This document shows, piece by piece, positions 1 to 64,000 of a DNA stretch of 64,000 nucleotides. Under the pieces are notes generated by a model that saw nothing but the letters and a program-made list of their open reading frames with translations, made no database searches and was not told the DNA's origin. A program made the translations under genes and the position numbers. Each line of letters starts with the position of its first letter. Position 1 is the first letter of the stretch. Origin of the DNA: Robertkochia solimangrovi (GTDB lineage: Bacteria > Bacteroidota > Bacteroidia > Flavobacteriales > Flavobacteriaceae). The DNA lies in the NCBI RefSeq assembly GCF_007279655.1, contig NZ_QKWN01000009.1, positions 186,001 to 250,000 on the forward strand. The letters run 5' to 3'.

Positions 1-1029
1 CGAGAATTGCGATATGCGTGGTTTTATGATTTGTTGGATTCAAAATCTTTGGATTTCCTGATTACCGCACATCACGCCGATGATAATCTTGAGACCTTTC
101 TTATCAACCTATCCCGAAAAACGGGATTGGATGGATTATCCGGAATTCCCGAACAAAACGACCGGATCCTCAGACCGCTGCTTCCTTTCTCCAGAGAAGC
201 CTTACTGAATTTTGCAAAGGAGGAAGGAATAGTTTGGAGGGAAGACCGTACGAACAGTGATACAAAGTATCTCAGGAATCGTATCAGACATAATATCATT
301 CCGGAGCTGCGTAAGTTGAATCCTGCTTTCATGAGTAATGTCAATGCAACTTTTAAAAATTTACAGGGCTCAGCTGCGATCATCGATAATCATATCGATA
401 CGATTAAAAGGTCTTTATTTGTTTCGGAAGGGGATGGTTTTCGGATTGAATTAGCCGCTTTAAAAACACTGGAACCCCGCGGAGCTTATTTTTTTGAACT
501 GTTTTCTGAATTTGGTTTTACCGAATGGAATGATCTGGAGCACTTACCGGAAGCGCAGACCGGAAAAATATTGTATTCTGCAACGCATCGGATTTTTAAA
601 GACAGAGATGATCTCATACTGGAACCCCTGGATCATGTTGAATCCAGAAAATTTTCTGATGATTATTTTATTGAGTCAGGAATAAAGGAGATCGAATTTC
701 CCCTGCATCTTTCATTTGAAGAAGTTCCAGAGTTAAGTTCCACAAACAGAAATGCTATCGTTGTTGATGCCGCCAGATTGAATTTTCCATTACGTTTACG
801 CAAATGGAGGGAAGGCGATTATTTTTATCCCTTCGGATTAAAGGGTAAAAAGAAGTTGAGCAAATTCTTAAAGGATGAAAAATTCTCCTTAGCCGATAAA
901 GAGGCGCAATGGATTTTAACGAATGCGAATGGAGAAGTGATCTGGGTCATCGGTAAACGTGCGGATGACCGGTTTAAAGTAACGGAAACAACCCGAAAAT
1001 TGATGCGGATCAAATACCGTATTTTATAA
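1..1029 (+). CDS. tilS: tRNA(Ile)-lysidine synthase, 5'-truncated by the window edge
   Basis: TilS attaches lysidine to C34 of the CAU-anticodon tRNA-Ile in the cytoplasm, using ATP and lysine, so that the tRNA reads AUA. The reading frame is open from base 1, so the N-terminal SGGxDS PP-loop lies outside the window. What remains has the HHADDNLETF motif (about 22 codons in), the RNRIRHNIIPEL segment typical of TilS, and a C-terminal substrate-binding domain with GLKGKKKLSKFLKDEK. The stop is at 1027-1029 and the next gene begins 34 bases later on the same strand. The family assignment is firm; only the true start is missing. Confidence 0.93.
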   Translation, partial: RELRYAWFYDLLDSKSLDFLITAHHADDNLETFLINLSRKTGLDGLSGIPEQNDRILRPLLPFSREALLNFAKEEGIVWREDRTNSDTKYLRNRIRHNIIPELRKLNPAFMSNVNATFKNLQGSAAIIDNHIDTIKRSLFVSEGDGFRIELAALKTLEPRGAYFFELFSEFGFTEWNDLEHLPEAQTGKILYSATHRIFKDRDDLILEPLDHVESRKFSDDYFIESGIKEIEFPLHLSFEEVPELSSTNRNAIVVDAARLNFPLRLRKWREGDYFYPFGLKGKKKLSKFLKDEKFSLADKEAQWILTNANGEVIWVIGKRADDRFKVTETTRKLMRIKYRIL

Positions 1030-1063
1030 TTATATATACTAACCTTTATTAAAATTAATACCT

Positions 1064-2905
1064 GTGAAGAAAATTCTATTTTTTCTACTGTTTTTAAGTA
1101 CAGGATTCCTCATTGCGCAGGAGGAATATGTCGTAAGTGATCACTACACTAAAAAAGAAGTAAAGATAAAAATGCGTGATGGTATTCTTTTACATACCAC
1201 TATCTATAGTCCGAAAGATACCAGTAAAGAATATCCTATTCTGATGCAGCGTACACCATACAGCTGTCAGCCATATGGCGAAGATCAGTTTCGTGCTACG
1301 ATTGGTCCGAATACAACCATGATGAAAGAGGGAATCATTGTAGTCTATCAGGATGTGAGAGGCCGATGGAATAGTGAAGGGGTATATGATAACATGCGGG
1401 CTTATATTCCCAATAAGAAAAGAAAACAGATCGATGAGGCTTCAGATACCTATGATTCTATCGACTGGCTTGTAAAGAATGTGAAGAATAACAATGGTAA
1501 AGTTGGGATCTGGGGAATTTCCTATCCTGGATTTTATTCCACCTATTCACTTCTGGATGCCCATCCGGCCCTTAAGGCAGTTTCGCCCCAGGCATGTATC
1601 GGAGATTTCTTCTTCGATGATTTTCATCATAACGGAGCGTATCTTCTGAGCTACTGGATCGCGACTGCATTGTTCGGATATGAAAAGGAACAGCCGGTAA
1701 CCTCTGGCTGGTATGAGTTTCCCGACATAGGAACACAGGATCAGTATCAGTTCTTTATCGAACATGAACCTTTAACCAAACTGGATACTTTTTACAAAGA
1801 GGATAACGTTTTCTGGGAGCAACTGAAAGATCATCCCAACTACGATGATTTCTGGCAGAAGCGCGGTATCATTCAGCATTTGGAAGATATAAAGCCTGCT
1901 ACGATGATCGTTGGAGGTTGGTTCGATGCGGAGGACCTGTATGGTCCATTGGAAACCTATAAGAATATAGAAGCCCGAAGCAAGAACTATAACACTATTG
2001 TGATGGGGCCCTGGAGTCATGGTGACTGGGCGCGTTTGAGAGAGCGTCAGGCAATTGGTAATGTCTATTTTGGAGACAATATTTCCCAATTCTTTCAGGA
2101 GAATATTGAGACAAAATTCTTTAATCACTTTTTGAAAGGATCCGGTGATGATAACTCCGGACTGCCGGAAGCCTACGTTTATGATACCGGACTGAATGAA
2201 TGGAAGACCTTTGAACAGTGGCCGCCTACAAATACAGAAAAAGAGATCTATGGCATGGGACTTCATGAGAATCTTGGGAAAGTTATGACTATGGAATACG
2301 GATACAGAGAATTTGTGAGCGACCCTAAGAAGCCGGTACCTTATTCTGAGGATATCAAAGTGGTTTTTACCCCCAGAAAATATATGACCGATGATCAGCG
2401 ATTCGCTGCCAGAAGACCGGATGTACTGATGTTTGAGACAGAGGTGTTGGAAGATGATGTTACGCTGGCTGGCGATATTCTTGCAAAATTGAAGGTTTCG
2501 ACCACCGGAACGGATGCCGATTGGATTGTGAAGGTTATCGATGTATGGCCGGCTGATTCAGAAGATTTTCCGGAAACCCAGGATCACCTTAAAATGAGCA
2601 ATTATCATATGATGGTCCGCAGTGAAGTTATGCGTGGAAGGTTCAGAAACAGCTTTGAAAAACCAGAAGCATTTGTCCCCGACGAGGTAACCGATGTGAA
2701 CATCAAGCTACAGGATGTTTTCCATACCTTCAAGAAAGGCCATAAGATTCAGGTTCAGGTACAAAGCACCTGGTTCCCGTATATCGATGTGAATCCGCAA
2801 ACCTTCGTCGATAATATTTTTAAAGCGGAGGAAAGTGATTTTCAAAAACAAACACACAAAGTGTATAATTCCTCGAAGATCGAATTCACAGTGTTGAAGA
2901 AGTAA
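1064..2905 (+). CDS. secreted CocE/NonD-family alpha/beta hydrolase (X-Pro dipeptidyl-peptidase S15-like)
   Basis: This is a predicted exported serine hydrolase of 613 residues. Residues 1-19 form a signal peptide ending in IAQ. The hydrolase fold shows the nucleophile elbow GISYPG (Ser153), and Asp288 in GGWFDAED and His319 in GPWSHGDW complete a triad laid out as in cocaine esterase, glutaryl-7-ACA acylase and alpha-amino acid ester hydrolases. The C-terminal part (about 400-610) fits the jelly-roll XPD_C domain of that family. The start is a GTG directly before the signal peptide. The substrate (peptide, ester or beta-lactam-like amide) cannot be told from the sequence. It may be co-transcribed with tilS, although the link is probably only positional. 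Confidence 0.87.
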   Translation: MKKILFFLLFLSTGFLIAQEEYVVSDHYTKKEVKIKMRDGILLHTTIYSPKDTSKEYPILMQRTPYSCQPYGEDQFRATIGPNTTMMKEGIIVVYQDVRGRWNSEGVYDNMRAYIPNKKRKQIDEASDTYDSIDWLVKNVKNNNGKVGIWGISYPGFYSTYSLLDAHPALKAVSPQACIGDFFFDDFHHNGAYLLSYWIATALFGYEKEQPVTSGWYEFPDIGTQDQYQFFIEHEPLTKLDTFYKEDNVFWEQLKDHPNYDDFWQKRGIIQHLEDIKPATMIVGGWFDAEDLYGPLETYKNIEARSKNYNTIVMGPWSHGDWARLRERQAIGNVYFGDNISQFFQENIETKFFNHFLKGSGDDNSGLPEAYVYDTGLNEWKTFEQWPPTNTEKEIYGMGLHENLGKVMTMEYGYREFVSDPKKPVPYSEDIKVVFTPRKYMTDDQRFAARRPDVLMFETEVLEDDVTLAGDILAKLKVSTTGTDADWIVKVIDVWPADSEDFPETQDHLKMSNYHMMVRSEVMRGRFRNSFEKPEAFVPDEVTDVNIKLQDVFHTFKKGHKIQVQVQSTWFPYIDVNPQTFVDNIFKAEESDFQKQTHKVYNSSKIEFTVLKK

Positions 2906-3056
2906 CGGAATAAGGGATTTAAAATCAAGAATTTGAGGAAGCATGAATAAGGGTTGAATAAAAAATCTTTGGAATAATGCGAAATCAAGGGAATTCTTTT
3001 TTTTAAATCCTTATTTTTACGGTTAATTTTTAATTAAATCCTTAACTAACTATTTT

Positions 3057-4709
3057 ATGAATTCAACATTCGGACTATGGGATTACGTGGTCTTCATATG
3101 TTATGCGGTACTGATTCTCAGTGTCGGACTATGGGTATCACGTGGTAAAAAAGGACATCAGCGTAATGCGGAAGACTATTTCCTGGCAAGCAAATCGTTA
3201 CCTTGGTGGGCGATCGGAGCATCTTTGATCGCAGCCAATATTTCCGCTGAACAATTTATCGGGATGTCCGGATCCGGATTTGCAGTAGGACTTGCGATCG
3301 CCTCCTATGAGTGGATGGCTGCACTTACTTTGATCATTGTCGGTAAGTATTTCTTACCGATCTTTATCGAAAAGGGTCTTTACACGATTCCGGAATTTAT
3401 TGAAAAACGTTATTCGACTAATCTGAAGACCATTCTTGCGGTTTTCTGGATCGCTCTGTACGTTTTTGTTAACCTTACTTCTGTACTTTATCTCGGAGCT
3501 CTTGCGATGGAAACCATCATGGGAATTCCTATGATCTATGGAGTTATCGGACTTGCATTGTTCGCGGCTGCCTATTCACTCTATGGTGGACTTTCTGCAG
3601 TAGCATGGACAGATGTAATTCAGGTAGTTTTCCTGGTACTGGGTGGACTTGTAACCACTTATCTGGCATTGAATACCGTTTCTGGTGGAGAAGGGGTGAT
3701 GAAAGGATTGGAAACGATCTTCGAAGCAGCTCCCGAACATTTTACCATGATTCTGAGCCATGATAATCCTGAATTTAAGAATCTTCCGGGTATCTGGGTT
3801 CTCATTGGAGGACTTTGGGTAGCGAATATCTATTATTGGGGATTCAACCAATATATCATTCAAAGAACCCTCGCGGCGAAATCTCTTAAAGAATCTCAGC
3901 GTGGAATTCTACTTGCTGCATTCCTGAAGCTTATCATTCCATTAGTAGTGGTAATTCCGGGTATCGCGGCCTATGTAATGGTCAATGATCCTGAAATTAT
4001 GGCTAAGCTTGGCGACCTCGGACTTTTCAACGAGCCATCTATGGCACAACCGGATAAGGCATATCCATGGTTGCTGCAATTCCTGCCTGCTGGATTGAAA
4101 GGTATCGCATTTGCAGCTCTTGCAGCCGCGATCGTTTCATCACTGGCATCTATGCTTAACTCGACTTCTACCATTTTTACAATGGATATCTATAAACAAT
4201 ATATCAATAAGAATGCAAGTGATATGACTACCGTTCAGGTTGGTCGTATCTCTGCTGCCGTAGCACTTGTCATCGCATGTATGGTAGCTCCGTTATTGTC
4301 AGGATTAGGACAGGCATTCCAGTATATTCAGGAATATACCGGTATTGTGAGTCCAGGTATTCTTGCAGTATTCCTGTTAGGTTTGTTCTGGAAAAAGACC
4401 ACCAACAAAGGAGCAATCTGGGGAGCGCTGGCTTCTATTCCGATCGCTATGTACTTCAAGGTAGCACCGAACGGATGGTCAGATAGCCCTATCTTTGTTG
4501 ATCTTCCTTTCTTGAATCAGATGGGAGTTACTGCGATCTTAACGATGATCATCATCGGGATCGTGAGTTTAAGTCAGAATAAAGGACAAGATGATCCAAA
4601 AGGAATTCCGCTTACCAAAAGCTTATTCAAGACCGGTCCGGTCTTCAATATTGGAGCCTTTGCAGTAATGATCATTTTGGTCGTACTTTATTCGCTATTC
4701 TGGAATTAA
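3057..4709 (+). CDS. sodium:solute symporter (SSS family, SGLT-like)
   Basis: This is an inner-membrane sodium-coupled transporter of 550 residues with about 14 hydrophobic segments. The family is recognised from the N-terminal region: AEDYFLASKSLPWWAIGASL, then NISAEQFIGMSGSGFAVGLA, and PEFIEKRYS in the loop after the third helix. This arrangement is closest to the vSGLT/sugar-transport branch, so a sugar or related polyol is the likely cargo, but substrate residues were not checked against a structure. The gene stands alone: 151 bases separate it from the hydrolase upstream, and a strong terminator follows. No regulator is adjacent. Confidence 0.88.
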   Translation: MNSTFGLWDYVVFICYAVLILSVGLWVSRGKKGHQRNAEDYFLASKSLPWWAIGASLIAANISAEQFIGMSGSGFAVGLAIASYEWMAALTLIIVGKYFLPIFIEKGLYTIPEFIEKRYSTNLKTILAVFWIALYVFVNLTSVLYLGALAMETIMGIPMIYGVIGLALFAAAYSLYGGLSAVAWTDVIQVVFLVLGGLVTTYLALNTVSGGEGVMKGLETIFEAAPEHFTMILSHDNPEFKNLPGIWVLIGGLWVANIYYWGFNQYIIQRTLAAKSLKESQRGILLAAFLKLIIPLVVVIPGIAAYVMVNDPEIMAKLGDLGLFNEPSMAQPDKAYPWLLQFLPAGLKGIAFAALAAAIVSSLASMLNSTSTIFTMDIYKQYINKNASDMTTVQVGRISAAVALVIACMVAPLLSGLGQAFQYIQEYTGIVSPGILAVFLLGLFWKKTTNKGAIWGALASIPIAMYFKVAPNGWSDSPIFVDLPFLNQMGVTAILTMIIIGIVSLSQNKGQDDPKGIPLTKSLFKTGPVFNIGAFAVMIILVVLYSLFWN

Positions 4710-4728
4710 AAACAATTTCAATACTAAT

Positions 4729-4757
4729 AAAAAACCGGGTTCTCACCCGGTTTTTTT
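4729..4757 (+). terminator. intrinsic terminator after the symporter gene
   Basis: A 12-bp perfect stem (4729-4740 with 4745-4756) has a TCTC loop, a GC core CCGGGT/ACCCGG and seven T residues on the 3' side. It lies 20 bases after the symporter stop. The A-run on the 5' arm could also make it terminate the convergent gene that ends at 4802. Confidence 0.88.
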
Positions 4758-4801
4758 GTTTATATACGATTCTGTCCTGTACAAGTTAAATAGATGTTGT
4801 T

Positions 4802-5170
4802 TTAATAGAACTTCACGCTCATCTTTCCCGTATTCAGGCCAATAAAATTCGTTAAAGGAAAATGTTCAACTGTTCTAAGTTTGTTGCCCTGTGTTTGATC
4901 ACTTGACGAATCAAGTTGAATAATCACCCGTAATGATAAATGTTTCATAGGAACCGACGTTTGAATTATAAAATCAAAGGGGACTATTTTTTTGGGACCT
5001 ACCTGAACCTGTTTCATTTCGAGCTCAGAAACTTTGGTAGCAGGAGCATCGAGCAATCCGGTATTCAGACATGAAATCTGAATACTGTCAGCGATCGTTT
5101 CCGGACAATTATCCGGAAGTATGATAGTTCCGGAACAAAGTACTTCATAATTTTGTTCAGTGGATTCCAT
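4802..5170 (-). CDS. small YbaY/YscW-like beta-sandwich protein, third gene of the astacin/ATP-grasp cluster
   Basis: This is a 122-residue protein without signal peptide or membrane segment. Its pattern (GTIILPDNCP near the start, LLDAPATKVSE in the middle, LSLRVIIQLD, then GNKLRTVEHFPLTN) resembles the YbaY/YscW domain found in lipoproteins and type III pilotins, which I infer from memory of the consensus. Here there is no lipobox, so it would be cytoplasmic. It overlaps the ATP-grasp gene by 14 bases and is therefore almost surely translated from the same mRNA. A role as binding partner, chaperone or scaffold for the modified product is possible but unproven. The gene is certain from coupling and frame; the family is moderately sure. 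Confidence 0.7.
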   Translation of the reverse strand: MESTEQNYEVLCSGTIILPDNCPETIADSIQISCLNTGLLDAPATKVSELEMKQVQVGPKKIVPFDFIIQTSVPMKHLSLRVIIQLDSSSDQTQGNKLRTVEHFPLTNFIGLNTGKMSVKFY

Positions 5171-6101
5171 TTGATCTTTCTATTAAAAGGTTTGCAACAG
5201 CCTCTGTAATGGGCAGCCCGGTATGTTGTTCTGCAAAAAGCCATTGCCCGGCAGGGTTCACTTCAAAGAAAACATACTTACCATCATTTGTTCTGCGCAT
5301 ATCGATGGCGCCATAGGCTAAATTTAAAGTTTTTTGTAGTAAAAAGATCTTCTTTTCGATTTCTTTTGGCAAGGCTTCAATACCTACCACTGATTCACCG
5401 ACGACCATTCTCATATCTGCCGGATAGGATGTTTTTCTGGCATCGATGGAGACTGGGAAGATCTTGTCCCCGACAACAGTGATCCGCAGATCTACACCTT
5501 CAATATATTCCTGAAATATAACTGGAGCAATAGATACGTTTTCAATAAATTGCAGATCTGTTTCTTTTAGAATTCTGGTTTCTCTCCAATCATTGATCGA
5601 AGCAAGAAAGGCTTTGTAAACCACATTGCCGATTCCGAGATCTCTTATGAATGCTCTGGCCTTCATCGGATCATTCGTAACCAGTGTTCTGGGAAGATTT
5701 AATCCGATCCTTCTTGCAACAGACCATTGATAGATCTTCCTGTGTGCAATTTCATCATCCTTTCGCGGATTTATCCAGGGGCATTGAAGTTTATCTAATA
5801 AACCATCAATGGCCTGGGAAGCCTCACTCTGAATAAATGCATTATCCTGTGGATTTGATCCATTAATTGTAAAAGGCCTGACTCTTCGCCACCAACCGGC
5901 CTTTATGGTTTCACAATGAATAGCTCTGTTATTTATCAGTAATGTGGATTCCTCTGTATCATCCGAAATACGCAATCCAAATCCAGTAGAGGAAGGAAAC
6001 TGTGACAGGTCAAATAACACAAATTCCTTCCCTTTCCTGAATAGTATTTCATGAACTTTTTCTGTGTGTTCCTCCTCTGGGAATGAAACAGTTAAGATCA
6101 T
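5157..6101 (-). CDS. MvdC/MvdD-type ATP-grasp ligase (graspetide maturase-like)
   Basis: This is a 314-residue RimK-type ATP-grasp enzyme. In characterised relatives (microviridin MvdC/MvdD, plesiocin ligase) it activates Asp/Glu side chains as acyl-phosphates and joins them to Thr/Ser hydroxyls or Lys amines of a ribosomal peptide. Visible features are the GWWRRVRP segment (69-76) found in this subfamily, Lys163 in VVYKAF, QEYIEGVDLR (197-206) for adenine binding, and FFEVNPAGQWLF (278-289) with the metal-binding Glu280 and Asn282. The active site looks intact. It lies 6 bases after the astacin gene and overlaps the next gene by 14 bases. No separate short precursor gene is visible, so the astacin C-terminal repeats are the likeliest substrate (inference). 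Confidence 0.85.
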   Translation of the reverse strand: MILTVSFPEEEHTEKVHEILFRKGKEFVLFDLSQFPSSTGFGLRISDDTEESTLLINNRAIHCETIKAGWWRRVRPFTINGSNPQDNAFIQSEASQAIDGLLDKLQCPWINPRKDDEIAHRKIYQWSVARRIGLNLPRTLVTNDPMKARAFIRDLGIGNVVYKAFLASINDWRETRILKETDLQFIENVSIAPVIFQEYIEGVDLRITVVGDKIFPVSIDARKTSYPADMRMVVGESVVGIEALPKEIEKKIFLLQKTLNLAYGAIDMRRTNDGKYVFFEVNPAGQWLFAEQHTGLPITEAVANLLIERSNGIH

Positions 6102-6107
6102 AACTAA

Positions 6108-7301
6108 TTACATTTGGTTTAATGATTGTAGTAGCTGCTTGTTAATCGCGTCAAGATCTGCGATCTGTTGATCGATCAAGAGTGCGATATTCATGAGTTC
6201 CTGCATTTTCGCAACATCATATCCTGTATTCTGCGGATCATTGAAATGATGAGGTGTCGAAAGAACAAAGGGTCGTCTTATATTGAAAAAACCGGGATCG
6301 ATACGCTCAACCAATGTTGGATTTGGATCAAGAACCGGATCTTTGGAAATCTCTTTCTTTGTATGAACCGGATCCTGAATAGGGTCTTTTCTGACTTCCT
6401 TAAAGGTAGGTTGATCTCCTATGGGATCCTTCGGAATTTCTTTTAGAGTGACTACCGGATCAGATATTGGGTCTTTCGTCATTTCTTTGATCGTAGGAAG
6501 ATTAATAAATGGATACATCGCATGTACAGCGTCGATATCACCTTGTGACAATCCGGAGCGTTGGCCTATAATCACACCGGCTGGTACGGGTTGCAGGGGT
6601 ACTATGGTGTTATTTCCATTCTTTGAAAAAGCATTCACAGGATAATGCATGATTGATCCGTAATCATACGTTCCATAATCATCTCCATCCGAAATATGCT
6701 GATTGAAATTATGCTCTCGACCTTCCAGAATATTATCCCATTCAATTCTTACAAAGGTATCGCGGTCCTCCCGACTTTGCTCATGCCACAAACCGATCGC
6801 ATGTCCGATTTCATGGATGGTGTTACCGGTAGAACAACCGGAACCGATGTTAATAGGTTGTTCACCCCCTTGCATTCCACAAAAGGAAGAACAGCCACTT
6901 GAAGTTTGAAATTTCACATAATTAGGATAGGTACTTGCATTGGTACTGTTTCTTTCAACAAACCTGATACGCGTATTTGCTTCCCAATGTGCAATTGCGT
7001 CCGTAATTCGGTTTTGGTTCGGAAATCCGGAAGCAATCGTATAGGGTACGACACCATTTGGCCATCGGTAACTACTTCCCGATATACCTACTCCTTCAAC
7101 TAATCCGGAATCAAATTCTGCCTGAATCTGATCCATACTTCCCAGTATAATATCACCTTCAAACATGGCCATACCATCAACATTTGCATACTGCAGACCC
7201 TTATTGGTAAAATTGGTTCCGGATACTAATTTGGTACCCGCAACTTTACCTGATCGTAATTCTCCGTGTTCGTTTTCAGAACTAGCTTTCTTTTTTGCCA
7301 T
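6108..7301 (-). CDS. astacin-family (M12A) zinc metalloprotease with C-terminal T-x-K-E-x-x-K-D-P repeats
   Basis: This is a 397-residue protein. Residues 1-75 form a pro-region without a signal peptide; FEGD (47-50) matches the astacin aspartate-switch motif FxGD, whose Asp caps the zinc. The catalytic domain (about 78-265) starts RWPNGVVPYTI and has the zinc site HEIGHAIGLWHE (163-174) and the Met-turn SIMHY (216-220). After it comes an unusual tail of four and a half repeats of 14-15 residues with Thr at 270, 285, 299, 314 and 329 (consensus T-x-K-E-x-x-K-D-P-[IV]-x-D), then a helical C-terminus (366-394). The tail resembles a multicore graspetide precursor, and an ATP-grasp ligase gene follows 6 bases downstream. 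Protease identity is firm; the substrate role of the tail is inference. Confidence 0.9.
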   Translation of the reverse strand: MAKKKASSENEHGELRSGKVAGTKLVSGTNFTNKGLQYANVDGMAMFEGDIILGSMDQIQAEFDSGLVEGVGISGSSYRWPNGVVPYTIASGFPNQNRITDAIAHWEANTRIRFVERNSTNASTYPNYVKFQTSSGCSSFCGMQGGEQPINIGSGCSTGNTIHEIGHAIGLWHEQSREDRDTFVRIEWDNILEGREHNFNQHISDGDDYGTYDYGSIMHYPVNAFSKNGNNTIVPLQPVPAGVIIGQRSGLSQGDIDAVHAMYPFINLPTIKEMTKDPISDPVVTLKEIPKDPIGDQPTFKEVRKDPIQDPVHTKKEISKDPVLDPNPTLVERIDPGFFNIRRPFVLSTPHHFNDPQNTGYDVAKMQELMNIALLIDQQIADLDAINKQLLQSLNQM

Positions 7302-7631
7302 TTTTAAACTTTTTTAATTATTGATAAAATTGATTTAACTATGAATAGTTAAGTCATCAAAGATTTGAAATGGAGGAATTACAGGTATTCGTTTAGAGAT
7401 AGTTTGATTGATTATATCGGCAAGGAGGATATTAAATGATTGATTTAAAGGTATTTAAAAATTTAGATTTAAGTAAGGGGAAAATCCCCTGAAATTTGGA
7501 ATAATTCAAAGAATACATTGTCAGAAAGCGAATAGTTTAAAATTTATGGAGTATAAAATCGAAATTGTTAACGAAGAGCTGAAATAGCCTGGCTTGGTAA
7601 TTTTACCAAATGGATGTCTTTTAAACTAGCG
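7302..7631. other. 330-base gene-free upstream region of the astacin cluster
   Basis: This is an AT-rich stretch between two genes that are both on the minus strand (comM ends at 7632, the astacin starts at 7301). It should hold the promoter of the astacin operon. The only clear structure is the GGGG/CCCC dyad at 7476-7490. A tiny plus-strand ORF (7436-7492) with a good AAGGAGG upstream was considered and not accepted. Confidence 0.5.
7476..7490. promoter_or_regulatory. GGGGA-AA-TCCCC dyad upstream of the astacin cluster
   Basis: AGGGGAAAATCCCCT has 6-bp perfect arms (AGGGGA/TCCCCT) around AAA. It lies about 175 bases upstream of the astacin start. Similar dyads occur at 9276-9292, 11739-11752, 20609-20624 and 24419-24434, each upstream of a gene, so an operator shared by an accessory regulon is plausible. 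Function is inferred only. Confidence 0.4.
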
Positions 7632-9167
7632 TTATCCCAGCCATCCTTCTCGATCTAAACTTCGGTATTGAATGGCTTCGCTGATATGAGTGCTTTGAAT
7701 CATTTCATTTCCCTCAAGATCTGCGATGGTTCGTGAAACTTTAAGGATTCGATCATAAGCCCTGGCGGAAAGATTGAGTCTTTCCATAGCGCTTTTCAAC
7801 ATTTGAAAGGATTCTTCTTTCAACGTACAATAGTTTCGTATCTGGCGGCTGCCCATCTGCGCATTGTAATGAATCCCGGAGATCTCTTGAAATCGTTTGG
7901 ATTGTATTTCACGGGCTTTGCTTACCCGCTCACGGATCGCGATACTGGATTCACCTTTCCGGTCATCCGATAACTTTTCAAATGGTACCGGGGAAACTTC
8001 GATATGGATGTCGATTCGATCCAGTAAAGGACCACTGATCTTACCCATATAGCGCTGCATTTCTGCCTGTGATGTAGCTACCGGGGCGGCAGGATCATTA
8101 AAATATCCTCCGGGACTAGGATTCATACTGGCAACCAGCATGAAACTGCTTGGATAGGTAACCGTGAATCGGGCTCGTGAAATGGTTACCTCCCGGTCTT
8201 CCAGAGGCTGTCGCATCACTTCCAGAACACCGCGTTTGAATTCGGGAAGTTCATCGAGAAATAGGACACCATTATGTGCCATGGAAATCTCGCCCGGTTG
8301 AGGATAGGAGCCTCCACCGACCAAGGCTACATCGGATATGGTATGATGTGGATTCCTGAAGGGGCGCTGTGTCATGAGTCCTTTGTCGCTCATCCTGCCG
8401 GCAACTGAATGGATCTTTGTTGTTTCCAGAGCCTCCTGTAATGACATGGGAGGAAGAATGGAAGGTAATCGCTTGGCGAGCATGGTTTTTCCAGAACCTG
8501 GCGGACCGATTAAAATAATGTTGTGTCCGCCGGCAGCAGCGATCTCCATGCATCGTTTTATCGTTTCTTGTCCGCGTACATCTGAAAAGTCAAATTCCGG
8601 GTGATCCAGTTTATGGTAGAATTCCCTATGTGTATCGATAACGACCTGCTTCAATGCCCCGTTTTCATTAAAGAAATCGATGACTTCGGTAATGTTATGA
8701 ATCCCGTAAACGGCTATAGAATCTACTACGGCGGCTTCTTCGGCATTTTGCACCGGTAATATGATCCCTTTAAAACCTTCTTCCTTTGCTTTGAGGGCAA
8801 TGGGTAAAGCACCGGTAATAGGTTGCAGACTTCCGTCGAGTGAAAGTTCCCCCATGATCATATAGTCGCCTATGGAAGTGCCGGTAATTTTTCCGGAAGC
8901 CATAAGTATACCCAGGGCGATAGGAAGGTCATACGCAGAACCTTCTTTTCTCAGGTCAGCCGGTGCCATATTGATGGTGATCTTCTTTCCGGGTATCCTG
9001 TATCCGTTATTCAGAAGGGCCGCTGCGATTCTATAATTGCTTTCCCGGATCGCATTGTCAGGTAAGCCTACCAGATGGTATCCGACTCCCTGGTCGATAT
9101 GTACTTCAATAGTAATGGTAGTGGCCTCGATGCCAAAAATGGCACTGCCGTAGATCTTTGAGAGCAT
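7632..9167 (-). CDS. comM: YifB/ComM family Mg-chelatase-like AAA+ ATPase
   Basis: This is a 511-residue protein of the ComM (YifB) family, a hexameric helicase that drives branch migration when transformed DNA is integrated in naturally competent bacteria; many non-competent bacteria keep it too. The N-terminal Lon-like ChlI domain (1-185) is followed by the AAA+ module with Walker A GPPGSGKT (221-228), Walker B VLFLDE (about 298-303) and the C-terminal Mg_chelatase_C domain with [20 protein letters not shown]. Length is normal. A 20-bp palindromic repeat sits 22 bases upstream of the start codon, in its promoter region. The identity is sure; whether this organism is competent cannot be seen here. 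Confidence 0.93.
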
Positions 9168-9188
9168 GGTAGTATATTTTTCTTAAAG

Positions 9189-9208
9189 ATATAGAAAATA
9201 TTCTATAT
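9189..9208. repeat. palindromic direct repeat, copy 1
   Basis: atatagaaaatattctatat is a perfect inverted repeat (arms ATATAGAA/TTCTATAT, centre AATA). An identical 20-base copy lies at 10359-10378. This copy is 22 bases upstream of the comM start. A half-match occurs near 9313-9323. Confidence 0.75.
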
Positions 9209-9275
9209 TGTAAAAATCTAGAACATGCAACTGTTACTATAACGAAGATTAAAATTCCTGAACTTCTTGATTTAC

Positions 9276-9292
9276 AGGGGGAAATTCCCCCT
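9276..9292. promoter_or_regulatory. AGGGGGAA-A-TTCCCCCT dyad followed by a T-run
   Basis: A perfect 17-base dyad with 8-bp arms lies 76 bases upstream of the orphan gene at 9368. It is followed by TTTTT, so a short 5-bp-stem terminator is an alternative reading. The flanking context (TTACAGGG before, CCCCCTTTTT after) recurs at 20606-20629 upstream of an unrelated lipoprotein, which favours a regulatory site. Confidence 0.42.
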
Positions 9293-9367
9293 TTTTTAGG
9301 AGAAAAAGTATATGCTATATAGAATAATTGATATATTGAAATTATAACCAACCAAAACTATTCTAAT

Positions 9368-10129
9368 ATGAAAAACGTATGTTCTATATTATTTCTATTT
9401 ATATCTACCATAATATTTTCTCAAAATCAATTAAAAGAGGGAAGTTATATAAAATTAAAAAATACAATTGAAGTTCAATCTAAAGACATTTCTTATCTCA
9501 ATGATAATGCCTTAAAAAATAAAGTTTATGACAATTTATATTTAGAACAGTTGAATTATGAAATAATTGAGATAGGTGACAATTCTGTTAAATTGAAGGT
9601 GGCCAAAATAGCTGGTAATAATAACAAACAAAAAAAATTAAAAAACGCATATGAAGGTAAAATTTTCACAATATCTAAGGATGATTTTTACGCATCAGCG
9701 GAGAGTATATCTAAACCAGAAACTCTTTCAATAGGGATTCTTTCACTTCCCTTTAAATTTAGACCTAATAAAGAAACTGTTTATGAAACAGAGTTTAATT
9801 TAAACACAGCGATAAATATTAACGTTATTTCCTTAAATGATGAAACAACATTTAATATTCAATTGGGAGCTGGTATTGGAAGTGTTGGACTCGATACAAT
9901 CAATTCAACAGGAATTGAAAATGATGAAACGCAAAATGTTTCAGCTTTAACCTTTTTGTATGGAATTATGTTTCAATATAAAAAAGTTCAATTTGGAATA
10001 TACTCAGGATGGGATCATATAAATAACCAATCAAAATATAGTTGGGAAAGTAATGCTAATCCTTGGTTATCATTTGGTATAGGATATAGTATTTTCAAAA
10101 TATCTGAAAAAGAACCAGTAAATCGATAA
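9368..10129 (+). CDS. secreted protein of unknown function in the AT-rich island
   Basis: This is a 253-residue predicted exported protein with a signal peptide ending ISTIIFSQ at about residue 19. I do not recognise a family. The first half is rich in Lys and Asn and includes a plausible SH3/DUF-like stretch on binding and persistence of conditions (IEIGDNSVKLKVAKIAG). The C-terminal half alternates aromatic and polar residues (for example VQFGIYSGWDHINN and PWLSFGIGYSIFKI), as in outer-membrane beta strands. Codon use is strongly A/T-biased compared with comM and the MFS gene, consistent with a foreign origin. It starts 76 bases after a GGGGG/CCCCC dyad. It could be a small surface or barrel-like protein; function unknown. 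Confidence 0.75.
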   Translation: MKNVCSILFLFISTIIFSQNQLKEGSYIKLKNTIEVQSKDISYLNDNALKNKVYDNLYLEQLNYEIIEIGDNSVKLKVAKIAGNNNKQKKLKNAYEGKIFTISKDDFYASAESISKPETLSIGILSLPFKFRPNKETVYETEFNLNTAININVISLNDETTFNIQLGAGIGSVGLDTINSTGIENDETQNVSALTFLYGIMFQYKKVQFGIYSGWDHINNQSKYSWESNANPWLSFGIGYSIFKISEKEPVNR

Positions 10130-10201
10130 GTATAAAAGGCGTCTATTTTGCTCCTTTGAATTATATTATTACTATTTCAGATTAAATTAAATCCTAATAC
10201 T

Positions 10202-10383
10202 TTGAAGAAATTTTATCTTGCATCTGTAGTTTTGTAGTTCAATTCCTGCATAGATCAGCAAGAATTAGATAAGGAAATATCCAGATTGCAAAAAGACATT
10301 GTAGGCCTTCAAAATAATTCAATGTTTGAATACTTTAATCAAATAGAGAAAGAAAAAAATATAGAAAATATTCTATATGACAA
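10202..10383 (+). pseudogene. decayed small lipoprotein gene with in-frame amber stop
   Basis: Reading from a TTG at 10202 gives MKKFYLASVVL, a TAG stop at 10235-10237, then FNSCIDQQELDKEISRLQKD and further Glu/Lys/Asn-rich sequence in the same frame. Together they look like a lipoprotein signal (MKKFYLASVVL.FNSC, lipobox Cys) with a stop inside the signal peptide, plus the start of a coiled-coil-like mature part. The frame then runs without a natural end into the 3' end of the convergent MFS gene at 10384, so the C-terminus is also lost. The second copy of the 20-bp palindrome lies inside it (10359-10378). I regard it as a remnant rather than an expressed gene. Confidence 0.6.
10359..10378. 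repeat. palindromic direct repeat, copy 2
   Basis: This is identical to 9189-9208 (20 of 20 bases, same orientation). It lies at the 3' end of the lipoprotein remnant, 6 bases outside the stop codon of the MFS gene. Confidence 0.75.
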
Positions 10384-11553
10384 TCATTTTCTAAAAAGTA
10401 CATACAAGCCCAGAACGGGCCCAAATGCCAAAAAGATCAATAGATATTGTGGGTTGATGGTTTCCTGAAGCAGGTTTAGCGTTTGAATACTAACAATGGT
10501 GATGGCGAATCCGATGCAATTAACAATAGTCAACGCAGTTCCTCTGTATTCCGCGATGGCATTCTTTGCCACTAAAGTTGAAAAAAGCGGAGAATCGGCT
10601 ATCACTGCCATTCCCCAACAGATCAGAAACACCAGAAAAATGGTGTTACTCGGAATCTGTAGCATAAAAGGTGATAGCAAACAACAGCAACAGGAGATCA
10701 GCAATGCCGTGCGTGCTACTTTTTTTACGCGTTTTTCCCGGGCAATATACACCCCGATCACACAGGCAAGTCCGCCTACTGCAATGATGATAAAGGATAA
10801 TAATGGAACATTAAGGTCGGAACCGGGTATACTGAGATTTCGGTATTCGAGGAGAAAGGGAATGAAAGCCCAGAAAGCATAGAGTTCCCACATATGGCCG
10901 AAATAACCAAAAGCTGCAGTACGAAAGGATCCGGAAGCAAATACTTTAAAGAAGGCATTAAGATGGAATCCTTTACTGACCTTTCTGTAGGGGCCGTCAC
11001 CCACCAAAGAGAAAAGCAGTATTCCTCCCATCAGGGATAACACTGAAGTAAGTATGACCACCCATCGCCAGGGCAGGGAAGAATCGACAGTAATGACCTT
11101 GACAAGATGCGGGAAGGCAGTACCCAGTACCAGGGCTCCTACGAGATAACCCAGAGACTTCCCTAATCCTTTGTCAAAATGGTCGGAAGCGATCTTCATA
11201 CCAACAGGATATACCCCTGCTAAAGAGAAGCCCACCATGAATCGTGATGTTGCCAACGATATCAGGCTGTTTTGATCGAGAAGCATGATCAGGTTAAACA
11301 AGGCCCCGGAAACCGCACAAAAAAGGAAAACCTTTGATGGAGAATAACGGTCGGCTATCGTAAGAATTGCAAAAATCAACGTACCACTGATAAATCCGAA
11401 CTGAACAGCGGCCGTTAAATGCCCGAGTCCCATGCGGTCGATATCGAATTCTCGCATCAGATCATTTAATACGGCATTACCGGCAAACCATAAAGAGGTA
11501 CAGCAAAACTGTGAGATTACTATCGCCGGAAGTATCCTTAGAGTGGTTTTCAT
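10384..11553 (-). CDS. major facilitator superfamily transporter
   Basis: This is a 389-residue inner-membrane protein with about 12 hydrophobic segments, the usual MFS length. The N-terminal helix pair (VISQFCCTSLWFAGNAVLND) and the loop after helix 2 (IADRYSPSKVF, a variant of the GxLADRxGRR motif A) place it in the MFS. The sequence recalls a branch of uncharacterised bacterial MFS proteins annotated as nitrate/cyanate-like or general permeases, so no substrate is proposed. It is a single gene, divergent from the AsmA-like gene across a 266-base gap. Its 3' end abuts the AT-rich island. Confidence 0.85.
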   Translation of the reverse strand: MKTTLRILPAIVISQFCCTSLWFAGNAVLNDLMREFDIDRMGLGHLTAAVQFGFISGTLIFAILTIADRYSPSKVFLFCAVSGALFNLIMLLDQNSLISLATSRFMVGFSLAGVYPVGMKIASDHFDKGLGKSLGYLVGALVLGTAFPHLVKVITVDSSLPWRWVVILTSVLSLMGGILLFSLVGDGPYRKVSKGFHLNAFFKVFASGSFRTAAFGYFGHMWELYAFWAFIPFLLEYRNLSIPGSDLNVPLLSFIIIAVGGLACVIGVYIAREKRVKKVARTALLISCCCCLLSPFMLQIPSNTIFLVFLICWGMAVIADSPLFSTLVAKNAIAEYRGTALTIVNCIGFAITIVSIQTLNLLQETINPQYLLIFLAFGPVLGLYVLFRK

Positions 11554-11738
11554 TACAATAGCGTGGGTTGGTTTCTGAAAGATACAATTTTAAACGGATT
11601 CGGAAATATAGCAGGCGAATGCTTAAATAGAACATGTTGTAATTAACTGTTTGAACTATAATTGGTCACGAATTTTTTCATCGGATTAATCGGGGGGGAA
11701 ACCATATGTTTTTTATATCTTTAAGTAATATGTATAAT

Positions 11739-11752
11739 GGGGGTAAAGCCCT
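11739..11752. promoter_or_regulatory. weak GGGGG-TAAAG-CCCT dyad upstream of the AsmA-like gene
   Basis: GGGGGTAAAGCCCT followed by GTTTTT lies about 70 bases before the start at 11820. It is an imperfect member of the GGGG-AAA-CCCC set (7476, 9276, 20609, 24419). Support is weaker than for the perfect copies. Confidence 0.25.
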
Positions 11753-11819
11753 GTTTTTCTTGTGTATTACCAGCCCTTTTTCATACCCCGACCTGTTTAT
11801 TCACGCATAACGAAATAGC

Positions 11820-14819
11820 ATGTCTGAAAATAAAACCAAGCGATTCCGGAAGTTGTGGAAATTCCTGATAGGAGCCTTCATTTTAATTTTGGCCTCTCTT
11901 TATTTTTTACCGATCATCTTTCATGACACCATTACTGAAAAGATCAGAGTACTTATCAATAAAAGCCTTACCTCAGAACTTACCTTTGAAGATTCTCAGC
12001 TTTCGTTTTTCAGATATTTTCCATCCCTTACTTTGTCGTTAAAGAATTTGTCGGTCAATGGATCAGAACCATTTCAAGAGGAAAATTTTGTAAAGGCAGA
12101 AGAACTGGGTTTTGGAATAAATGTTTGGTCATTGATTTTCGGAGGTAATGTGAATGTCGATGGTATTTATATCTATAAGGCAGATATCGATGTGGAGATC
12201 GATCGTTCTGGACGGGCAAATTATAATATCTATAAACAGCAACCGGTTTCCAGGGAAAAGGATACGATGATCAAAGATTCCTCCAACGTGAACATGGAAT
12301 TGAAGATCATCAGGATTATCGATAGTAAGGTTGACTATCATGACCGTGCCATTGATTTTGATCTAATAGCTGAAGGCTTTGATTATACAGGAACCGGAGA
12401 ACTTATCAGAGCGGATGCAGAACTGAATACCCACGCCGAGATCCGTAAGCTCGATATTGCAGCAGACGGGATTAAATATCTGGAAAACAAACAGATTTCT
12501 GCGGATCTTTTTACCAAATTCAATACCAGATCCCTTTCTTTTATATTTACCGAAAATGAACTGGAGATCAATAGCTTTCCCATTACTTTCTCCGGAGCCT
12601 TCAACGTTTTACAACGGGGGTATAATTTAGATCTGGACATCGCATCTTCCGGTTCAAAACTGGAAACCTTATTTACGGCGCTACCACCGGAATATGTAGC
12701 CTGGAAAGAAAATGCCGATATCAGAGGAGTGCTGAATGCTGACCTCAGGATAAAAGGGGATTATATAGCTGTGGATTCGATAATGCCGGATCTGAAGATC
12801 GATCTGGAAGTTAAGGATGGATTCATAGCTTATAACGAAGCTCCTGTACCAGTAACCGACCTCTATCTCAAAGGTAAAGCGGCGTTGTCCAGAACGAAAT
12901 CTATATATATGGATATAGCATTCGATTCACTCTCCTTTCGAGCTGCAAGTGGTTTCTTTGATGGTGACTTTGCGGTTCGTGGAAAAGCGGATTCGCTGTA
13001 TTTGAATTCAAATCTGCATGCTGATATCGATCTCTCTACACTTAACAGGGCTGTAGGAGTTAAAGATCTTGATCTGAATGGGAAGTTAGTGGCCGAAATG
13101 GATGCTGATGGTTTATATCATAAAGGGTCTCATAAACTTCCGAAGATCAATGGTAGCTTAAAGCTGACTCAAGGATTGATAAAGACTCCATATTACCCGA
13201 ATCCAGTAAAGGATATCGAGTTTGATATGATCTTAAAGAATACATCCGGAAATTACAAAGATGCCTATTTACAAATGACCTCAGGAAATTTTGTGTTTGA
13301 AGATCAACCCTTTGAGATGCATGCGACCTTATCAGATTTTGAAGATATAAATTACGATATCAGAGCGAAAGGAACCCTTGATATCGGTAAGATCTATCAG
13401 GTGTTTTCGCATAAGAATCTTGATGTTCAGGGGATGATAAGGGCCGACCTGACCTTGCAGGGAAAACAGAGCGATGCCACAAATGGAAACTATGCTGCTT
13501 TGCATAACAGTGGTACCTTATACGCTAAGGATATTCTTATGCACTCAACGTATTTACCCTTGCCACTATTGATCGAGGAGGGTGACTTTACCTTTTATCA
13601 GGACCAGATGAGTTTTGATGATTTTAAAACACAGTATGGAACCACCAGTGCTATGATGGATGGCTATCTGCAGAACGTTATCAATTATGTTTTGCGTGAT
13701 GATCAGATATTAAAAGGTGCATTCCGATTACAAACCGATGAACTGAATCTTAATGAGTTGTTCGTAGGGGACTATACCCATGTTGAAGATTCGACCAGAG
13801 TAGGATCAGGAACGGAAGCCGATAATCGTATAATGACCGATTCAGTAACGGCGGTGTCAGCACCCGGGGAGACCGGGGTGATCAAGGTTCCTGAGAATTA
13901 TGATCTGAGCCTGGAGCTGATCACCAGGAAATTGCGTTATAAAGATCTTCAGATCGATGATCTCAGTGGTCAACTGGCGGTCAGCAATGGTAGTTTAGTG
14001 TTAAAGGATGCAGGATTGACAATCATAGGGGCAAAAGCGCGTATGGATGGCTTCTATAAGAATGAAGGAGCAGACAAGGCATTTTTCGAGCTGGATATTA
14101 AAGCTTCTGAATTCGATATAAATAGAGCTTATCGTGAATTGGAACTGTTTAAAGAACTCGCTCCGGCTGCGGCGAATGCCGAAGGGATAGTTTCTGTCGA
14201 TTATAAGATTTCCGGTGTTTTGAATGGCTATATGCAGCCGGTATTTTCTAGTCTTGAAGGGGGAGGAGTGCTGGGTTTAAAAAAAGTTCAGATCAAAGGT
14301 TATAAACTATTGGGAACCGTGTCAAAGAAAACGAATGCTGAGGCGTTGAACGATCCGGAAATTTCTGATGTGGAGATCAGGTCTAAACTGGATAATAATG
14401 TAATGAATATCGAAAGGTTTAAGTTTAAAGTTAAAGGGTTCAGATTGAGAACCGAAGGACAGGCGAGTCTGGATGGAGATCTCAATCTTCGAATGCGTCT
14501 CGGACTTCCTCCTTTTGGAATTATAGGAATCCCGATCAAGGTTACCGGAAACCGGGAAGATCCGCAGATAAAGCTGGGTACCAAAGGTAAAGATCTGGAG
14601 GAGATCGATCTCGATGAAGAAGGACTTTCCGATGAAGAAAAACTCGAATTACAGCGATTACGGGATTCGATCCAGGGTGATCTTTCCGGTTCTAAACTCG
14701 ATTCCGTGCAGCTTGAGATCAATAAGAAACTAAAGGATTCCCTGCAACCGCTAAATCCTAAGATTCCCGATACGATCAGAAATAACAAAGCCATAGATTC
14801 GATCAACCGAATCAATTGA
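11820..14819 (+). CDS. large AsmA-family (AsmA/TamB-like) envelope protein
   Basis: This is a 999-residue protein with one N-terminal membrane anchor (about 14-34) and a long periplasmic part. AsmA-like proteins are bridge-like, beta-rich proteins of the inner membrane thought to help lipid movement to, or assembly of, the outer membrane. Seen here are the N-terminal AsmA pattern (SLTSELTFEDSQLSFFRYFPSL in two parts, with LSLKNLSVNG), many short beta strands, and a C-terminal AsmA_2-like segment (about 880-935, RLRTEGQASLDGDLNLRMRL). The last 70 residues are a charged, Glu/Asp/Lys-rich, probably disordered tail that many family members lack. Monocistronic. Function follows from family knowledge only. 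Confidence 0.85.
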   Translation: MSENKTKRFRKLWKFLIGAFILILASLYFLPIIFHDTITEKIRVLINKSLTSELTFEDSQLSFFRYFPSLTLSLKNLSVNGSEPFQEENFVKAEELGFGINVWSLIFGGNVNVDGIYIYKADIDVEIDRSGRANYNIYKQQPVSREKDTMIKDSSNVNMELKIIRIIDSKVDYHDRAIDFDLIAEGFDYTGTGELIRADAELNTHAEIRKLDIAADGIKYLENKQISADLFTKFNTRSLSFIFTENELEINSFPITFSGAFNVLQRGYNLDLDIASSGSKLETLFTALPPEYVAWKENADIRGVLNADLRIKGDYIAVDSIMPDLKIDLEVKDGFIAYNEAPVPVTDLYLKGKAALSRTKSIYMDIAFDSLSFRAASGFFDGDFAVRGKADSLYLNSNLHADIDLSTLNRAVGVKDLDLNGKLVAEMDADGLYHKGSHKLPKINGSLKLTQGLIKTPYYPNPVKDIEFDMILKNTSGNYKDAYLQMTSGNFVFEDQPFEMHATLSDFEDINYDIRAKGTLDIGKIYQVFSHKNLDVQGMIRADLTLQGKQSDATNGNYAALHNSGTLYAKDILMHSTYLPLPLLIEEGDFTFYQDQMSFDDFKTQYGTTSAMMDGYLQNVINYVLRDDQILKGAFRLQTDELNLNELFVGDYTHVEDSTRVGSGTEADNRIMTDSVTAVSAPGETGVIKVPENYDLSLELITRKLRYKDLQIDDLSGQLAVSNGSLVLKDAGLTIIGAKARMDGFYKNEGADKAFFELDIKASEFDINRAYRELELFKELAPAAANAEGIVSVDYKISGVLNGYMQPVFSSLEGGGVLGLKKVQIKGYKLLGTVSKKTNAEALNDPEISDVEIRSKLDNNVMNIERFKFKVKGFRLRTEGQASLDGDLNLRMRLGLPPFGIIGIPIKVTGNREDPQIKLGTKGKDLEEIDLDEEGLSDEEKLELQRLRDSIQGDLSGSKLDSVQLEINKKLKDSLQPLNPKIPDTIRNNKAIDSINRIN

Positions 14820-14872
14820 ATATTTCGAATGTCTCATCGTTATAGGTTACATTGTTACTTGTTACGTGTAAC

Positions 14873-14972
14873 TTCGTCACTGCGTCACATCGTCACATCT
14901 TCACATCCTAAAGCTGTGAAGCAGTAAACTGTTTTCTGTCTTCTGTTTTCTGTTATCTGTAAACTGTTTTCC
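14873..14972. repeat. two short degenerate repeat tracts between the AsmA and DUF2891 genes
   Basis: Tract 1 (about 14873-14908) is built of CGTCACAT-like units of 8-9 bases. Tract 2 (14925-14972) is built of CTGTTTTCTGT-like units and is bounded by two copies of TAAACTGTTTTC (14925-14936 and 14960-14971). Both lie in a 277-base gene-free gap with no other visible signal. Tracts of this kind are common in flavobacterial intergenic DNA; their role is unknown. Confidence 0.6.
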
Positions 14973-15096
14973 TCAATTCATGATTATACTGCTAATTTTA
15001 ATTTCATCTAGCGGGTATTATTCAGTTATACTTTGATGTTATAATGGCTGAATAGAATTTTTTTCATAGTTTTCCCATAAATCCTGACTATAACCT

Positions 15097-16188
15097 ATGA
15101 AGAAGTTATTATTGAATGTAATTGGGCTATGTGTAATCTTTTTAGTAGTTCAATGCAAAACCAAGGAGATTTCTCAGGAATCCTCTCCCTTAAAACTTAC
15201 GCTGTCGGAAGCGAACCGGCTTTCTAAGTTACCTTTGGAATGTATGCAGGTCGAATATCCGAACCGCCTTGGACAAACCTTGCATGATTCGAGTCAGATC
15301 GGAAATCCAAAATTATTGCATCCTGCGTTTTACGGATGTTTTGATTGGCATTCTTCTGTGCACGGGCACTGGTCGCTGGTGAAGTTGTTAAAGGAATTTC
15401 CGGAACTTGGGGATTCAGAACGTATACGTAATCAGCTAAAAGCGAATCTTTCAAAGGACAATATAAATGCGGAAATAGCCTATTTTGACCGTCCGGGCAG
15501 TGCCTCCTATGAACGCACCTACGGATGGGCGTGGTTGTTGAAACTGGCAGAAGAGATCCATACCTGGGATGACCCGTTGGCCAGAGAGCTGGAATCAAAC
15601 CTTCAACCACTTTCTGAACTTATCGCAACTAAGTTTATTGATTTTTTACCGAAACTTCTTTATCCGATCCGGGTAGGAGAACATACCAATACGGCTTTTG
15701 GTCTGACCTTTGCCTATGATTATGCAGAAGCATTTAAAAATGACGTGCTGAAAGACACTATAATTTCTCGCGCTAAGGCATATTATAGGAACGATCGTTC
15801 CTGTCCGATCACATGGGAACCGGGAGGATCAGACTTCCTTTCGCCATGTCTGGAAGAGGCAGATATTATGAGGCGCGTTTTGAACGTGGAGGAATTTCGC
15901 CAGTGGATTAAGGATTTTCTTCCGCAATTAAGCGACAAGGATTTTCATTTAGAGACCGGAAAAGTGTCAGATCGTACCGATGGTAAACTGGTACATTTAG
16001 ACGGAGTGAACTTCAGCAGGGCATGGTGTTTATACGGTATTTCGAAAACATTGCCGGAGTATCGTCATTTGAATAGAATTGCCAGGGAGCATATTGCCCA
16101 TTCACTACCTTCGATCGTAGATGAGAATTATGAAGGAACCCACTGGCTTGGGAGTTTTGCGATCTATGCTTTAAACAGTGCTCACTGA
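15097..16188 (+). CDS. DUF2891-family lipoprotein
   Basis: This is a 363-residue predicted lipoprotein with lipobox LVVQC (Cys20). The mature part fits DUF2891, recognisable from LHPAFYGCFDWHSSVHGHWSLV, EHTNTAFGL, and late GTHWLGSFAIYAL, a histidine- and tryptophan-rich pattern of an alpha/alpha-barrel type protein whose reaction is not established. It is often described only as a domain of unknown function. The stop overlaps the next start (TGATG at 16186-16190), so it is translationally coupled to the Nramp-like transporter and probably belongs to the pxp operon. That coupling would link it to uptake or use of pyroglutamyl compounds, an inference only. Confidence 0.85.
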   Translation: MKKLLLNVIGLCVIFLVVQCKTKEISQESSPLKLTLSEANRLSKLPLECMQVEYPNRLGQTLHDSSQIGNPKLLHPAFYGCFDWHSSVHGHWSLVKLLKEFPELGDSERIRNQLKANLSKDNINAEIAYFDRPGSASYERTYGWAWLLKLAEEIHTWDDPLARELESNLQPLSELIATKFIDFLPKLLYPIRVGEHTNTAFGLTFAYDYAEAFKNDVLKDTIISRAKAYYRNDRSCPITWEPGGSDFLSPCLEEADIMRRVLNVEEFRQWIKDFLPQLSDKDFHLETGKVSDRTDGKLVHLDGVNFSRAWCLYGISKTLPEYRHLNRIAREHIAHSLPSIVDENYEGTHWLGSFAIYALNSAH

Positions 16189-17390
16189 TGCTTAGGTTTT
16201 TAAAGAATATTGGTCCGGGCACCTTGATCGCTGCTGCCTTTATCGGTCCCGGAACCGTTACCGTATGTACGCTGGCAGGAGTAAGATTTGGCTATTCTCT
16301 TATCTGGGCGATGATCTTATCGATCGTGGCTACGATAATTCTTCAGGAGATGTCGAGCAGAGTAGGAATTCTTACAGGTCGTGGACTTTCAGAAGTGATC
16401 AAATCGAATATCACCAATCGTTGGGTACGATTAGGAGGAGTTTTGCTTATCCTTTCGGCTATCGTTATTGGAAATACAGCCTACGAAGCCGGTAATATTA
16501 GCGGAGCGGCATTGGGGATGGAAGCCTTGTTAGGTAAGGCAGGACATCAGCTTTATCCCTTCATTATCGGAGGGGTGGCATTTTTATTACTTGCCATTGG
16601 GAATTACCGATTTCTTGAGAAGAGTCTGGTAGGACTCGTTTTGCTCATGAGTATTTCCTTTGTGATCACTGCCGTGATGACGGGCCCTGATTTCCTGGAG
16701 ATCCTCAGGGGAATTTTCATGCCGGAGGTGAATGATGCAAATATATTGACGATCGCTGCATTAGTGGGAACTACGGTAGTACCCTATAATCTGTTTCTGC
16801 ACGCCTCCTTGGTGCGGGAACGATGGAATTCACCGGAAGATCTGAAGGCATCCAGAATCGATACCCTGATCTCAGTGCTTTTAGGTGGATTGGTCTCCGT
16901 CTCTATTATTATTTGTGCGGCAGCAGTGAATTCAACCGCTGTCAATAATGTAATGGAACTAGCTATGACGCTTGAACCTCTGTATGGTTCTTTGGCAAAG
17001 TACTTTTTAGGAATCGGCCTTTTTGCAGCGGGGATAACTTCTGCGATAACAGCACCATTGGCAGCGGCCTATGTGGCCAATGGATGTTTTGGCTGGAATG
17101 CAGGTCTGAAGGATATACGTTTTAAGACCGTTTGGGGAAGTATACTGATCATCGGTATTCTGGTACAGACATTAGGGCTTAAACCCATTCAATTGATCCA
17201 GTTTGCCCAGGTGGCGAATGGTATATTATTACCGGTTATTGTGGTCTTTCTGTACTGGATCGTCAACAAAAAGAATTTACTGGGAAACCATGTTAATTCC
17301 AAATTCCAAAATATAATTACCTTTATTATTGTTTTAGTTTCTGTTTTCCTCGGATTACGTAGTATTTTAAAAGTTTGGGAACTGTTTTGA
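16188..17390 (+). CDS. Nramp-family transporter lacking canonical metal ligands (YcsG-like)
   Basis: This is a 400-residue inner-membrane protein of the Nramp/APC superfamily with about 11 helices. Canonical Nramp metal transporters carry D-P-G-N in helix 1 and M-P-H in helix 6. Here helix 1 reads G-P-G-T (20-23, in AAAFIGPGTVTV) and helix 6 reads V-P-Y-N (198-201), so the Asp, Asn and Met metal ligands are missing. Together with the downstream pxpABC genes this matches Bacillus subtilis YcsG, an Nramp homologue in the ycsF-kipI-kipA operon. A role in taking up 5-oxoproline or a related compound is more likely than Mn/Fe transport (inference). It starts inside the DUF2891 stop and overlaps pxpA. 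Confidence 0.85.
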   Translation: MLRFLKNIGPGTLIAAAFIGPGTVTVCTLAGVRFGYSLIWAMILSIVATIILQEMSSRVGILTGRGLSEVIKSNITNRWVRLGGVLLILSAIVIGNTAYEAGNISGAALGMEALLGKAGHQLYPFIIGGVAFLLLAIGNYRFLEKSLVGLVLLMSISFVITAVMTGPDFLEILRGIFMPEVNDANILTIAALVGTTVVPYNLFLHASLVRERWNSPEDLKASRIDTLISVLLGGLVSVSIIICAAAVNSTAVNNVMELAMTLEPLYGSLAKYFLGIGLFAAGITSAITAPLAAAYVANGCFGWNAGLKDIRFKTVWGSILIIGILVQTLGLKPIQLIQFAQVANGILLPVIVVFLYWIVNKKNLLGNHVNSKFQNIITFIIVLVSVFLGLRSILKVWELF

Positions 17391-18106
17391 AAAATGTGAT
17401 CGACATCAATTGTGACCTCGGAGAAGGCCTTAATAATGAGGCTGAGATCATGCCGCTCATCGATTCCTGTAATATCGCTTGTGGCGGACATGCAGGGGAC
17501 AGGGTATCCATAGCTGAATGCCTGCGATTATCAGAACTTTACAGTGTAAAACCGGGTGCACATCCTTCTTATCCGGATAAATTGAACTTCGGCAGGATGT
17601 CGATGGAGCTACCGGAGGAGGAACTGATCCATCAATTGGAGTATCAAATGGATCTTATGCTGGAAGTGGTTGTGGAATCCGGAATAGATTTACATCATAT
17701 CAAAGCCCATGGCGCATTATACAATGATATTGCAAGGAACCATAAACTTGCATCCGTTTATTTAAGGGCAATGGAACCTTATAAGGACCGCTTATTTCTA
17801 TATGTACCCTGGAATTCGGCGGTAGCAGAAGTCGCACTTGAGAATGGCTATAAAGTCAGATATGAAGCCTTCGGAGACAGGAATTATAATGATGATCTTT
17901 CTTTGGTGTCCCGACACTCAGATCAGGCTGTTTTAACTTCAAAGGATCAGGTTTTAACTCATATCAAAGAAATGTTTGAAAACCAAAGGGTTAAAACAGT
18001 AAATGGGCTTTATAAAACTTTGAAAGCCGATACTTTTTGCATACATTCAGATACAGAAAACGCAGTAGATATCCTGAAATACCTCAGGGAATCCCTAAAC
18101 ACCTAA
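17387..18106 (+). CDS. pxpA: 5-oxoprolinase subunit A (LamB/YcsF family)
   Basis: PxpA works with PxpB and PxpC to open 5-oxoproline (pyroglutamate) to glutamate with ATP, detoxifying a spontaneous glutamine/glutamate breakdown product. The LamB/YcsF signature is clear: DINCDLGEG near the start, ACGGHAGD, GAHPSYPD, and KAHGALYN. I placed the start at a TTG at 17387 that overlaps the Nramp stop, because the family begins about six residues before the DINCDLGEG block; a TTG at 17375 and a GTG at 17396 are alternatives. Length is about 240 residues, as expected. pxpB follows after 3 bases. Confidence 0.92.
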   Translation: MKNVIDINCDLGEGLNNEAEIMPLIDSCNIACGGHAGDRVSIAECLRLSELYSVKPGAHPSYPDKLNFGRMSMELPEEELIHQLEYQMDLMLEVVVESGIDLHHIKAHGALYNDIARNHKLASVYLRAMEPYKDRLFLYVPWNSAVAEVALENGYKVRYEAFGDRNYNDDLSLVSRHSDQAVLTSKDQVLTHIKEMFENQRVKTVNGLYKTLKADTFCIHSDTENAVDILKYLRESLNT

Positions 18107-18109
18107 GAT

Positions 18110-18844
18110 TTGGATAAATTCAAGCTTGAATATAAACCGTTTGGCAGACGTGCTATTCTTATTCAGTGGCCACGTCTTATCAGTGAATCGATACTGAATG
18201 ACATTATTCGGTTTAAAAAGATCATTCTGGAACACTATCCAAAACTTGAATTGGTTCCGGCATACAACTCATTAACACTGATGTCACGGACGAATCTGAA
18301 TTTTTCGTCGATGACCGATTCCTTACGAACCTTGTACAGATCGAATATGAAGGTACCTTTAAGAGAGAGGAAACTTTGGCATATTCCGGTTTGTTATGAT
18401 CTTGAATTCGGAATTGATCTTGAGGAATTTTCTAATGCGAAAAAAATGAGTATAGAACGGATCATTGAACTACATACTGAACCGATCTATACGATTTATG
18501 CAATAGGTTTCTTACCCGGTTTTATGTATCTGGGAGGGTTGCCAGAAGCGTTACATCATCCCAGAAGGGGTAAACCGCGGCTACATATTCCACAAGGATC
18601 TGTGGGAATAGGGGGTGAGCAAACAGGTGTGTATCCTCAGGAATCTCCCGGAGGTTGGAATATAATAGGAAATTCGCCGGTGAAGATTTTCAATCCGAAA
18701 AATGAAAATCCCTGTGGCGTAAATGTTGGAGATAAGATCAAATTTTATTCGGTTGATAAACCGACACATGAACTGGTGACCATTCAAGTGGAAACCGGAA
18801 TTTTTCATCTTAAAACATTAGAGCTGGATGATCAAAGTTCTTAA
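18110..18844 (+). CDS. pxpB: 5-oxoprolinase subunit B (KipI / allophanate hydrolase subunit 1 family)
   Basis: This is the 244-residue PxpB subunit. The family block GFLPGFMYLGGLP followed by HPRRGKPRLHIPQGSVGIGG and QTGVYPQESPGGWNIIG is intact; this is the core of the cyclophilin-like fold shared with KipI. The start is a TTG three bases after the pxpA stop. The reading frame overlaps pxpC by 17 bases, so the three subunits are translationally coupled. In B. subtilis KipI also inhibits the sporulation kinase KinA, but no sporulation context exists here, so oxoprolinase is the likely role. Confidence 0.92.
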   Translation: MDKFKLEYKPFGRRAILIQWPRLISESILNDIIRFKKIILEHYPKLELVPAYNSLTLMSRTNLNFSSMTDSLRTLYRSNMKVPLRERKLWHIPVCYDLEFGIDLEEFSNAKKMSIERIIELHTEPIYTIYAIGFLPGFMYLGGLPEALHHPRRGKPRLHIPQGSVGIGGEQTGVYPQESPGGWNIIGNSPVKIFNPKNENPCGVNVGDKIKFYSVDKPTHELVTIQVETGIFHLKTLELDDQSS

Positions 18845-19676
18845 TCCCGGTATATATACAACGGTCCAGGACCAGGGTAGATTTGGTTACAGAGATAAAG
18901 GGGTTCCCGTAAGCGGATTCATGGATACGATTTCCGGGCAACTCGCTAATTCTCTCGTAGGTAATCCTATTCGTGCGGCGGTTCTTGAAATGACGATGAC
19001 CGGCCCGGAAATGATCTTCGATGAAGATGGGGTTTTTGCGATTACCGGAGCATTGATGTCGCCTAAACTCAATGGAGAAGATATTTCCAATAACAGAGCC
19101 TATGAGGTTAAAAAAGGAGATGTTTTGAAATTTGGTCGATTGGTTATCGGGTTTCGATCGTATCTGGCTATTGCGGGTGGATTTACCACTGAAAAGGTGT
19201 TAAACAGCCGTTCCTGGTATTTTCCAATCACTTCACTGACCCATCTTCCAAAAGGTTATGAATTGCCGGTAGGTGAAAAGTACAAAGAGTGCGATACCGA
19301 TTCAATTCATCATGAGAATGAAATAGATTTTGATGATAACAGATTAAAAGTCTTTACCGGTCCGGAGTACGACCTGATCAGTAAAGATCAGCAGGAGCAG
19401 TTACTCAACGGTATTTTCTCGGTCGCCAAGGAAAATAATCGAATGGCCTACCAACTCAATGAAAGTATTTTTCCGCATAATCTTTCAATTCTGACCTCTG
19501 CAACACGGCCGGGAACAGTTCAACTGACACCAGCAGGGAAACTCATTATTCTCATGAAGGATGCACAGACAACAGGAGGTTATCCGAGAATCTTTCAGTT
19601 ATCCGATGAAGCCATCTGTCTTTTAGCACAGAAAAAAACAGGCGACGAAATCTGCTTCGAAAGAATTTCGATTTAA
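18828..19676 (+). CDS. pxpC: 5-oxoprolinase subunit C (KipA / biotin-dependent carboxyltransferase-like family)
   Basis: This is the 282-residue PxpC subunit. The typical N-terminus (KVLNPGIYTTVQDQGRFGYR then GVPVSGFMD) and the late block TSATRPGTVQLTPAGKLIIL with DAQTTGGYPRI identify the family. It acts with PxpA and PxpB. The start overlaps the end of pxpB. It is the last gene of the operon; no clear terminator was found before the convergent gene that ends at 19741. Confidence 0.92.
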   Translation: MIKVLNPGIYTTVQDQGRFGYRDKGVPVSGFMDTISGQLANSLVGNPIRAAVLEMTMTGPEMIFDEDGVFAITGALMSPKLNGEDISNNRAYEVKKGDVLKFGRLVIGFRSYLAIAGGFTTEKVLNSRSWYFPITSLTHLPKGYELPVGEKYKECDTDSIHHENEIDFDDNRLKVFTGPEYDLISKDQQEQLLNGIFSVAKENNRMAYQLNESIFPHNLSILTSATRPGTVQLTPAGKLIILMKDAQTTGGYPRIFQLSDEAICLLAQKKTGDEICFERISI

Positions 19677-19740
19677 GTAGCGGGGGAACCTGTGCATATT
19701 AAGTAGAACTGAAAAAAAAACTATTCCGATGTTTCTGAGA

Positions 19741-20316
19741 TTAAGAAGCACGATCCACAGACCTTCTTCTGTTCACTTCTTCCGCAAGAATCTCTAATGC
19801 ATCATTTTGAGAGATCTTATCAAGAATCGGTAGTGATCGTTCCTTAAAATCAGGGTGATTGCAGAATAAACGCCATAGCGCATGAATGAACTCCGTAAAA
19901 TTCATTCCTTCATTGTAATCGATTAGATTGTGTTTGTGAGCATCAGTGATCATCTCACTTACGGATTTGCGTATATCGGTAAGACATTCCTCGATTGGTT
20001 TCATGACATCATTTACTGTTTTAGTTAATGTAGGTATTATAGCAGAAAGGGTTTCCAACTGGTCCTCCTTACGCGGAATACGTCTATCAATAGCAATCTG
20101 AGTAGCCAAAATACTGGCACGATATCGGGCAATATCCATGAATTGTGAGATCTTGTTTCGACGAAGCATGTCTTCGATCTCATTCAGAATCTTATACATT
20201 TCCTCGGAAGCATTTATATCTTCCATTTCAATCATTAAGCGAATCCGGTCAAACGAAGAAAACGTCTTGGAATTCAAACGCTTATATATATCCAGATAGG
20301 AAGTAGTGTTGTTCAT
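19741..20316 (-). CDS. helical hypothetical protein
   Basis: This is a 191-residue soluble protein with no signal peptide, no membrane segment and no motif I recognise. It is rich in charged residues and predicted to be largely helical (for example RLMIEMEDINASEEMYKIL and MKPIEECLTDIRKSVSEMI), so a helical bundle or scaffold is plausible. It is convergent with pxpC and divergent from the sensory module that begins at 20816, with a 499-base gap on that side. Codon use is like the neighbours. Gene reality rests on its length in a region with no overlapping gene. Confidence 0.6.
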   Translation of the reverse strand: MNNTTSYLDIYKRLNSKTFSSFDRIRLMIEMEDINASEEMYKILNEIEDMLRRNKISQFMDIARYRASILATQIAIDRRIPRKEDQLETLSAIIPTLTKTVNDVMKPIEECLTDIRKSVSEMITDAHKHNLIDYNEGMNFTEFIHALWRLFCNHPDFKERSLPILDKISQNDALEILAEEVNRRRSVDRAS

Positions 20317-20815
20317 AATGCCTTTGAGTTTTGGTGTTGATTAATAGCTGAATTTCAAAAAACGTGAAATTTAAGTGTTCCTGAAAATTAAAACGTTTAG
20401 CGGATAAAAAAGACGATAACGAGCCAAACTAGTTGTAAATCAGCAAACTATATATCGTTGATATACCGAAATATATTATTTTTATTATGCATCCTTTACT
20501 TGCAAATCGATGAGGTATTTACACCAGCCCTGTTCGTGAATCACGTAACCGGGTATGAAAAATGTACCTCGACATCGGAAAATTAAAGAGAAATTGCCTC
20601 GATATTACAGGGAAAAATCCCCCTTTTTATACCTGATACTTTTGGCTATCTTTCGTCTTATCAAAAAATTGGATGATTAAACCCTTTTAGTAAAATACTG
20701 ATATTCTGTAAAATATAGTGTACATTATAATGAATTGAATTATGTTCCTCCGAATTATTTTAAATCAATAGCCAGGAAATATAAACGAGAATTTTAACTA
20801 AAATCAACCAGAATC
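20317..20815. other. 499-base gene-free region between divergent genes
   Basis: AT-rich. It holds the GGG/CCCCC dyad at 20609-20624 and, presumably, divergent promoters for the helical protein (minus) and the first sensory cassette (plus). No ORF, tRNA or terminator was seen. Confidence 0.5.
20609..20624. promoter_or_regulatory. AGGGAAAAATCCCCCT dyad upstream of sensory cassette 1
   Basis: This is an imperfect dyad about 190 bases before the lipoprotein start at 20816. The wider context TTACAGGG...AAATCCCCCTTTTT is nearly the same as at 9272-9296, more than 11 kb away, which argues for a conserved site rather than chance. Confidence 0.4.
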
Positions 20816-21415
20816 ATGAGAACAATTTTTAAGAATTTATCAGTAGTGACACTTTTATGTGCTGTAGTTATGGTATCCTGTAAAGAACAACCAAAAGCAC
20901 CTGAAAAGACCGAAGAACAACAGGTTTCACAACGAATTGAAAAAGAGGATGTCGATATTTTGATCACGCCACCTACTGCACGTGAAATGCAGCAGCGATA
21001 TCTGGCGACAAGATCCAATTTATTCCTCGATAGATACGGATACTGGGATGCCAGTGACTTTACTATGAAAATCAGTGAACTACGCGAATATCTGGATTAT
21101 GTTGAGCAGGAACTCGGAGCCAACTATTCCGATGAATCCAAGATCTTTGTTTTCTTAGGAGTTACCGATTATTTGGATGACAAGGGTGATGTAGTAGATA
21201 ATGAAAAATACCCAATGGGAAGTACTACAATCTTTTTAGCACCCTATCATAGCAGAGACGGATCCTTTGATTATGAAACACTGGATACTACCCAAAAGTC
21301 TTACAATAAAAGACAGGAAGGTAATATTCTGTCATTTATTGCAAAACCTGCCTATGCCAGTGATATAGAGCCAGCAGATAAGGCTGGTCAGGGTCATCCG
21401 CCAACAATTTATTAA
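20816..21415 (+). CDS. lipoprotein with conserved GQGxPPTIY C-terminus (cassette 1)
   Basis: This is a 199-residue predicted lipoprotein (lipobox MVSC, Cys22). The mature part contains a domain (about 75-150, SELREYLDYVEQELGANYSD and TTIFLAPYHS) that is clearly homologous to the protein at 23280-23669: both share an acidic helix, a strand with [FY]LG, T-T-[IL]-F-[LV]-A-P-[YF], and the extreme C-terminus AGQGHPPTIY versus AGQGWPPTIY. The family is unknown to me. It begins a three-gene cassette (this gene, a 7-TM protein 13 bases later, a histidine kinase). A ligand-binding or signalling role on the periplasmic face is possible; the tail may be a recognition tag. Confidence 0.75.
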   Translation: MRTIFKNLSVVTLLCAVVMVSCKEQPKAPEKTEEQQVSQRIEKEDVDILITPPTAREMQQRYLATRSNLFLDRYGYWDASDFTMKISELREYLDYVEQELGANYSDESKIFVFLGVTDYLDDKGDVVDNEKYPMGSTTIFLAPYHSRDGSFDYETLDTTQKSYNKRQEGNILSFIAKPAYASDIEPADKAGQGHPPTIY

Positions 21416-21428
21416 AAATCAATCTGTT

Positions 21429-22136
21429 TTGACAATATGTTTCCCATTTCAGCTGATCGCAGCATTAGCAGCCACCTTGACGTGGAAGGATCTAAAAGGT
21501 ACACCGGCATTTAATTTCATAGGATATCTCTGGTTTGCTATTTTTATCGAACTGGCATATCTGCTTACCAATGAATGTTATGCTGAAGATCCCTCCCAGC
21601 TCTTTCTGTGGTTTAAACAATTCATATCTGATAGATGGCTTTGCGAAAATATTTGGCTTAGTAATCTCTATGATATTGTTTCCTACATGTTCTTTATGAA
21701 TTTTTTCAAACAGATCCTGAAACGCAAAAAGCATATTAAATTCATGTCGTTTGCAACGATTGTAATAGGTGTGTGTTTTCTGATCGAAACGATTATCAAT
21801 TGGGACATTATTAATATTTCAGCTAATAAGGGAACCATGATCGTTGGTTCCCTTTCTATTCTGATCGGTTGCGGACTGGTCATGCTGGAATATTTGAATT
21901 CGGATGAACGACTGTCATTTTATAAGGATTACCTCCTTTGGATTATCATGGGAATCATTTGTTTTCATTTATTGATCACCCCAGCCTTTTTAGCTGCGGA
22001 AGTTATGGGTTATGAAAATACTGTGTACCTGAAGATTATCTATACGGGAATCATCATTTCAAGTATATTGTTTACGATCGGATTTATAGTGAACACCTTA
22101 CATAAAAGAGCCGTCAGGAAGAAGTCCATTCTTTGA
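21429..22136 (+). CDS. seven-helix membrane protein of sensory cassette 1
   Basis: This is a 235-residue inner-membrane protein with seven predicted hydrophobic helices and short loops. I do not recognise a Pfam family, but it aligns over its whole length with the protein at 23669-24388 (for example WKDLKGTPAFNFIGYLWFAIFIEL versus FKEYRHTPSRYFLYLLWFTIFVEL, compared in short blocks). The start is a TTG 13 bases after the lipoprotein stop, as no ATG exists in frame. The histidine kinase 205 bases downstream has only one membrane helix and no sensor domain, so this 7-TM protein may be the sensing partner (inference). Confidence 0.7.
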   Translation: MTICFPFQLIAALAATLTWKDLKGTPAFNFIGYLWFAIFIELAYLLTNECYAEDPSQLFLWFKQFISDRWLCENIWLSNLYDIVSYMFFMNFFKQILKRKKHIKFMSFATIVIGVCFLIETIINWDIINISANKGTMIVGSLSILIGCGLVMLEYLNSDERLSFYKDYLLWIIMGIICFHLLITPAFLAAEVMGYENTVYLKIIYTGIIISSILFTIGFIVNTLHKRAVRKKSIL

Positions 22137-22340
22137 ATTTCCTGATCCATTTTCCAAATAATGCCGGTAAGAACAAATGCACATCAAAGTAAATTAAGGC
22201 GTTCTTTCAATTTATTGTCATTCAACGATATTTAAGTCAATTTAAACCAAATGGAATTGTAATAGATAATAAAATCGATGGTTTCTGATTTATTTTCTCT
22301 GAAAATTAATAACTTCATGGTCTCATATCCAACCTAAAAA

Positions 22341-23198
22341 ATGATCTTTCAGGAAGAAGTTGTTTCCAATTCATCTTCGGCATCAGCAGTGGAAACTGCT
22401 GTAGATTCCGCTGCCAGTCAGGTGACCTTTATTATCGTGTATGTTTCGATTCTGATCTTTATCGTCATCGTATTCCTGATCAGTTTCTTTTTTGCTTACC
22501 ATAAACGGAAAACTAATCTATTACTTCAACAAGCTGAGGAGCGAAGGAGGTTCGAAGAAGAGCTTTCAAATGCGCAAACTGAGATCCAGGAGCAAACCCT
22601 TAAGAATGTAAGCTGGGAACTTCATGATAATGTCGGACAATTACTTTCGGTTGCCAAAATGCAATTGAATATGGTTAAACCCAAAATTCCGGAAATGGTA
22701 CAAGATAGTTTTCAGGAAGCTTCCAATATGCTTGGGGAAGGATTAAAGGAGGTCAGAATGTTGTCGAGAAGTCTGAATACTGACTATATAACCCGAACCG
22801 GATTGAAGGAAGCTCTGGAATTGGAGATCAACAGGTTCAAACGACTTAAGTTTATCAATATCGATTATAAGCTTTCAGGAGAACCAAGAGACCTGGATCC
22901 TAAGGATGAAATAATTATTTTCAGGATCTTTCAGGAATGTTTTTCGAATGTCGTTAAATATTCAAGGGCTCAGAATCTGGAAATTTCATTGAAATATAAT
23001 ACAGAAAATATGATTGTTATGGTCAAGGATGACGGTATCGGGTTTAATCCTGATGAAACGGAATCCGGAATCGGACTCACCAGTATGAAAAGCAGAGCTG
23101 ATCTTATTGGAGCAGCACTTAAGATCGATGCAGCGGAAGATAAAGGAGTAAGTGTATTACTGGACTATCCTTATAAGATCTTGGCAAATACCAACTGA
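22341..23198 (+). CDS. HisKA_3-type sensor histidine kinase (cassette 1), apparently active
   Basis: This is a 285-residue kinase with one membrane helix (about 29-53), no extracytoplasmic domain, a coiled-coil linker, a HisKA_3 dimerisation domain with LHDNVGQLLSVA (phospho-acceptor His95), and a HATPase domain with an intact N-box FRIFQECFSNVVKYS (Asn203), G1 box DDGIGF (230-235) and G2 GIGL (243-246). NarL-type response regulators are the usual partners; one lies at 25298. It aligns well with the kinase at 24513. The 205-base gap before the gene contains no obvious feature, so it may have its own promoter. Confidence 0.9.
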   Translation: MIFQEEVVSNSSSASAVETAVDSAASQVTFIIVYVSILIFIVIVFLISFFFAYHKRKTNLLLQQAEERRRFEEELSNAQTEIQEQTLKNVSWELHDNVGQLLSVAKMQLNMVKPKIPEMVQDSFQEASNMLGEGLKEVRMLSRSLNTDYITRTGLKEALELEINRFKRLKFINIDYKLSGEPRDLDPKDEIIIFRIFQECFSNVVKYSRAQNLEISLKYNTENMIVMVKDDGIGFNPDETESGIGLTSMKSRADLIGAALKIDAAEDKGVSVLLDYPYKILANTN

Positions 23199-23279
23199 TA
23201 AGAAAAGTTAAAGGAGTAAAATCAAGAATTTCCCCCATACATATAAATTAATATCATTTGGCAATTAAATTAACAAATT

Positions 23280-23669
23280 ATGGCAAACAAACCTAAAAAA
23301 TGCATTCCGATCGCTGATGCGGAAAAATTACAAAAGAACTACATCAATACCATTGGAAAACTACTAAAACAGGAGTACGGGCATGATGAGGTTCAGGACT
23401 TTTCATGGACGGCCGGAGATCTTGAAGATTATATCGCCTGGCTAAAGGAGAAAACCGGAATCGAAGACCCGTCAAAACTCGGACTCAGATTTTATCTCGG
23501 TAAGTATGATAAAGAGGATAATACGCAAACCACTCTTTTCGTAGCTCCGTTTAAAGTTGATGAAACTACCGGAGAAAATGTAAATTTGCTTAAGGCTGAA
23601 GGAGTAGATGAGGAAGTTGAACCGCTAAATGATGCAGGACAAGGTTGGCCACCGACTATTTATCCATAA
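23280..23669 (+). CDS. small soluble GQGxPPTIY-tail protein (cassette 2)
   Basis: This is a 129-residue protein without signal peptide. It is the paralogue of the lipoprotein at 20816: the alignable core is DLEDYIAWLKEKTGIEDPSK, then RFYLGKYDKED, TTLFVAPF, and the tail NDAGQGWPPTIYP (119-129 region). Unlike cassette 1 it has no lipobox, so it should be cytoplasmic unless exported by another route. Its TAA stop overlaps the ATG of the 7-TM gene (23667-23671), so the two are translationally coupled. The family is unknown to me; the conserved tail is the most striking feature. Confidence 0.78.
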   Translation: MANKPKKCIPIADAEKLQKNYINTIGKLLKQEYGHDEVQDFSWTAGDLEDYIAWLKEKTGIEDPSKLGLRFYLGKYDKEDNTQTTLFVAPFKVDETTGENVNLLKAEGVDEEVEPLNDAGQGWPPTIYP

Positions 23670-24388
23670 TGAAAGCAGAGTATTTTATATTTACGATCTA
23701 TACACTGGAAATTATCGCAACGATAATAGCCAGTATCACCTTTAAAGAGTACCGGCATACGCCAAGCCGGTACTTTTTATATCTTTTATGGTTTACAATT
23801 TTCGTCGAACTCATTGGAAGTATACCTGCAATTCTGTATTATTTTCCGACGAGTGGTTTTAGTGAATTTGTACATAATAAAGTTCCTGATTTTTTCTATA
23901 AAGGGAACTACTGGTTGTTTAATATCAACAGGATAATTACCTTCATGGTGTATTACCTGTTTATCTTACACTATCTTAAAACTCCCTGGATGCGAAGAAT
24001 TACCATCGGGATCATAGGAATCATTATAGCCGTGTTTATTTCCGAATTGATTATAGATCCGGAGATCATTTTAAAAAGAGCTATGCCGATCACCAAGATC
24101 AGCGGTTCCCTGGGATATCTTATCATCGGTTCCTTCTTCCTGCTCGAGACGCTCCGGTTTGAACATAAGCAGCATATAACAGCCGTCATCATAATTTTCG
24201 GAGGTATGCTGTACCACCTTTTAACCGTTCCGATTTTCGTTTTTTCAAATCTGATAAGAGTAAATACATTGGCACATTACGGAATCCTGTTATTTGCCAA
24301 TATCATATTATATGGCAGTTTTTGTTATGCCTTTATCACGGCTTCGGGCAGCAATGATGAAACGTTAGTGACCGATCACCTCCATTAA
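23669..24388 (+). CDS. seven-helix membrane protein of sensory cassette 2
   Basis: This is a 239-residue inner-membrane protein with seven hydrophobic segments, the paralogue of the protein at 21429. An ATG at 23669 overlaps the upstream stop codon (TAATG) and is preferred over an upstream in-frame start at 23645 that would lie inside the previous gene. Conserved blocks with the cassette 1 protein cover helices 1 and 2 (T-F-K-E-Y-x-x-T-P-S and L-W-F-T-I-F-V-E-L). It probably pairs with the kinase that begins 124 bases downstream. Ligand or function is unknown. Confidence 0.75.
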   Translation: MKAEYFIFTIYTLEIIATIIASITFKEYRHTPSRYFLYLLWFTIFVELIGSIPAILYYFPTSGFSEFVHNKVPDFFYKGNYWLFNINRIITFMVYYLFILHYLKTPWMRRITIGIIGIIIAVFISELIIDPEIILKRAMPITKISGSLGYLIIGSFFLLETLRFEHKQHITAVIIIFGGMLYHLLTVPIFVFSNLIRVNTLAHYGILLFANIILYGSFCYAFITASGSNDETLVTDHLH

Positions 24389-24418
24389 TACCGTTCTTTT
24401 TGATTATCAGATAGAAAT

Positions 24419-24434
24419 AGGGTGAAAATCCCCG
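24419..24434. promoter_or_regulatory. AGGGTGAAAATCCCCG dyad upstream of the second kinase
   Basis: This is an imperfect member of the GGGG-AAA-CCCC set, 79 bases before the kinase start at 24513. Its presence inside the sensory locus suggests feedback by the locus' own response regulator, which is speculative. Confidence 0.35.
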
Positions 24435-24512
24435 TTTCCAGGCTTTGGATAAAATGTAATTTTACCACATCAAATTCATTTATTCGAAAGTTAAGTAAAA
24501 AGCCCGATTGAT

Positions 24513-25283
24513 ATGGTTAATCAGGATGTGGTAATAAGTTTAGTAGTATATATAAGTACGCTGATCATTATTGTATTTGTTTTTGTCGTACTGTACTACC
24601 TGGCTTTTCAACATAAGAGAACGCAATTGATGCTTGAGATCGCAAAACAACAACAGTATTACGAGGAGTTGAACCGATCACAATCAGAACTGCACAGGCA
24701 ATCCTATAAAAACATTCGCTCTGAACTTCATGATAATATAGGTCAACTCTTGTCCGTCGCCAATATGCAGTTTAAAATGCTGGAAAATGAATTTCCGGAT
24801 ACCAAAAGAAATCGTTTTAAGGAATTGTCGGAGGTAATTCGTATGAGTTTATCAGAAACCCAGAAATTATCCCGCTCAATTCATCCCGATGATGAAGACC
24901 AGTTGGCACTTCAATATCTAATTGAAAATGAAGTGGAGCGCTACCAGCGATTAAAACATCTTTCTATAGACTATAAACTCCAGGGAGAAGTCACAGAGCT
25001 CAGAAAGGAGCACGAGTTGGTAATCTTCAGAATATTTCAGGAAACGATCTCCAGAAGCCTCCAGCTTACCAAGGCAACTCAATTTACCATACGGGTTGAT
25101 TATTCTGAATACGAGCTTTCATTAACCATAGAGAGCAATGGATCAAAGATCGATCTGGCAAGCTCCGGTAACATCAACAGTCTGACATCTTTAAGGAATA
25201 AGGCGGCTGTGATCGGGGCAAATTTCTCGGTTACTCCTTCCGAAAACGGTGGAGTTTATGTAACTTTACGTTATACATATTAA
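24513..25283 (+). CDS. degenerate histidine kinase (predicted pseudokinase) of sensory cassette 2
   Basis: This is a 256-residue paralogue of the kinase at 22341. It keeps the N-terminal membrane helix (about 8-31) and the HisKA_3 motif LHDNIGQLLSVA with His73. The ATP-binding domain has decayed at each diagnostic position: the N-box Asn is Arg181 (FRIFQETISRSLQLT), the G1 box DxGxG reads SNGSK (about 208-212), and the G2 glycines read NIN (220-222). Stop codons are absent and the frame is full length, so selection seems to keep the protein. It may act as a phospho-acceptor or regulator in a heterodimer with the active kinase (inference). The response regulator starts 14 bases downstream. Confidence 0.87.
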   Translation: MVNQDVVISLVVYISTLIIIVFVFVVLYYLAFQHKRTQLMLEIAKQQQYYEELNRSQSELHRQSYKNIRSELHDNIGQLLSVANMQFKMLENEFPDTKRNRFKELSEVIRMSLSETQKLSRSIHPDDEDQLALQYLIENEVERYQRLKHLSIDYKLQGEVTELRKEHELVIFRIFQETISRSLQLTKATQFTIRVDYSEYELSLTIESNGSKIDLASSGNINSLTSLRNKAAVIGANFSVTPSENGGVYVTLRYTY

Positions 25284-25297
25284 ACAAACCAACCATT

Positions 25298-25936
25298 ATG
25301 AAGACCATAGCAATTGTTGATGATCATTTACTTTTTGCTGAGTCTTTGCAAAAACTTGTAGAATCTTTTGATGAATACAAAGTTATCTTTCACGCTACTA
25401 ATGGTAAGCAGTTCATCGGTCAACTTTCTGAAGATAATAGCAAACCGGATATCGTTCTGATGGATATCAATATGCCGATTATGAGTGGAATTGAAACCAT
25501 GCAATGGCTGAAGGATAATCTACCTGACCAGAAAGTACTGGCGCTATCGATGGATGATAGTGAGGCGACGATCATTCAGATGTTACGACTGGGTGCACGC
25601 GGGTATTTATTAAAGGATATCAATCCGGAAGATTTTGAAAAGGCCTTAAAGGATGTTTCAGATAAAGGATTCTATTTTTCAGATCGGGTAACCTCCACTT
25701 TGCTCGATAACCTGGATAAGGATCCATCAAAGCAGGAAATCACACTTAAAGATCGGGAAATTGAATTTTTAAAGCTCGCTTGTACCGAAAAGACCTATAA
25801 AAGTATAGCCGATGAAATGTTCCTTTCTCCAAAGACCATAGACGGTTACCGTGAAACATTATTTGAAAAGCTACATGTGAAAAGTCGTATTGGACTTGTA
25901 CTTTACGCTATTAAGCATAATATTATTGAAGTTTAA
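25298..25936 (+). CDS. NarL/FixJ-type response regulator
   Basis: This is a 212-residue two-domain regulator. The receiver has the acidic pair D8/D9, the phospho-acceptor Asp56 in VLMDINMP, and the conserved Lys in YLLKD; the C-terminal GerE helix-turn-helix (about 145-205) has LKDREIEFLKLAC and SPKTIDGYRETLFEKLHVKSR. It follows the pseudokinase gene by 14 bases and is the only response regulator in the locus, so both kinases probably address it. NarL-type proteins bind short dyads; the GGGG-AAA-CCCC repeats in the region are candidates (inference). Confidence 0.92.
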   Translation: MKTIAIVDDHLLFAESLQKLVESFDEYKVIFHATNGKQFIGQLSEDNSKPDIVLMDINMPIMSGIETMQWLKDNLPDQKVLALSMDDSEATIIQMLRLGARGYLLKDINPEDFEKALKDVSDKGFYFSDRVTSTLLDNLDKDPSKQEITLKDREIEFLKLACTEKTYKSIADEMFLSPKTIDGYRETLFEKLHVKSRIGLVLYAIKHNIIEV

Positions 25937-25957
25937 ACAACCCGGAATCTTAAGGGT

Positions 25958-27349
25958 TTAAAAGTAATTTTTTAGTCTTTCAAGCCATTTTGTTCCATTT
26001 TTGTAAGGCGCATAGCGAAGTGGTATGTCCAGCCAGTTACCGCGGGTGACTACCGGTTTTTTATGGGTGAATGTATCGAAGGTATGCTTCCCGTGATAAG
26101 CTCCCAAACCACTTTTACCAACCCCTCCAAAAGGGAGTCTTTTATTGGCAAGATGAATGATGACATCGTTAATAGCTCCTCCTCCAAAACTATATTTTTG
26201 AATGAGTTTTTTAGAAAATTCCTGATCCCGGGAAAACACATAGAATGCAAGTGGGTTTTCATAGTTCCTTAAAATGTTTCCTAGAGAAGTTTCATCGTTA
26301 TAGGTAAGTACAGGGAGCAACGGACCAAATATTTCCTCCTGCATGACTGTGCTTTGTAGCGGGGGATACTCGAGTAGCGTAGGCGAAATATAAAGTTCTT
26401 GCTCATCATATTCGCCTCCAAATAAAACCTGGGATTCTTCGATATACCGCTGAAGTCTTTTAAAGTGTTTCTGATTGATGATTCTGGCCAGATCAGGAGA
26501 GTTTTTGATATCGGTTCCATAGACCCGGGTAATTTCCTCCTTTACTGCATCGATGAATGAAGCTTTAATATCCCGATGCAATACCAGGAAATCGGGAGCT
26601 ACACAGGTTTGTCCGGCATTGATGAATTTTCCCCAAACGATTCTTTTCGCACTGAGTTTGATATTAGCCGTATGATGGATCACACATGGATTTTTACCAC
26701 CCAGCTCCAGAGTAACCGGAGTCAGGTTTCTGGCGGCAGCCTGATAGACCAGTTTCCCCGTAGCAGGACTTCCCGTAAAGAAAATGTAACTCCAGGATAG
26801 GTCAAGAAGTGCTTTTGCCACATCCGCATCACCATTGATAACTCTTGCATGATCAACTGTAAAAACCTCATTGAGGATCTCTTCGAGAATAGCCGCGGAA
26901 TTCGGTGCATATTCAGAAGGTTTCAGTATTACTGTATTTCCGGCTGCGATTGCTCCGATCAGGGGTACCATACTCAGATAAAAAGGATAATTCCAGGGTG
27001 CTATGATCAGTACCTGTCCGAAAGGTTCCTTATATATTCTGGCACTTGAAGGGAAATTAAGAACTGATGGGCGAACCTTAATTGATGTTGACCAGGATTT
27101 TAAATGTTTGATCGTATGCTTCAGTTCTCCAAGCGTTATGTAGAATTCAGTAGCAAGCGTTTCAAATTCCGGTTTGTGAAAATCAGCCTCCAACGCCTTC
27201 ACTACGGTATCTTTCCTCGATGAAATTGCATTATATAGTTCCTTGAGTACTTCGATTCTGAATTCGATACTTGAGGTATTGCCGTTTCTGAAGTATAATC
27301 TTTGAGATCGTAAATACGTTTCTAGTTTATCATTCAATAATTTTGACAC
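25958..27349 (-). CDS. aldehyde dehydrogenase, ALDH3-like
   Basis: This is a 463-residue NAD(P)-dependent aldehyde dehydrogenase. The fold is recognised from IIAPWNYPFYLSMVPLIGAI, ILKPSEYAPN, the glycine motif FFTGSPATGKLVYQAAA, ELGGKNPCV, and the catalytic Cys in NAGQTCVAPD; the C-terminal FGGVGKSGLGAYHGK completes the family pattern. The shorter length (about 460 rather than 500) is typical of ALDH3-like enzymes that act on fatty or aromatic aldehydes. It is a single gene, convergent with the response regulator. The physiological substrate is unknown. Confidence 0.92.
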   Translation of the reverse strand: MSKLLNDKLETYLRSQRLYFRNGNTSSIEFRIEVLKELYNAISSRKDTVVKALEADFHKPEFETLATEFYITLGELKHTIKHLKSWSTSIKVRPSVLNFPSSARIYKEPFGQVLIIAPWNYPFYLSMVPLIGAIAAGNTVILKPSEYAPNSAAILEEILNEVFTVDHARVINGDADVAKALLDLSWSYIFFTGSPATGKLVYQAAARNLTPVTLELGGKNPCVIHHTANIKLSAKRIVWGKFINAGQTCVAPDFLVLHRDIKASFIDAVKEEITRVYGTDIKNSPDLARIINQKHFKRLQRYIEESQVLFGGEYDEQELYISPTLLEYPPLQSTVMQEEIFGPLLPVLTYNDETSLGNILRNYENPLAFYVFSRDQEFSKKLIQKYSFGGGAINDVIIHLANKRLPFGGVGKSGLGAYHGKHTFDTFTHKKPVVTRGNWLDIPLRYAPYKNGTKWLERLKNYF

Positions 27350-27475
27350 AGGCTTTTAAAATTAATTTTTATTGCAGTCAGTTGAACATCCCATAACCAT
27401 AGCTTTGTGATAATCACAATCACTTAAAGATACTCAAGCTATATCGCGTATCAGCACTATGGGTACGATTAAATT

Positions 27476-27506
27476 CCTGACAGACGTAACTTAGGTGTCT
27501 GTCAGG
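27476..27506. other. 10-bp perfect hairpin upstream of the ilv leaders
   Basis: CCTGACAGAC (27476-27485) pairs perfectly with GTCTGTCAGG (27497-27506) around an 11-base loop. No T-run follows, so it is not an intrinsic terminator. It could be a protein-binding dyad or part of a 5' RNA structure. Confidence 0.45.
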
Positions 27507-27624
27507 ACCAGAGAGGATAGCAACTGTACCTTGCACTTGTCACCGGAAGATTTTAACCGTACCTCAATAATTAATATTACTAAATTACTTTAGTATATCC
27601 GAAATATTACTTAATATTGTGCTA

Positions 27625-27684
27625 ATGAATCAAACAATGATCAATATTATTGCTGTCATCATTATTGTGATTATTTCACAATGA
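27625..27684 (+). CDS. ilv leader peptide 1
   Basis: This 19-codon ORF reads MNQTMINIIAVIIIVIISQ: eight Ile and two Val in 19 residues. It lies directly before a terminator. When Ile/Val-tRNA is scarce a ribosome should stall on these codons. The segment just after its stop (GGAAGG, 27689-27694) can pair with the 5' arm of the terminator (CCTTCC, 27713-27718) and would then act as antiterminator. This is the classical arrangement of ilv attenuation in enterobacteria, here in a flavobacterium. The ORF is too short for automatic gene callers. Expression is inferred. Confidence 0.85.
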   Translation: MNQTMINIIAVIIIVIISQ

Positions 27685-27707
27685 TGCGGGAAGGATATTG
27701 TTATTGT

Positions 27708-27738
27708 TAAAGCCTTCCAATTCGGAAGGCTTTTTTTA
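27708..27738 (+). terminator. attenuator terminator 1 of the ilv operon
   Basis: The stem AGCCTTCC (27711-27718) / GGAAGGCT (27724-27731), extended by A-T pairs, has a 5-base loop and a run of seven T. It starts 24 bases after the leader 1 stop. A competing antiterminator pairing exists (27689-27694 with 27713-27718). Confidence 0.87.
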
Positions 27739-27759
27739 TTGAACGGATTTTAGAAACCT

Positions 27760-27816
27760 ATGAAAAATTATATCAGCATTATTATTGTCATTATCGTCAT
27801 TATTAGCTCGCCTTGA
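27760..27816 (+). CDS. ilv leader peptide 2
   Basis: This 18-codon ORF reads MKNYISIIIVIIVIISSP: eight Ile and two Val in 18 residues, a composition almost identical to leader 1 but with a different sequence outside the Ile/Val core. The bases after its stop, GTTGATAC (27817-27824), are complementary to GTATCAAC (27853-27860) in the following terminator and can form the antiterminator. It thus repeats the whole attenuator logic a second time in series. Expression is inferred. Confidence 0.85.
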   Translation: MKNYISIIIVIIVIISSP

Positions 27817-27847
27817 GTTGATACGGATAATCATGTGCTGAATGAAA

Positions 27848-27880
27848 AACCTGTATCAACGTTGATACAGGTTTTTTTTT
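27848..27880 (+). terminator. attenuator terminator 2 of the ilv operon
   Basis: AACCTGTATCAAC (27848-27860) is followed directly by its reverse complement (27861-27873) and a run of nine T. It is a perfect 26-base palindrome, so the apical four bases must form the loop. It lies 31 bases after the leader 2 stop and about 210 bases before ilvD. Confidence 0.9.
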
Positions 27881-28091
27881 GGCGTATGATCAAGTGTCAA
27901 TGATAAACTTTGAAAGTATTACTTGATTTGGATATGCTAAAAATATGATATTAAAGTGTTGTGAATCAGCGAATTAAGTACTATGACTTAGGGTTGGATT
28001 TAAAACAATTCTATTAAAAGACGGAAAATTAGAAATTCATTAAAATAATTTTGAATATAAATGTTAACCCATAGAAAATTTAACATAAAAA

Positions 28092-29768
28092 GTGATTTTA
28101 AATAAATACAGTAAACAAATTACACAAGACCCGTCGCTACCGGCTGCACAGGCCATGCTTCATGCATTGGGTCTTACCGATGAAGATCTCGCAAAACCTT
28201 TTGTAGGAATTGCAAGTACAGGTTACGAAGGGAATCCTTGTAATATGCACTTGAATGATCTTTCGACTCAAGTAAAGGAAGGTACCAAAGAGGCCGATCT
28301 TGTCGGACTTATCTTTAATACGATCGGGGTAAGTGATGGAATTTCAAATGGAACGTACGGGATGCGTTATTCCTTACCCTCCAGAGATATCATCGCTGAT
28401 TCGGTGGAAACAGTGGTTCAGGCCATGTTATATGACGGATTGGTTACGGTAGTTGGTTGTGATAAGAATATGCCCGGAGCATTGATGGCAATGCTTCGAC
28501 TGGATCGTCCATCGATCCTGGTCTACGGAGGATCAATTTCTCCCGGATGCCACAAGGGACAAAAACTGGATATTATTTCAGCATTTGAGGCATGGGGACA
28601 GAAAGTAGCAGGAACCATTACACAGGAGGACTTTAAAGCAGTAGTGCATAAAGCATGTCCGGGAGCGGGAGCCTGTGGTGGAATGTATACGGCGAATACC
28701 ATGGCTTCGGCAATTGAGGCATTGGGGATGTCTTTGCCGTTCAATTCTTCAAATCCTGCTACCAGTGATGCTAAAAAGGCTGAATGTATCGAGGCGGGAA
28801 AAGCGGTTCGATATCTTCTTGAGAATGATATTAAACCTTCAGATATAGTAACTCGTAAATCGCTGGAGAATGCGATTCGTTTGGTGACCGTTCTTGGAGG
28901 TTCCACCAATGCAGTATTGCACTTCCTGGCGATCGCAAAGGCAGCCAAGGTAGAATTTACATTGGCTGATTTTCAGCGAATCAGTGATACTACACCTCTT
29001 TTAGCAGATCTGAAGCCTAGTGGAAAGTATGTTATGGAAGATCTCTATAAGATCGGAGGCGTTCCTGCAGTGTTAAAATATATGCTTAAGAAAGGTATGT
29101 TACATGGAGATTGTCTCACCGTTACCGGTAAGACGATCGCAGAGAATTTACTGGATGTACCGGATCTGGAAGAAGGGCAGGAGGTGATCCACACCGTGGA
29201 GAACCCGCTCAAAAGTTCAGGACACCTCAGAATACTTTACGGAAATATCGCGACGGAAGGAGCGGTTGCAAAGATCACTGGAAAAGAAGGATTGAGTTTC
29301 ACAGGAAAAGCTAAGGTTTTTGAAGGAGAAGTTGCTGTGAATGAAGGAATTCGTGATGGATTGGTACAGAAAGGTGATGTAGTGGTCATACGTTATGAAG
29401 GTCCGAAGGGAGGTCCGGGAATGCCGGAAATGCTGAAACCAACTTCTTCAATAGCCGGGGCAGGTCTGGGCAAGGAAGTAGCACTGATCACCGATGGAAG
29501 ATTTTCTGGAGGGTCTCATGGTTTTGTAGTAGGACACGTTTCACCGGAAGCACAGGTCGGAGGGAATATCGCCCTGATACAGGATGGTGATATCATTACT
29601 ATTGACGCCGTAAACAATACAATAGATGTTCAGGTGTCAGATGAAGAACTGGCTGAGCGAAGAGCTAAATGGGTTCAGCCGGAATTAAAGTTCAAATCAG
29701 GAGTTTTATATAAATACGCTAAAAATGTTTCATCGGCTTCACAAGGCTGTGTAACCGATGAATTCTAA
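28092..29768 (+). CDS. ilvD: dihydroxy-acid dehydratase
   Basis: IlvD removes water from 2,3-dihydroxy-3-methylbutanoate and its methylpentanoate homologue to give the 2-keto acids before Val and Ile. The 558-residue protein has [12 protein letters not shown] at the start, [10 protein letters not shown] and [17 protein letters not shown] with the Fe-S cysteines, and [21 protein letters not shown] at the end. The start is a GTG that gives the family's usual N-terminus. It is the first structural gene after the tandem attenuators and heads ilvD-ilvB-ilvN-ilvC-ilvA, so it should respond to Ile/Val supply. Confidence 0.96.
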
Positions 29769-29807
29769 GTAACCGGACTTCAATAGAAGCACCAATTACT
29801 GTTCGTT

Positions 29808-31544
29808 ATGATGGATGTAAAAACAATAAAAAAGGAACAAAGCAAAACCGGTACCAAAGTAAGGATCACCGGTGCTGAGGCTGTGATTCATTGTCTTCTC
29901 GCAGAAGGAGTGGATACCATCTATGGTTATCCCGGAGGAGCGATCATGCCGGTTTATGATGAACTTTATAAATTCCAGGATAAGCTGCATCACGTGCTTA
30001 CCCGCCATGAGCAGGGAGCGACGCATGCAGCTCAGGGATATGCCAGAGTCTCCGGGAGAGTGGGTGTTGCCATCGCAACCTCAGGTCCGGGAGCGACCAA
30101 CCTGGTCACCGGTATAGCCGATGCACAGATCGATTCCACACCGCTGGTATGTATTACAGGTCAGGTTGCGCGTCATCTTTTGGGTTCAGATGCTTTCCAG
30201 GAGACTGATATTATCGGTATCAGTACACCGGTTACAAAATGGAACTATCAGATCACGAAAGCATCCGAGATTCCTGAGATCATGGCTAAGGCCTTTTATA
30301 TAGCACGTTCCGGAAGACCCGGACCTGTATTGGTGGATATCACCAAAAATGCACAGTTCGAAGAATTCGATTTTGAATACAGTAAATGTACTGCAGTACG
30401 CAGCTATAATCCGGTTCCGAAAATCGATACTGAAAAACTTCAGCAAGCAGCAGATCTTATAAATAGTGCGAAAAAGCCATTTATAATCTGGGGTCAGGGG
30501 ATCATCCTTGGTAAGGCAGAAGAAGAATTAAAAGCTTTCGTCGAAAAGACAGGAATACCTGCGGCCTGGACGATTCTCGGTGCTTCCGCATTATCGTCTT
30601 CCCATCCGTTGAATGTAGGTATGGTGGGTATGCATGGAAATTATGGTCCGAACCTTTTGACGAATGAATGTGATCTGCTGATAGCCCTGGGAATGCGATT
30701 TGATGATCGTGTTACAGGTGACCTGAGTACGTATGCCAGGCAGGCGAAGGTGATCCATTTTGAGATCGATCCTGCGGAGATCAATAAGAATGTCCATGCA
30801 GATGTTCCGGTTCTGGGAAATGTAAAGGATGCTCTGGAACAAATTCTTCCCTTATTGAAGGAGAATAAGCATGAATCATGGCATGAAGTGTTCAAAGCGA
30901 AATATGCTATTGAGTTCGATCAGGTGATCAAGAATGACCTGTATCCTGAGAAGGAAGGACTGACGATGGGAGAGGTGATCGAATCTATAAATGAGGCTTC
31001 TAAACATGAAGCGGTTATTGTAAGTGATGTGGGACAGCATCAAATGATCGCATGTCGCTATGCCAAGTTCAATACCTCGAAAAGTAATATTACTTCAGGG
31101 GGATTAGGTACCATGGGATTTGCTTTACCTGCATCTATCGGTGCTAAAATGGGTGCTCCGGAACGGGAGGTGGTTGCGATCATCGGTGATGGTGGTTATC
31201 AAATGACCATTCAGGAACTCGGAACCATTTTTCAAACAAAAGTACCCGTGAAAATCGTTGTTCTGAATAATGAATTTCTTGGAATGGTGAGACAATGGCA
31301 GCAATTGTTCTTCGATAAACGGTATGCATCAACAGAAATGACAAATCCGGATTTTGTGACCATTGCAAAAGGGTATCATATTCCGGCTGTCAGAGTTACT
31401 AAAAGAGAAGACTTGAAAGGTGCCGTGGAAGAGATGATCGCATCGGAAGGGCCTTATTTCCTGGAGGTAATGGTTGAAAAAGAAGATAATGTATTTCCAA
31501 TGGTACCAACCGGAGCTTCGGTTTCCGATGTTCGTTTAAGCTAA
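29808..31544 (+). CDS. ilvB: acetolactate synthase large (catalytic) subunit
   Basis: This is a 578-residue thiamine-diphosphate enzyme that condenses two pyruvates, or pyruvate and 2-oxobutanoate, to acetohydroxy acids. Visible are the N-terminal GAEAVIHCLLAEGVDTIYGYPGG, the catalytic Glu region RHEQGATHAAQGYAR, GPGATNLVTGIADA, and the ThDP motif IGDGGYQMTIQEL near 450. Herbicide-type AHAS architecture with FAD-binding middle domain is kept. It lies 39 bases after ilvD and 9 bases before the small subunit. Confidence 0.96.
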   Translation: MMDVKTIKKEQSKTGTKVRITGAEAVIHCLLAEGVDTIYGYPGGAIMPVYDELYKFQDKLHHVLTRHEQGATHAAQGYARVSGRVGVAIATSGPGATNLVTGIADAQIDSTPLVCITGQVARHLLGSDAFQETDIIGISTPVTKWNYQITKASEIPEIMAKAFYIARSGRPGPVLVDITKNAQFEEFDFEYSKCTAVRSYNPVPKIDTEKLQQAADLINSAKKPFIIWGQGIILGKAEEELKAFVEKTGIPAAWTILGASALSSSHPLNVGMVGMHGNYGPNLLTNECDLLIALGMRFDDRVTGDLSTYARQAKVIHFEIDPAEINKNVHADVPVLGNVKDALEQILPLLKENKHESWHEVFKAKYAIEFDQVIKNDLYPEKEGLTMGEVIESINEASKHEAVIVSDVGQHQMIACRYAKFNTSKSNITSGGLGTMGFALPASIGAKMGAPEREVVAIIGDGGYQMTIQELGTIFQTKVPVKIVVLNNEFLGMVRQWQQLFFDKRYASTEMTNPDFVTIAKGYHIPAVRVTKREDLKGAVEEMIASEGPYFLEVMVEKEDNVFPMVPTGASVSDVRLS

Positions 31545-31553
31545 TAAAGAGTT

Positions 31554-32090
31554 ATGGAAGAAAGAAAAACATTTACCATTTCCATCTATTCGGAAAACAG
31601 CGTAGGATTGTTGAATCGTATTTCAGGGATCTTTTTAAAGCGCCATATCAATATTGAAAGTCTGAACGTATCTGGTTCTGAGATTGAGGATGTTATGCGA
31701 TTTATTATCGTAGTGAACACCACTGAGACCTGGGTTCGGAATATCGTAGGTCAGATCAATAAACAAGTCGATGTGATCAATACCTATTATCATGATGATG
31801 AGCAGACCATCTTTCTGGAAACTGCTCTGTTTAAGATCGCGTCTCATCTATTGTTTGACGAACGTCAGATTCAAAACATCATTAAGGAAAGTCATTCTGA
31901 TATCGTTACTGTGGCCAGAGATTTCTTTGTGATCTCTAAATCGGGTCGCAGAGATGAAATCGAGGAGCTTTACAGTAAGCTAAGACCTTATGGCATTATG
32001 CAATTTGTAAGGTCGGGAAGAGTATCCGTATCCAAATCGGAGATGCATATTTCTGCAATGTTGCGCGCCTTCCAAAATGAAACCGTTTAA
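31554..32090 (+). CDS. ilvN: acetolactate synthase small (regulatory) subunit
   Basis: This 178-residue protein has an N-terminal ACT domain (about 5-75, FTISIYSENSVGLLNRISGIF) that binds valine and feeds back on the large subunit, followed by the ALS_ss_C domain. The sequence HINIESLNVSGSE is typical of small AHAS subunits. It follows ilvB by 9 bases and should be made in step with it. Nothing unusual. Confidence 0.94.
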   Translation: MEERKTFTISIYSENSVGLLNRISGIFLKRHINIESLNVSGSEIEDVMRFIIVVNTTETWVRNIVGQINKQVDVINTYYHDDEQTIFLETALFKIASHLLFDERQIQNIIKESHSDIVTVARDFFVISKSGRRDEIEELYSKLRPYGIMQFVRSGRVSVSKSEMHISAMLRAFQNETV

Positions 32091-32123
32091 AACAATTAAT
32101 AATACTAATAGAAAATTATACAA

Positions 32124-33593
32124 ATGGCAAATTACTTTAACACACTCCCTTTAAGACTACAACTGGAACAACTGGGAGTATGTGAGTTTATGGACCAATC
32201 CGAATTCAGCGAAGGCGTTGAAAAACTGAAAGGAAAGAAAATAGTGATCGTAGGTTGTGGTGCTCAGGGACTGAATCAGGGTCTGAACATGAGAGATTCC
32301 GGTCTGGATATCTCTTATGCACTTCGAGAAGGAGCGATCAAAGAAAAAAGACAATCTTATATCAATGCCTCAGAAAATAATTTTAAGGTAGGCACTTACG
32401 AAGAGTTGATCCCATCTGCTGATGTGGTATGTAATCTGACTCCGGACAAACAACATACCGGTGTGGTTAGTGCTATTATGCCTCTCATGAAAAAAGGAGC
32501 AACGTTGACGTACTCACACGGTTTTAATATTGTGGAAGAAGGTATGCAGGTTCGTAAGGATATCACCGTGATTATGGTGGCGCCGAAATGCCCTGGATCT
32601 GAGGTGAGAGAAGAATATAAAAGAGGTTTCGGGGTACCGACTTTAATCGCGGTACACCCTGAAAATGACCCGGAAGGTAAAGGTCTTGAACAAGCGAAAG
32701 CTTATGCAGCAGCAACCGGCGGTCACAAAGCCGGTGTACTACGTTCTTCTTTCGTTGCTGAGGTTAAGTCAGATCTAATGGGAGAGCAGACCATTCTTTG
32801 CGGTCTGTTACAAACGGGATCTATTCTTAGCTTTGATAAAATGATCGAAAAAGGAATCGATCCTGCTTATGCATCTAAACTTATTCAATATGGATGGGAA
32901 ACGATTACCGAGGCGCTGAAATATGGTGGTATCACCAATATGATGGACCGACTTTCAAATCCGGCTAAAATAAAGGCATTTAAGCTTTCTGAAGAATTAA
33001 AAGAGATCATGCGTCCGTTATTTCAGAAGCATATGGATGATATTATGAGTGGTCATTTTTCCAAAACCATGATGGAAGACTGGGCCAATGATGATGTCAA
33101 TCTTTTGACCTGGCGTAAGGACACCGGAGAAACGGCCTTTGAAAAGACCCCGGCGGGGGATATGGAGATCCCGGAGCAGGAATATTTCGATAATGGAGTG
33201 TTGATGGTTGCTTTTGTAAAATCAGGTGTAGAACTTGCATTCGAAACTATGACAGAAGCTGGAATCATCGAGGAATCGGCTTATTATGAATCGTTGCACG
33301 AGACACCACTGATCGCTAATACCATCGCCAGAAAGAAACTTTTTGAGATGAATCGGGTGATCTCGGATACAGCAGAATACGGTTGTTATCTGTTCGATCA
33401 TGCATGTAAGCCTTTACTTGCTGATTTCATGAAGCAGATCGATACCGATGTTATCGGAAAGGCCTATGAAGATTATTCAGGCGTTGATAACAAAGAGCTT
33501 ATCGAGGTAAATCAGGCGATCAGAAATCACCCTATCGAGGAGGTTGGTGCCTGGTTGAGAACCGCGATGACCGATATGAAAAAGATCGTCTGA
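32124..33593 (+). CDS. ilvC: ketol-acid reductoisomerase, class II (long form)
   Basis: IlvC isomerises and reduces acetohydroxy acids with NADPH and Mg2+. The 489-residue length marks the class II form with a duplicated C-terminal knotted domain, as in E. coli and plants. The Rossmann fingerprint [17 protein letters not shown] is near residue 45, and [20 protein letters not shown] is the usual core. It lies 33 bases after ilvN. Family identity is clear. Confidence 0.95.
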
Positions 33594-33649
33594 GACGAAT
33601 CTGTTTATTATAATCAAACAACCCGCTGGGGTGTGTTTTAAAATGGCCT

Positions 33650-34912
33650 ATGGAGACAAAATCGATATTCATTCCAAAGATATCTAACGTCAGAGAAGCT
33701 GCGGCTACCCTTAAAGGGGTAGCTGCTCTTACTCCGACATCAAGAAGCCTGCGTTATTCCAGGGATTTTGATGCGAATATATTTTTGAAACGGGAAGATC
33801 TGCAACAAGTACGTTCGTATAAGATTCGTGGTGCTTATAATAAGATCAGCTCACTCACCCAGGAAGAACGTGAACGCGGAATCGTATGTGCTTCAGCCGG
33901 AAATCATTCTCAGGGAGTAGCATTTTCCTGTAATCTTCTTAAGATTAAAGGAACGATCTATATGCCGGCACCAACACCGCGACAAAAGATCGAACAGGTG
34001 ATGATGTTTGGAGAAGATCAGATCGAGATCATACTTATAGGAGACACCTTTGATGATGCGAATAAGGCTGCAATGGCTGCCTGCAAAGAACAGGGAAAGA
34101 CCTTTGTGCATCCCTTTGATGATGAAAAGGTCATCGAAGGTCAGGCAACGGTTGGACTCGAGATTCTCGAGCAGACTAAAATGAACATCGATTATGTTTT
34201 TGTGCCGGTAGGTGGAGGTGGACTAGCCTCCGGATTATTAAGCGTGTTTAATATCCTGTCACCGGAAACCAAAGTGATAGGAGTGGAGCCACAAGGAGCT
34301 CCTTCAATGTTTACCTCGTTGCAGAACGGGGTGAATACCGAATTAGGAGAGATCGATAAATTCGTCGATGGGGCAGCCGTTAAAAGTGTCGGGGATAAAA
34401 CCTTTGCGATCTGCCGTCAACTATTACATAAAATGATCACTGTTCCGGAAGGTAGAATTTGTCAGGAGATCCTGGACCTTTACAATAAGGATGCGATCGT
34501 TGTAGAACCTGCCGGGGCACTTACACTTTCTGCCCTGGATCAATTCAAAGATGAGATTCGTGGTAAAAATGTCGTGTGTGTCATCAGTGGAAGTAACAAT
34601 GATATTACCAGGACCGCAGAGATCAAAGAGCGTGCATTGCTGTATGCTAACCTCAAACATTATTTCATCGTTCGTTTTCCTCAGCGTGCCGGAGCTTTAA
34701 AAGAGTTCGTAGCAGAGATTCTGGGCCCCAACGATGACATTACTCACTTCCAGTATTCCAAGAAAAATGCAAAGGAAAACGCTCCGGCTGTAGTTGGAGT
34801 GGAGCTGAAATCTGAAGAAGATCTGCAACCATTGATCGACAGAATGAAAGCTCATAATTTCTTCGGTGAGTATTTAAATAACAAACCTGACCTGTTTCAG
34901 TATCTCGTGTAA
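33650..34912 (+). CDS. ilvA: threonine ammonia-lyase (biosynthetic threonine deaminase)
   Basis: This is a 420-residue PLP enzyme turning threonine into 2-oxobutanoate, the first step toward isoleucine. The PLP lysine is in SYKIRGAYNK (about residue 57), the glycine phosphate loop is VPVGGGGLASGL, and a C-terminal ACT-like regulatory domain starts near 335 (HYFIVRFPQRAGALKEFV). Presence of the regulatory domain and position at the end of ilvDBNC support the biosynthetic (isoleucine-inhibited) rather than catabolic type. It lies 56 bases after ilvC. Confidence 0.95.
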   Translation: METKSIFIPKISNVREAAATLKGVAALTPTSRSLRYSRDFDANIFLKREDLQQVRSYKIRGAYNKISSLTQEERERGIVCASAGNHSQGVAFSCNLLKIKGTIYMPAPTPRQKIEQVMMFGEDQIEIILIGDTFDDANKAAMAACKEQGKTFVHPFDDEKVIEGQATVGLEILEQTKMNIDYVFVPVGGGGLASGLLSVFNILSPETKVIGVEPQGAPSMFTSLQNGVNTELGEIDKFVDGAAVKSVGDKTFAICRQLLHKMITVPEGRICQEILDLYNKDAIVVEPAGALTLSALDQFKDEIRGKNVVCVISGSNNDITRTAEIKERALLYANLKHYFIVRFPQRAGALKEFVAEILGPNDDITHFQYSKKNAKENAPAVVGVELKSEEDLQPLIDRMKAHNFFGEYLNNKPDLFQYLV

Positions 34913-35036
34913 CTAAAGTATTGACAAAGTATTTTGTCTTTTATTGCGGGATTGTCGAAATTTACAAGTGAAATTTTTAAGTTGATAATTTCATAGGATA
35001 GTTACACACCAATTTTAACAACAACAATATATTTTA

Positions 35037-36629
35037 ATGGAAACTAATATCACGACCATTCCTGAAGCATTTCAGATAAAGGAAACTATAGCGCAAAACA
35101 CTTACCTGGTCAATGGTAAGCTCCAGCAGTGGAACGGTAAAACTACTGAAGTCTATTCTACCATTTCCTCTACAGGAGATGATAAGCCAACTTTGCTTGG
35201 AACAATTCCATACATGGGAGAATCAGAAGCGAATGAAGCGCTGGAAGCAGCAGCCAATGCATTTGATAAGGGTAAAGGACTTTGGCCTACAATGAAAGTA
35301 TCCGACAGAGTTGCCTGTATGGAGAAGTTTGTTAAACAAATGGAGACCAAGCGAGAACAGGTAGTGAAGCTTTTAATGTGGGAGATCGGTAAATCATTAC
35401 CGGATTCTGAAAAAGAATTCGACCGTACCGTTGAATATATTTACGATACTATAGAAGACTACAAACAATTGGACAGAGATTCGGCTAACTTTAAGAAAAG
35501 AGACGGAATCTATGCCCATATCCGCCGTGGACCACTTGGCATTGTATTGTGTCTGGGACCTTATAATTATCCGCTGAATGAGACTTTTGCCTTGCTGATA
35601 CCTGCATTGATCATGGGTAACACAGCAATTTTTAAGCCTGCAAAACACGGTGTTCTGCTATTGACTCCATTATTGGAGGCCTTTAGAAGTAGTTTTCCAC
35701 GAGGAGTGGTGAATATTATTTTCGGAAGGGGAAGAGAAGTGGCAGCGCCGATTATGAAATCGGGAAGAGTTGATGTACTTGCCTTGATCGGTAATAGTAA
35801 GTCTGCCGTGGCATTACAGGATCAGCACCCGTATAAGAATCGATTACGCCTGGTACTCGGTCTGGAGGCTAAGAATCCGGCGATTGTACTGCCTGATGCC
35901 GATCTCGATCTTGCGATCAATGAATGTATTACGGGAACACTATCATTCAATGGTCAACGTTGTACGGCTTTGAAGATATTGTATGTACACGAAGATATTA
36001 TCGAGGAATTCAATAAACGTTTTGCTAAAAAGGTCGATGAATTGAAATATGGGAATCCATGGGAAGACGGGGTTAAACTGACGCCGCTGCCAGAGCCTGG
36101 CAAACCCGACTATATTCAGGAACTCATCGATGATGCCAAAGCAAAAGGTGCTGAGATCATCAATGACAAAGGAGGTGAACGAACCTATAATTATATTTAT
36201 CCGGCAGTTTTGTATCCGGTTAATAAGGATATGAGAGTGTATCAGGAAGAGCAATTCGGTCCGGTAATCCCAATCGTTCCTTTTAGTGAGATTGACGAAC
36301 CGGTGAATGATATTGCAGATAGTAACTACGGGCAACAGGTAAGTCTTTTCGGAGCGAATATCAGAACCCTTGCTCCGCTTATCGACACATTGGTAAATTT
36401 GGTATGTCGTGTAAACCTGAACAGTTCCTGTCAGCGAGGACCGGATGTATATCCGTTTACAGGCAGAAAAGATTCAGCGGCAGCAACACTAAGTGTTCAT
36501 GATGCGTTGCGTTCTTTCTCCATCAGAACTTTTGTGGCCTCAAAAGATAATGAATATAATAATCGTATTCTTAATGACCTGTTAGGCAGCAAGGCCTCTA
36601 ATTTCGTGAGTACTGATTACATATTGTAA
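35037..36629 (+). CDS. gapN: NADP-dependent non-phosphorylating glyceraldehyde-3-phosphate dehydrogenase (GapN-like)
   Basis: This is a 530-residue aldehyde dehydrogenase. The C-terminal block [20 protein letters not shown], the catalytic Cys309 in NGQRCTALK, and [12 protein letters not shown] are hallmarks of the GapN group, which oxidises glyceraldehyde-3-phosphate directly to 3-phosphoglycerate while producing NADPH. In this position it may supply NADPH for IlvC and glutamate dehydrogenase, but the 124-base gap after ilvA suggests its own promoter. A bidirectional terminator follows. GapN versus another ALDH with similar tail: fairly sure. Confidence 0.85.
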
Positions 36630-36650
36630 TAATTAAAATACAATTCAAAT

Positions 36651-36690
36651 AAAAAGCCCCGGTATCTCAAGACACCGGGGCTTTTTATAT
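36651..36690. terminator. bidirectional terminator between gapN and the NPAHGxPGHRCD protein gene
   Basis: AAAAAGCCCCGGT (36651-36663) pairs with ACCGGGGCTTTTT (36674-36686) around a 10-base loop. The A-run and T-run on opposite sides let it terminate both gapN (plus) and the convergent small gene (minus). Confidence 0.88.
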
Positions 36691-36747
36691 TTTTCAAAAA
36701 GGATCGATTATTGAAAACGATCTCAGATTCTGTAAAAGAATTCAGCG

Positions 36748-37110
36748 TTATTGCGGAAGCGGAGCACCAACAGCCAGATCACATCGGTGCCCGGGTAATC
36801 CGTGCGCGGGATTTTTCATGGTACTGCTGAGCAAGGTGTTGTCATTGGTCGTTTTAACCGGAGCATCTAAGGAGGTTCCCACCGGGATATCACAGCGATG
36901 TCCGGGTTGGCCATGTGCAGGGTTTAGCTTCGTATTCGTTGTTATTGCACCAGGATTATTCTTGATAGTTTCCTGATATTGTTCCTCGGCGACTTTACTG
37001 TCATACCCTTCGAGTACTTCAGATTCGGCCAAAGTGGTGTCATTGTAATACAAATAGGTAAGTGCTGTAATAGCTACAAATCCGATTAGAAATATAGTAG
37101 ATCTTTTCAT
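36748..37110 (-). CDS. small membrane-anchored protein with two NPAHGxPGHRCD repeats
   Basis: This is a 120-residue protein (an upstream ATG at 37122 would add four residues). An N-terminal hydrophobic segment (ST-IFLIGFVAITALTYLYY) serves as signal or anchor. The periplasmic part carries two copies of a 19-residue motif, NPAHGQPGHRCDIPVGTSL and NPAHGLPGHRCDLAVGAPL, 37 residues apart. I recall this His-Cys-rich motif from other small flavobacterial proteins, with no known function; a metal- or cofactor-binding role is an attractive guess. It lies between the ilv/gapN block and the leu operon and is probably transcribed alone. Confidence 0.75.
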   Translation of the reverse strand: MKRSTIFLIGFVAITALTYLYYNDTTLAESEVLEGYDSKVAEEQYQETIKNNPGAITTNTKLNPAHGQPGHRCDIPVGTSLDAPVKTTNDNTLLSSTMKNPAHGLPGHRCDLAVGAPLPQ

Positions 37111-37223
37111 AATAACAGGCATTTAGGTATAGTCAAATATAGTATTTATTTTCAGTATTTAAGCAGATCCCTAAGGAAGGGGGTCTGGAGAAGCGATTTC
37201 TGTAGGGACTCAGTTAACTCATT

Positions 37224-37260
37224 AAAAAAATTAACCCCGGACTTCTCCGGGGTCAATTAA
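37224..37260 (-). terminator. intrinsic terminator of the leu operon
   Basis: On the minus strand TTGACCCCGGA and TCCGGGGTTAA form an 11-base stem (one G-T pair possible) with a GAAG loop, followed by AATTTTTTT. It begins about 23 bases after the leuB stop at 37283. Confidence 0.82.
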
Positions 37261-37282
37261 CACTAAAACGAATTTAAATAAT

Positions 37283-38401
37283 CTATATAATTGTAGATTG
37301 TCCGTAATCTATATTCTCTTGATTGTAATTGATATTCTCATCAGCATTAACGATGAAATCAGCAATAAAACTTCCTACCTTATCAGTTCCGAATTTGGTA
37401 TTCGGATCCAGATCCGGAGTAACGATATTCAATTCAAGCGACTTTTCAACAGCCTTATTGATGGCCAGTGCTTCTTCATGAAGCTGGAAATGTTCTAACA
37501 GCATCGCTGCCGAAAGAATGGATGCGATAGGATTAGCAATATTCTTTCCTTTACCCTGAGGGAATGATCCATGAATCGGTTCGAACATCGCATTTTCTTC
37601 ACCTACAGATGCAGAAGCGAGTAAACCGATGGAACCACCGATAACACTACCTTCATCAGAGATGATATCCCCGAACATATTTTCGGTTAGGATCACATCA
37701 AACTGACTTGGGTTAAGAATCATTTGCATAGCAGCATTATCCACAAACAGGAAATCCAGTGTAATGTCGGGATAACTCTCAGCAAGTGTGGTCACCTTTT
37801 TTCTCCATAGTCTGGAAGTCTCCAGAACATTCGCTTTGTCGACTAAAGTTACTTTCTTCTTTCGGGCTCTTGCAGCTTTGAATGCCAGATGAGCGATTCT
37901 TTCGATCTCGAAGTCTGAGTATTCGCAAAGGTCTGATGCCTTACTTCCGTCTTCACTTTTATGTTTTTCCCCGAAATAAATCCCACCGGTAAGTTCACGG
38001 TAGATCGACATGTCGGTACCTTCGATACGCTCTCTTTTCAGCGGAGATTTATCCAGAAGGGTAGGATAGGCTTTAATCGGACGTATGTTGGTGAAGAGTC
38101 CGAGTGATTTTCTCAATTTCAATAACCCTTGTTCAGGTCTAACCGGAGCAGAAGGATCGTTATCGTACTTAGGATCCCCGATCGCTCCGAAAAGCACGGC
38201 ATCACTTTCAAGACACAATTTAAGAGTGGAATCTGGTAAAGGATCACCGGTTTCGTCGATAGCAATGGCTCCAACAACGGCTTCTTCGAAGGTAAATGTG
38301 TGATTATATACTTCACCTATAGCCTTAAGCGTTTTGATGGCCTCCGCAGTAACTTCAGGTCCGATACCGTCTCCTGCGAGAACAGCTATTTTAAGTTTCA
38401 T
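37283..38401 (-). CDS. leuB: 3-isopropylmalate dehydrogenase
   Basis: LeuB oxidises and decarboxylates 3-isopropylmalate with NAD+, giving the leucine precursor 2-oxoisocaproate. The 372-residue sequence shows AVLAGDGIGPEVTAEA, FGAIGDPKYD, RELTGGIYFGEK, and GGSIGLLASASVGE with the metal-site Asp residues in NMFGDIISDEGSVI. It is the last gene of leuA-leuC-leuD-leuB, followed by a terminator. Length and motifs are ordinary for the family. Confidence 0.95.
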   Translation of the reverse strand: MKLKIAVLAGDGIGPEVTAEAIKTLKAIGEVYNHTFTFEEAVVGAIAIDETGDPLPDSTLKLCLESDAVLFGAIGDPKYDNDPSAPVRPEQGLLKLRKSLGLFTNIRPIKAYPTLLDKSPLKRERIEGTDMSIYRELTGGIYFGEKHKSEDGSKASDLCEYSDFEIERIAHLAFKAARARKKKVTLVDKANVLETSRLWRKKVTTLAESYPDITLDFLFVDNAAMQMILNPSQFDVILTENMFGDIISDEGSVIGGSIGLLASASVGEENAMFEPIHGSFPQGKGKNIANPIASILSAAMLLEHFQLHEEALAINKAVEKSLELNIVTPDLDPNTKFGTDKVGSFIADFIVNADENINYNQENIDYGQSTII

Positions 38402-38419
38402 ATGATATTCTTTATGCTA

Positions 38420-39010
38420 TTAAAATTCTCTTGAAGCTTCATAAGCTTCTATCTTATCCTTATTACTGATAAGGAAATCAATGTCATCATACCCGTTCAT
38501 CAGGCACATTTTTTTGTAGGCGTCGATCTTAAAGTCTTCGCGAAGGTCAGTCCCTTCCACGGCGATAAACTGCTCTTCAAGGTTCACAAGAATTTGAACC
38601 GAAGGATCTTTTTTGATCACCGCCAGCATTTCTTTTAGCATTTCAGGTTTCACCTGAACGGGCAGTAGTCCGTTATTCAAAGCGTTACCTTTGAATATAT
38701 CTGCAAAATAACTTGATACGATTACCTTAAAGCCGAAATCGGTCAATGCCCATGCAGCGTGTTCTCTGGAACTTCCACAGCCGAAATTATCACCTGCTAC
38801 GAGTATACTTCCACTATAGGTGTCATTATTCAGTACAAAGTCTGCAACTTCGGTATTATCTTTACCATATCTCCAGTCTCTGAACAGATTTTCACCGAAT
38901 CCGATCTTACTGGTCGCTTTCAAAAAACGAGCAGGAATGATCTGGTCGGTATCTATATTTTCAATAGGCAATGGAATTGCCTGTGATTCTAATGTTGTAA
39001 ACTTCTCCAT
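38420..39010 (-). CDS. leuD: 3-isopropylmalate dehydratase small subunit
   Basis: This is the swivel-domain subunit that completes the active site of isopropylmalate isomerase with Leu[17 protein letters not shown] and [15 protein letters not shown] are the family signatures. I chose the ATG at 39010, 5 bases after the leuC stop, giving about 196 residues; an in-frame ATG at 39043 would overlap leuC. It lies 18 bases upstream of leuB in the same operon. Confidence 0.93.
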
Positions 39011-39014
39011 TTCC

Positions 39015-40418
39015 TTAAACGCTTGCCGGTTCTGGTTCTTCAATTTCTGTGGTTACATCGATGATCTTTCCTGCTACTGCAGTTGCTGCCGCTACCAGTG
39101 GGCTTGCAAGAATCGTTCTCGCACCTTGCCCTTGTCTTCCTTCGAAATTTCGATTGGAAGTAGAGACACAATATTCTCCTGCCGGTATCTTATCTTCATT
39201 CATTCCGAGACAGGCAGAACAACCACTTTGACGTATCTCAAATCCTGCTGCTTCAAAGATTTCCTGTAATCCTTCTGCTTCGATCTGTTTGGCAACCTGT
39301 TGAGAACCGGGAACGATCAAGGCATTTACATTAGCAGCTTTCTGTCTTCCTTTTATATAGGTAGCCGCTACCCGAAAATCTTCGATTCGTGAATTGGTAC
39401 AACTTCCGATAAAAACATAATTGATAGGTTTGCCTAGTAATTTCTCTCCTTTATGTAGTCCCATATATTTCAGGGATTTTTCAAAAGAAACATCGTTTAT
39501 GTCTGGAATTCGATCATTGATCTTTATTCCCATTCCGGGATTGGTTCCGTAGGTTACCATCGGTGCAATATCGGCTGCATCAAAGGTGTATTCTTTGTCG
39601 AAGGTCGCCCCTTCATCAGTAGGGAGGGTACGCCAGTACGCTACTTTCTTATCGAATTCCTCGCCCTTGGGAGCAAACTCTTTTCCTTTAACATACTTGA
39701 AAGTGGTTTCATCCGGAGCGATCATACCACCACGGGCACCCATTTCGATACTCATATTACATACGGTCATACGACCTTCCATACTCATGTTTTCAAAAAC
39801 ATCACCGGCATATTCGACGAAATATCCGGTTCCGGAATTCGTTCCAAGCTTTGCGATAATATATAAAATCACATCTTTCGGCAGTACTCCGGGTTTAAGG
39901 TCACCGTTCAAGGTAATGCGCATGCTTTTAGGTTTTGAAAGCAGCAGGCACTGACTAGCAAATACCTGTGCCACTTGGCTGGTTCCGATACCGAATGCGA
40001 TTGTTCCGAAGGCACCATGTGTTGAAGTGTGGCTATCACCACATACCATGGTCATTCCAGGTTGCGTAACCCCGAGTTCCGGAGCCATTACGTGAACGAT
40101 TCCCTGATAAGGATGTCCGAGACCATAAAGCGTCACACCGTGTTTTTCACAATTAGTGCTTAACATCTCCACCTGTTTTTTCGATAACAGATCCTGTATC
40201 GGCAAATGCTGATCTTTGGTAGGAACATTATGATCGGCAGTAGCTACGATCTGATCTTTCCGGAAAAGCGGGATGTTTCTCTCTTCAAGTTCCGCAAATG
40301 CCTGCGGACTCGTTACCTCATGAATGAGGTGTTTGTCGATATAAAGTATCTGAGGACCGTTATCCACTGAATGAACAACATGACTATCCCATACTTTATC
40401 AAATAATGTCTTTTTCAT
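39015..40418 (-). CDS. leuC: 3-isopropylmalate dehydratase large subunit
   Basis: LeuC is the aconitase-type large subunit with a [4Fe-4S] cluster, converting 2- to 3-isopropylmalate together with LeuD. The 467-residue protein has [11 protein letters not shown] at the start, [14 protein letters not shown], and cluster cysteines in [13 protein letters not shown] and [13 protein letters not shown]. It is encoded between leuA and leuD with gaps of 8 and about 4 bases, so the four genes form a tight operon. Confidence 0.95.
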
Positions 40419-40426
40419 AAATACTA

Positions 40427-41599
40427 TCAGGCAGTAGCCTTGATTCCAATTTTACTTATCTCTATAATCTGATGAATATCTTCATCAACAACTTCTTTTT
40501 TTCTGTCGGCAAAATTGAGGAATTCTTCGTAAACCTTGTCCAATTGAAGTTTTGTCAGTTCATATCCTACTTTCTTTGCTCTATATGCCAAAGCAGCACG
40601 TCCGCTTCTTGCAGTCAGTACGATCGCAGATTCGGTAACCCCTACCTCTGCAGGATCGATGATCTCATAGGTTTCACGATTTTTAATAACACCATCCTGG
40701 TGGATTCCGGAACTATGTGCAAAAGCATTTGCTCCTACGATAGCTTTGTTCGGTTGTACAGGCATTCCCATACTCTCCGACACAAGGCGACTGGTAGAAT
40801 ATAATAATTTGGAATTGATATTGGTGTCCAGATTAAGAGTAGGGTGCTGACGCATTACCATAACTACTTCTTCCAGAGAAGTGTTTCCGGCACGTTCTCC
40901 GATCCCATTGATGGTACATTCGATCTGGCGGGCACCATGAATGGCTCCGGCGATTGAATTTGCTGTTGCCAATCCAAGATCATTGTGGCAATGACAAGAT
41001 AAAATGGCTTTGTCGATACCCGTTACATGTTCCTTCAGGTATTTGATCTTGGCACCGTATTCCTCAGGAAGGCAATATCCGGTGGTATCCGGGATGTTGA
41101 GTACAGTGGCACCTGCCTTGATAACCGCTTCACAAACCCTCGCCAGGAATTCATTGTCGGTTCTACCTGCATCTTCCGCATAGAACTCAACATCTTCCAC
41201 GAAAGATTTAGCATAGCGTACGGCTTCTACCGCCCTTTCTATAATCTTTTCAGGGGTGGTATTGAATTTGTGTCGGATATGTGATTCTGAGGTTCCGATT
41301 CCTGTATGTATTCTTGGCTTTACCGCATATTTTAATGCTTCCGCCGCAACATCGATGTCTTTTTTTACGGAACGGGTAAGACCACAGACCGTTGCATTCT
41401 TAACCACTTTAGAAATCTCCTCGACAGATTTGAAATCTCCGGGGCTGGAGATCGGGAAACCTGCCTCGATGATATCTACTCCAAGTTCGTCCAGACGTCT
41501 GGCAATCACAAGTTTTTGCTCGGTATTCAATTTACAACCGGGGACCTGTTCTCCGTCTCGAAGCGTGGTGTCAAAGATTTGGACTATTTCTTTACTCAT
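40427..41599 (-). CDS. leuA: 2-isopropylmalate synthase
   Basis: LeuA joins acetyl-CoA and 2-ketoisovalerate, the committed step of leucine synthesis. This 390-residue version has [17 protein letters not shown], metal-site [13 protein letters not shown], and [16 protein letters not shown]. It lacks the C-terminal LeuA_dimer allosteric domain of about 120 residues seen in the 510-residue enzymes, so leucine feedback is probably absent or different. No Leu-rich leader peptide was found in the 154-base upstream region. It is the first gene of the leu operon. Confidence 0.92.
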
Positions 41600-41753
41600 T
41601 TTATATTTTTAGTGTAATTTCAATATTGTTTTACGAATTTATATTTTGCAAAGCAGAAATAGCTGTGTTCGGGTAGTTGCTTTACAATGTTAAAGCGTGT
41701 ATTAGACTACGTAAATACCTGAAAATCAATTAATTGAATATTTTTATTTTACA

Positions 41754-43298
41754 ATGACTAGTAGTCAAAACGATAGTTTATTTATCCTTATCAAATCGTT
41801 ATCTAAATCGGAAAAGCGACAATTTAAGTTGTATGTGAACCGACTGGGAGTGAATGCTGATGCCAAATTCCTGGCACTTTTCAATCTCCTCGATAAGATG
41901 AATGATTACAATGAAACCGAGATTCTGAATAGCGGAATTGTTAAAAAGCAACAGCTTTCGAATTTGAAGGCACATCTCTATAAACAAATCCTGGTGAGTC
42001 TACGATTAAATCCCGTTAATCAGAATATCAGGATTCAGATCAGGGAGCAACTTGATTTTGCAACCATTTTATATCATAAAGGACTTTACAGGCAGGCATT
42101 GAAAATTCTCGATAAGGTTAAATCGGTAGCGATAGAGAATCAGGAAAAGGTCGTGGCCTATGAAATCGTAGAGCTGGAAAAGGTTATTGAAACTCAATAT
42201 ATCACCAGAAGTATCAGCGGAAGGGCAGATGAGCTGGCTATTCAGGCCAAGAATCTGAGTGTTCAGAACGTGCTTACCAGTAAGCTCTCGAACCTGTCGC
42301 TCCAGTTGTACGGGATCATGTTGAAATTTGGGTATGTAAAGAATGATGAAGAATACCAACGGGTCACGGAATATTATAAGGCACATTTACCGAAATTTAA
42401 AATGTCCGATCTGGGATTCAGGGAAAAACTATGGCTTTATAAAGCACAATTATGGTATAGTTTTTTAACTCAGGATTTCCTTTCCAGCTACAAATATGCT
42501 ACGAAATGGGTGGAATTGTTCTATGATAACGAAGCGATGATTTATTTGAATCCAGTGTTTTACCTTAAAGGAAATAATTATTTGCTGGAATCCATGTTTT
42601 ATGTCAAATATCGGTCTGGATTCAGGGAAACGCTGAGCAAAGTGGAAAAGGTCTTGCATTCCGATAAGTTTCCTAAGAATGATAATACAGAGGTGTTGGG
42701 ATTCCTTTATTTATATTATAATAAGATCAATCTCCATTTTCTGGAAGGAAGTTTTGAGGAAGGACTGAAACTTGAACCTGAAATATTGAGTGGTATAAAA
42801 CAATATCGCAATAAGATAGATATACATCATATTATGGTGTTCTATTATAAAATTGCATGTCTGTATTTTGGTAGTGGTGATAATAAGAGTTGTATACGTT
42901 ATCTGAAAAAGATCATCGATAACAAAAACCTTAGTATGCGTGAAGACCTGATGTGTTTCGCAAGGGTGCTGAGTCTGGTTGCACATTATGAAGCAGGGAT
43001 GGATTACCATTTGGAACTTCAATTGAAATCTACCTATAAGTTCCTGCTAAAAATGGATGATCTTCATGAAGTACAAAAGGCGATGATCAAGTTCCTTAGG
43101 AATCTCGGGGAGATTTATCCTCATGAACTAAAGGATGAATTTATCAAATTACATAAGACGCTGAAGAGCTATGAGAGTCACCCCTATGAGAAACGTGCAT
43201 TTCTCTACCTCGATATTATCTCGTGGCTGGAAAGTAAGATTAGAAATATACCTGTCGGGGAGATCATCCGGGAGAAAGCTGCTGAACTAACCCGATAA
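41754..43298 (+). CDS. conserved hypothetical helical-repeat (TPR-like) protein
   Basis: This is a 514-residue soluble protein with no signal peptide. It is composed of paired helices (for example LDFATILYHKGLYRQALKIL and DNKSCIRYLKKIIDNKNLSM) spaced as in tetratricopeptide-like repeats, but the repeats are degenerate. The N-terminal 80 residues (FILIKSLSKSEKRQFKLYV) resemble a conserved block I recall in uncharacterised Bacteroidota proteins. Function unknown; a scaffold role is likely from the fold. It is divergent from leuA, and a TATATTTTG-containing segment about 100 bases upstream may be its promoter. Confidence 0.72.
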   Translation: MTSSQNDSLFILIKSLSKSEKRQFKLYVNRLGVNADAKFLALFNLLDKMNDYNETEILNSGIVKKQQLSNLKAHLYKQILVSLRLNPVNQNIRIQIREQLDFATILYHKGLYRQALKILDKVKSVAIENQEKVVAYEIVELEKVIETQYITRSISGRADELAIQAKNLSVQNVLTSKLSNLSLQLYGIMLKFGYVKNDEEYQRVTEYYKAHLPKFKMSDLGFREKLWLYKAQLWYSFLTQDFLSSYKYATKWVELFYDNEAMIYLNPVFYLKGNNYLLESMFYVKYRSGFRETLSKVEKVLHSDKFPKNDNTEVLGFLYLYYNKINLHFLEGSFEEGLKLEPEILSGIKQYRNKIDIHHIMVFYYKIACLYFGSGDNKSCIRYLKKIIDNKNLSMREDLMCFARVLSLVAHYEAGMDYHLELQLKSTYKFLLKMDDLHEVQKAMIKFLRNLGEIYPHELKDEFIKLHKTLKSYESHPYEKRAFLYLDIISWLESKIRNIPVGEIIREKAAELTR

Positions 43299-43308
43299 TT
43301 TCTGAAGA

Positions 43309-44175
43309 TTGACAGCTATCAATAAAAGATTTTTACCCATTCTGGAACTCAATATCGCCGTGTTGTTCATCAGTACATCCGGTCCGTTGGGAAGGTATAT
43401 CAATTTACCTCCGGAACATACAATCCTTTTCCGGGCCATACTCGCGGCGGTCTTCATATTTCTGGTATGCAAATTTCGCAAGTATAGCTTAAAGATTGAT
43501 GATCGCAGGGATCGTGCTAAGATTTTGTTATGTGGTTTGTTCTTTGGAATTCACTGGGTAACTTATTTTTATGCGCTTCAGTTGTCAAGTGTCGCGATCG
43601 GTATGTTGTCGATCTATACCTATCCGGTGATCACAGCCTTTCTCGAGCCGGTGATCCTGAAAACTTCTTTCAGAAGGTCACATCTTCTCCTTGCATTAAT
43701 GGTTTTAATCGGGATTTACTTCCTGGTACCCGAGGTCAGTTTTGAAAACCAACATTTCATAGCAGTGCTTTGTGGAATTACCTCAGCGTTCTTCTATGCC
43801 TTGAGGAATATAATGATGAAACCGCAGGTTGAAAAATACAATGGTTCGGTGTTGATGTTCTATCAGATCCTTGTCATTTCTTTTATGCTAAGTCCGCTAT
43901 TGTTCACTGCAGATTATGAGTTGGTGCGAAACAATTTGGGTTGGCTGGCATTTCTAGCCTTGTTTACCACGACCATCGGACATACTTTGCTTTTATTGAG
44001 TCTGAGGAATTTTGCGGTTACAACCGCAAGTATTCTTAGCAGTGTCCAGCCGGTCTACGGAATTTTACTGGGAATGGTATTTCTTGGGGAATATCCACCC
44101 TTGCATACCCTTATCGGGGGGGCGATGATTCTGAGTGCTGTGGTGATCGAAAGCAGCCGTAATTTGAAAGCATAA
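43309..44175 (+). CDS. EamA/DMT-family transporter
   Basis: This 288-residue inner-membrane protein has ten predicted helices arranged as two EamA halves, as in drug/metabolite exporters (RhaT/YdcZ/PecM-like). Family signs are RAILAAVFIFLV, the second-half GITSAFFYALRNIMMK and the final LSSVQPVYGILLGMVFLGEYPP segment. The start is a TTG 10 bases after the previous gene, so the two may be co-transcribed. The exported compound is unknown. Confidence 0.87.
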   Translation: MTAINKRFLPILELNIAVLFISTSGPLGRYINLPPEHTILFRAILAAVFIFLVCKFRKYSLKIDDRRDRAKILLCGLFFGIHWVTYFYALQLSSVAIGMLSIYTYPVITAFLEPVILKTSFRRSHLLLALMVLIGIYFLVPEVSFENQHFIAVLCGITSAFFYALRNIMMKPQVEKYNGSVLMFYQILVISFMLSPLLFTADYELVRNNLGWLAFLALFTTTIGHTLLLLSLRNFAVTTASILSSVQPVYGILLGMVFLGEYPPLHTLIGGAMILSAVVIESSRNLKA

Positions 44176-44180
44176 GGCTT

Positions 44181-44900
44181 CTATTGAAAAGGCCGGCATG
44201 CCTGCCATACCGGATCATTTTCAGGGTATGGTGCCTGAATGATGATCTTTTCCTTTTTTACAGGATGTATGAATTCTAGTCTTGCAGAATGAAGATGAAT
44301 ACTACCATCTTTGTTGCTTCGGTCAGCACCATATTTAAGATCTCCTTTAATGATACAACCGATAGAAGAAAGCTGTGAGCGGATCTGATGGTGTCTTCCG
44401 GTTTCCAGATCGATCTCGAGCAGGTAATATTTTTCAAGCCTGCCTAAAAGCCGGTAATGGAGTATCGCCTTTTTGCTGTCCTTTACCTCTTTATTATGGG
44501 CATAACTTTTATTTTGTTTAGGGTTTCTTTTTAACCATTGTTCGAGCGTACCCTCGGTGTCGGGTGGTGCATTTTTTACAACGGCATGATAGGTTTTTTT
44601 GGCTTCTTTGTCTTTGAACAAATTGTTCAGTCTGGGTAAGGACTTAGAGGTTTTAGCGAATAATACAATTCCACTTGTAGGACGGTCCAGCCGGTGAACG
44701 ACTCCCAGATATACATTTCCTGGTTTGTCATATTTTTGTTTTAACCAGGTTTTCACAACCTCTGAAAGGGGTTCATCACCGGTCTTGTCTCCTTGTACAA
44801 TATCTCCGGGTCGTTTATTGACCACGATTATATGGTTGTCTTCAAAGAGCACCTGAAGATTTTCAGGTGTTGAAATGACCTTACCGGAAAGATTGTTCAT
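44181..44900 (-). CDS. RluA-family 23S rRNA/tRNA pseudouridine synthase
   Basis: This is a 239-residue enzyme that isomerises uridine to pseudouridine in structured RNA. The catalytic Asp is in GVVHRLDRPTSGIVLFAKT (the HRLDxxTSG motif), and HQIRSQLSSIGCIIKGDLKYG is the family's C-terminal block. No S4 domain is present, so it is the short, RluA-like form; which RNA position it modifies is not clear. It is convergent with the EamA gene and 24 bases after panB, possibly co-transcribed with it. Confidence 0.9.
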   Translation of the reverse strand: MNNLSGKVISTPENLQVLFEDNHIIVVNKRPGDIVQGDKTGDEPLSEVVKTWLKQKYDKPGNVYLGVVHRLDRPTSGIVLFAKTSKSLPRLNNLFKDKEAKKTYHAVVKNAPPDTEGTLEQWLKRNPKQNKSYAHNKEVKDSKKAILHYRLLGRLEKYYLLEIDLETGRHHQIRSQLSSIGCIIKGDLKYGADRSNKDGSIHLHSARLEFIHPVKKEKIIIQAPYPENDPVWQACRPFQ

Positions 44901-44924
44901 AAAAGAGATTCAAAAAAGGAGTTA

Positions 44925-45743
44925 TTAATACTGTTCGTTGTCATTCGGAAAATCCCTCGACTTAACATCATCGACATACTGAGAGATGGCCTCGGTCATT
45001 TCATCATAAAGGTTAAGATATCTTCTGAGAAATCTGGGGTTGAATTCATGGGTCATACCGAGCATATCATGTATAACCAGTACCTGACCATCAACACCAT
45101 TTCCTGCTCCGATTCCAATCACCGGAATGTTGATACTTTCCGCTACTTCCTTTGCCAGTTTTGCAGGAATCTTTTCAAGTACGACTGCAAAACAACCCGC
45201 TTTTTCGAGCATTTTTGCATCGGCTTTTAATTTTTCAGCTTCTTCCTCTTCTTTGGCGCGTACCGTATAGGTCCCAAATTTATAGATCGACTGTGGGGTC
45301 AAGCCTAAATGTCCCATTACCGGGATGCCTGCATTCAGAATCCGTTTGATAGATTCTTTGATCTCTTTTCCACCTTCTACTTTAACTGCATGCGCACCAC
45401 TTTCCTTCATGATTCTGATCGCTGAACGGAGTGCTTCCTTAGGATCAGACTGATAACTTCCAAAAGGGAGATCGACAACAACCAAAGATCTGTTGATGCC
45501 ACGGATCACAGAAGATGCGTGATAGATCATTTGGTCAAGGGTGAGGGGAAGGGTAGTTTCGTGCCCTGCCATTGTATTACTTGCTGAATCACCAACCAGG
45601 ATAACGTCAACACCAGCGCCATCAACGATCTTTGCCATCGTAAAATCATAGGCGGTTAGCATTGAGATCTTCTCACCGCGTTGTTTCATTTCCAACAGAG
45701 ATTTGACGGTTATCCTTTTGTATTCTTTTTTTGCAACAGACAT
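44925..45743 (-). CDS. panB: 3-methyl-2-oxobutanoate hydroxymethyltransferase
   Basis: PanB transfers a hydroxymethyl group from 5,10-methylene-THF to 2-ketoisovalerate, the first committed step of pantothenate/CoA synthesis. The Mg-binding and catalytic segments [20 protein letters not shown] and [10 protein letters not shown], plus GHLGLTPQS, are intact. The ATG at 45743 gives the usual N-terminus; an ATG 20 codons upstream would add a hydrophobic extension that the family does not have. It draws on the same ketoisovalerate pool as the ilv/leu block. Confidence 0.93.
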
Positions 45744-45833
45744 GAAGTATGTGTTTTTTATGAAGGGATAAAAGTACTGCTTTACGACTAAATTATCACT
45801 CAAATAAAGCTTTAAATGAGCATCAGATACGTT

Positions 45834-46949
45834 TTACTTTCCGGATAATTCACGGTATAAAGTGTTTAGCAATTCATTATTGTCTGCATGATATTCCCAG
45901 AACATCGCACCGCCCAGTCCGTTTTTAAGTATATAATTTGCCTTGGCGGTTACTGATTCTTTATCATCATAAGTAACAAAGACCCTTCCGGAGGGATCCC
46001 AAAGATAAGGAGCCGCTGCAGGTAAATCTCTGAAAACCTTGAAATTTCCGGAATCCAGGGTATCTGCAATTTTCTTATAAGGGACGCTGAATCCTCCGTT
46101 CGATTCCTGATAGAGACCGTTATTTTTGGGAGTAACATTATTCCAGCCACGTCCGTAAAATGCTATGCCAACTACCAGTTTTTCAGGGGGGATTCCCGCT
46201 TTCAAATGTTCCAAAACAGCCGTATCGGTACTTTGTTTGTATTCGGCTGGGTCATTGGGTGATGGATAAAGATTGGTATGATGTCCTGTCAATGCACTCC
46301 ATTCTCCATTGTAATCATAGCTCATAATATTGATATAATCCAGATATTCTGCAATCTTTTCACCTTCTACATGGGCCAGATAATTCTTGTTGGCTGCAGT
46401 TGCGATGGTTTGGAGATAAGGAGTATGACCGGTGACTGCCGAAAGCGAGTCTAGTTTTTCGCGGATTCTTTTTAGAGTTAAAGTGAAATTCTGTTTATCC
46501 TCAGGCCTGTAAGTGTTTCCGGCTCCCGACTGTCCGGGATATTCCCAGTCTAGGTCTATTCCGTCCAGATGATGTCGTTTTATGAGTTCGATCGCACTAT
46601 TCGCAAATATTTCCCGGGATTCCTGGGTAAGAGCTGCATCCGAAAATCCCCCGGACCAACTCCAGCCACCTACGGAAACCAGGATCTTCAAATCAGGATT
46701 CTTTTTTTTAAGGGAATTCAGCCAGGCCAGATGCAAGGAGTCATTTTCATGTCCGTCGATGATCTTACCATCCTCTATATTGGCGAAGGCATAATTTATA
46801 TGGGTCAGTTTATTTACTGCGATCGGGGTGTTGATACTATCGATCCTCGAACCCATGACATAGCCGATGATTACAGGGTTTTCTTGTCCGTAGGATACTG
46901 TGTTAAAGATGGAGAACAGCAGCAGTAAAGCAAAGGATCGTGAGGTCAT
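45834..46949 (-). CDS. secreted glycoside hydrolase family 18 chitinase
   Basis: This 371-residue protein has a signal peptide (cleavage near residue 21, VSYGQ) and a single GH18 (beta/alpha)8 barrel. The catalytic motif DGIDLDWE (129-136) ends in Glu136, the acid/base residue; VGGWSWSGGF and YDYNGEW are typical substrate-binding segments. It should cleave beta-1,4-linked N-acetylglucosamine in chitin or related glycans outside the cytoplasm. No carbohydrate-binding module or T9SS tail is present, so periplasmic or outer-membrane location is likely. It is 91 bases from panB and probably separate. Confidence 0.9.
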   Translation of the reverse strand: MTSRSFALLLLFSIFNTVSYGQENPVIIGYVMGSRIDSINTPIAVNKLTHINYAFANIEDGKIIDGHENDSLHLAWLNSLKKKNPDLKILVSVGGWSWSGGFSDAALTQESREIFANSAIELIKRHHLDGIDLDWEYPGQSGAGNTYRPEDKQNFTLTLKRIREKLDSLSAVTGHTPYLQTIATAANKNYLAHVEGEKIAEYLDYINIMSYDYNGEWSALTGHHTNLYPSPNDPAEYKQSTDTAVLEHLKAGIPPEKLVVGIAFYGRGWNNVTPKNNGLYQESNGGFSVPYKKIADTLDSGNFKVFRDLPAAAPYLWDPSGRVFVTYDDKESVTAKANYILKNGLGGAMFWEYHADNNELLNTLYRELSGK

Positions 46950-47099
46950 TTGAAAATGATTTTATTTTATTAAAGTTAGAAACTTTTTATAATTATCTTT
47001 TCAGTCGACTAATCAAATTTATGACTGGCATTCTTCTGAATCTGAATCAACAGGATTATTTTCGGTAAAATGTTCGTCTTATTATATTAATTTAAAGAA

Positions 47100-47546
47100 A
47101 TGAAACACTTAATTACACTGATTTTATTAACGATGAGTACATCACTTGTGTCCGCTCAAAGCGAAGAGGATGCTGTAAAACAGGTTATTGTCGAATTCTT
47201 TAAGGCTTTTCATGAAAAGGATACTACGGCTTTGCGTAAGCTTACTTATGGTGATGTGACCTTACAGAGCATAGGTAACGATAAAGAAGGGAAAATTAAA
47301 TTGAGTTCTCAACCTTTCAGTAAGTTTCTCGGAGGTATTGCTGCGATACCGGATGATCGTGAATTTAAGGAAGAACTTACCGGTTACCATATACAGACTG
47401 ACGGGGCTATGGCCAATGCATGGACCCCTTATAATTTCTACTTACAGGGGGATTTAAGTCATAGCGGGGTAAATTCCTTTCAGTTATTTAAAACCGATGA
47501 CGGATGGAAGATCATTTATATCATTGACACCCGCCATCGGAATTAA
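47100..47546 (+). CDS. secreted NTF2-like (SnoaL/DUF4440-type) protein
   Basis: This 148-residue protein has a signal peptide (to about residue 20, VSAQ). The mature part has the NTF2-like layout: an N-terminal helix (EEDAVKQVIVEFFKAFHEKD), a conserved TTALRKLTYGDV, and four to five beta strands ending FQLFKTDDGWKIIYIID. Such small cones bind or act on hydrophobic ligands, but no catalytic residues can be assigned. Its 3' end meets the convergent frameshifted gene (9 bases between stops). Confidence 0.82.
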   Translation: MKHLITLILLTMSTSLVSAQSEEDAVKQVIVEFFKAFHEKDTTALRKLTYGDVTLQSIGNDKEGKIKLSSQPFSKFLGGIAAIPDDREFKEELTGYHIQTDGAMANAWTPYNFYLQGDLSHSGVNSFQLFKTDDGWKIIYIIDTRHRN

Positions 47547-47555
47547 GCAATTTTT

Positions 47556-48784
47556 TTAAAAGATCGCATAACCGAATATCAAGGAAATTCCAGTGTATTT
47601 GGGGTCTGATTTTAATTTATTCTTAAAAAGGTCTTTGTTGCTGTGATAGCGTAGTTCTAAGCTGATTTTATCCTTAAATTTATAACCCATTCCGAAAGCC
47701 AAATAATTGCCTGAATGAACCTCCTCATCGATCAGATCTTCGCGTTCCGCATAGAAATGTCCGGAAAGGCTAATGATGTGTTCCAGAATAGTTTGGAAGT
47801 ATCGGATAAATAAGCATAGTAACGAACTCCAATCGGAATTTCAATCGAACTATAATTTATATGCAGCAGGGTATATTGTGGCCCGTTTTTAGTTTCAAAG
47901 TAATTTGCCTGTACAGAATTCTGATAATTTTGGTAGGTAGGTTCCTTAAAAACAGACCATTTTGAATTATTGAATGGCAGGATATATTCAGCCTCAATTC
48001 CGAAGGTTAAAAGAATTTTTTTATCAAATTCAATATGAGGGTCGTCATTGAACAGATCCTCGAATGTAAGTGAAGTTAATTTAGCACCAGGCTTAATATT
48101 CAGGTGAAAGAACTTCTCAGTTTTTCCGGAACTTCTTCTTCTTATGATGTTATTATTTCCTTGTTTATTGTAAAGATTGCAGATTTTTATAAGATCCTTT
48201 TCGTTGTAATCGGTATTTCTGATCATTTTTTCGGATATATCTTCGGATGATAGGTCGTTATAGATCTGTTGATGGAAAAAGTAATTTTCAGCGATTTTAA
48301 CCCCTTCCTCTGTGTCGACAAAATATCTCTTATAGATGAATTGGGTGGGAACTTCCTGGTTTATACGATAAAAGAATCTTACTGTATTTCCCTTTTTGAA
48401 TTCGTATAAGGTGACATCTCCCTGAATTAGCACGTTTAAAAAAAGTGTTTGAAATTCTAGTTTTGGATTTTTGTCATAGGTTAGCAAATTGGTTCTGTCA
48501 TCCGAGATGTCTATTGAAACCAAATGTTTCTCATACCTGAACTTTTTCTCTACACCAAATGCAGAAATATCTTCTAACCCGTGAGTTCTAATCTCATCAT
48601 CTGCTGAAAATTTATATTTAAATTTATCCGGATTGTACTTCCAGTCTGTATTTTTGATATAGCAATTCAGACTGTCTCCATTGTTTAAGATGAAATATCC
48701 TTTTTCAAATTGAGTTTGGCCAAACGATAGCAGAGTTGTAAAAAAGAGTGCGAGGCACCAAAAAATGCGCATAGGCGGATTCAT
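47556..48784 (-). pseudogene. frameshifted outer-membrane beta-barrel-like protein gene
   Basis: The first 350 codons (48784 to 47732) encode a signal peptide (SFGQ) followed by a beta-rich protein, with the end in the wrong frame at ...TSLAFPDISMRNAKI. If one base is added near 47757-47763 (GCCTTTCCGG), translation continues as SGHFYAEREDL and ends with LRYHSNKDLF and YTGISLIFGYAIF, a terminal beta strand closing with Phe, typical of outer-membrane barrels; the stop is at 47556-47558. So a full-length protein of about 409 residues was present until a single-base loss, or this is a sequence error. Function unknown. Confidence 0.8.
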
Positions 48785-49020
48785 AGTATAATAGGTTATT
48801 TTTTTAAGGGAGCATAAGTATAAGACGGGATACTATCCCTGTAAGAAAAAGTAAATAGTTGTTCACAAATTTTTTTTAAAATGGTGAAGAAAAATCTCAG
48901 TTTATTTCCTAAACCGACCTTCATTTTTCATTAAGAATTTGCGTAAAATTTACGTTTGCATATCGTGCAAATTTCATCGAAAATTCAATTAAAATTTCCT
49001 GAAAGCATATCCAATAACTG

Positions 49021-49028
49021 TATATTTG
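49021..49028 (+). promoter_or_regulatory. TATATTTG -7 promoter element for the serine deaminase gene
   Basis: TATATTTG (TAnnTTTG class) lies 26 bases before the ATG at 49054, where a flavobacterial sigma-ABfr -7 element belongs. A clear -33 TTG is not found, so confidence is moderate. Confidence 0.5.
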
Positions 49029-49053
49029 CCGGCAATTTAAAACGTTTGCGTCA

Positions 49054-50478
49054 ATGGAATGCATCAGTGTATTCGATATGTTGAAAATAGGGGTAGGGCC
49101 GTCCAGTTCTCATACCCTGGGCCCCTGGAGGGCTGCAGAACGATGGATCGGTGAACTTTGTGAAGAAGCCAGGTTTGAAGCGGTTTCTGAAGTTCGAGTT
49201 CATATCTATGGTTCTTTATCTTTAACGGGGAAAGGGCATGCCACTGACCTGGCCATAATGCTCGGGCTTTCAGGAGCAGATCCTGAATATATTCCTACCG
49301 ATGAAATTCCCGTGATCATCGAAACTATAAAAGCTGGTAAAACCCTATGTTTCGGGGGTAAACGCATGATTGCATTTGATCCTGCAGTGAATCTTGTCTT
49401 CCATCGGGACTTCTTGCCTTTCCATGCAAACGGACTTAAATTTGAAGCAAAACTGATTACCGGAGAAATTATTGATGAAACCTATTATTCTATCGGTGGT
49501 GGTTTCGTGGTAAAGGAGGAACGTATTCATGCTAAAGAAAATCTGGCAGTCTTTAAATCCTTTCCTTACCCGGTACAGAAAGCATCGGAGCTTCAACTGT
49601 ATTGCGATCAGCGTAATTGTCATATTTCCGAACTCGTATTAGAGAACGAGCGTTCCCTTCGAACCGATGAGGAAATCGACAATGAGATCAATCGGGTATG
49701 GGTGACCATGCTTGAATGTATGTATACCGGATGCCATACGGAAGGTGTGCTACCGGGCGGATTGCAGGTGAGACGCAGGGCTTTTGATATGCATCAAAAA
49801 TTAAAGGGTGATCTGCCGTATGCGAATGCCGCAGAGTGGCTTCAGGTGATCCGTAAGACCGAAGTGAGGTTTCGTCAGATCCTGAAATGGGTGAGCTGTT
49901 TTGCTTTAAGTGTTAATGAAGTGAATGCCTCTCTGGGAAGAGTGGTTACAGCTCCTACGAATGGAAGTGCCGGTGTGATTCCAGCGGTGTTGATGTATTA
50001 TCTGGTAATCGAAAATCATCAGGCAGGTTTTGAAGAGATCAAAAAGTTTCTTCTGGTGGCCGGTGAAATTGGAAGTATCTTTAAAAAAGGAGCTACCATT
50101 TCAGCTGCGATGGGTGGTTGTCAGGCCGAAATAGGTGTTTCTTCAGCGATGGCTGCAGCAGCCCTTACCGAATTGATGGGAGGATCTCCGGAACAGGTGC
50201 TTATCGCGGCTGAAATTGCGATGGAACATCATCTCGGATTAACCTGTGATCCGATTGGAGGTCTTGTTCAGGTACCATGCATCGAACGTAATTCTATGGG
50301 CGCTATCAAAGCCATCAATGCTGCAGAACTCGCCTTGGAAACCGATCCTAAAAATGCCAAGGTTCCATTGGATAAAGTGGTAAATACCATGTGGGAGACC
50401 GCAAAGGATATGAATGCAAAATACAAGGAAACCTCAGAAGGAGGTCTTGCAGTAGGTGTGCATTTAAGTGATTGCTGA
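49054..50478 (+). CDS. sdaA: L-serine ammonia-lyase (iron-sulfur, single-chain)
   Basis: This 474-residue enzyme deaminates L-serine to pyruvate with a [4Fe-4S] cluster that binds the hydroxyl. The beta-domain start [22 protein letters not shown] and the alpha-domain blocks [21 protein letters not shown] and [18 protein letters not shown] contain the cluster cysteines. Both halves are in one chain, as in E. coli SdaA/SdaB, not split as in Bacillus. It is preceded by a TATATTTG promoter and is convergent with the efflux operon. Confidence 0.93.
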
Positions 50479-50480
50479 TC

Positions 50481-51824
50481 CTACCGGGTTCCGGAAAGTA
50501 CCTGAAGATCCATGATCGCGATATTTCCATTGAGCAATGCAGCAAAATGGTCAGATTCAGATTTCAGGTAGGAAGCCCTTGATTTTAAATATTCCGACTG
50601 GGTGATCAGCCCGGTTTCGTAAGCGTCTGATTTGATTCGGAACTCTTCCCTTCGGAATTGAAAGGCTTCTTCGGCAACCTTAGCCATTTGCAGAGCCTGA
50701 TGTGCATTGCGATAAGCTTTATGGATTTCGGCTTCAATATTCTTTTGCTGATATTTCAAATAGGAATCTGCCTGGTTTTTCTTTGATTCATATTGTTTCT
50801 TCTCAGCATCATTACTTCCAAAACTAAGTATGTCCCAGGTGAAATTCGCACCGATAAAATAATTCATATCCGGAAGTTCCTCGATGATCCCCTGATAGCT
50901 CATCCCTCCGATGATTCCCAGATCCGGAAGATATTTGTTTAGTGCCGCTGCAAGACCGTATTCGGATTGGATGAGTTGCATTTCCGCATAGCGCAGATCA
51001 GGATTACCTTCTTTCGCATGGTCCAGATAATAGGATTCCGGACTTAATTCATAGATCTCGATCACCGTGGTGTCAATTACCATGTTTATACTGTCGGCTA
51101 TATCGAGATTCGTTTTAAGGTCAGCGATGTAGTCTTTCAATTTGTATTCTTCTAACAGCAATTGGTGTTTTTTATCAGCCAGATCAGCCTTGAGTCCCAA
51201 AAGTTCAACCTCTTGTACCTCTCCCGCGATCAAACCGGTTTCTCCCTCCTGAAGTTTTACAGTTGCCTGCTCAACATTGGCAGTTACACTGGCAAGTTTT
51301 TTTTGCTGGATCCGAATTCCGTAATATAACTTTTCGATACTGTTCTCCGTTTCAAGTACCGCTCTGTCATATTTGATCTCTTCCATTCGGGTTTCAGCCT
51401 CATAAGCTTTTACGCCATTGCTGATTCGGAATAATTGGGTGAGTGGCTGATAGCCTAATAAACCCGCAGCAAATATATCCTGTTTAGCCTGGTATAAGGT
51501 GAAATCATCTACCGGTACCGGTATATCGAGAATGGTCCCGATTCCACCGGGAGGAATCACGAAATTTACATCATTGAAGGTATGCATGTAATTTCCACTC
51601 AACAATAGCTTAGGCCAGGCATTAACGGAAGTGGCATCGATTTTATAGGAGATCTCATTGATCTTCTCTTTTTGAATACTTAAAAGATCATTCTGATCAA
51701 GTGCAGTGCGTTTAGCATTTTCCAGATCGAGGATCATGACGTTTTGTGATACCATGTATCCGGAATGAAGAAGAACGAATAGCAACAGTAAGTTTCTTAA
51801 TATGTGGGATCGTATTTCCTGCAT
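50481..51824 (-). CDS. TolC-family outer-membrane efflux protein
   Basis: This 447-residue protein has a signal peptide and long amphipathic helices (many heptads in 190-260 and 340-440, for example YLKSRASYLKSESDHFAALL), the signature of TolC-type outer-membrane channels. It is the last gene of the MFP-RND-OMF operon; its start overlaps the RND stop at 51824. It forms the exit channel of the pump. Confidence 0.88.
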   Translation of the reverse strand: MQEIRSHILRNLLLLFVLLHSGYMVSQNVMILDLENAKRTALDQNDLLSIQKEKINEISYKIDATSVNAWPKLLLSGNYMHTFNDVNFVIPPGGIGTILDIPVPVDDFTLYQAKQDIFAAGLLGYQPLTQLFRISNGVKAYEAETRMEEIKYDRAVLETENSIEKLYYGIRIQQKKLASVTANVEQATVKLQEGETGLIAGEVQEVELLGLKADLADKKHQLLLEEYKLKDYIADLKTNLDIADSINMVIDTTVIEIYELSPESYYLDHAKEGNPDLRYAEMQLIQSEYGLAAALNKYLPDLGIIGGMSYQGIIEELPDMNYFIGANFTWDILSFGSNDAEKKQYESKKNQADSYLKYQQKNIEAEIHKAYRNAHQALQMAKVAEEAFQFRREEFRIKSDAYETGLITQSEYLKSRASYLKSESDHFAALLNGNIAIMDLQVLSGTR

Positions 51825-54800
51825 CAGTTCAGAGGTTTGTCTTTAACGAATATGGTGTACAGAACCGGAATAGTAAGCAATGACATTACCATAGACCAGA
51901 TGACACCTACGGCAAGTACACTGGCTAAGGGACTCCACATAGGAGAACCGGATAGGATCATAGGGAGTACCCCGATTGCGGCTGCCATCGCCGTAAGAAA
52001 TATGGGTCTTAGTCTCCGCTTTCCTGCTTCGATGGCAGCTTCCCGAACCGATTCGCCTTTAGCCCTTAATTCACGGGTGTAATCGATGAGGATGATCGCA
52101 TTCCTGACAACGACTCCCGATAGACTTATAAGTCCCACAAATGCGGTGAATCCAAAATTGTTTCCCGTAATCACCAGTCCCATAAAAGCTCCAAAAAGAC
52201 AGAGAGGAATAGTGATCATCACCAACAGTGTTTCAGTGATATTTTTGAATTGAAAGAGCAATATGAGCAATATCAGTACAATGCTGATCATCAGGGCAAC
52301 GATCATTTGAGCAAAAGTTTCTTCCTGATTTTCATATTCACCTCCGAAAGTCATGGTGATCCCGGCAGGCATCGTAATACTGTTAATACGTTGCTTAAAT
52401 CCAGAAAGAATCTCACTGGGGAGCGTACCGGTTTCTGCATCGCTGAGAACCGAAAGTGTACGGACGCCATTTCTGCGAACGATTCTTCCGGTAAACCATT
52501 TGGGAGTGAGATTTGCAATTTGTCGTAAGGGTACTGAAGCCCCGGTAACCGGAGAAGGCAGATACATATTTTGCAGATCTGAAATACCGGAACGATTTTC
52601 TTCATTTAATCTGAATACTATGGAGACAGCATCACTGCCCTCATAGATCGTGCTTACAGGTGCCCCTTTAAATCCGACGTAAATAGTTTTAGCTATACTT
52701 TCTGTGGTGAATCCAAGACGACTTGCTTCCGGTTTGAGATCGATACTGAGTCCTGCATAATCTTCATGAAAATTATCCCTTACATCCTTGCTCCCCGGAA
52801 TATTATACAATAGGGCTGTAAGACTATCTCCCCAGGTCTTGACCTCGGAAAGGTCGTCACCGGCAATTCTGATCTCCACTGGTGCCAGATATGGGGATCC
52901 TTGCTGCATTAACAGAACCTCTGCCTTGCCTTTGGTCAGGGTTGAAGCGATTTTAGAGTCCAGTGCAATTGCCAGTTCCTCAGCCGTTTTATCACTGGTG
53001 GTATTGATGAGAACCTGACCGAAATTTGAGACGGGAACTTCCGGGGAAAAGTTATAATAGAAGCGGGGAGCACTCTTTCCGGTAAAACTGGCATAAGTGA
53101 CCACTCTTTCATCATTTTCTATAAGTTGTTCAAGTTTTTCTATTTCCCGTAGGGTGGTATTCACGTCGGTACCGGTTGGCATCCAGAGATCGATCACGAA
53201 CTGATTGCGTTCCGCGGCAGGGAAGAATTTCTGAGGTATCAGAAAATACATTCCTACCCCGAGCAGGATCACAAGCATACTGAATAAAATAATGAGCCTT
53301 GGATATTTCACCGCCTTATCGATGGTGTTGTCATAGATCGATTGCATGCGATCGAGCAAAGAAGTTTTTTTCGTTTCAATATTGTCCCGGGTGTCATGCA
53401 ATCCCTTTTTTATAAAGAATCTGCATAACATGGGCGTCAGTAACATTGCTACCAGAAAGGAAGAGGCAAGAGCTATGGTTACGGTTACCGGTAGCGAAAC
53501 GATAAATTCACCAACCGATCCACTAAGAATGACCATGGGTAGAAAAGCCGCAATGATGGTGATTGTAGCGGTCAAAACCGGAATTATAAGATCTGAAGCA
53601 CTTCTCCAGGCGGCCTCTTCTCTGGGTACACCTTCATCGAGTAATTCGACATAGTTGTCAGCGATCACGATAGCGTCATCGACTACCATTCCGAGCACTA
53701 CGATCAATGCGGCCAGAGAAACCTGGTGTAGTTCAACGCCAAATGCATGCAGCATCGCAAAGGTCATGGCTATAGTCATCGGGATAGCCATTGCTGCCAC
53801 CAATGCAATGCGAAAAGGGAGGAGCAGAAGGATGATCACGATAACAGCAATAATGGCGATAAAGAATTCGCGAATAAAATGACTTACGTTCTGATCGACA
53901 ATTGAGGGTTGGTCGATGATCTTTACGATCTTTACATCTGTAGGCATATTTTGTAAAAAGGCATCGATCTCGTTTTGTACCTGCTCTCCGAAATCAACAA
54001 TATTGTTACCTTCCTGCATTTGAATACTCAGCATCATGGCAGCGGATCCGTTCAGTCTCGTGAATTCTTCCGGTTCTTCGTATTTCCGTTGAATCTCAGC
54101 AGCATCTCCTAATTTTATGACATTTCCATTGGAGGCAGTTCCGATGATCTGTTCTGAAAGTTCCTGCTCTGTGCTGTAATAGCCTTTGGTATACAAAGGA
54201 AGTTGCACCTCATTTACCGTAAGGTCTCCTGTTGGGTAGATGTTGTTCTGGGATCGGAGTATGTCGATGACCTGGTCAAATTTAATTCCATACTGGGCAA
54301 GCGTTTCCGAACTGGAACTGATTACGATCTCCTGTTTCTGTTCTCCTAGTCTTTTGATCTTGGATGCAGCCCTGATTGCCCGGATCCTGTCCTCCAGTTG
54401 TTCGGTGTAAATCTTTAATTGCCGATAGTCGGTATCGGCTGTGATTCCTAATACCAATGCTTCGGTATCCCCAAAATCAGAATTGATCACAGGACCCATA
54501 ATATTCGAAGGAAGCGTGGTTGCTTTGGTCAGTTGTAAGGCAACCGTAAGTTTATTCCAGAAAACATCGGGATCCTTTACCCATTCTTCCAGCTCCACAT
54601 TGATAACCATAACTCCGTCTCTGGAGGTTGAAAAGGTTTTGCTTTTGCGTACTTCTGCAAATTGGAATAACGCATTTTCAACTTTTTTAGTGAGCTGTTC
54701 TTCTACCTGTAGTGAATTAGCACCAGGAAAGTAGGCGAGTACAAGACCCTGACGGATCGTAATTTTTGGATCTTCCCGCCTGGGCATGGTTAACAATGCA

Positions 54801-54880
54801 TAGACACCTGCAATGAATATTATAGCCAGGACGACCTGTGTAACTTGTGGATATTTTAAGGATCCTTTGATGAAAGACAT
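51824..54880 (-). CDS. RND efflux transporter permease (AcrB/HAE1-like)
   Basis: This 1018-residue inner-membrane protein has twelve helices and two large periplasmic loops. Helix 4 carries GMVVDDAIVIADNYVELLDEG with the adjacent Asp residues used for proton transfer in AcrB. The N-terminus FIKGSLKYPQVTQVVLAIIF and FGLVVRNAIILIDYT-like C-terminal blocks fit the HAE1 branch, which exports hydrophobic compounds; no metal-binding (CusA) features were seen. It lies 4 bases after the adaptor gene. Confidence 0.9.
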   Translation of the reverse strand: MSFIKGSLKYPQVTQVVLAIIFIAGVYALLTMPRREDPKITIRQGLVLAYFPGANSLQVEEQLTKKVENALFQFAEVRKSKTFSTSRDGVMVINVELEEWVKDPDVFWNKLTVALQLTKATTLPSNIMGPVINSDFGDTEALVLGITADTDYRQLKIYTEQLEDRIRAIRAASKIKRLGEQKQEIVISSSSETLAQYGIKFDQVIDILRSQNNIYPTGDLTVNEVQLPLYTKGYYSTEQELSEQIIGTASNGNVIKLGDAAEIQRKYEEPEEFTRLNGSAAMMLSIQMQEGNNIVDFGEQVQNEIDAFLQNMPTDVKIVKIIDQPSIVDQNVSHFIREFFIAIIAVIVIILLLLPFRIALVAAMAIPMTIAMTFAMLHAFGVELHQVSLAALIVVLGMVVDDAIVIADNYVELLDEGVPREEAAWRSASDLIIPVLTATITIIAAFLPMVILSGSVGEFIVSLPVTVTIALASSFLVAMLLTPMLCRFFIKKGLHDTRDNIETKKTSLLDRMQSIYDNTIDKAVKYPRLIILFSMLVILLGVGMYFLIPQKFFPAAERNQFVIDLWMPTGTDVNTTLREIEKLEQLIENDERVVTYASFTGKSAPRFYYNFSPEVPVSNFGQVLINTTSDKTAEELAIALDSKIASTLTKGKAEVLLMQQGSPYLAPVEIRIAGDDLSEVKTWGDSLTALLYNIPGSKDVRDNFHEDYAGLSIDLKPEASRLGFTTESIAKTIYVGFKGAPVSTIYEGSDAVSIVFRLNEENRSGISDLQNMYLPSPVTGASVPLRQIANLTPKWFTGRIVRRNGVRTLSVLSDAETGTLPSEILSGFKQRINSITMPAGITMTFGGEYENQEETFAQMIVALMISIVLILLILLFQFKNITETLLVMITIPLCLFGAFMGLVITGNNFGFTAFVGLISLSGVVVRNAIILIDYTRELRAKGESVREAAIEAGKRRLRPIFLTAMAAAIGVLPMILSGSPMWSPLASVLAVGVIWSMVMSLLTIPVLYTIFVKDKPLN

Positions 54881-54884
54881 AGGT

Positions 54885-55931
54885 TCAGTGCGTAGTTAAC
54901 ATTCCGTTTGTTAGATTTTGTGTGCTTCCGGTTACGACCTTTTCTCCAGGTCTTATTCCTGAGGAAACCGATATACTGTCGTTAACAATCTTTCCGACCG
55001 AAATTCTTCGCCGGTAGATTTTTTTGGAAGTCTCATCCAGTACATATACGGAATGTTCGTTGTTTCCCATTTGCGAAATTGCATTTAAAGGAATCAGAAT
55101 TTCGGGGTTGGAGGAAGGTCCCTGTATAGTGGCGGAAGCGATCATACCGGGTAATATCTGGTGATCCGGATTTTTTATCTCTATCTGAGCGGTATAGGTC
55201 CTGGTAGAAGGTTCTGCCGCTTTTCCAACTTCGGTGATCGTTCCGGTAAAGAATGTGTCCAGGGCAAATATCCGGACCGTTGCAGTCTGGCCGATCTTTA
55301 CATTGCGGATCTCACTTTCCGGTACCGCGGTACTGATCTTAACATTATCGATATTTCCGATGGCAAATACAGGCAAGCCTTTGTCCAGGATCTCTCCTTC
55401 AGAAACACCTTTCTTTAATAGTACTCCGGTTATGGGGGCGATGAGCCGGGTATCATTCACTTGTTTAAGTCGCAGATCATATTGCGCCTGTGCCTGTTGC
55501 AGACCTGCACTTATTTTCATGAAGTCGGCTTCACTGATACTTTTCCGATCGTGCATGATTTTAAGTCTGTCATACTGATCTTTTACTTCCAGTAGTTTTC
55601 CTTCTGCCGCCGAGAGACCGATGCGATAATCACTGTCATCAAGTCGTGCCAGAATATTGCCTTTTTTGATGGTTTCCCCTTCGTCAGTGCTAATTTGTGC
55701 CACTTTGCCTGCAACCATGAAGCCTAATCTGACCATGGTTTCAGCTTCTACATTTCCACTGAGGTCAAGTGTGGTGGTTTTACTTCTGGAACCTACTTCA
55801 AATAGTTCTACAGTAACCGGTTGTGTTTCTTCGGACGCTGTGGTCTGTTGATCTTTGCAAGAATTACAAATGAGGAGGCCAATGGTGAGAACAAGCGGGA
55901 TTTTGAAAATTGAATGGTAGTTCTTTATCAT
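54885..55931 (-). CDS. periplasmic adaptor (membrane fusion) lipoprotein of the RND pump
   Basis: This 348-residue HlyD/AcrA-type protein has a lipobox (LLICNSC, Cys at about 25), a barrel-sandwich hybrid half (VRLGFMVAGKVAQISTDEGE and LIAPITGVLLKKGVSEGE), a coiled-coil hairpin, and a C-terminal beta-barrel. It links the RND permease to the TolC channel. It is the first gene of the operon (adaptor, permease, channel). No regulator is next to it. Confidence 0.9.
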   Translation of the reverse strand: MIKNYHSIFKIPLVLTIGLLICNSCKDQQTTASEETQPVTVELFEVGSRSKTTTLDLSGNVEAETMVRLGFMVAGKVAQISTDEGETIKKGNILARLDDSDYRIGLSAAEGKLLEVKDQYDRLKIMHDRKSISEADFMKISAGLQQAQAQYDLRLKQVNDTRLIAPITGVLLKKGVSEGEILDKGLPVFAIGNIDNVKISTAVPESEIRNVKIGQTATVRIFALDTFFTGTITEVGKAAEPSTRTYTAQIEIKNPDHQILPGMIASATIQGPSSNPEILIPLNAISQMGNNEHSVYVLDETSKKIYRRRISVGKIVNDSISVSSGIRPGEKVVTGSTQNLTNGMLTTH

Positions 55932-56042
55932 TGATATTCTGGTGTTTAGATATATAAATATACCTCAATTTGACAAAATTGACTTTTACTTTGCGACAAA
56001 CGGAAGTACTAATCGGTTATCGAGAAATCTTTAAAGTTTTTC

Positions 56043-56055
56043 TGACACTATGTCA
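56043..56055 (+). promoter_or_regulatory. TGACA-CTA-TGTCA inverted repeat upstream of dnaK
   Basis: A perfect 5-bp inverted repeat around CTA lies 78 bases before the dnaK start. No CIRCE-like element is present. I recall similar dyads upstream of chaperone genes in related bacteria, so it may be a stress-response site; unproven. Confidence 0.4.
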
Positions 56056-56132
56056 TATTTTAAGAGATGGCATAAAGATTGACTTATGCAATGCGATCGA
56101 AATAAATTTAAAAACACCATAAAAATATAAGC

Positions 56133-58049
56133 ATGAGTAAAATTATTGGAATCGATTTAGGTACTACAAACTCCTGCGTTTCCGTGATGGAAGGTAACGA
56201 GCCTGTGGTTATACCTAATGCAGAAGGAAAGCGAACTACTCCCTCAGTTATCGCTTTTGTTGACGGAGGTGAGATCAAGGTTGGTGATCCGGCAAAACGT
56301 CAGGCAGTGACCAACCCGCATAAAACCATATATTCTATCAAAAGATTTATGGGGAACAAATATTCTGAATCTCAAAGAGAGGCACAGCGTGTTCCTTATA
56401 CAGTGGTAAAGGGAGATAACGATACACCAAGAGTAGATATCGATGGTCGTATGTATACTCCTCAGGAGCTTTCAGCAATGATCCTTCAGAAGATGAAGAA
56501 AACCGCTGAAGAATATCTTGGACAAGATGTTTCTGAAGCTGTTATTACCGTACCGGCCTATTTTAATGACGCTCAGCGTCAGGCGACCAAAGAAGCCGGG
56601 GAGATCGCAGGACTAAAAGTTCAGCGTATTATCAATGAGCCAACTGCTGCAGCACTGGCTTATGGATTAGATAAAAAAGGTCAGGATCAGAAGATCGTGG
56701 TATTCGACTTCGGTGGAGGTACGCATGACGTTTCTATCCTGGAATTAGGTGACGGTGTATTCGAAGTATTGTCAACAGATGGAGATACGCACCTTGGTGG
56801 TGATGATGTGGATGAGCAGATCATCAACTGGCTTGCTGATGAATTCAAATCTGAAGAGGATATCGACCTCAGAAAAGATCCAATGGCACTTCAACGTCTT
56901 AAAGAGGCTGCTGAAAAAGCTAAGATCGAATTGTCTTCATCAAGTCAGACTGAGATCAATTTGCCTTATATTACCGCAACCGCAACCGGGCCTAAGCACC
57001 TTGTAAGAACGCTATCAAGATCAAAGTTCGAACAACTTATCGAAGATATCGTGAAGCGTACTATCAGACCTTGTGAAAGCGCACTTAAAAATGCAGGTCT
57101 TTCTAAAAGTGATATCGATGAGATCATCCTTGTTGGAGGGTCAACCCGTATTCCAGCCGTTCAGGAAGCTGTTGAAAGTTTCTTTGGAAAGAAACCTTCT
57201 AAAGGAGTGAATCCGGATGAAGTAGTTGCTATCGGTGCAGCGATTCAGGGAGGAGTACTTACAGGAGATGTTAAAGACGTATTATTATTGGATGTAACGC
57301 CATTATCTTTGGGTATTGAGACTATGGGAGGTGTAATGACCAAGCTTATCGAAGCGAATACAACCATTCCAACCAAGAAGTCTCAGGTGTTCTCTACGGC
57401 TGCAGATAACCAGCCATCTGTTGAGATCCATGTACTTCAGGGTGAGCGTCCAATGGCAGCGGATAACAAGACGATCGGACGTTTCCATCTTAATGATATT
57501 CCACCAGCTCCAAGAGGTGTTCCTCAGATCGAGGTAACCTTCGATATCGATGCAAATGGTATCATCAATGTATCTGCAAAAGATAAAGGAACGAATAAGG
57601 AACAGAATATCAGAATTGAAGCTTCTTCAGGACTTACAGAAGAAGAAATTCAAAGAATGAAGCAGGAAGCTGAAGCAAATGCAGAAGCGGATAAGAAAGC
57701 TAAGGAAAAAGTTGAAAAACTGAACGAAGCTGATGGTATGATCTTCCAGACTGAGAAGCAATTGAAAGAATTTGGAGATAAATTGTCTGCAGATAAGAAA
57801 AAATCTATCGAAGACGCTCTTGAATCTCTTAAGAAGGCTTATGAGTCTAAGGATGTAGATACAATCCAGCCTGCTCTCGACAACATCAATGAAGCATGGA
57901 AATCTGCTTCGGAAGAAATGTACAAAGCTCAGGCCGAAGCTCAGCAGAATGGTGCAGCCGGAGGAGCTGATCAGGCACAGGATAACGCCGGTGCTACCGG
58001 AAAAGAAGGTGAAGATGTACAGGATGTTGATTTCGAAGAAGTGAAATAA
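56133..58049 (+). CDS. dnaK: chaperone DnaK (Hsp70)
   Basis: This 638-residue ATP-driven chaperone has [17 protein letters not shown] at the start, the ATPase phosphate loops [15 protein letters not shown] and [13 protein letters not shown], the [14 protein letters not shown] linker-substrate domain junction, and a typical acidic C-terminus ending [10 protein letters not shown]. Length is normal. The usual FGGGTFDVS reads FGGGTHDVS here, a minor variation. It stands alone: grpE and dnaJ are not adjacent. A strong bidirectional terminator follows. Confidence 0.97.
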
Positions 58050-58071
58050 ACAATTCTTAATTGATAACTTT

Positions 58072-58102
58072 AAAAAAGCCTCCCGATCGGGAGGCTTTTT
58101 TT
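58072..58102. terminator. bidirectional terminator shared by dnaK and recQ
   Basis: AAAAAAGCCTCCCG (58072-58085) pairs with CGGGAGGCTTTTTT (58088-58101) around two central bases. A and T runs on both sides serve the convergent dnaK (plus) and recQ (minus). The recQ stop codon lies inside its T-run. Confidence 0.9.
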
Positions 58103-60239
58103 ATGGGGTCGCTGTAGTTTCCAATAATGTTAGACATAAGCGTATGGTCCAGTAATCCATACTGCCATTGAAGTGGTCGTAATAAGGTTTTAATTTATCA
58201 GGCTCTTTTAATGTTTCCCGTGCTTCCCGTACCGAATCCAGATCTCGTTTGTCCACAAATCTGAAAAGATCTACATCTTTACCATCCGAATATAGCTTCG
58301 CTAGATGAGAAAAGATGGTAGTGCTGTTCAATTGACGTTCCTTAGCGATCTCTTCAACGGTCATTCCTTGCTTATAGAGGTCGAATGTCTTTTGATAGGT
58401 AGCGTCCTTTTTTTTAGGTTTGCCAGCCTTTTTTTCTTTCTGAAATGAAATCACTTCTTTGATAAAGGCATATCCGTAAGCATCGAGTTTTCTTTTCCCC
58501 ACACCGTTGATCTGCATAAATTCCTCATCGGTTTGCGGCCGTACCTGTTCGATTTCCCGTAAGGTTGCATCACTGAAAACAAGATATGCGGGGATATCTT
58601 CTTCCTGCGATATCTGAAGGCGTAAAGCTTTAAGTTTTTCAAAAAGTCCGCCAGATTTGGAAACTGAGGATTTAGCCGCTTTCGCAGGAACAGATTGTTT
58701 TGATTTTTCCTGTGGAAGACTAAGGGCAACTTTCTCCCCATTAAATAATACTTGATTAGATCGGTCTGTAAGCTTTATGTGGTTTTTTTCATGGAAAGCG
58801 ATCTCGAGATAACCAATATTGATTAGCTCTATAAGATAATGTTGCCAATCGCTCCAGGAAATATCCTTTCCGACGCCGTAGGTCTTGATATTGTCATAAC
58901 CACCTTCCATTACCGCTTGATTATGTGAACCCCTGAGAATGTCTATTATCGTTCCAATTGGTTCCTTCTGCGCTATTCTCGCTACACATGACAAGGCTTT
59001 TTGAGCTATAATGGTACCGTCGGTAAATTTTGGCGGGTTTGTGCAGATGTCACAATTACCACAGTTTTCCTCCATATATTCCCCAAAATATCCGAGAAGT
59101 ATCTTTCTTCGACAAGTGAGGGCATCAGTATATTGCTTTACACGGTCGATCTTTGCTAGCTGAACTTCGCTATTACCCGTATTTTCAGCAAATTTTCGTA
59201 GTTGAAGTACATCGCCATAACTGTGAAAAAGAAGGGTATCTGAAGGTAATCCATCCCTTCCGGCACGCCCGATCTCCTGATAGTAACTCTCAATGTTCTT
59301 TGGCAGGTTGTAGTGGATGACCCATCGTACATTTGATTTGTCGATACCCATCCCGAAGGCTATGGTTGCACAAATTATCTTAATCTTGTCATTGACGAAG
59401 TTGTCCTGAACTTTAGCGCGTTGAAGGGGGTCAAGACCTGCATGGTAACAGGCTGCTGAAAGTCCGGCATCGTTTAGTTTAGCCGCCAGATTTTCCGTGG
59501 ATTTTCTGCTGAGGCAATAAATGATCCCGCATTCATCAGGATGATCATCGATGAAAGTGAGTATCTGTTTGAATCGTTCATTAGCAGGTCTTACCTCAAG
59601 ACTTAGATTCTGACGATTAAATGAGGATATATAACGCTGGGCATTGGGTATGTTAAGCTGCTGTACGATATCTTCCCGTGTAGCTTTATCTGCCGTTGCG
59701 GTAAGTCCTATAACAGGGGTTCCCGGATACCGGTTCTTCAAATATCCGAGTTGGGTGTAGCTCGGTCGAAAATCATGTCCCCAGGAGGAAATACAGTGTG
59801 CTTCATCCACCGCGATAAGACTGAGTTCAGTCATGGACAGCAGCGGATCGATATTTCCTAAACTTTCAGGAGCTACATACAGGAGTTTGATTTTTTTATC
59901 ACGGATCTTTTTAAATAATTCATCCTGTTCCGAAGCTGATTGGGTACTATTGAGAAATGCTGCTGAAATACCATTGGCATGTAATCCGTCTACCTGATCC
60001 TTCATCAGGGCGATCAGTGGTGAAATTACCAATGTCAAACCAGGCAGCAGTATGGCAGGTAGCTGATAACATATCGATTTACCGCCACCCGTTGGCATAA
60101 TGACTAGATTATCATTTCCACTCAGTACAGAATTGATGATCGCTTCCTGGTGAGAACGAAAAGAATCAAATCCAAAATAATCTTTAAGTGCTTTATAAAC
60201 TTCATTTCCTGCTGCCATATTATAAAAAGTCGAATTCAT
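58101..60239 (-). CDS. recQ: ATP-dependent DNA helicase RecQ
   Basis: This 712-residue superfamily 2 helicase unwinds DNA 3'-5' in recombination and repair. The Walker A GGGKS in MPTGGGKSICYQLPA, DEAH box VDEAHCISSWGHDFRP, motif VI QEIGRAGRDGLP, zinc-finger cysteines in ENCGNCDICTNP, and a C-terminal HRDC domain (about 535-600) are present. After the HRDC comes a helix-turn-helix tail (about 620-680, MTVEEIAKERQLNSTTIF) found in long RecQ forms. The start at 60239 or 60218 (both ATG) is uncertain. Confidence 0.94.
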   Translation of the reverse strand: MNSTFYNMAAGNEVYKALKDYFGFDSFRSHQEAIINSVLSGNDNLVIMPTGGGKSICYQLPAILLPGLTLVISPLIALMKDQVDGLHANGISAAFLNSTQSASEQDELFKKIRDKKIKLLYVAPESLGNIDPLLSMTELSLIAVDEAHCISSWGHDFRPSYTQLGYLKNRYPGTPVIGLTATADKATREDIVQQLNIPNAQRYISSFNRQNLSLEVRPANERFKQILTFIDDHPDECGIIYCLSRKSTENLAAKLNDAGLSAACYHAGLDPLQRAKVQDNFVNDKIKIICATIAFGMGIDKSNVRWVIHYNLPKNIESYYQEIGRAGRDGLPSDTLLFHSYGDVLQLRKFAENTGNSEVQLAKIDRVKQYTDALTCRRKILLGYFGEYMEENCGNCDICTNPPKFTDGTIIAQKALSCVARIAQKEPIGTIIDILRGSHNQAVMEGGYDNIKTYGVGKDISWSDWQHYLIELINIGYLEIAFHEKNHIKLTDRSNQVLFNGEKVALSLPQEKSKQSVPAKAAKSSVSKSGGLFEKLKALRLQISQEEDIPAYLVFSDATLREIEQVRPQTDEEFMQINGVGKRKLDAYGYAFIKEVISFQKEKKAGKPKKKDATYQKTFDLYKQGMTVEEIAKERQLNSTTIFSHLAKLYSDGKDVDLFRFVDKRDLDSVREARETLKEPDKLKPYYDHFNGSMDYWTIRLCLTLLETTATP

Positions 60240-60368
60240 TTAAAGTAAAGAAAATAATCTATACTTCAGGAAGTGTCGACGTATTTAATCCTTAATTTAT
60301 ATTTTGCAAAGGAAAAGAAAGTATCGGCAAGTAGAAAGGAAGGAGTTTAATAGTTTTCAACGAAAGCA

Positions 60369-60917
60369 TCAACGAAACCATTCTTCTTTCAGAATGCCAT
60401 AACAGCAGGTATTTCTTTTATAGCCGTCGGGAAGATATACGTTTTTACGAAGGATTCCTTCCAGTTTCGCACCGAGTTTTTCCACAGCCTTTCGGGAACG
60501 AATGTTCCTGTCGTCGATCCTGAATTCTATTTTTTCCATCTTCATAGTCCGGAAAGCATAATTAATCATGAGGTACTTTACTGCGGTATTGAGACCTGTT
60601 CCCTGAAATTCACGACCGATCCATGTCCAGCCGATATGAATTACTTTGTTCTTTTCGTCGATATTTCCGAAACGGGTACATCCGGCATAGCGATTTACAC
60701 GTTTATCGAAAATGATAAATGGAATACAGGCGTCTGCCGCTGCCAGATCGAGTGCGTTCTGTACATAATCCTTGAGTTTGGGAAACGTTTCAATCGATGA
60801 AGGAGAATATCTGAGCAGGTCTTTTTCTGCGCTGATGGTGATAAGTTTTTTGAAATTTTCGATGGTTAAAGGCATCAATCTGACGATTTCATTTTCCAGC
60901 GTAGGTATTTCCATCAT
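60369..60917 (-). CDS. GNAT-family N-acetyltransferase (RimJ/RimL-like)
   Basis: This 182-residue protein has the acetyl-CoA-binding GNAT core: WTWIGREFQGTGLNTAVKYLM (a Q/RxxGxG/A-type loop) and IDDRNIRSRKAVEKLGAKLEG, followed by YLPDGYKRNTCCYGI. It belongs to the Acetyltransf_3 (RimJ/RimL) branch, which acetylates protein N-termini or small molecules; the substrate is unknown. Divergent from the thioesterase gene with 42 bases between them. Confidence 0.9.
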   Translation of the reverse strand: MMEIPTLENEIVRLMPLTIENFKKLITISAEKDLLRYSPSSIETFPKLKDYVQNALDLAAADACIPFIIFDKRVNRYAGCTRFGNIDEKNKVIHIGWTWIGREFQGTGLNTAVKYLMINYAFRTMKMEKIEFRIDDRNIRSRKAVEKLGAKLEGILRKNVYLPDGYKRNTCCYGILKEEWFR

Positions 60918-60959
60918 ACAGTTTTTGTATTTTTACCCTCAAATGTAAACAATTCGAAG

Positions 60960-61376
60960 TTGGAAAAGACAAAAATTCTCGAACGCTGTAATGCTATTTG
61001 TAAGAATACCTTAATGGAAACACTTCAGATTGACTATGTTGATGTTGGGGATGATTATCTGACTGGGCGAATGCCCGTAAATGAAAGGGTTCACCAACCC
61101 GACGGCGTACTTCATGGAGGAGCGACCGTAGCGCTTGCCGAGAGTGTTGGAAGTGCTGCATCTATGATTTTTCTGAATGCACAGGAAGTTATGATCAGGG
61201 GAATAGAAATCAATGCAAATCATGTGCGTTCGATCCGTTCAGGCTATGTGTTTGCCAAAGCTACTTTTCTCCATAAAGGACGAACCACGCAGCTTTGGGA
61301 TATCAGGATTACTAATGAACAGGAGGAATTGATTTCTGTATGTAAATTAACGACTATCAGCCTGCCACGAAAATAG
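60960..61376 (+). CDS. menI: hotdog-fold thioesterase, candidate 1,4-dihydroxy-2-naphthoyl-CoA hydrolase
   Basis: This 138-residue PaaI/EntH-type thioesterase has the conserved DGVLHGGATVALAESVGS segment. It sits 3 bases before menF, followed by menD, so the menaquinone enzyme DHNA-CoA thioesterase (MenI) is the likely function, inferred from context. The start is a TTG (MEKTKILERCNAICKNTL). Other hotdog thioesterases have the same motif, so the substrate is not certain. Confidence 0.82.
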   Translation: MEKTKILERCNAICKNTLMETLQIDYVDVGDDYLTGRMPVNERVHQPDGVLHGGATVALAESVGSAASMIFLNAQEVMIRGIEINANHVRSIRSGYVFAKATFLHKGRTTQLWDIRITNEQEELISVCKLTTISLPRK

Positions 61377-61379
61377 AAC

Positions 61380-62465
61380 ATGATCGATTGCCCTTTATTT
61401 TTTGATAAGATCCAAAACCAGTTACTTTTAGAAAGACCATTTGTGGTTTATCGCAAACCTGGTGAAAATACTGTAAATGGTATTTTACAGCATAGTGAAG
61501 AGTTGATTCGCCCAGAACCTGATAACAGTGATGGTTTCATTTTCGCGCCTTTCGACGCTTCCCGTAAAGCAGTACTGTTACCTTTTGATGAGGTTTGTCA
61601 ATGTATCTATGAAGTTGGTAGCGATATAGAGCATTCAAAAGAGAACCAGCATAAAGTCTACGAGGATAATACTATACAGCAATCCTATGAAAAACTAATC
61701 GCAGATACGGTAAACAGTATCGAAAATTCCGATTTGGAAAAGGTGGTTATTTCCCGGAAGTTCACTGTCAGCAGGGATCAGCGTGACCCGGTCATAATCT
61801 ATAAAAGGTTGCTGAATACCTATCCGGATGCATTTGTCTATTGGTGGTTTCATCCGGTAATCGGAATGTGGATGGGAGCAACCCCCGAGACGCTGCTGAT
61901 TTCAGAGAATCATCGATTCCATACCATGGCATTAGCCGGTACCCGATTGAACAGGGATATCGATCCCGGCGAAGTGGAATGGGGACGTAAAGAGATCCGT
62001 GAACAAGCATTGGTGACCGAATCGATAGAAGCCTGCCTCCGACCCGTTGCAAAAGAACTGAATAGCACAGGACCAGATACTGTGGCTGCAGGAAGATTAT
62101 ATCATTTGTGCACAAAATTTGAAGGTGTACTCAAAAGTGCAGGGAAATCTGTTCTACCTGAGCTCATTCAAGCATTGCATCCTACACCTGCTGTATGCGG
62201 ACTTCCAAAGGAGGATGCATTGAAGTTCATTCTTGAAAATGAAGGCTATGATCGGGAATATTATGCCGGGTATCTGGGAATTTGCAAGATGGAAACCGAA
62301 GGAAGTGAGCTACTCGAACTTTTTGTGAACCTCAGATGTATGAAATGGACCGTTGATCATATTGAAATATTTGTTGGAGGTGGGATTACCGATGATTCGG
62401 ATCCGCATTCAGAATGGATGGAAACCGAAAATAAAAGTATGACCATGCTGCGTGTATTAAATTAA
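61380..62465 (+). CDS. menF: isochorismate synthase
   Basis: MenF converts chorismate to isochorismate, the entry into menaquinone. The 361-residue protein has the chorismate-binding core: KVVISRKF, WWFHPVIGMWMGATPETLL, LAGTRL, HPTPAVCGLPKEDAL, and C-terminal FVNLRCMKW plus GGGIT. It begins 3 bases after the thioesterase stop and menD begins 68 bases after it. In a naphthoquinone-respiring flavobacterium, MenF is more likely than EntC-like siderophore use. Confidence 0.92.
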   Translation: MIDCPLFFDKIQNQLLLERPFVVYRKPGENTVNGILQHSEELIRPEPDNSDGFIFAPFDASRKAVLLPFDEVCQCIYEVGSDIEHSKENQHKVYEDNTIQQSYEKLIADTVNSIENSDLEKVVISRKFTVSRDQRDPVIIYKRLLNTYPDAFVYWWFHPVIGMWMGATPETLLISENHRFHTMALAGTRLNRDIDPGEVEWGRKEIREQALVTESIEACLRPVAKELNSTGPDTVAAGRLYHLCTKFEGVLKSAGKSVLPELIQALHPTPAVCGLPKEDALKFILENEGYDREYYAGYLGICKMETEGSELLELFVNLRCMKWTVDHIEIFVGGGITDDSDPHSEWMETENKSMTMLRVLN

Positions 62466-62533
62466 TCCTTGAATTTTCGTTTACCTCTTTCAGATTGGTT
62501 AATTTTACCTCATTAAAGTGATCTTCACATTAC

Positions 62534-64000
62534 ATGAAATATTCTGACATTCCCTTAGCGCAAACCGTCGTGAGCTTGTGCAAGGCTAAAAACATAAAAC
62601 ATATCGTAATTTCTCCGGGTAGCCGGAATGCACCTTTAACCATCGGATTTACCGGAGATGATTATTTTAAAACGTATAGTGTTGTCGACGAAAGAAGCGC
62701 TGCATTTATCGGTGTTGGGTTAGCCCAGCAACTTCAGGAACCGGTTGCGGTGGTATGCACATCGGGCTCTGCTTTACTAAATTATTATCCTGCGGTGTCT
62801 GAAGCCTTTTACAGTGATATTCCCCTGGTAGTGATCTCGGCAGACCGACCTGGATATCGTATCGATATCGGTGACGGGCAAACCATTCGTCAGGATAATG
62901 TCTTTGACCGTCATATTTTATATAATGCCAATCTAAAGCAGGATATCAGGGATAATGAGATCAGAATACTGGCAGAAAAAAATAAAGCTCCATTATTGCA
63001 AGGGGCGGATGATCAAAAGTTGCAACAGGAAATCCAGGCTTTTAATGAAGCTGAAATGATGAAAGCGCTGACACTTGCAGCATCACAATCCGGACCTGTA
63101 CATATCAATGTTCCTTTTGAAGAACCCTTGTATGGTAACAGCACCACTCCTTGTATCGATGTAGATATTCCCGAAAGTTCGTCTGTACCTTCACAGGAAC
63201 TGGAAATCGATGAATACGTTTCGATCTGGAATGGTGCCAGAAGAAAGATGATACTTGTAGGTGTGTTATCGCCGGATGCTCTGGAAAATGAGGTTCTGGA
63301 ACTGTTGGCAGCAGATCCTTCAGTGATCGTTTTTTCAGAAACGACTTCAAACTTGCATCACGAGCAATACTTTCCGAATATCGATAAGATTATTGCCCCG
63401 CTGGAAAAGCTCAACGATCCGGATGAAATGTTTCAAAAATTACGGCCGGAGATTTTGATGACCTTTGGAGGTATGGTGATCTCTAAAAAGATCAAGGCCT
63501 TTTTGAGAAAGTATCAACCGGACCATCACTGGCATATCGATTCCAAAAAAGCCTATGATACGTTTTTTTGCCTGGAACGACATTTTAAATGTGAACCCAA
63601 TAACTTCTTAAAGCAGTTTTTTGGGAAGACTCAGGCTCAGGAAAGCGAGTATCAGCCTTATTGGCTGGAAATTCGCAAGCTGAGGTCGGCTTGTCACCGA
63701 ACTTATGTCGATCAGATTCCTTTTTCAGATTTTAAGGCTTATGAAAGAATTTTAAAGAATATTCCGGGAGTATATAACCTTCATCTTAGTAATAGTTCCA
63801 CCGTGCGTTATGCGCAGTTGTTCTTTCTGACCGATAATCTGAGAGTGTATTGTAACCGGGGAACCAGTGGAATTGACGGGAGTACCAGTACTGCCGTGGG
63901 GGCCGCAATCCATAGTGAATACCCAACGCTGTTGGTGACCGGAGACCTTAGTTTTTTCTACGATTCCAATGCGTTGTGGAATAGCTACCTGAGAAAAGAT
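62534..64000 (+). CDS. menD: 2-succinyl-5-enolpyruvyl-6-hydroxy-3-cyclohexene-1-carboxylate synthase (3'-truncated)
   Basis: MenD is the thiamine-diphosphate enzyme adding a succinyl-semialdehyde unit to isochorismate. The frame begins with ATG at 62534 (MKYSDIPLAQTVVSLC), shows SPGSRNAPLTIGF, the catalytic Glu block VDERSAAFIGVGLAQ, and near the window end the ThDP motif VTGDLSFFYDSNALWNS. It stays open to base 64000 (489 codons), where the window cuts it; the full protein should be about 550-580 residues. The third gene of the menaquinone operon. Confidence 0.95.
   Translation, partial: MKYSDIPLAQTVVSLCKAKNIKHIVISPGSRNAPLTIGFTGDDYFKTYSVVDERSAAFIGVGLAQQLQEPVAVVCTSGSALLNYYPAVSEAFYSDIPLVVISADRPGYRIDIGDGQTIRQDNVFDRHILYNANLKQDIRDNEIRILAEKNKAPLLQGADDQKLQQEIQAFNEAEMMKALTLAASQSGPVHINVPFEEPLYGNSTTPCIDVDIPESSSVPSQELEIDEYVSIWNGARRKMILVGVLSPDALENEVLELLAADPSVIVFSETTSNLHHEQYFPNIDKIIAPLEKLNDPDEMFQKLRPEILMTFGGMVISKKIKAFLRKYQPDHHWHIDSKKAYDTFFCLERHFKCEPNNFLKQFFGKTQAQESEYQPYWLEIRKLRSACHRTYVDQIPFSDFKAYERILKNIPGVYNLHLSNSSTVRYAQLFFLTDNLRVYCNRGTSGIDGSTSTAVGAAIHSEYPTLLVTGDLSFFYDSNALWNSYLRKD

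Follow-up and report, generated by a model that had tools for sequence, protein, structure and literature searches.

A graspetide-synthetase-like ligase and the repeat tail of its neighbouring protease as a probable portable enzyme–substrate module

Introduction

In the available part of Makarova et al. 2022 (PMC8939145), branch 7 of the ATP-grasp ligases is characterised by an association of ligase, peptidase and YscW, for which no precursor was predicted and precursors were thought to be encoded elsewhere. The accessible sections of two further papers report that the synthetase ThfB continues to be guided by the ThfA leader after its transfer to the C-terminus, RPFG being the key element (PMC13003496), and that ThfB cyclises sequences of up to 258 aa (PMC12291112); the portion of PMC10885120 available to us contains nothing on fused precursors. 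Searching the literature by titles and abstract openings, we found no protease-borne graspetide precursor, and no paper was found for YbaY together with astacin.

Here we analyse a cassette of three genes in a 64,000-nucleotide stretch of Robertkochia solimangrovi DNA (henceforth the window) together with related loci. A first reading of these letters had proposed that the ligase modifies the tail of the adjoining astacin protease, and had known of no described graspetide with this layout; the combination of ligase, peptidase and YscW-like protein in fact fits branch 7, going by the available text of PMC8939145. We argue that the protease tail is probably the substrate of the graspetide-synthetase-like ligase, and that tail and ligase make up a portable module.

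Results

Architecture of the cassette

As originally predicted, the three genes are tightly packed on the minus strand, with a 6-base gap between the first and the second and a 14-base overlap between the second and the third. Their features are as follows (window coordinates; basis of each assignment in brackets):

6108..7301, minus strand: astacin (M12A) metalloprotease with repeat tail and C-terminal PF segment, putative ligase substrate, 397 aa (Pfam, NCBIfam)
7086..7301, minus strand: propeptide-like N-terminal region, residues 1-72 (alignment, structure match)
7152-7163, minus strand: FEGD, residues 47-50 (clade astacin alignment)
6510..7085, minus strand: astacin catalytic domain, residues 73-264 (Pfam, alignment, 3lq0 match)
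6771-6815, minus strand: HEIGHAIGLWHEQSR, intact motif of the catalytic domain (sequence)
6276..6494, minus strand: repeat region, residues 270-342, putative core (repeat count; similar repeats in most clade relatives)
6468-6494, 6423-6449, 6381-6407 and 6336-6362, minus strand: four exact copies of T-x-K-E-x-x-K-D-P (pattern count)
6294-6317, minus strand: degenerate fifth copy (pattern count)
6246..6272, minus strand: PFVLSTPHH, residues 344-352, putative C-terminal recognition (follower) motif (clade conservation)
6111..6245, minus strand: C-terminal segment after PFVLSTPHH (sequence, AlphaFold model)
5157..6101, minus strand: MvdC/MvdD-type ATP-grasp ligase, 314 aa, putative tail cross-linking enzyme (Pfam, NCBIfam, structure matches by sequence)
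4802..5170, minus strand: YbaY/YscW-like small beta-sandwich protein, 122 aa (AlphaFold model, structure search, profile match)
4729-4756, no strand assigned: terminator-like symmetric hairpin between the cassette and a convergent upstream gene (hairpin scan)

The hairpin lies directly downstream of the cassette; such hairpins are not enriched here (2 found versus a shuffle mean of 2.4, a count that is not significant).

The first protein matches Pfam Astacin over residues 79-263 (E 1.6e-52), as had been proposed, and scores 321.6 against the NCBIfam LegP-family model NF045530 (cut-off 300), a name not to be read as a function here. Its match to crayfish proastacin 3lq0 begins at residue 46, and FEGDI is invariant among the four clade astacins; the FEGD of this propeptide-like region may serve as an aspartate switch. 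By hydropathy only, there is no obvious signal peptide (highest 15-residue Kyte-Doolittle mean 0.86 in the first 60 residues). The tail repeats are real, with four exact copies and one degenerate copy within residues 270-336; when the 73-residue tail was shuffled 100000 times, no shuffle contained two or more exact copies. AlphaFold models the full-length protein poorly (pLDDT 46) and, at low confidence, places a helix at residues 363-396 of the C-terminal segment.

The assignment of the second protein to MvdC/MvdD-like ligases is likewise upheld, by an above-cut-off match to the MvdD pre-ATP-grasp domain (PF21068, E 5.6e-9), so that the kind of ATP-grasp ligase typical of graspetide systems is present. 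It also matches Pfam RimK (E 1.4e-5) and the NCBIfam models GRASP_SAV_5884, MvdC and MvdD (TIGR04187, TIGR04185, TIGR04184), each under its curated cut-off, and its nearest solved structures by sequence, 5ig9 (E 3.9e-31) and 5ig8 (E 2.9e-29), are both ligases. Within the distance searched round the ligase, no ORF of 50 to 200 aa showed an N-terminal leader pattern, in line with the original remark that a short precursor gene is absent.

The tail accompanies the ligase across unrelated proteases

We compared the window with 16 further loci, which together form a clade of 17 ligases with five named phyla among the relatives. The ligases grouped with moderate support (92/91, not starred), and dispersal of the four astacin-linked ligases was not shown by the tree (AU test, p 0.319). 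A family-level survey gave matches in 6 of 299 genomes including the window's own, the others being distant ligases only; among viral contigs, 0 relatives were confirmed out of 53 pattern matches. One set of neighbourhood gene calls was mechanical and includes overlapping frames.

At all 17 clade loci the ligase gene is directly preceded by one whose product terminates in a tail bearing a C-terminal P-F segment (at L015 the contig starts inside the tail gene, leaving the protease domain outside the sequence; the tails of L016 and L042 were not caught by the automated scan and were counted after a separate look). The pairing of ligase and tail expected from the original prediction was thus found throughout, without being confined to the astacin fold. 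The segment usually reads PFVL[SA]TPHH, with exact TPHH in 14 of the 17 and deviations in L008 and L013. Repeats rich in T/S/K and D/E precede it in most loci; a clear repeat array is not present at L020. A profile of the tail (E up to 0.01) had exactly one match per genome or record in 15 of them, always at the protease-tail gene. Four unrelated protease families carry the tail:

M12A (Pfam): window, L008, L011, L013
M43 (Pfam): L009, L010, L019, L042, L100
S1 (Pfam): L014
S8 (Pfam): L020

Four further proteases (L012, L016, L017 and L018) lay outside the Pfam scan; aligned with that of L014, their protease parts vary in only 40 of 306 columns. The tail-bearing proteases of the clade measure 397-601 aa and keep recognisable catalytic motifs or domains. 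There is also a free-standing tail protein of 171 aa that lacks a protease part (L125). With three further protease families and a tail standing alone, astacin was rejected as an essential element. Of the original proposal, the part that makes the tail a likely substrate therefore stands, at 17 of 17 loci and across protease folds, and the part that tied the layout to astacin does not.

The astacin of L011 bears an M43-type tail, its C-terminal segment being 42-48% identical to five M43 tails versus 26-37% to the three other astacin tails, even though in the astacin part it shares 56-64% identity with the other astacins. Tail-less relatives of these proteases occur on plasmids, and the 9 examined all lacked both the tail and, within 6.6 to 6.9 kb, a ligase.

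More distant ligases have other surroundings: 12 of 29 loci hold a short ORF whose N-terminus carries a PF-type leader, 1 has a genuine C-terminal PF tail and 16 show neither kind of precursor; no precursor was visible at L102, just outside the clade. Within the clade an N-terminal leader pattern in a short ORF was seen at 1 of 17 loci and judged to be chance. The recognition motif, which in graspetides sits in the N-terminal leader of a short precursor, is C-terminal at every clade locus (17/17).

Candidate nucleophiles and acceptors recur in register

The repeats differ among subgroups (T-x-K-E-x-x-K-D, LKFxDD, T-N-x-L-x-D and T-x-x-T-x-D), so a single ring pattern is not evident. Among 44 LKF-type repeats from 6 loci, the position two before K was T in 27, S in 14, K in 3 and nothing else; the search pattern left this position free, and the counts cover pattern-fitting repeats only. 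A graspetide-like core, its T/S/K nucleophiles in register with D/E acceptors, is accordingly seen in 44/44 LKF repeats and in those of the window, the S8 member L020 being unclear. In Marivita-type tails, D/T columns were variable in 4 of 41 cases versus 47 of 118 for other columns (permutation p 0.00015). Over five full-length rows, the protease part had variable D in 5/22 columns and variable T in 3/22.

Small partner genes follow the protease type

Searches of Pfam and NCBIfam up to E 1 gave no match to the third protein. AlphaFold predicts a beta sandwich for it at a modest pLDDT of 65.5, as anticipated. A structure search gave no match at 0.001: the two best solved matches were chains of the type II secretion pilotin 5wec (E 3.1e-3 and 5.4e-3), unrelated folds appeared from rank 3 on, and the type III secretin pilot 2yjl came at rank 15 (E 0.075). 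A profile built from this protein and its three clade relatives weakly matched, at E 1.8e-5, a gene that carries the annotation 'YbaY family lipoprotein'.

A YbaY-like gene adjoins the ligase at 4/4 clade astacin loci and at no other clade loci, on the same strand in the window and L008 and convergent in L011 and L013. All five clade M43 loci instead have a lipocalin-like gene upstream of the protease, matching Pfam Lipocalin_4 below cut-off only. Both also occur without the ligase: of 4 astacins examined that have neither a tail nor a nearby ligase, 1, on a Pararhizobium plasmid, has a YbaY-like gene upstream (annotated as YbaY family, though the profile score is weak, E 1.8e-5), and of 5 M43 relatives examined that lack both, 2 have a lipocalin-like gene beside them (Rhizobium, Azospirillum). 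Since the partner tracks protease type and is sometimes found beside tail-less, ligase-less relatives, it probably belongs to the protease and not to the peptide unit. The third gene had been counted as part of a peptide system; we rejected this role as peptide-tailoring enzyme or ligase partner, and propose that the YbaY/YscW-like protein may be a protease inhibitor or chaperone.

Discussion

From the conserved tail we infer the following scheme. The ligase would recognise the conserved C-terminal segment (PFVLSTPHH in the window), acting as a leader placed after the core, and would join T/S/K to D/E side chains within the repeats by ATP-dependent ester or amide bonds. The tail–ligase pair appears to have been joined to proteases of at least four unrelated families, two of which, the metalloproteases M12A and M43, would bring their own small partner gene.

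As to what the modification is for, the role that we favour, tentatively, is that the tail, once cross-linked, would remain in place and, being rigid and resistant to proteolysis, restrain or protect the attached protease. A broader version, offered with more hesitation, is a general protease-control module, in which the tail, as a chain of small rings, would serve in cis as a graspetide inhibitor or latch of an intracellular protease, the tail–ligase pair having moved among astacin, pappalysin-like, glutamyl-endopeptidase-like and subtilisin-like enzymes with a natural C-terminal leader. The dedicated small partner of the metalloproteases weakens the need for such a latch.

The next likeliest role, possible if rather unlikely, is another outcome of the same tail modification: the attached protease would cut between the repeats once the ligase has cross-linked them, freeing several cross-linked peptides as the product. 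The multicore-like repeats and the free-standing tail of L125 are consistent with this, each of the several unrelated proteases could be a maturation enzyme, and for group 32, among others, neighbouring proteases have been suggested to act in maturation or resistance (PMC13097080, in the part available). However, no PCAT-type exporter was found in the sequence stretches of the clade loci, which argues against an exported peptide product; among the clade proteases, 15-residue hydropathy means over the first 60 residues reach at most 1.47, so that a hydrophobic signal segment is not clearly apparent; and no protease was seen by eye adjacent to L125 on its 5.8-kb contig.

It is improbable that the precursors lie elsewhere, with the protease cutting other cellular proteins, the ligase modifying the resulting peptides and the tail serving as docking site or linker. 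This has been suggested in print for branches 7 and 8 (PMC8939145, in the available text), and the proteases do retain recognisable catalytic features; yet it leaves aside the T/S/K and D/E residues in register with a PF segment, the constancy of the D/T sites and a tail that exists apart from any protease. Still less credible is a RimK-like enzyme adding amino acids to the tail: a RimK-type match exists, whereas microviridin-type ligases rank first among both the family and the structure matches, and nucleophile and acid positions are paired in the repeats. A tail that is nothing more than a low-complexity linker or an anchoring stalk, next to the ligase by coincidence, would suit the richness in proline and acid and the lack of predicted structure in a poor model, but is scarcely believable given 17/17 adjacency over unrelated proteases versus the single case in 29 outgroup loci and the plasmid relatives, devoid of the tail and, within 6.6 to 6.9 kb, of a ligase.

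If tail modification is correct, a protease and a peptide natural-product precursor would share one protein, RiPP chemistry would act on the tails of enzymes, and C-terminal leaders would exist naturally; the portable pair might also serve to cross-link chosen proteins.

Comparison with known systems

With graspetides (microviridin, plesiocin, fuscimiditide) the system shares an MvdC/D-type ligase, repeats of T/S/K and D/E, and a P-F motif resembling the known leader motifs PFFARFL and RPFG. It differs in that the motif comes after the core, which forms one chain with a motif-intact protease, and in that no PCAT exporter was found nearby. LegP-type astacins and the tail-less M12A/M43 relatives have the same catalytic domains, some with a YbaY-like or lipocalin-like partner, but either stop shortly past the catalytic domain or run on with no repeat-PF tail; no ligase occurs in the stretches examined around them.

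Like branch 7, as described in the available text of PMC8939145, the clade combines peptidases of unrelated families, often a YscW homologue (here a YbaY/YscW-like gene, in the four astacin loci only) and no other precursor; judging from that text, the two are very probably the same. Unlike in that work, the peptidase itself is proposed here as the precursor, which would offer an answer to the gap stated there, a peptidase-linked ligase branch without a predictable precursor. Group 32 (Carter et al. 2026, PMC13097080) also has diverse neighbouring protease families, which the accessible part of that paper reads as maturation or resistance proteins. Finally, engineered ThfA shares a C-terminal recognition segment with a PF core that guides a graspetide synthetase (PMC13003496); the arrangement is called unnatural in the available part of that study, whereas the one described here is apparently natural.

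The repeat tail, more than the protease, accompanies the ligase

As originally noted, the window locus carries a compact three-gene cassette on the minus strand and a repeat tail on its astacin:

6108-7301, minus strand: astacin, first gene of the cassette
5157-6101, minus strand: ATP-grasp ligase, second gene
4802-5170, minus strand: small protein, third gene
4729-4756: hairpin common to the cassette and the convergent gene

The astacin has a propeptide-like N-terminus carrying FEGD, an intact catalytic site (HEIGHAIGLWHEQSR) and a catalytic domain ending around residue 264; its tail comprises five T-x-K-E-x-x-K-D-P-like repeats (four exact), after which PFVLSTPHH opens a C-terminal segment. 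By sequence, the solved structures nearest to the ligase are the microviridin-type ligases 5ig8 and 5ig9.

We found the same kind of tail at the end of the ligase-adjacent gene in all 17 loci of the clade (i.e., the ligases closest to that of the window). The part preceding it differed: Pfam assigned it to M12A (astacin) in the window, L008, L011 and L013, to M43 (pappalysin-like) in L009, L010, L019, L042 and L100, to S1 (glutamyl-endopeptidase-like) in L014 and to S8 (subtilisin-like) in L020. L012, L016, L017 and L018 were aligned with L014 rather than Pfam-scanned (40 of 306 protease-part columns vary), and the L018 protease matches solved glutamyl endopeptidases. The protease part of L015 is unseen because the contig ends inside the gene; L125 lacks a protease part, its 171-aa protein consisting of IKFxDD-type repeats and then PFVLANPHHSMDW. 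Thus, of the expectation that these ligases always neighbour a repeat-tailed astacin, the tail held throughout and the astacin at four loci. In Marivita cryptomonadis (L018), the gene at 1697-4255 (plus strand), immediately ahead of the one for the S1 tail protease, encodes an 852-aa protein with, by eye, a lipase-like and a second trypsin-like part.

The P and F of the motif were present in 17/17 loci and exact TPHH in 14 (exceptions: NPHH in L125, GPSR in L008, TVHQ in L013). A script recovered the C-terminal motif in 15; the tails of L016 and L042, visible otherwise, were missed owing to an upstream extension of their ligase ORFs. Repeats were clear in most members, though not in the S8 protein L020. 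Apart from the repeats, the S8 (L020, 4192-5997) and S1 (Marivita) proteins share a 'GLDK...DRIPDR' stretch ahead of the PF segment, and 'GLDKPP' occurs in some M43 tail proteins; this stretch may be an additional core or hinge. When 15 genomes or records (some being possibly incomplete MAGs, and L042 a single replicon) were searched whole with a C-terminal-segment profile (E up to 0.01), each gave exactly one match, always in the ligase-adjacent gene. For the 12 segments from which the profile was made, a match is given by construction; of the three outside it (L015, L017 and L042), the independent one is L042, at 2.6e-17.

The ligase clade is rare

Of the 14 loci found in a genome-collection scan, 13 were close (39-51% identity over the alignment); the phyla represented were Acidobacteriota, Planctomycetota, Verrucomicrobiota, Bacteroidota and Pseudomonadota (four Marivita and two alphaproteobacterial MAGs). 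Burkholderia stagnalis (L042, on a 3.2-Mb replicon) came from a plasmid-collection search in which the remaining 29 of 30 listed matches had at most 31.1% identity, and ligase-profile surveys added L100 and L125, drawn from the phylum of a Phycisphaerales genome and the order of a Saprospiraceae genome, respectively, for a total of 17 with the window. Known holders aside, draws of 395, 297, 246, 240, 194, 109, 99, 61 and 45 genomes, partly overlapping and with differing E limits, yielded no new members beyond L100 and L125. The 17 members group together at 92/91 in a 28-ligase tree, joined by L091 at 95/87 and L102 at 99/98.

We also considered 29 outgroup loci with more distant ligases (all further places of four surveys and 7 of 12 further genomes of another). 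A loose pattern picked out a short ORF whose N-terminus carries a PF-type leader (e.g., KPFFANFLE, KPFGIEFLEE, EPFLVRYSTP) near the ligase in 12; in 16, neither a leader ORF nor a C-terminal tail was seen. The one genuine C-terminal PF tail belongs to L091, from the Acidobacteria draw (6953-8080, minus strand): a 375-aa protein without protease, mostly DPK-type repeats ending in GPFILTTNWPY, next to a ligase that falls just outside the clade. The second C-terminal match, in an L117 membrane protein, was judged chance. Within the clade the leader pattern occurred in 1/17 loci, in a small upstream gene of L125, likewise judged chance. The near-clade ligase of L102 (6846-7811, minus strand; 324 bits) has no recognisable precursor; its upstream neighbour is, by eye, a 1505-aa serine/threonine-kinase-like protein.

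Small partner genes track the protease

A YbaY-like gene accompanied 4/4 clade astacins and a lipocalin-like gene 5/5 clade M43 proteases, while S1 and S8 loci matched neither profile; the small partner gene tracks the protease. Tail-less plasmid relatives agree with this. We fetched four astacin and five M43 relatives, chosen from 20 and 10 matches listed (deliberately leaving out Legionella and the clade's own B. stagnalis), and no fetched stretch contained a ligase, a repeat tail (astacins) or a PF tail (M43). The closest of the four astacin relatives (Pararhizobium, 44%) is preceded by a YbaY gene; in another, L131, a PFIV string occurs within the C-terminal half, though not as part of a tail. 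A lipocalin-like gene lies downstream of two of the five M43 relatives (Rhizobium, Azospirillum), directly 3' of the protease (L133, 4099-4434; L135, 3960-4295), possibly an undescribed protease-partner pair. On Pararhizobium gei plasmid p2 (L128, 2459-6714), a tail-less astacin is flanked by a YbaY lipoprotein gene and by a gene for a caspase-like protein, its YSGHG and DAC motifs recognised by eye; a phospholipase D-like gene comes next, and the whole looks like an effector or conflict cassette.

The astacin part of L011 is 56-64% identical to the other astacins; its tail has LKFRDD repeats, and its C-terminal segment is 42-48% identical to five M43 tails vs. 26-37% to other astacin tails. 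The ligase tree alone falls short of proving a tail swap between protease types: a single group for the four astacin ligases was not rejected (p 0.319).

The tail as a putative ligase substrate

The tail looks like a ligase substrate. Six loci supplied 44 LKF-type repeats, in which the residue two positions ahead of K is T in 27, S in 14 and K in 3, under a pattern that leaves this position free, requires K/R and acids, and leaves non-fitting repeats uncounted; the consulted part of PMC8939145 gives T, S and K as the three nucleophiles of microviridin linkages. Consensus D/T columns vary in 4/41 cases in six Marivita-type tails and other columns in 47/118 (permutation p 0.00015), a contrast that is supporting rather than decisive because these sequences are close relatives; over the protease part of five of them, D varies in 5/22 and T in 3/22 columns (40/306 overall). 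We propose that the ligase would dock on the PF segment and, within the repeats, stitch T/S/K to D/E. Both parts of this proposal are plausible given that, in the sections consulted, a leader relocated by experiment to the C-terminus still functions, its key element being RPFG (PMC13003496), and a graspetide synthetase can cyclise long sequences (PMC12291112).

As to purpose, we favour a role in cis, with the modified tail restraining or protecting its protease; as of 2022 every characterised graspetide was a protease inhibitor (PMC8939145, consulted part). Glutamyl endopeptidases cut after acidic residues, and astacins tend to cut before them. The S1 member is similar to glutamyl endopeptidase 1p3c (E 3e-9), and the acidic residues at which such an enzyme cuts are those that cross-links would hide. 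Against cis restraint, astacin and M43 domains carry the same tail type, which also occurs free-standing, and small partners already exist. A serious rival is that peptides are released from the tail. Two PCAT exporter queries gave no strong match in the clade stretches, which span 3.9 to 20 kb, and no match at E 1e-5 across the 64-kb window. Matches of 86-98 bits at five Marivita-type loci, from opposite-strand proteins of about 500 aa, were taken for ordinary ABC ATPases (PCATs of L092, L093 and L096 score 1118-1667 bits). Clade proteases showed no strongly hydrophobic N-terminal segment as judged by 15-residue Kyte-Doolittle means (up to 1.47).

Comparison with known graspetide systems

The tail-protease-ligase arrangement is real and general. 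The consulted part of PMC8939145 describes two ligase branches tied to peptidases of several unrelated families, with no precursor predicted, one of which (branch 7) often also has a YscW homologue, and suggests that the peptidases supply peptides by cutting other proteins; in PMC13097080, group 32 has diverse proteases nearby. Neither source, in the parts consulted, states that the protease is the precursor, nor did any further paper by title or abstract start in a literature search thin on subscription journals. No described graspetide with this layout had been known at the outset. The ligase-peptidase association is already in print (PMC8939145); the proposal that the protease tail is the precursor appears new as far as could be seen, and its cross-linking chemistry is putative.
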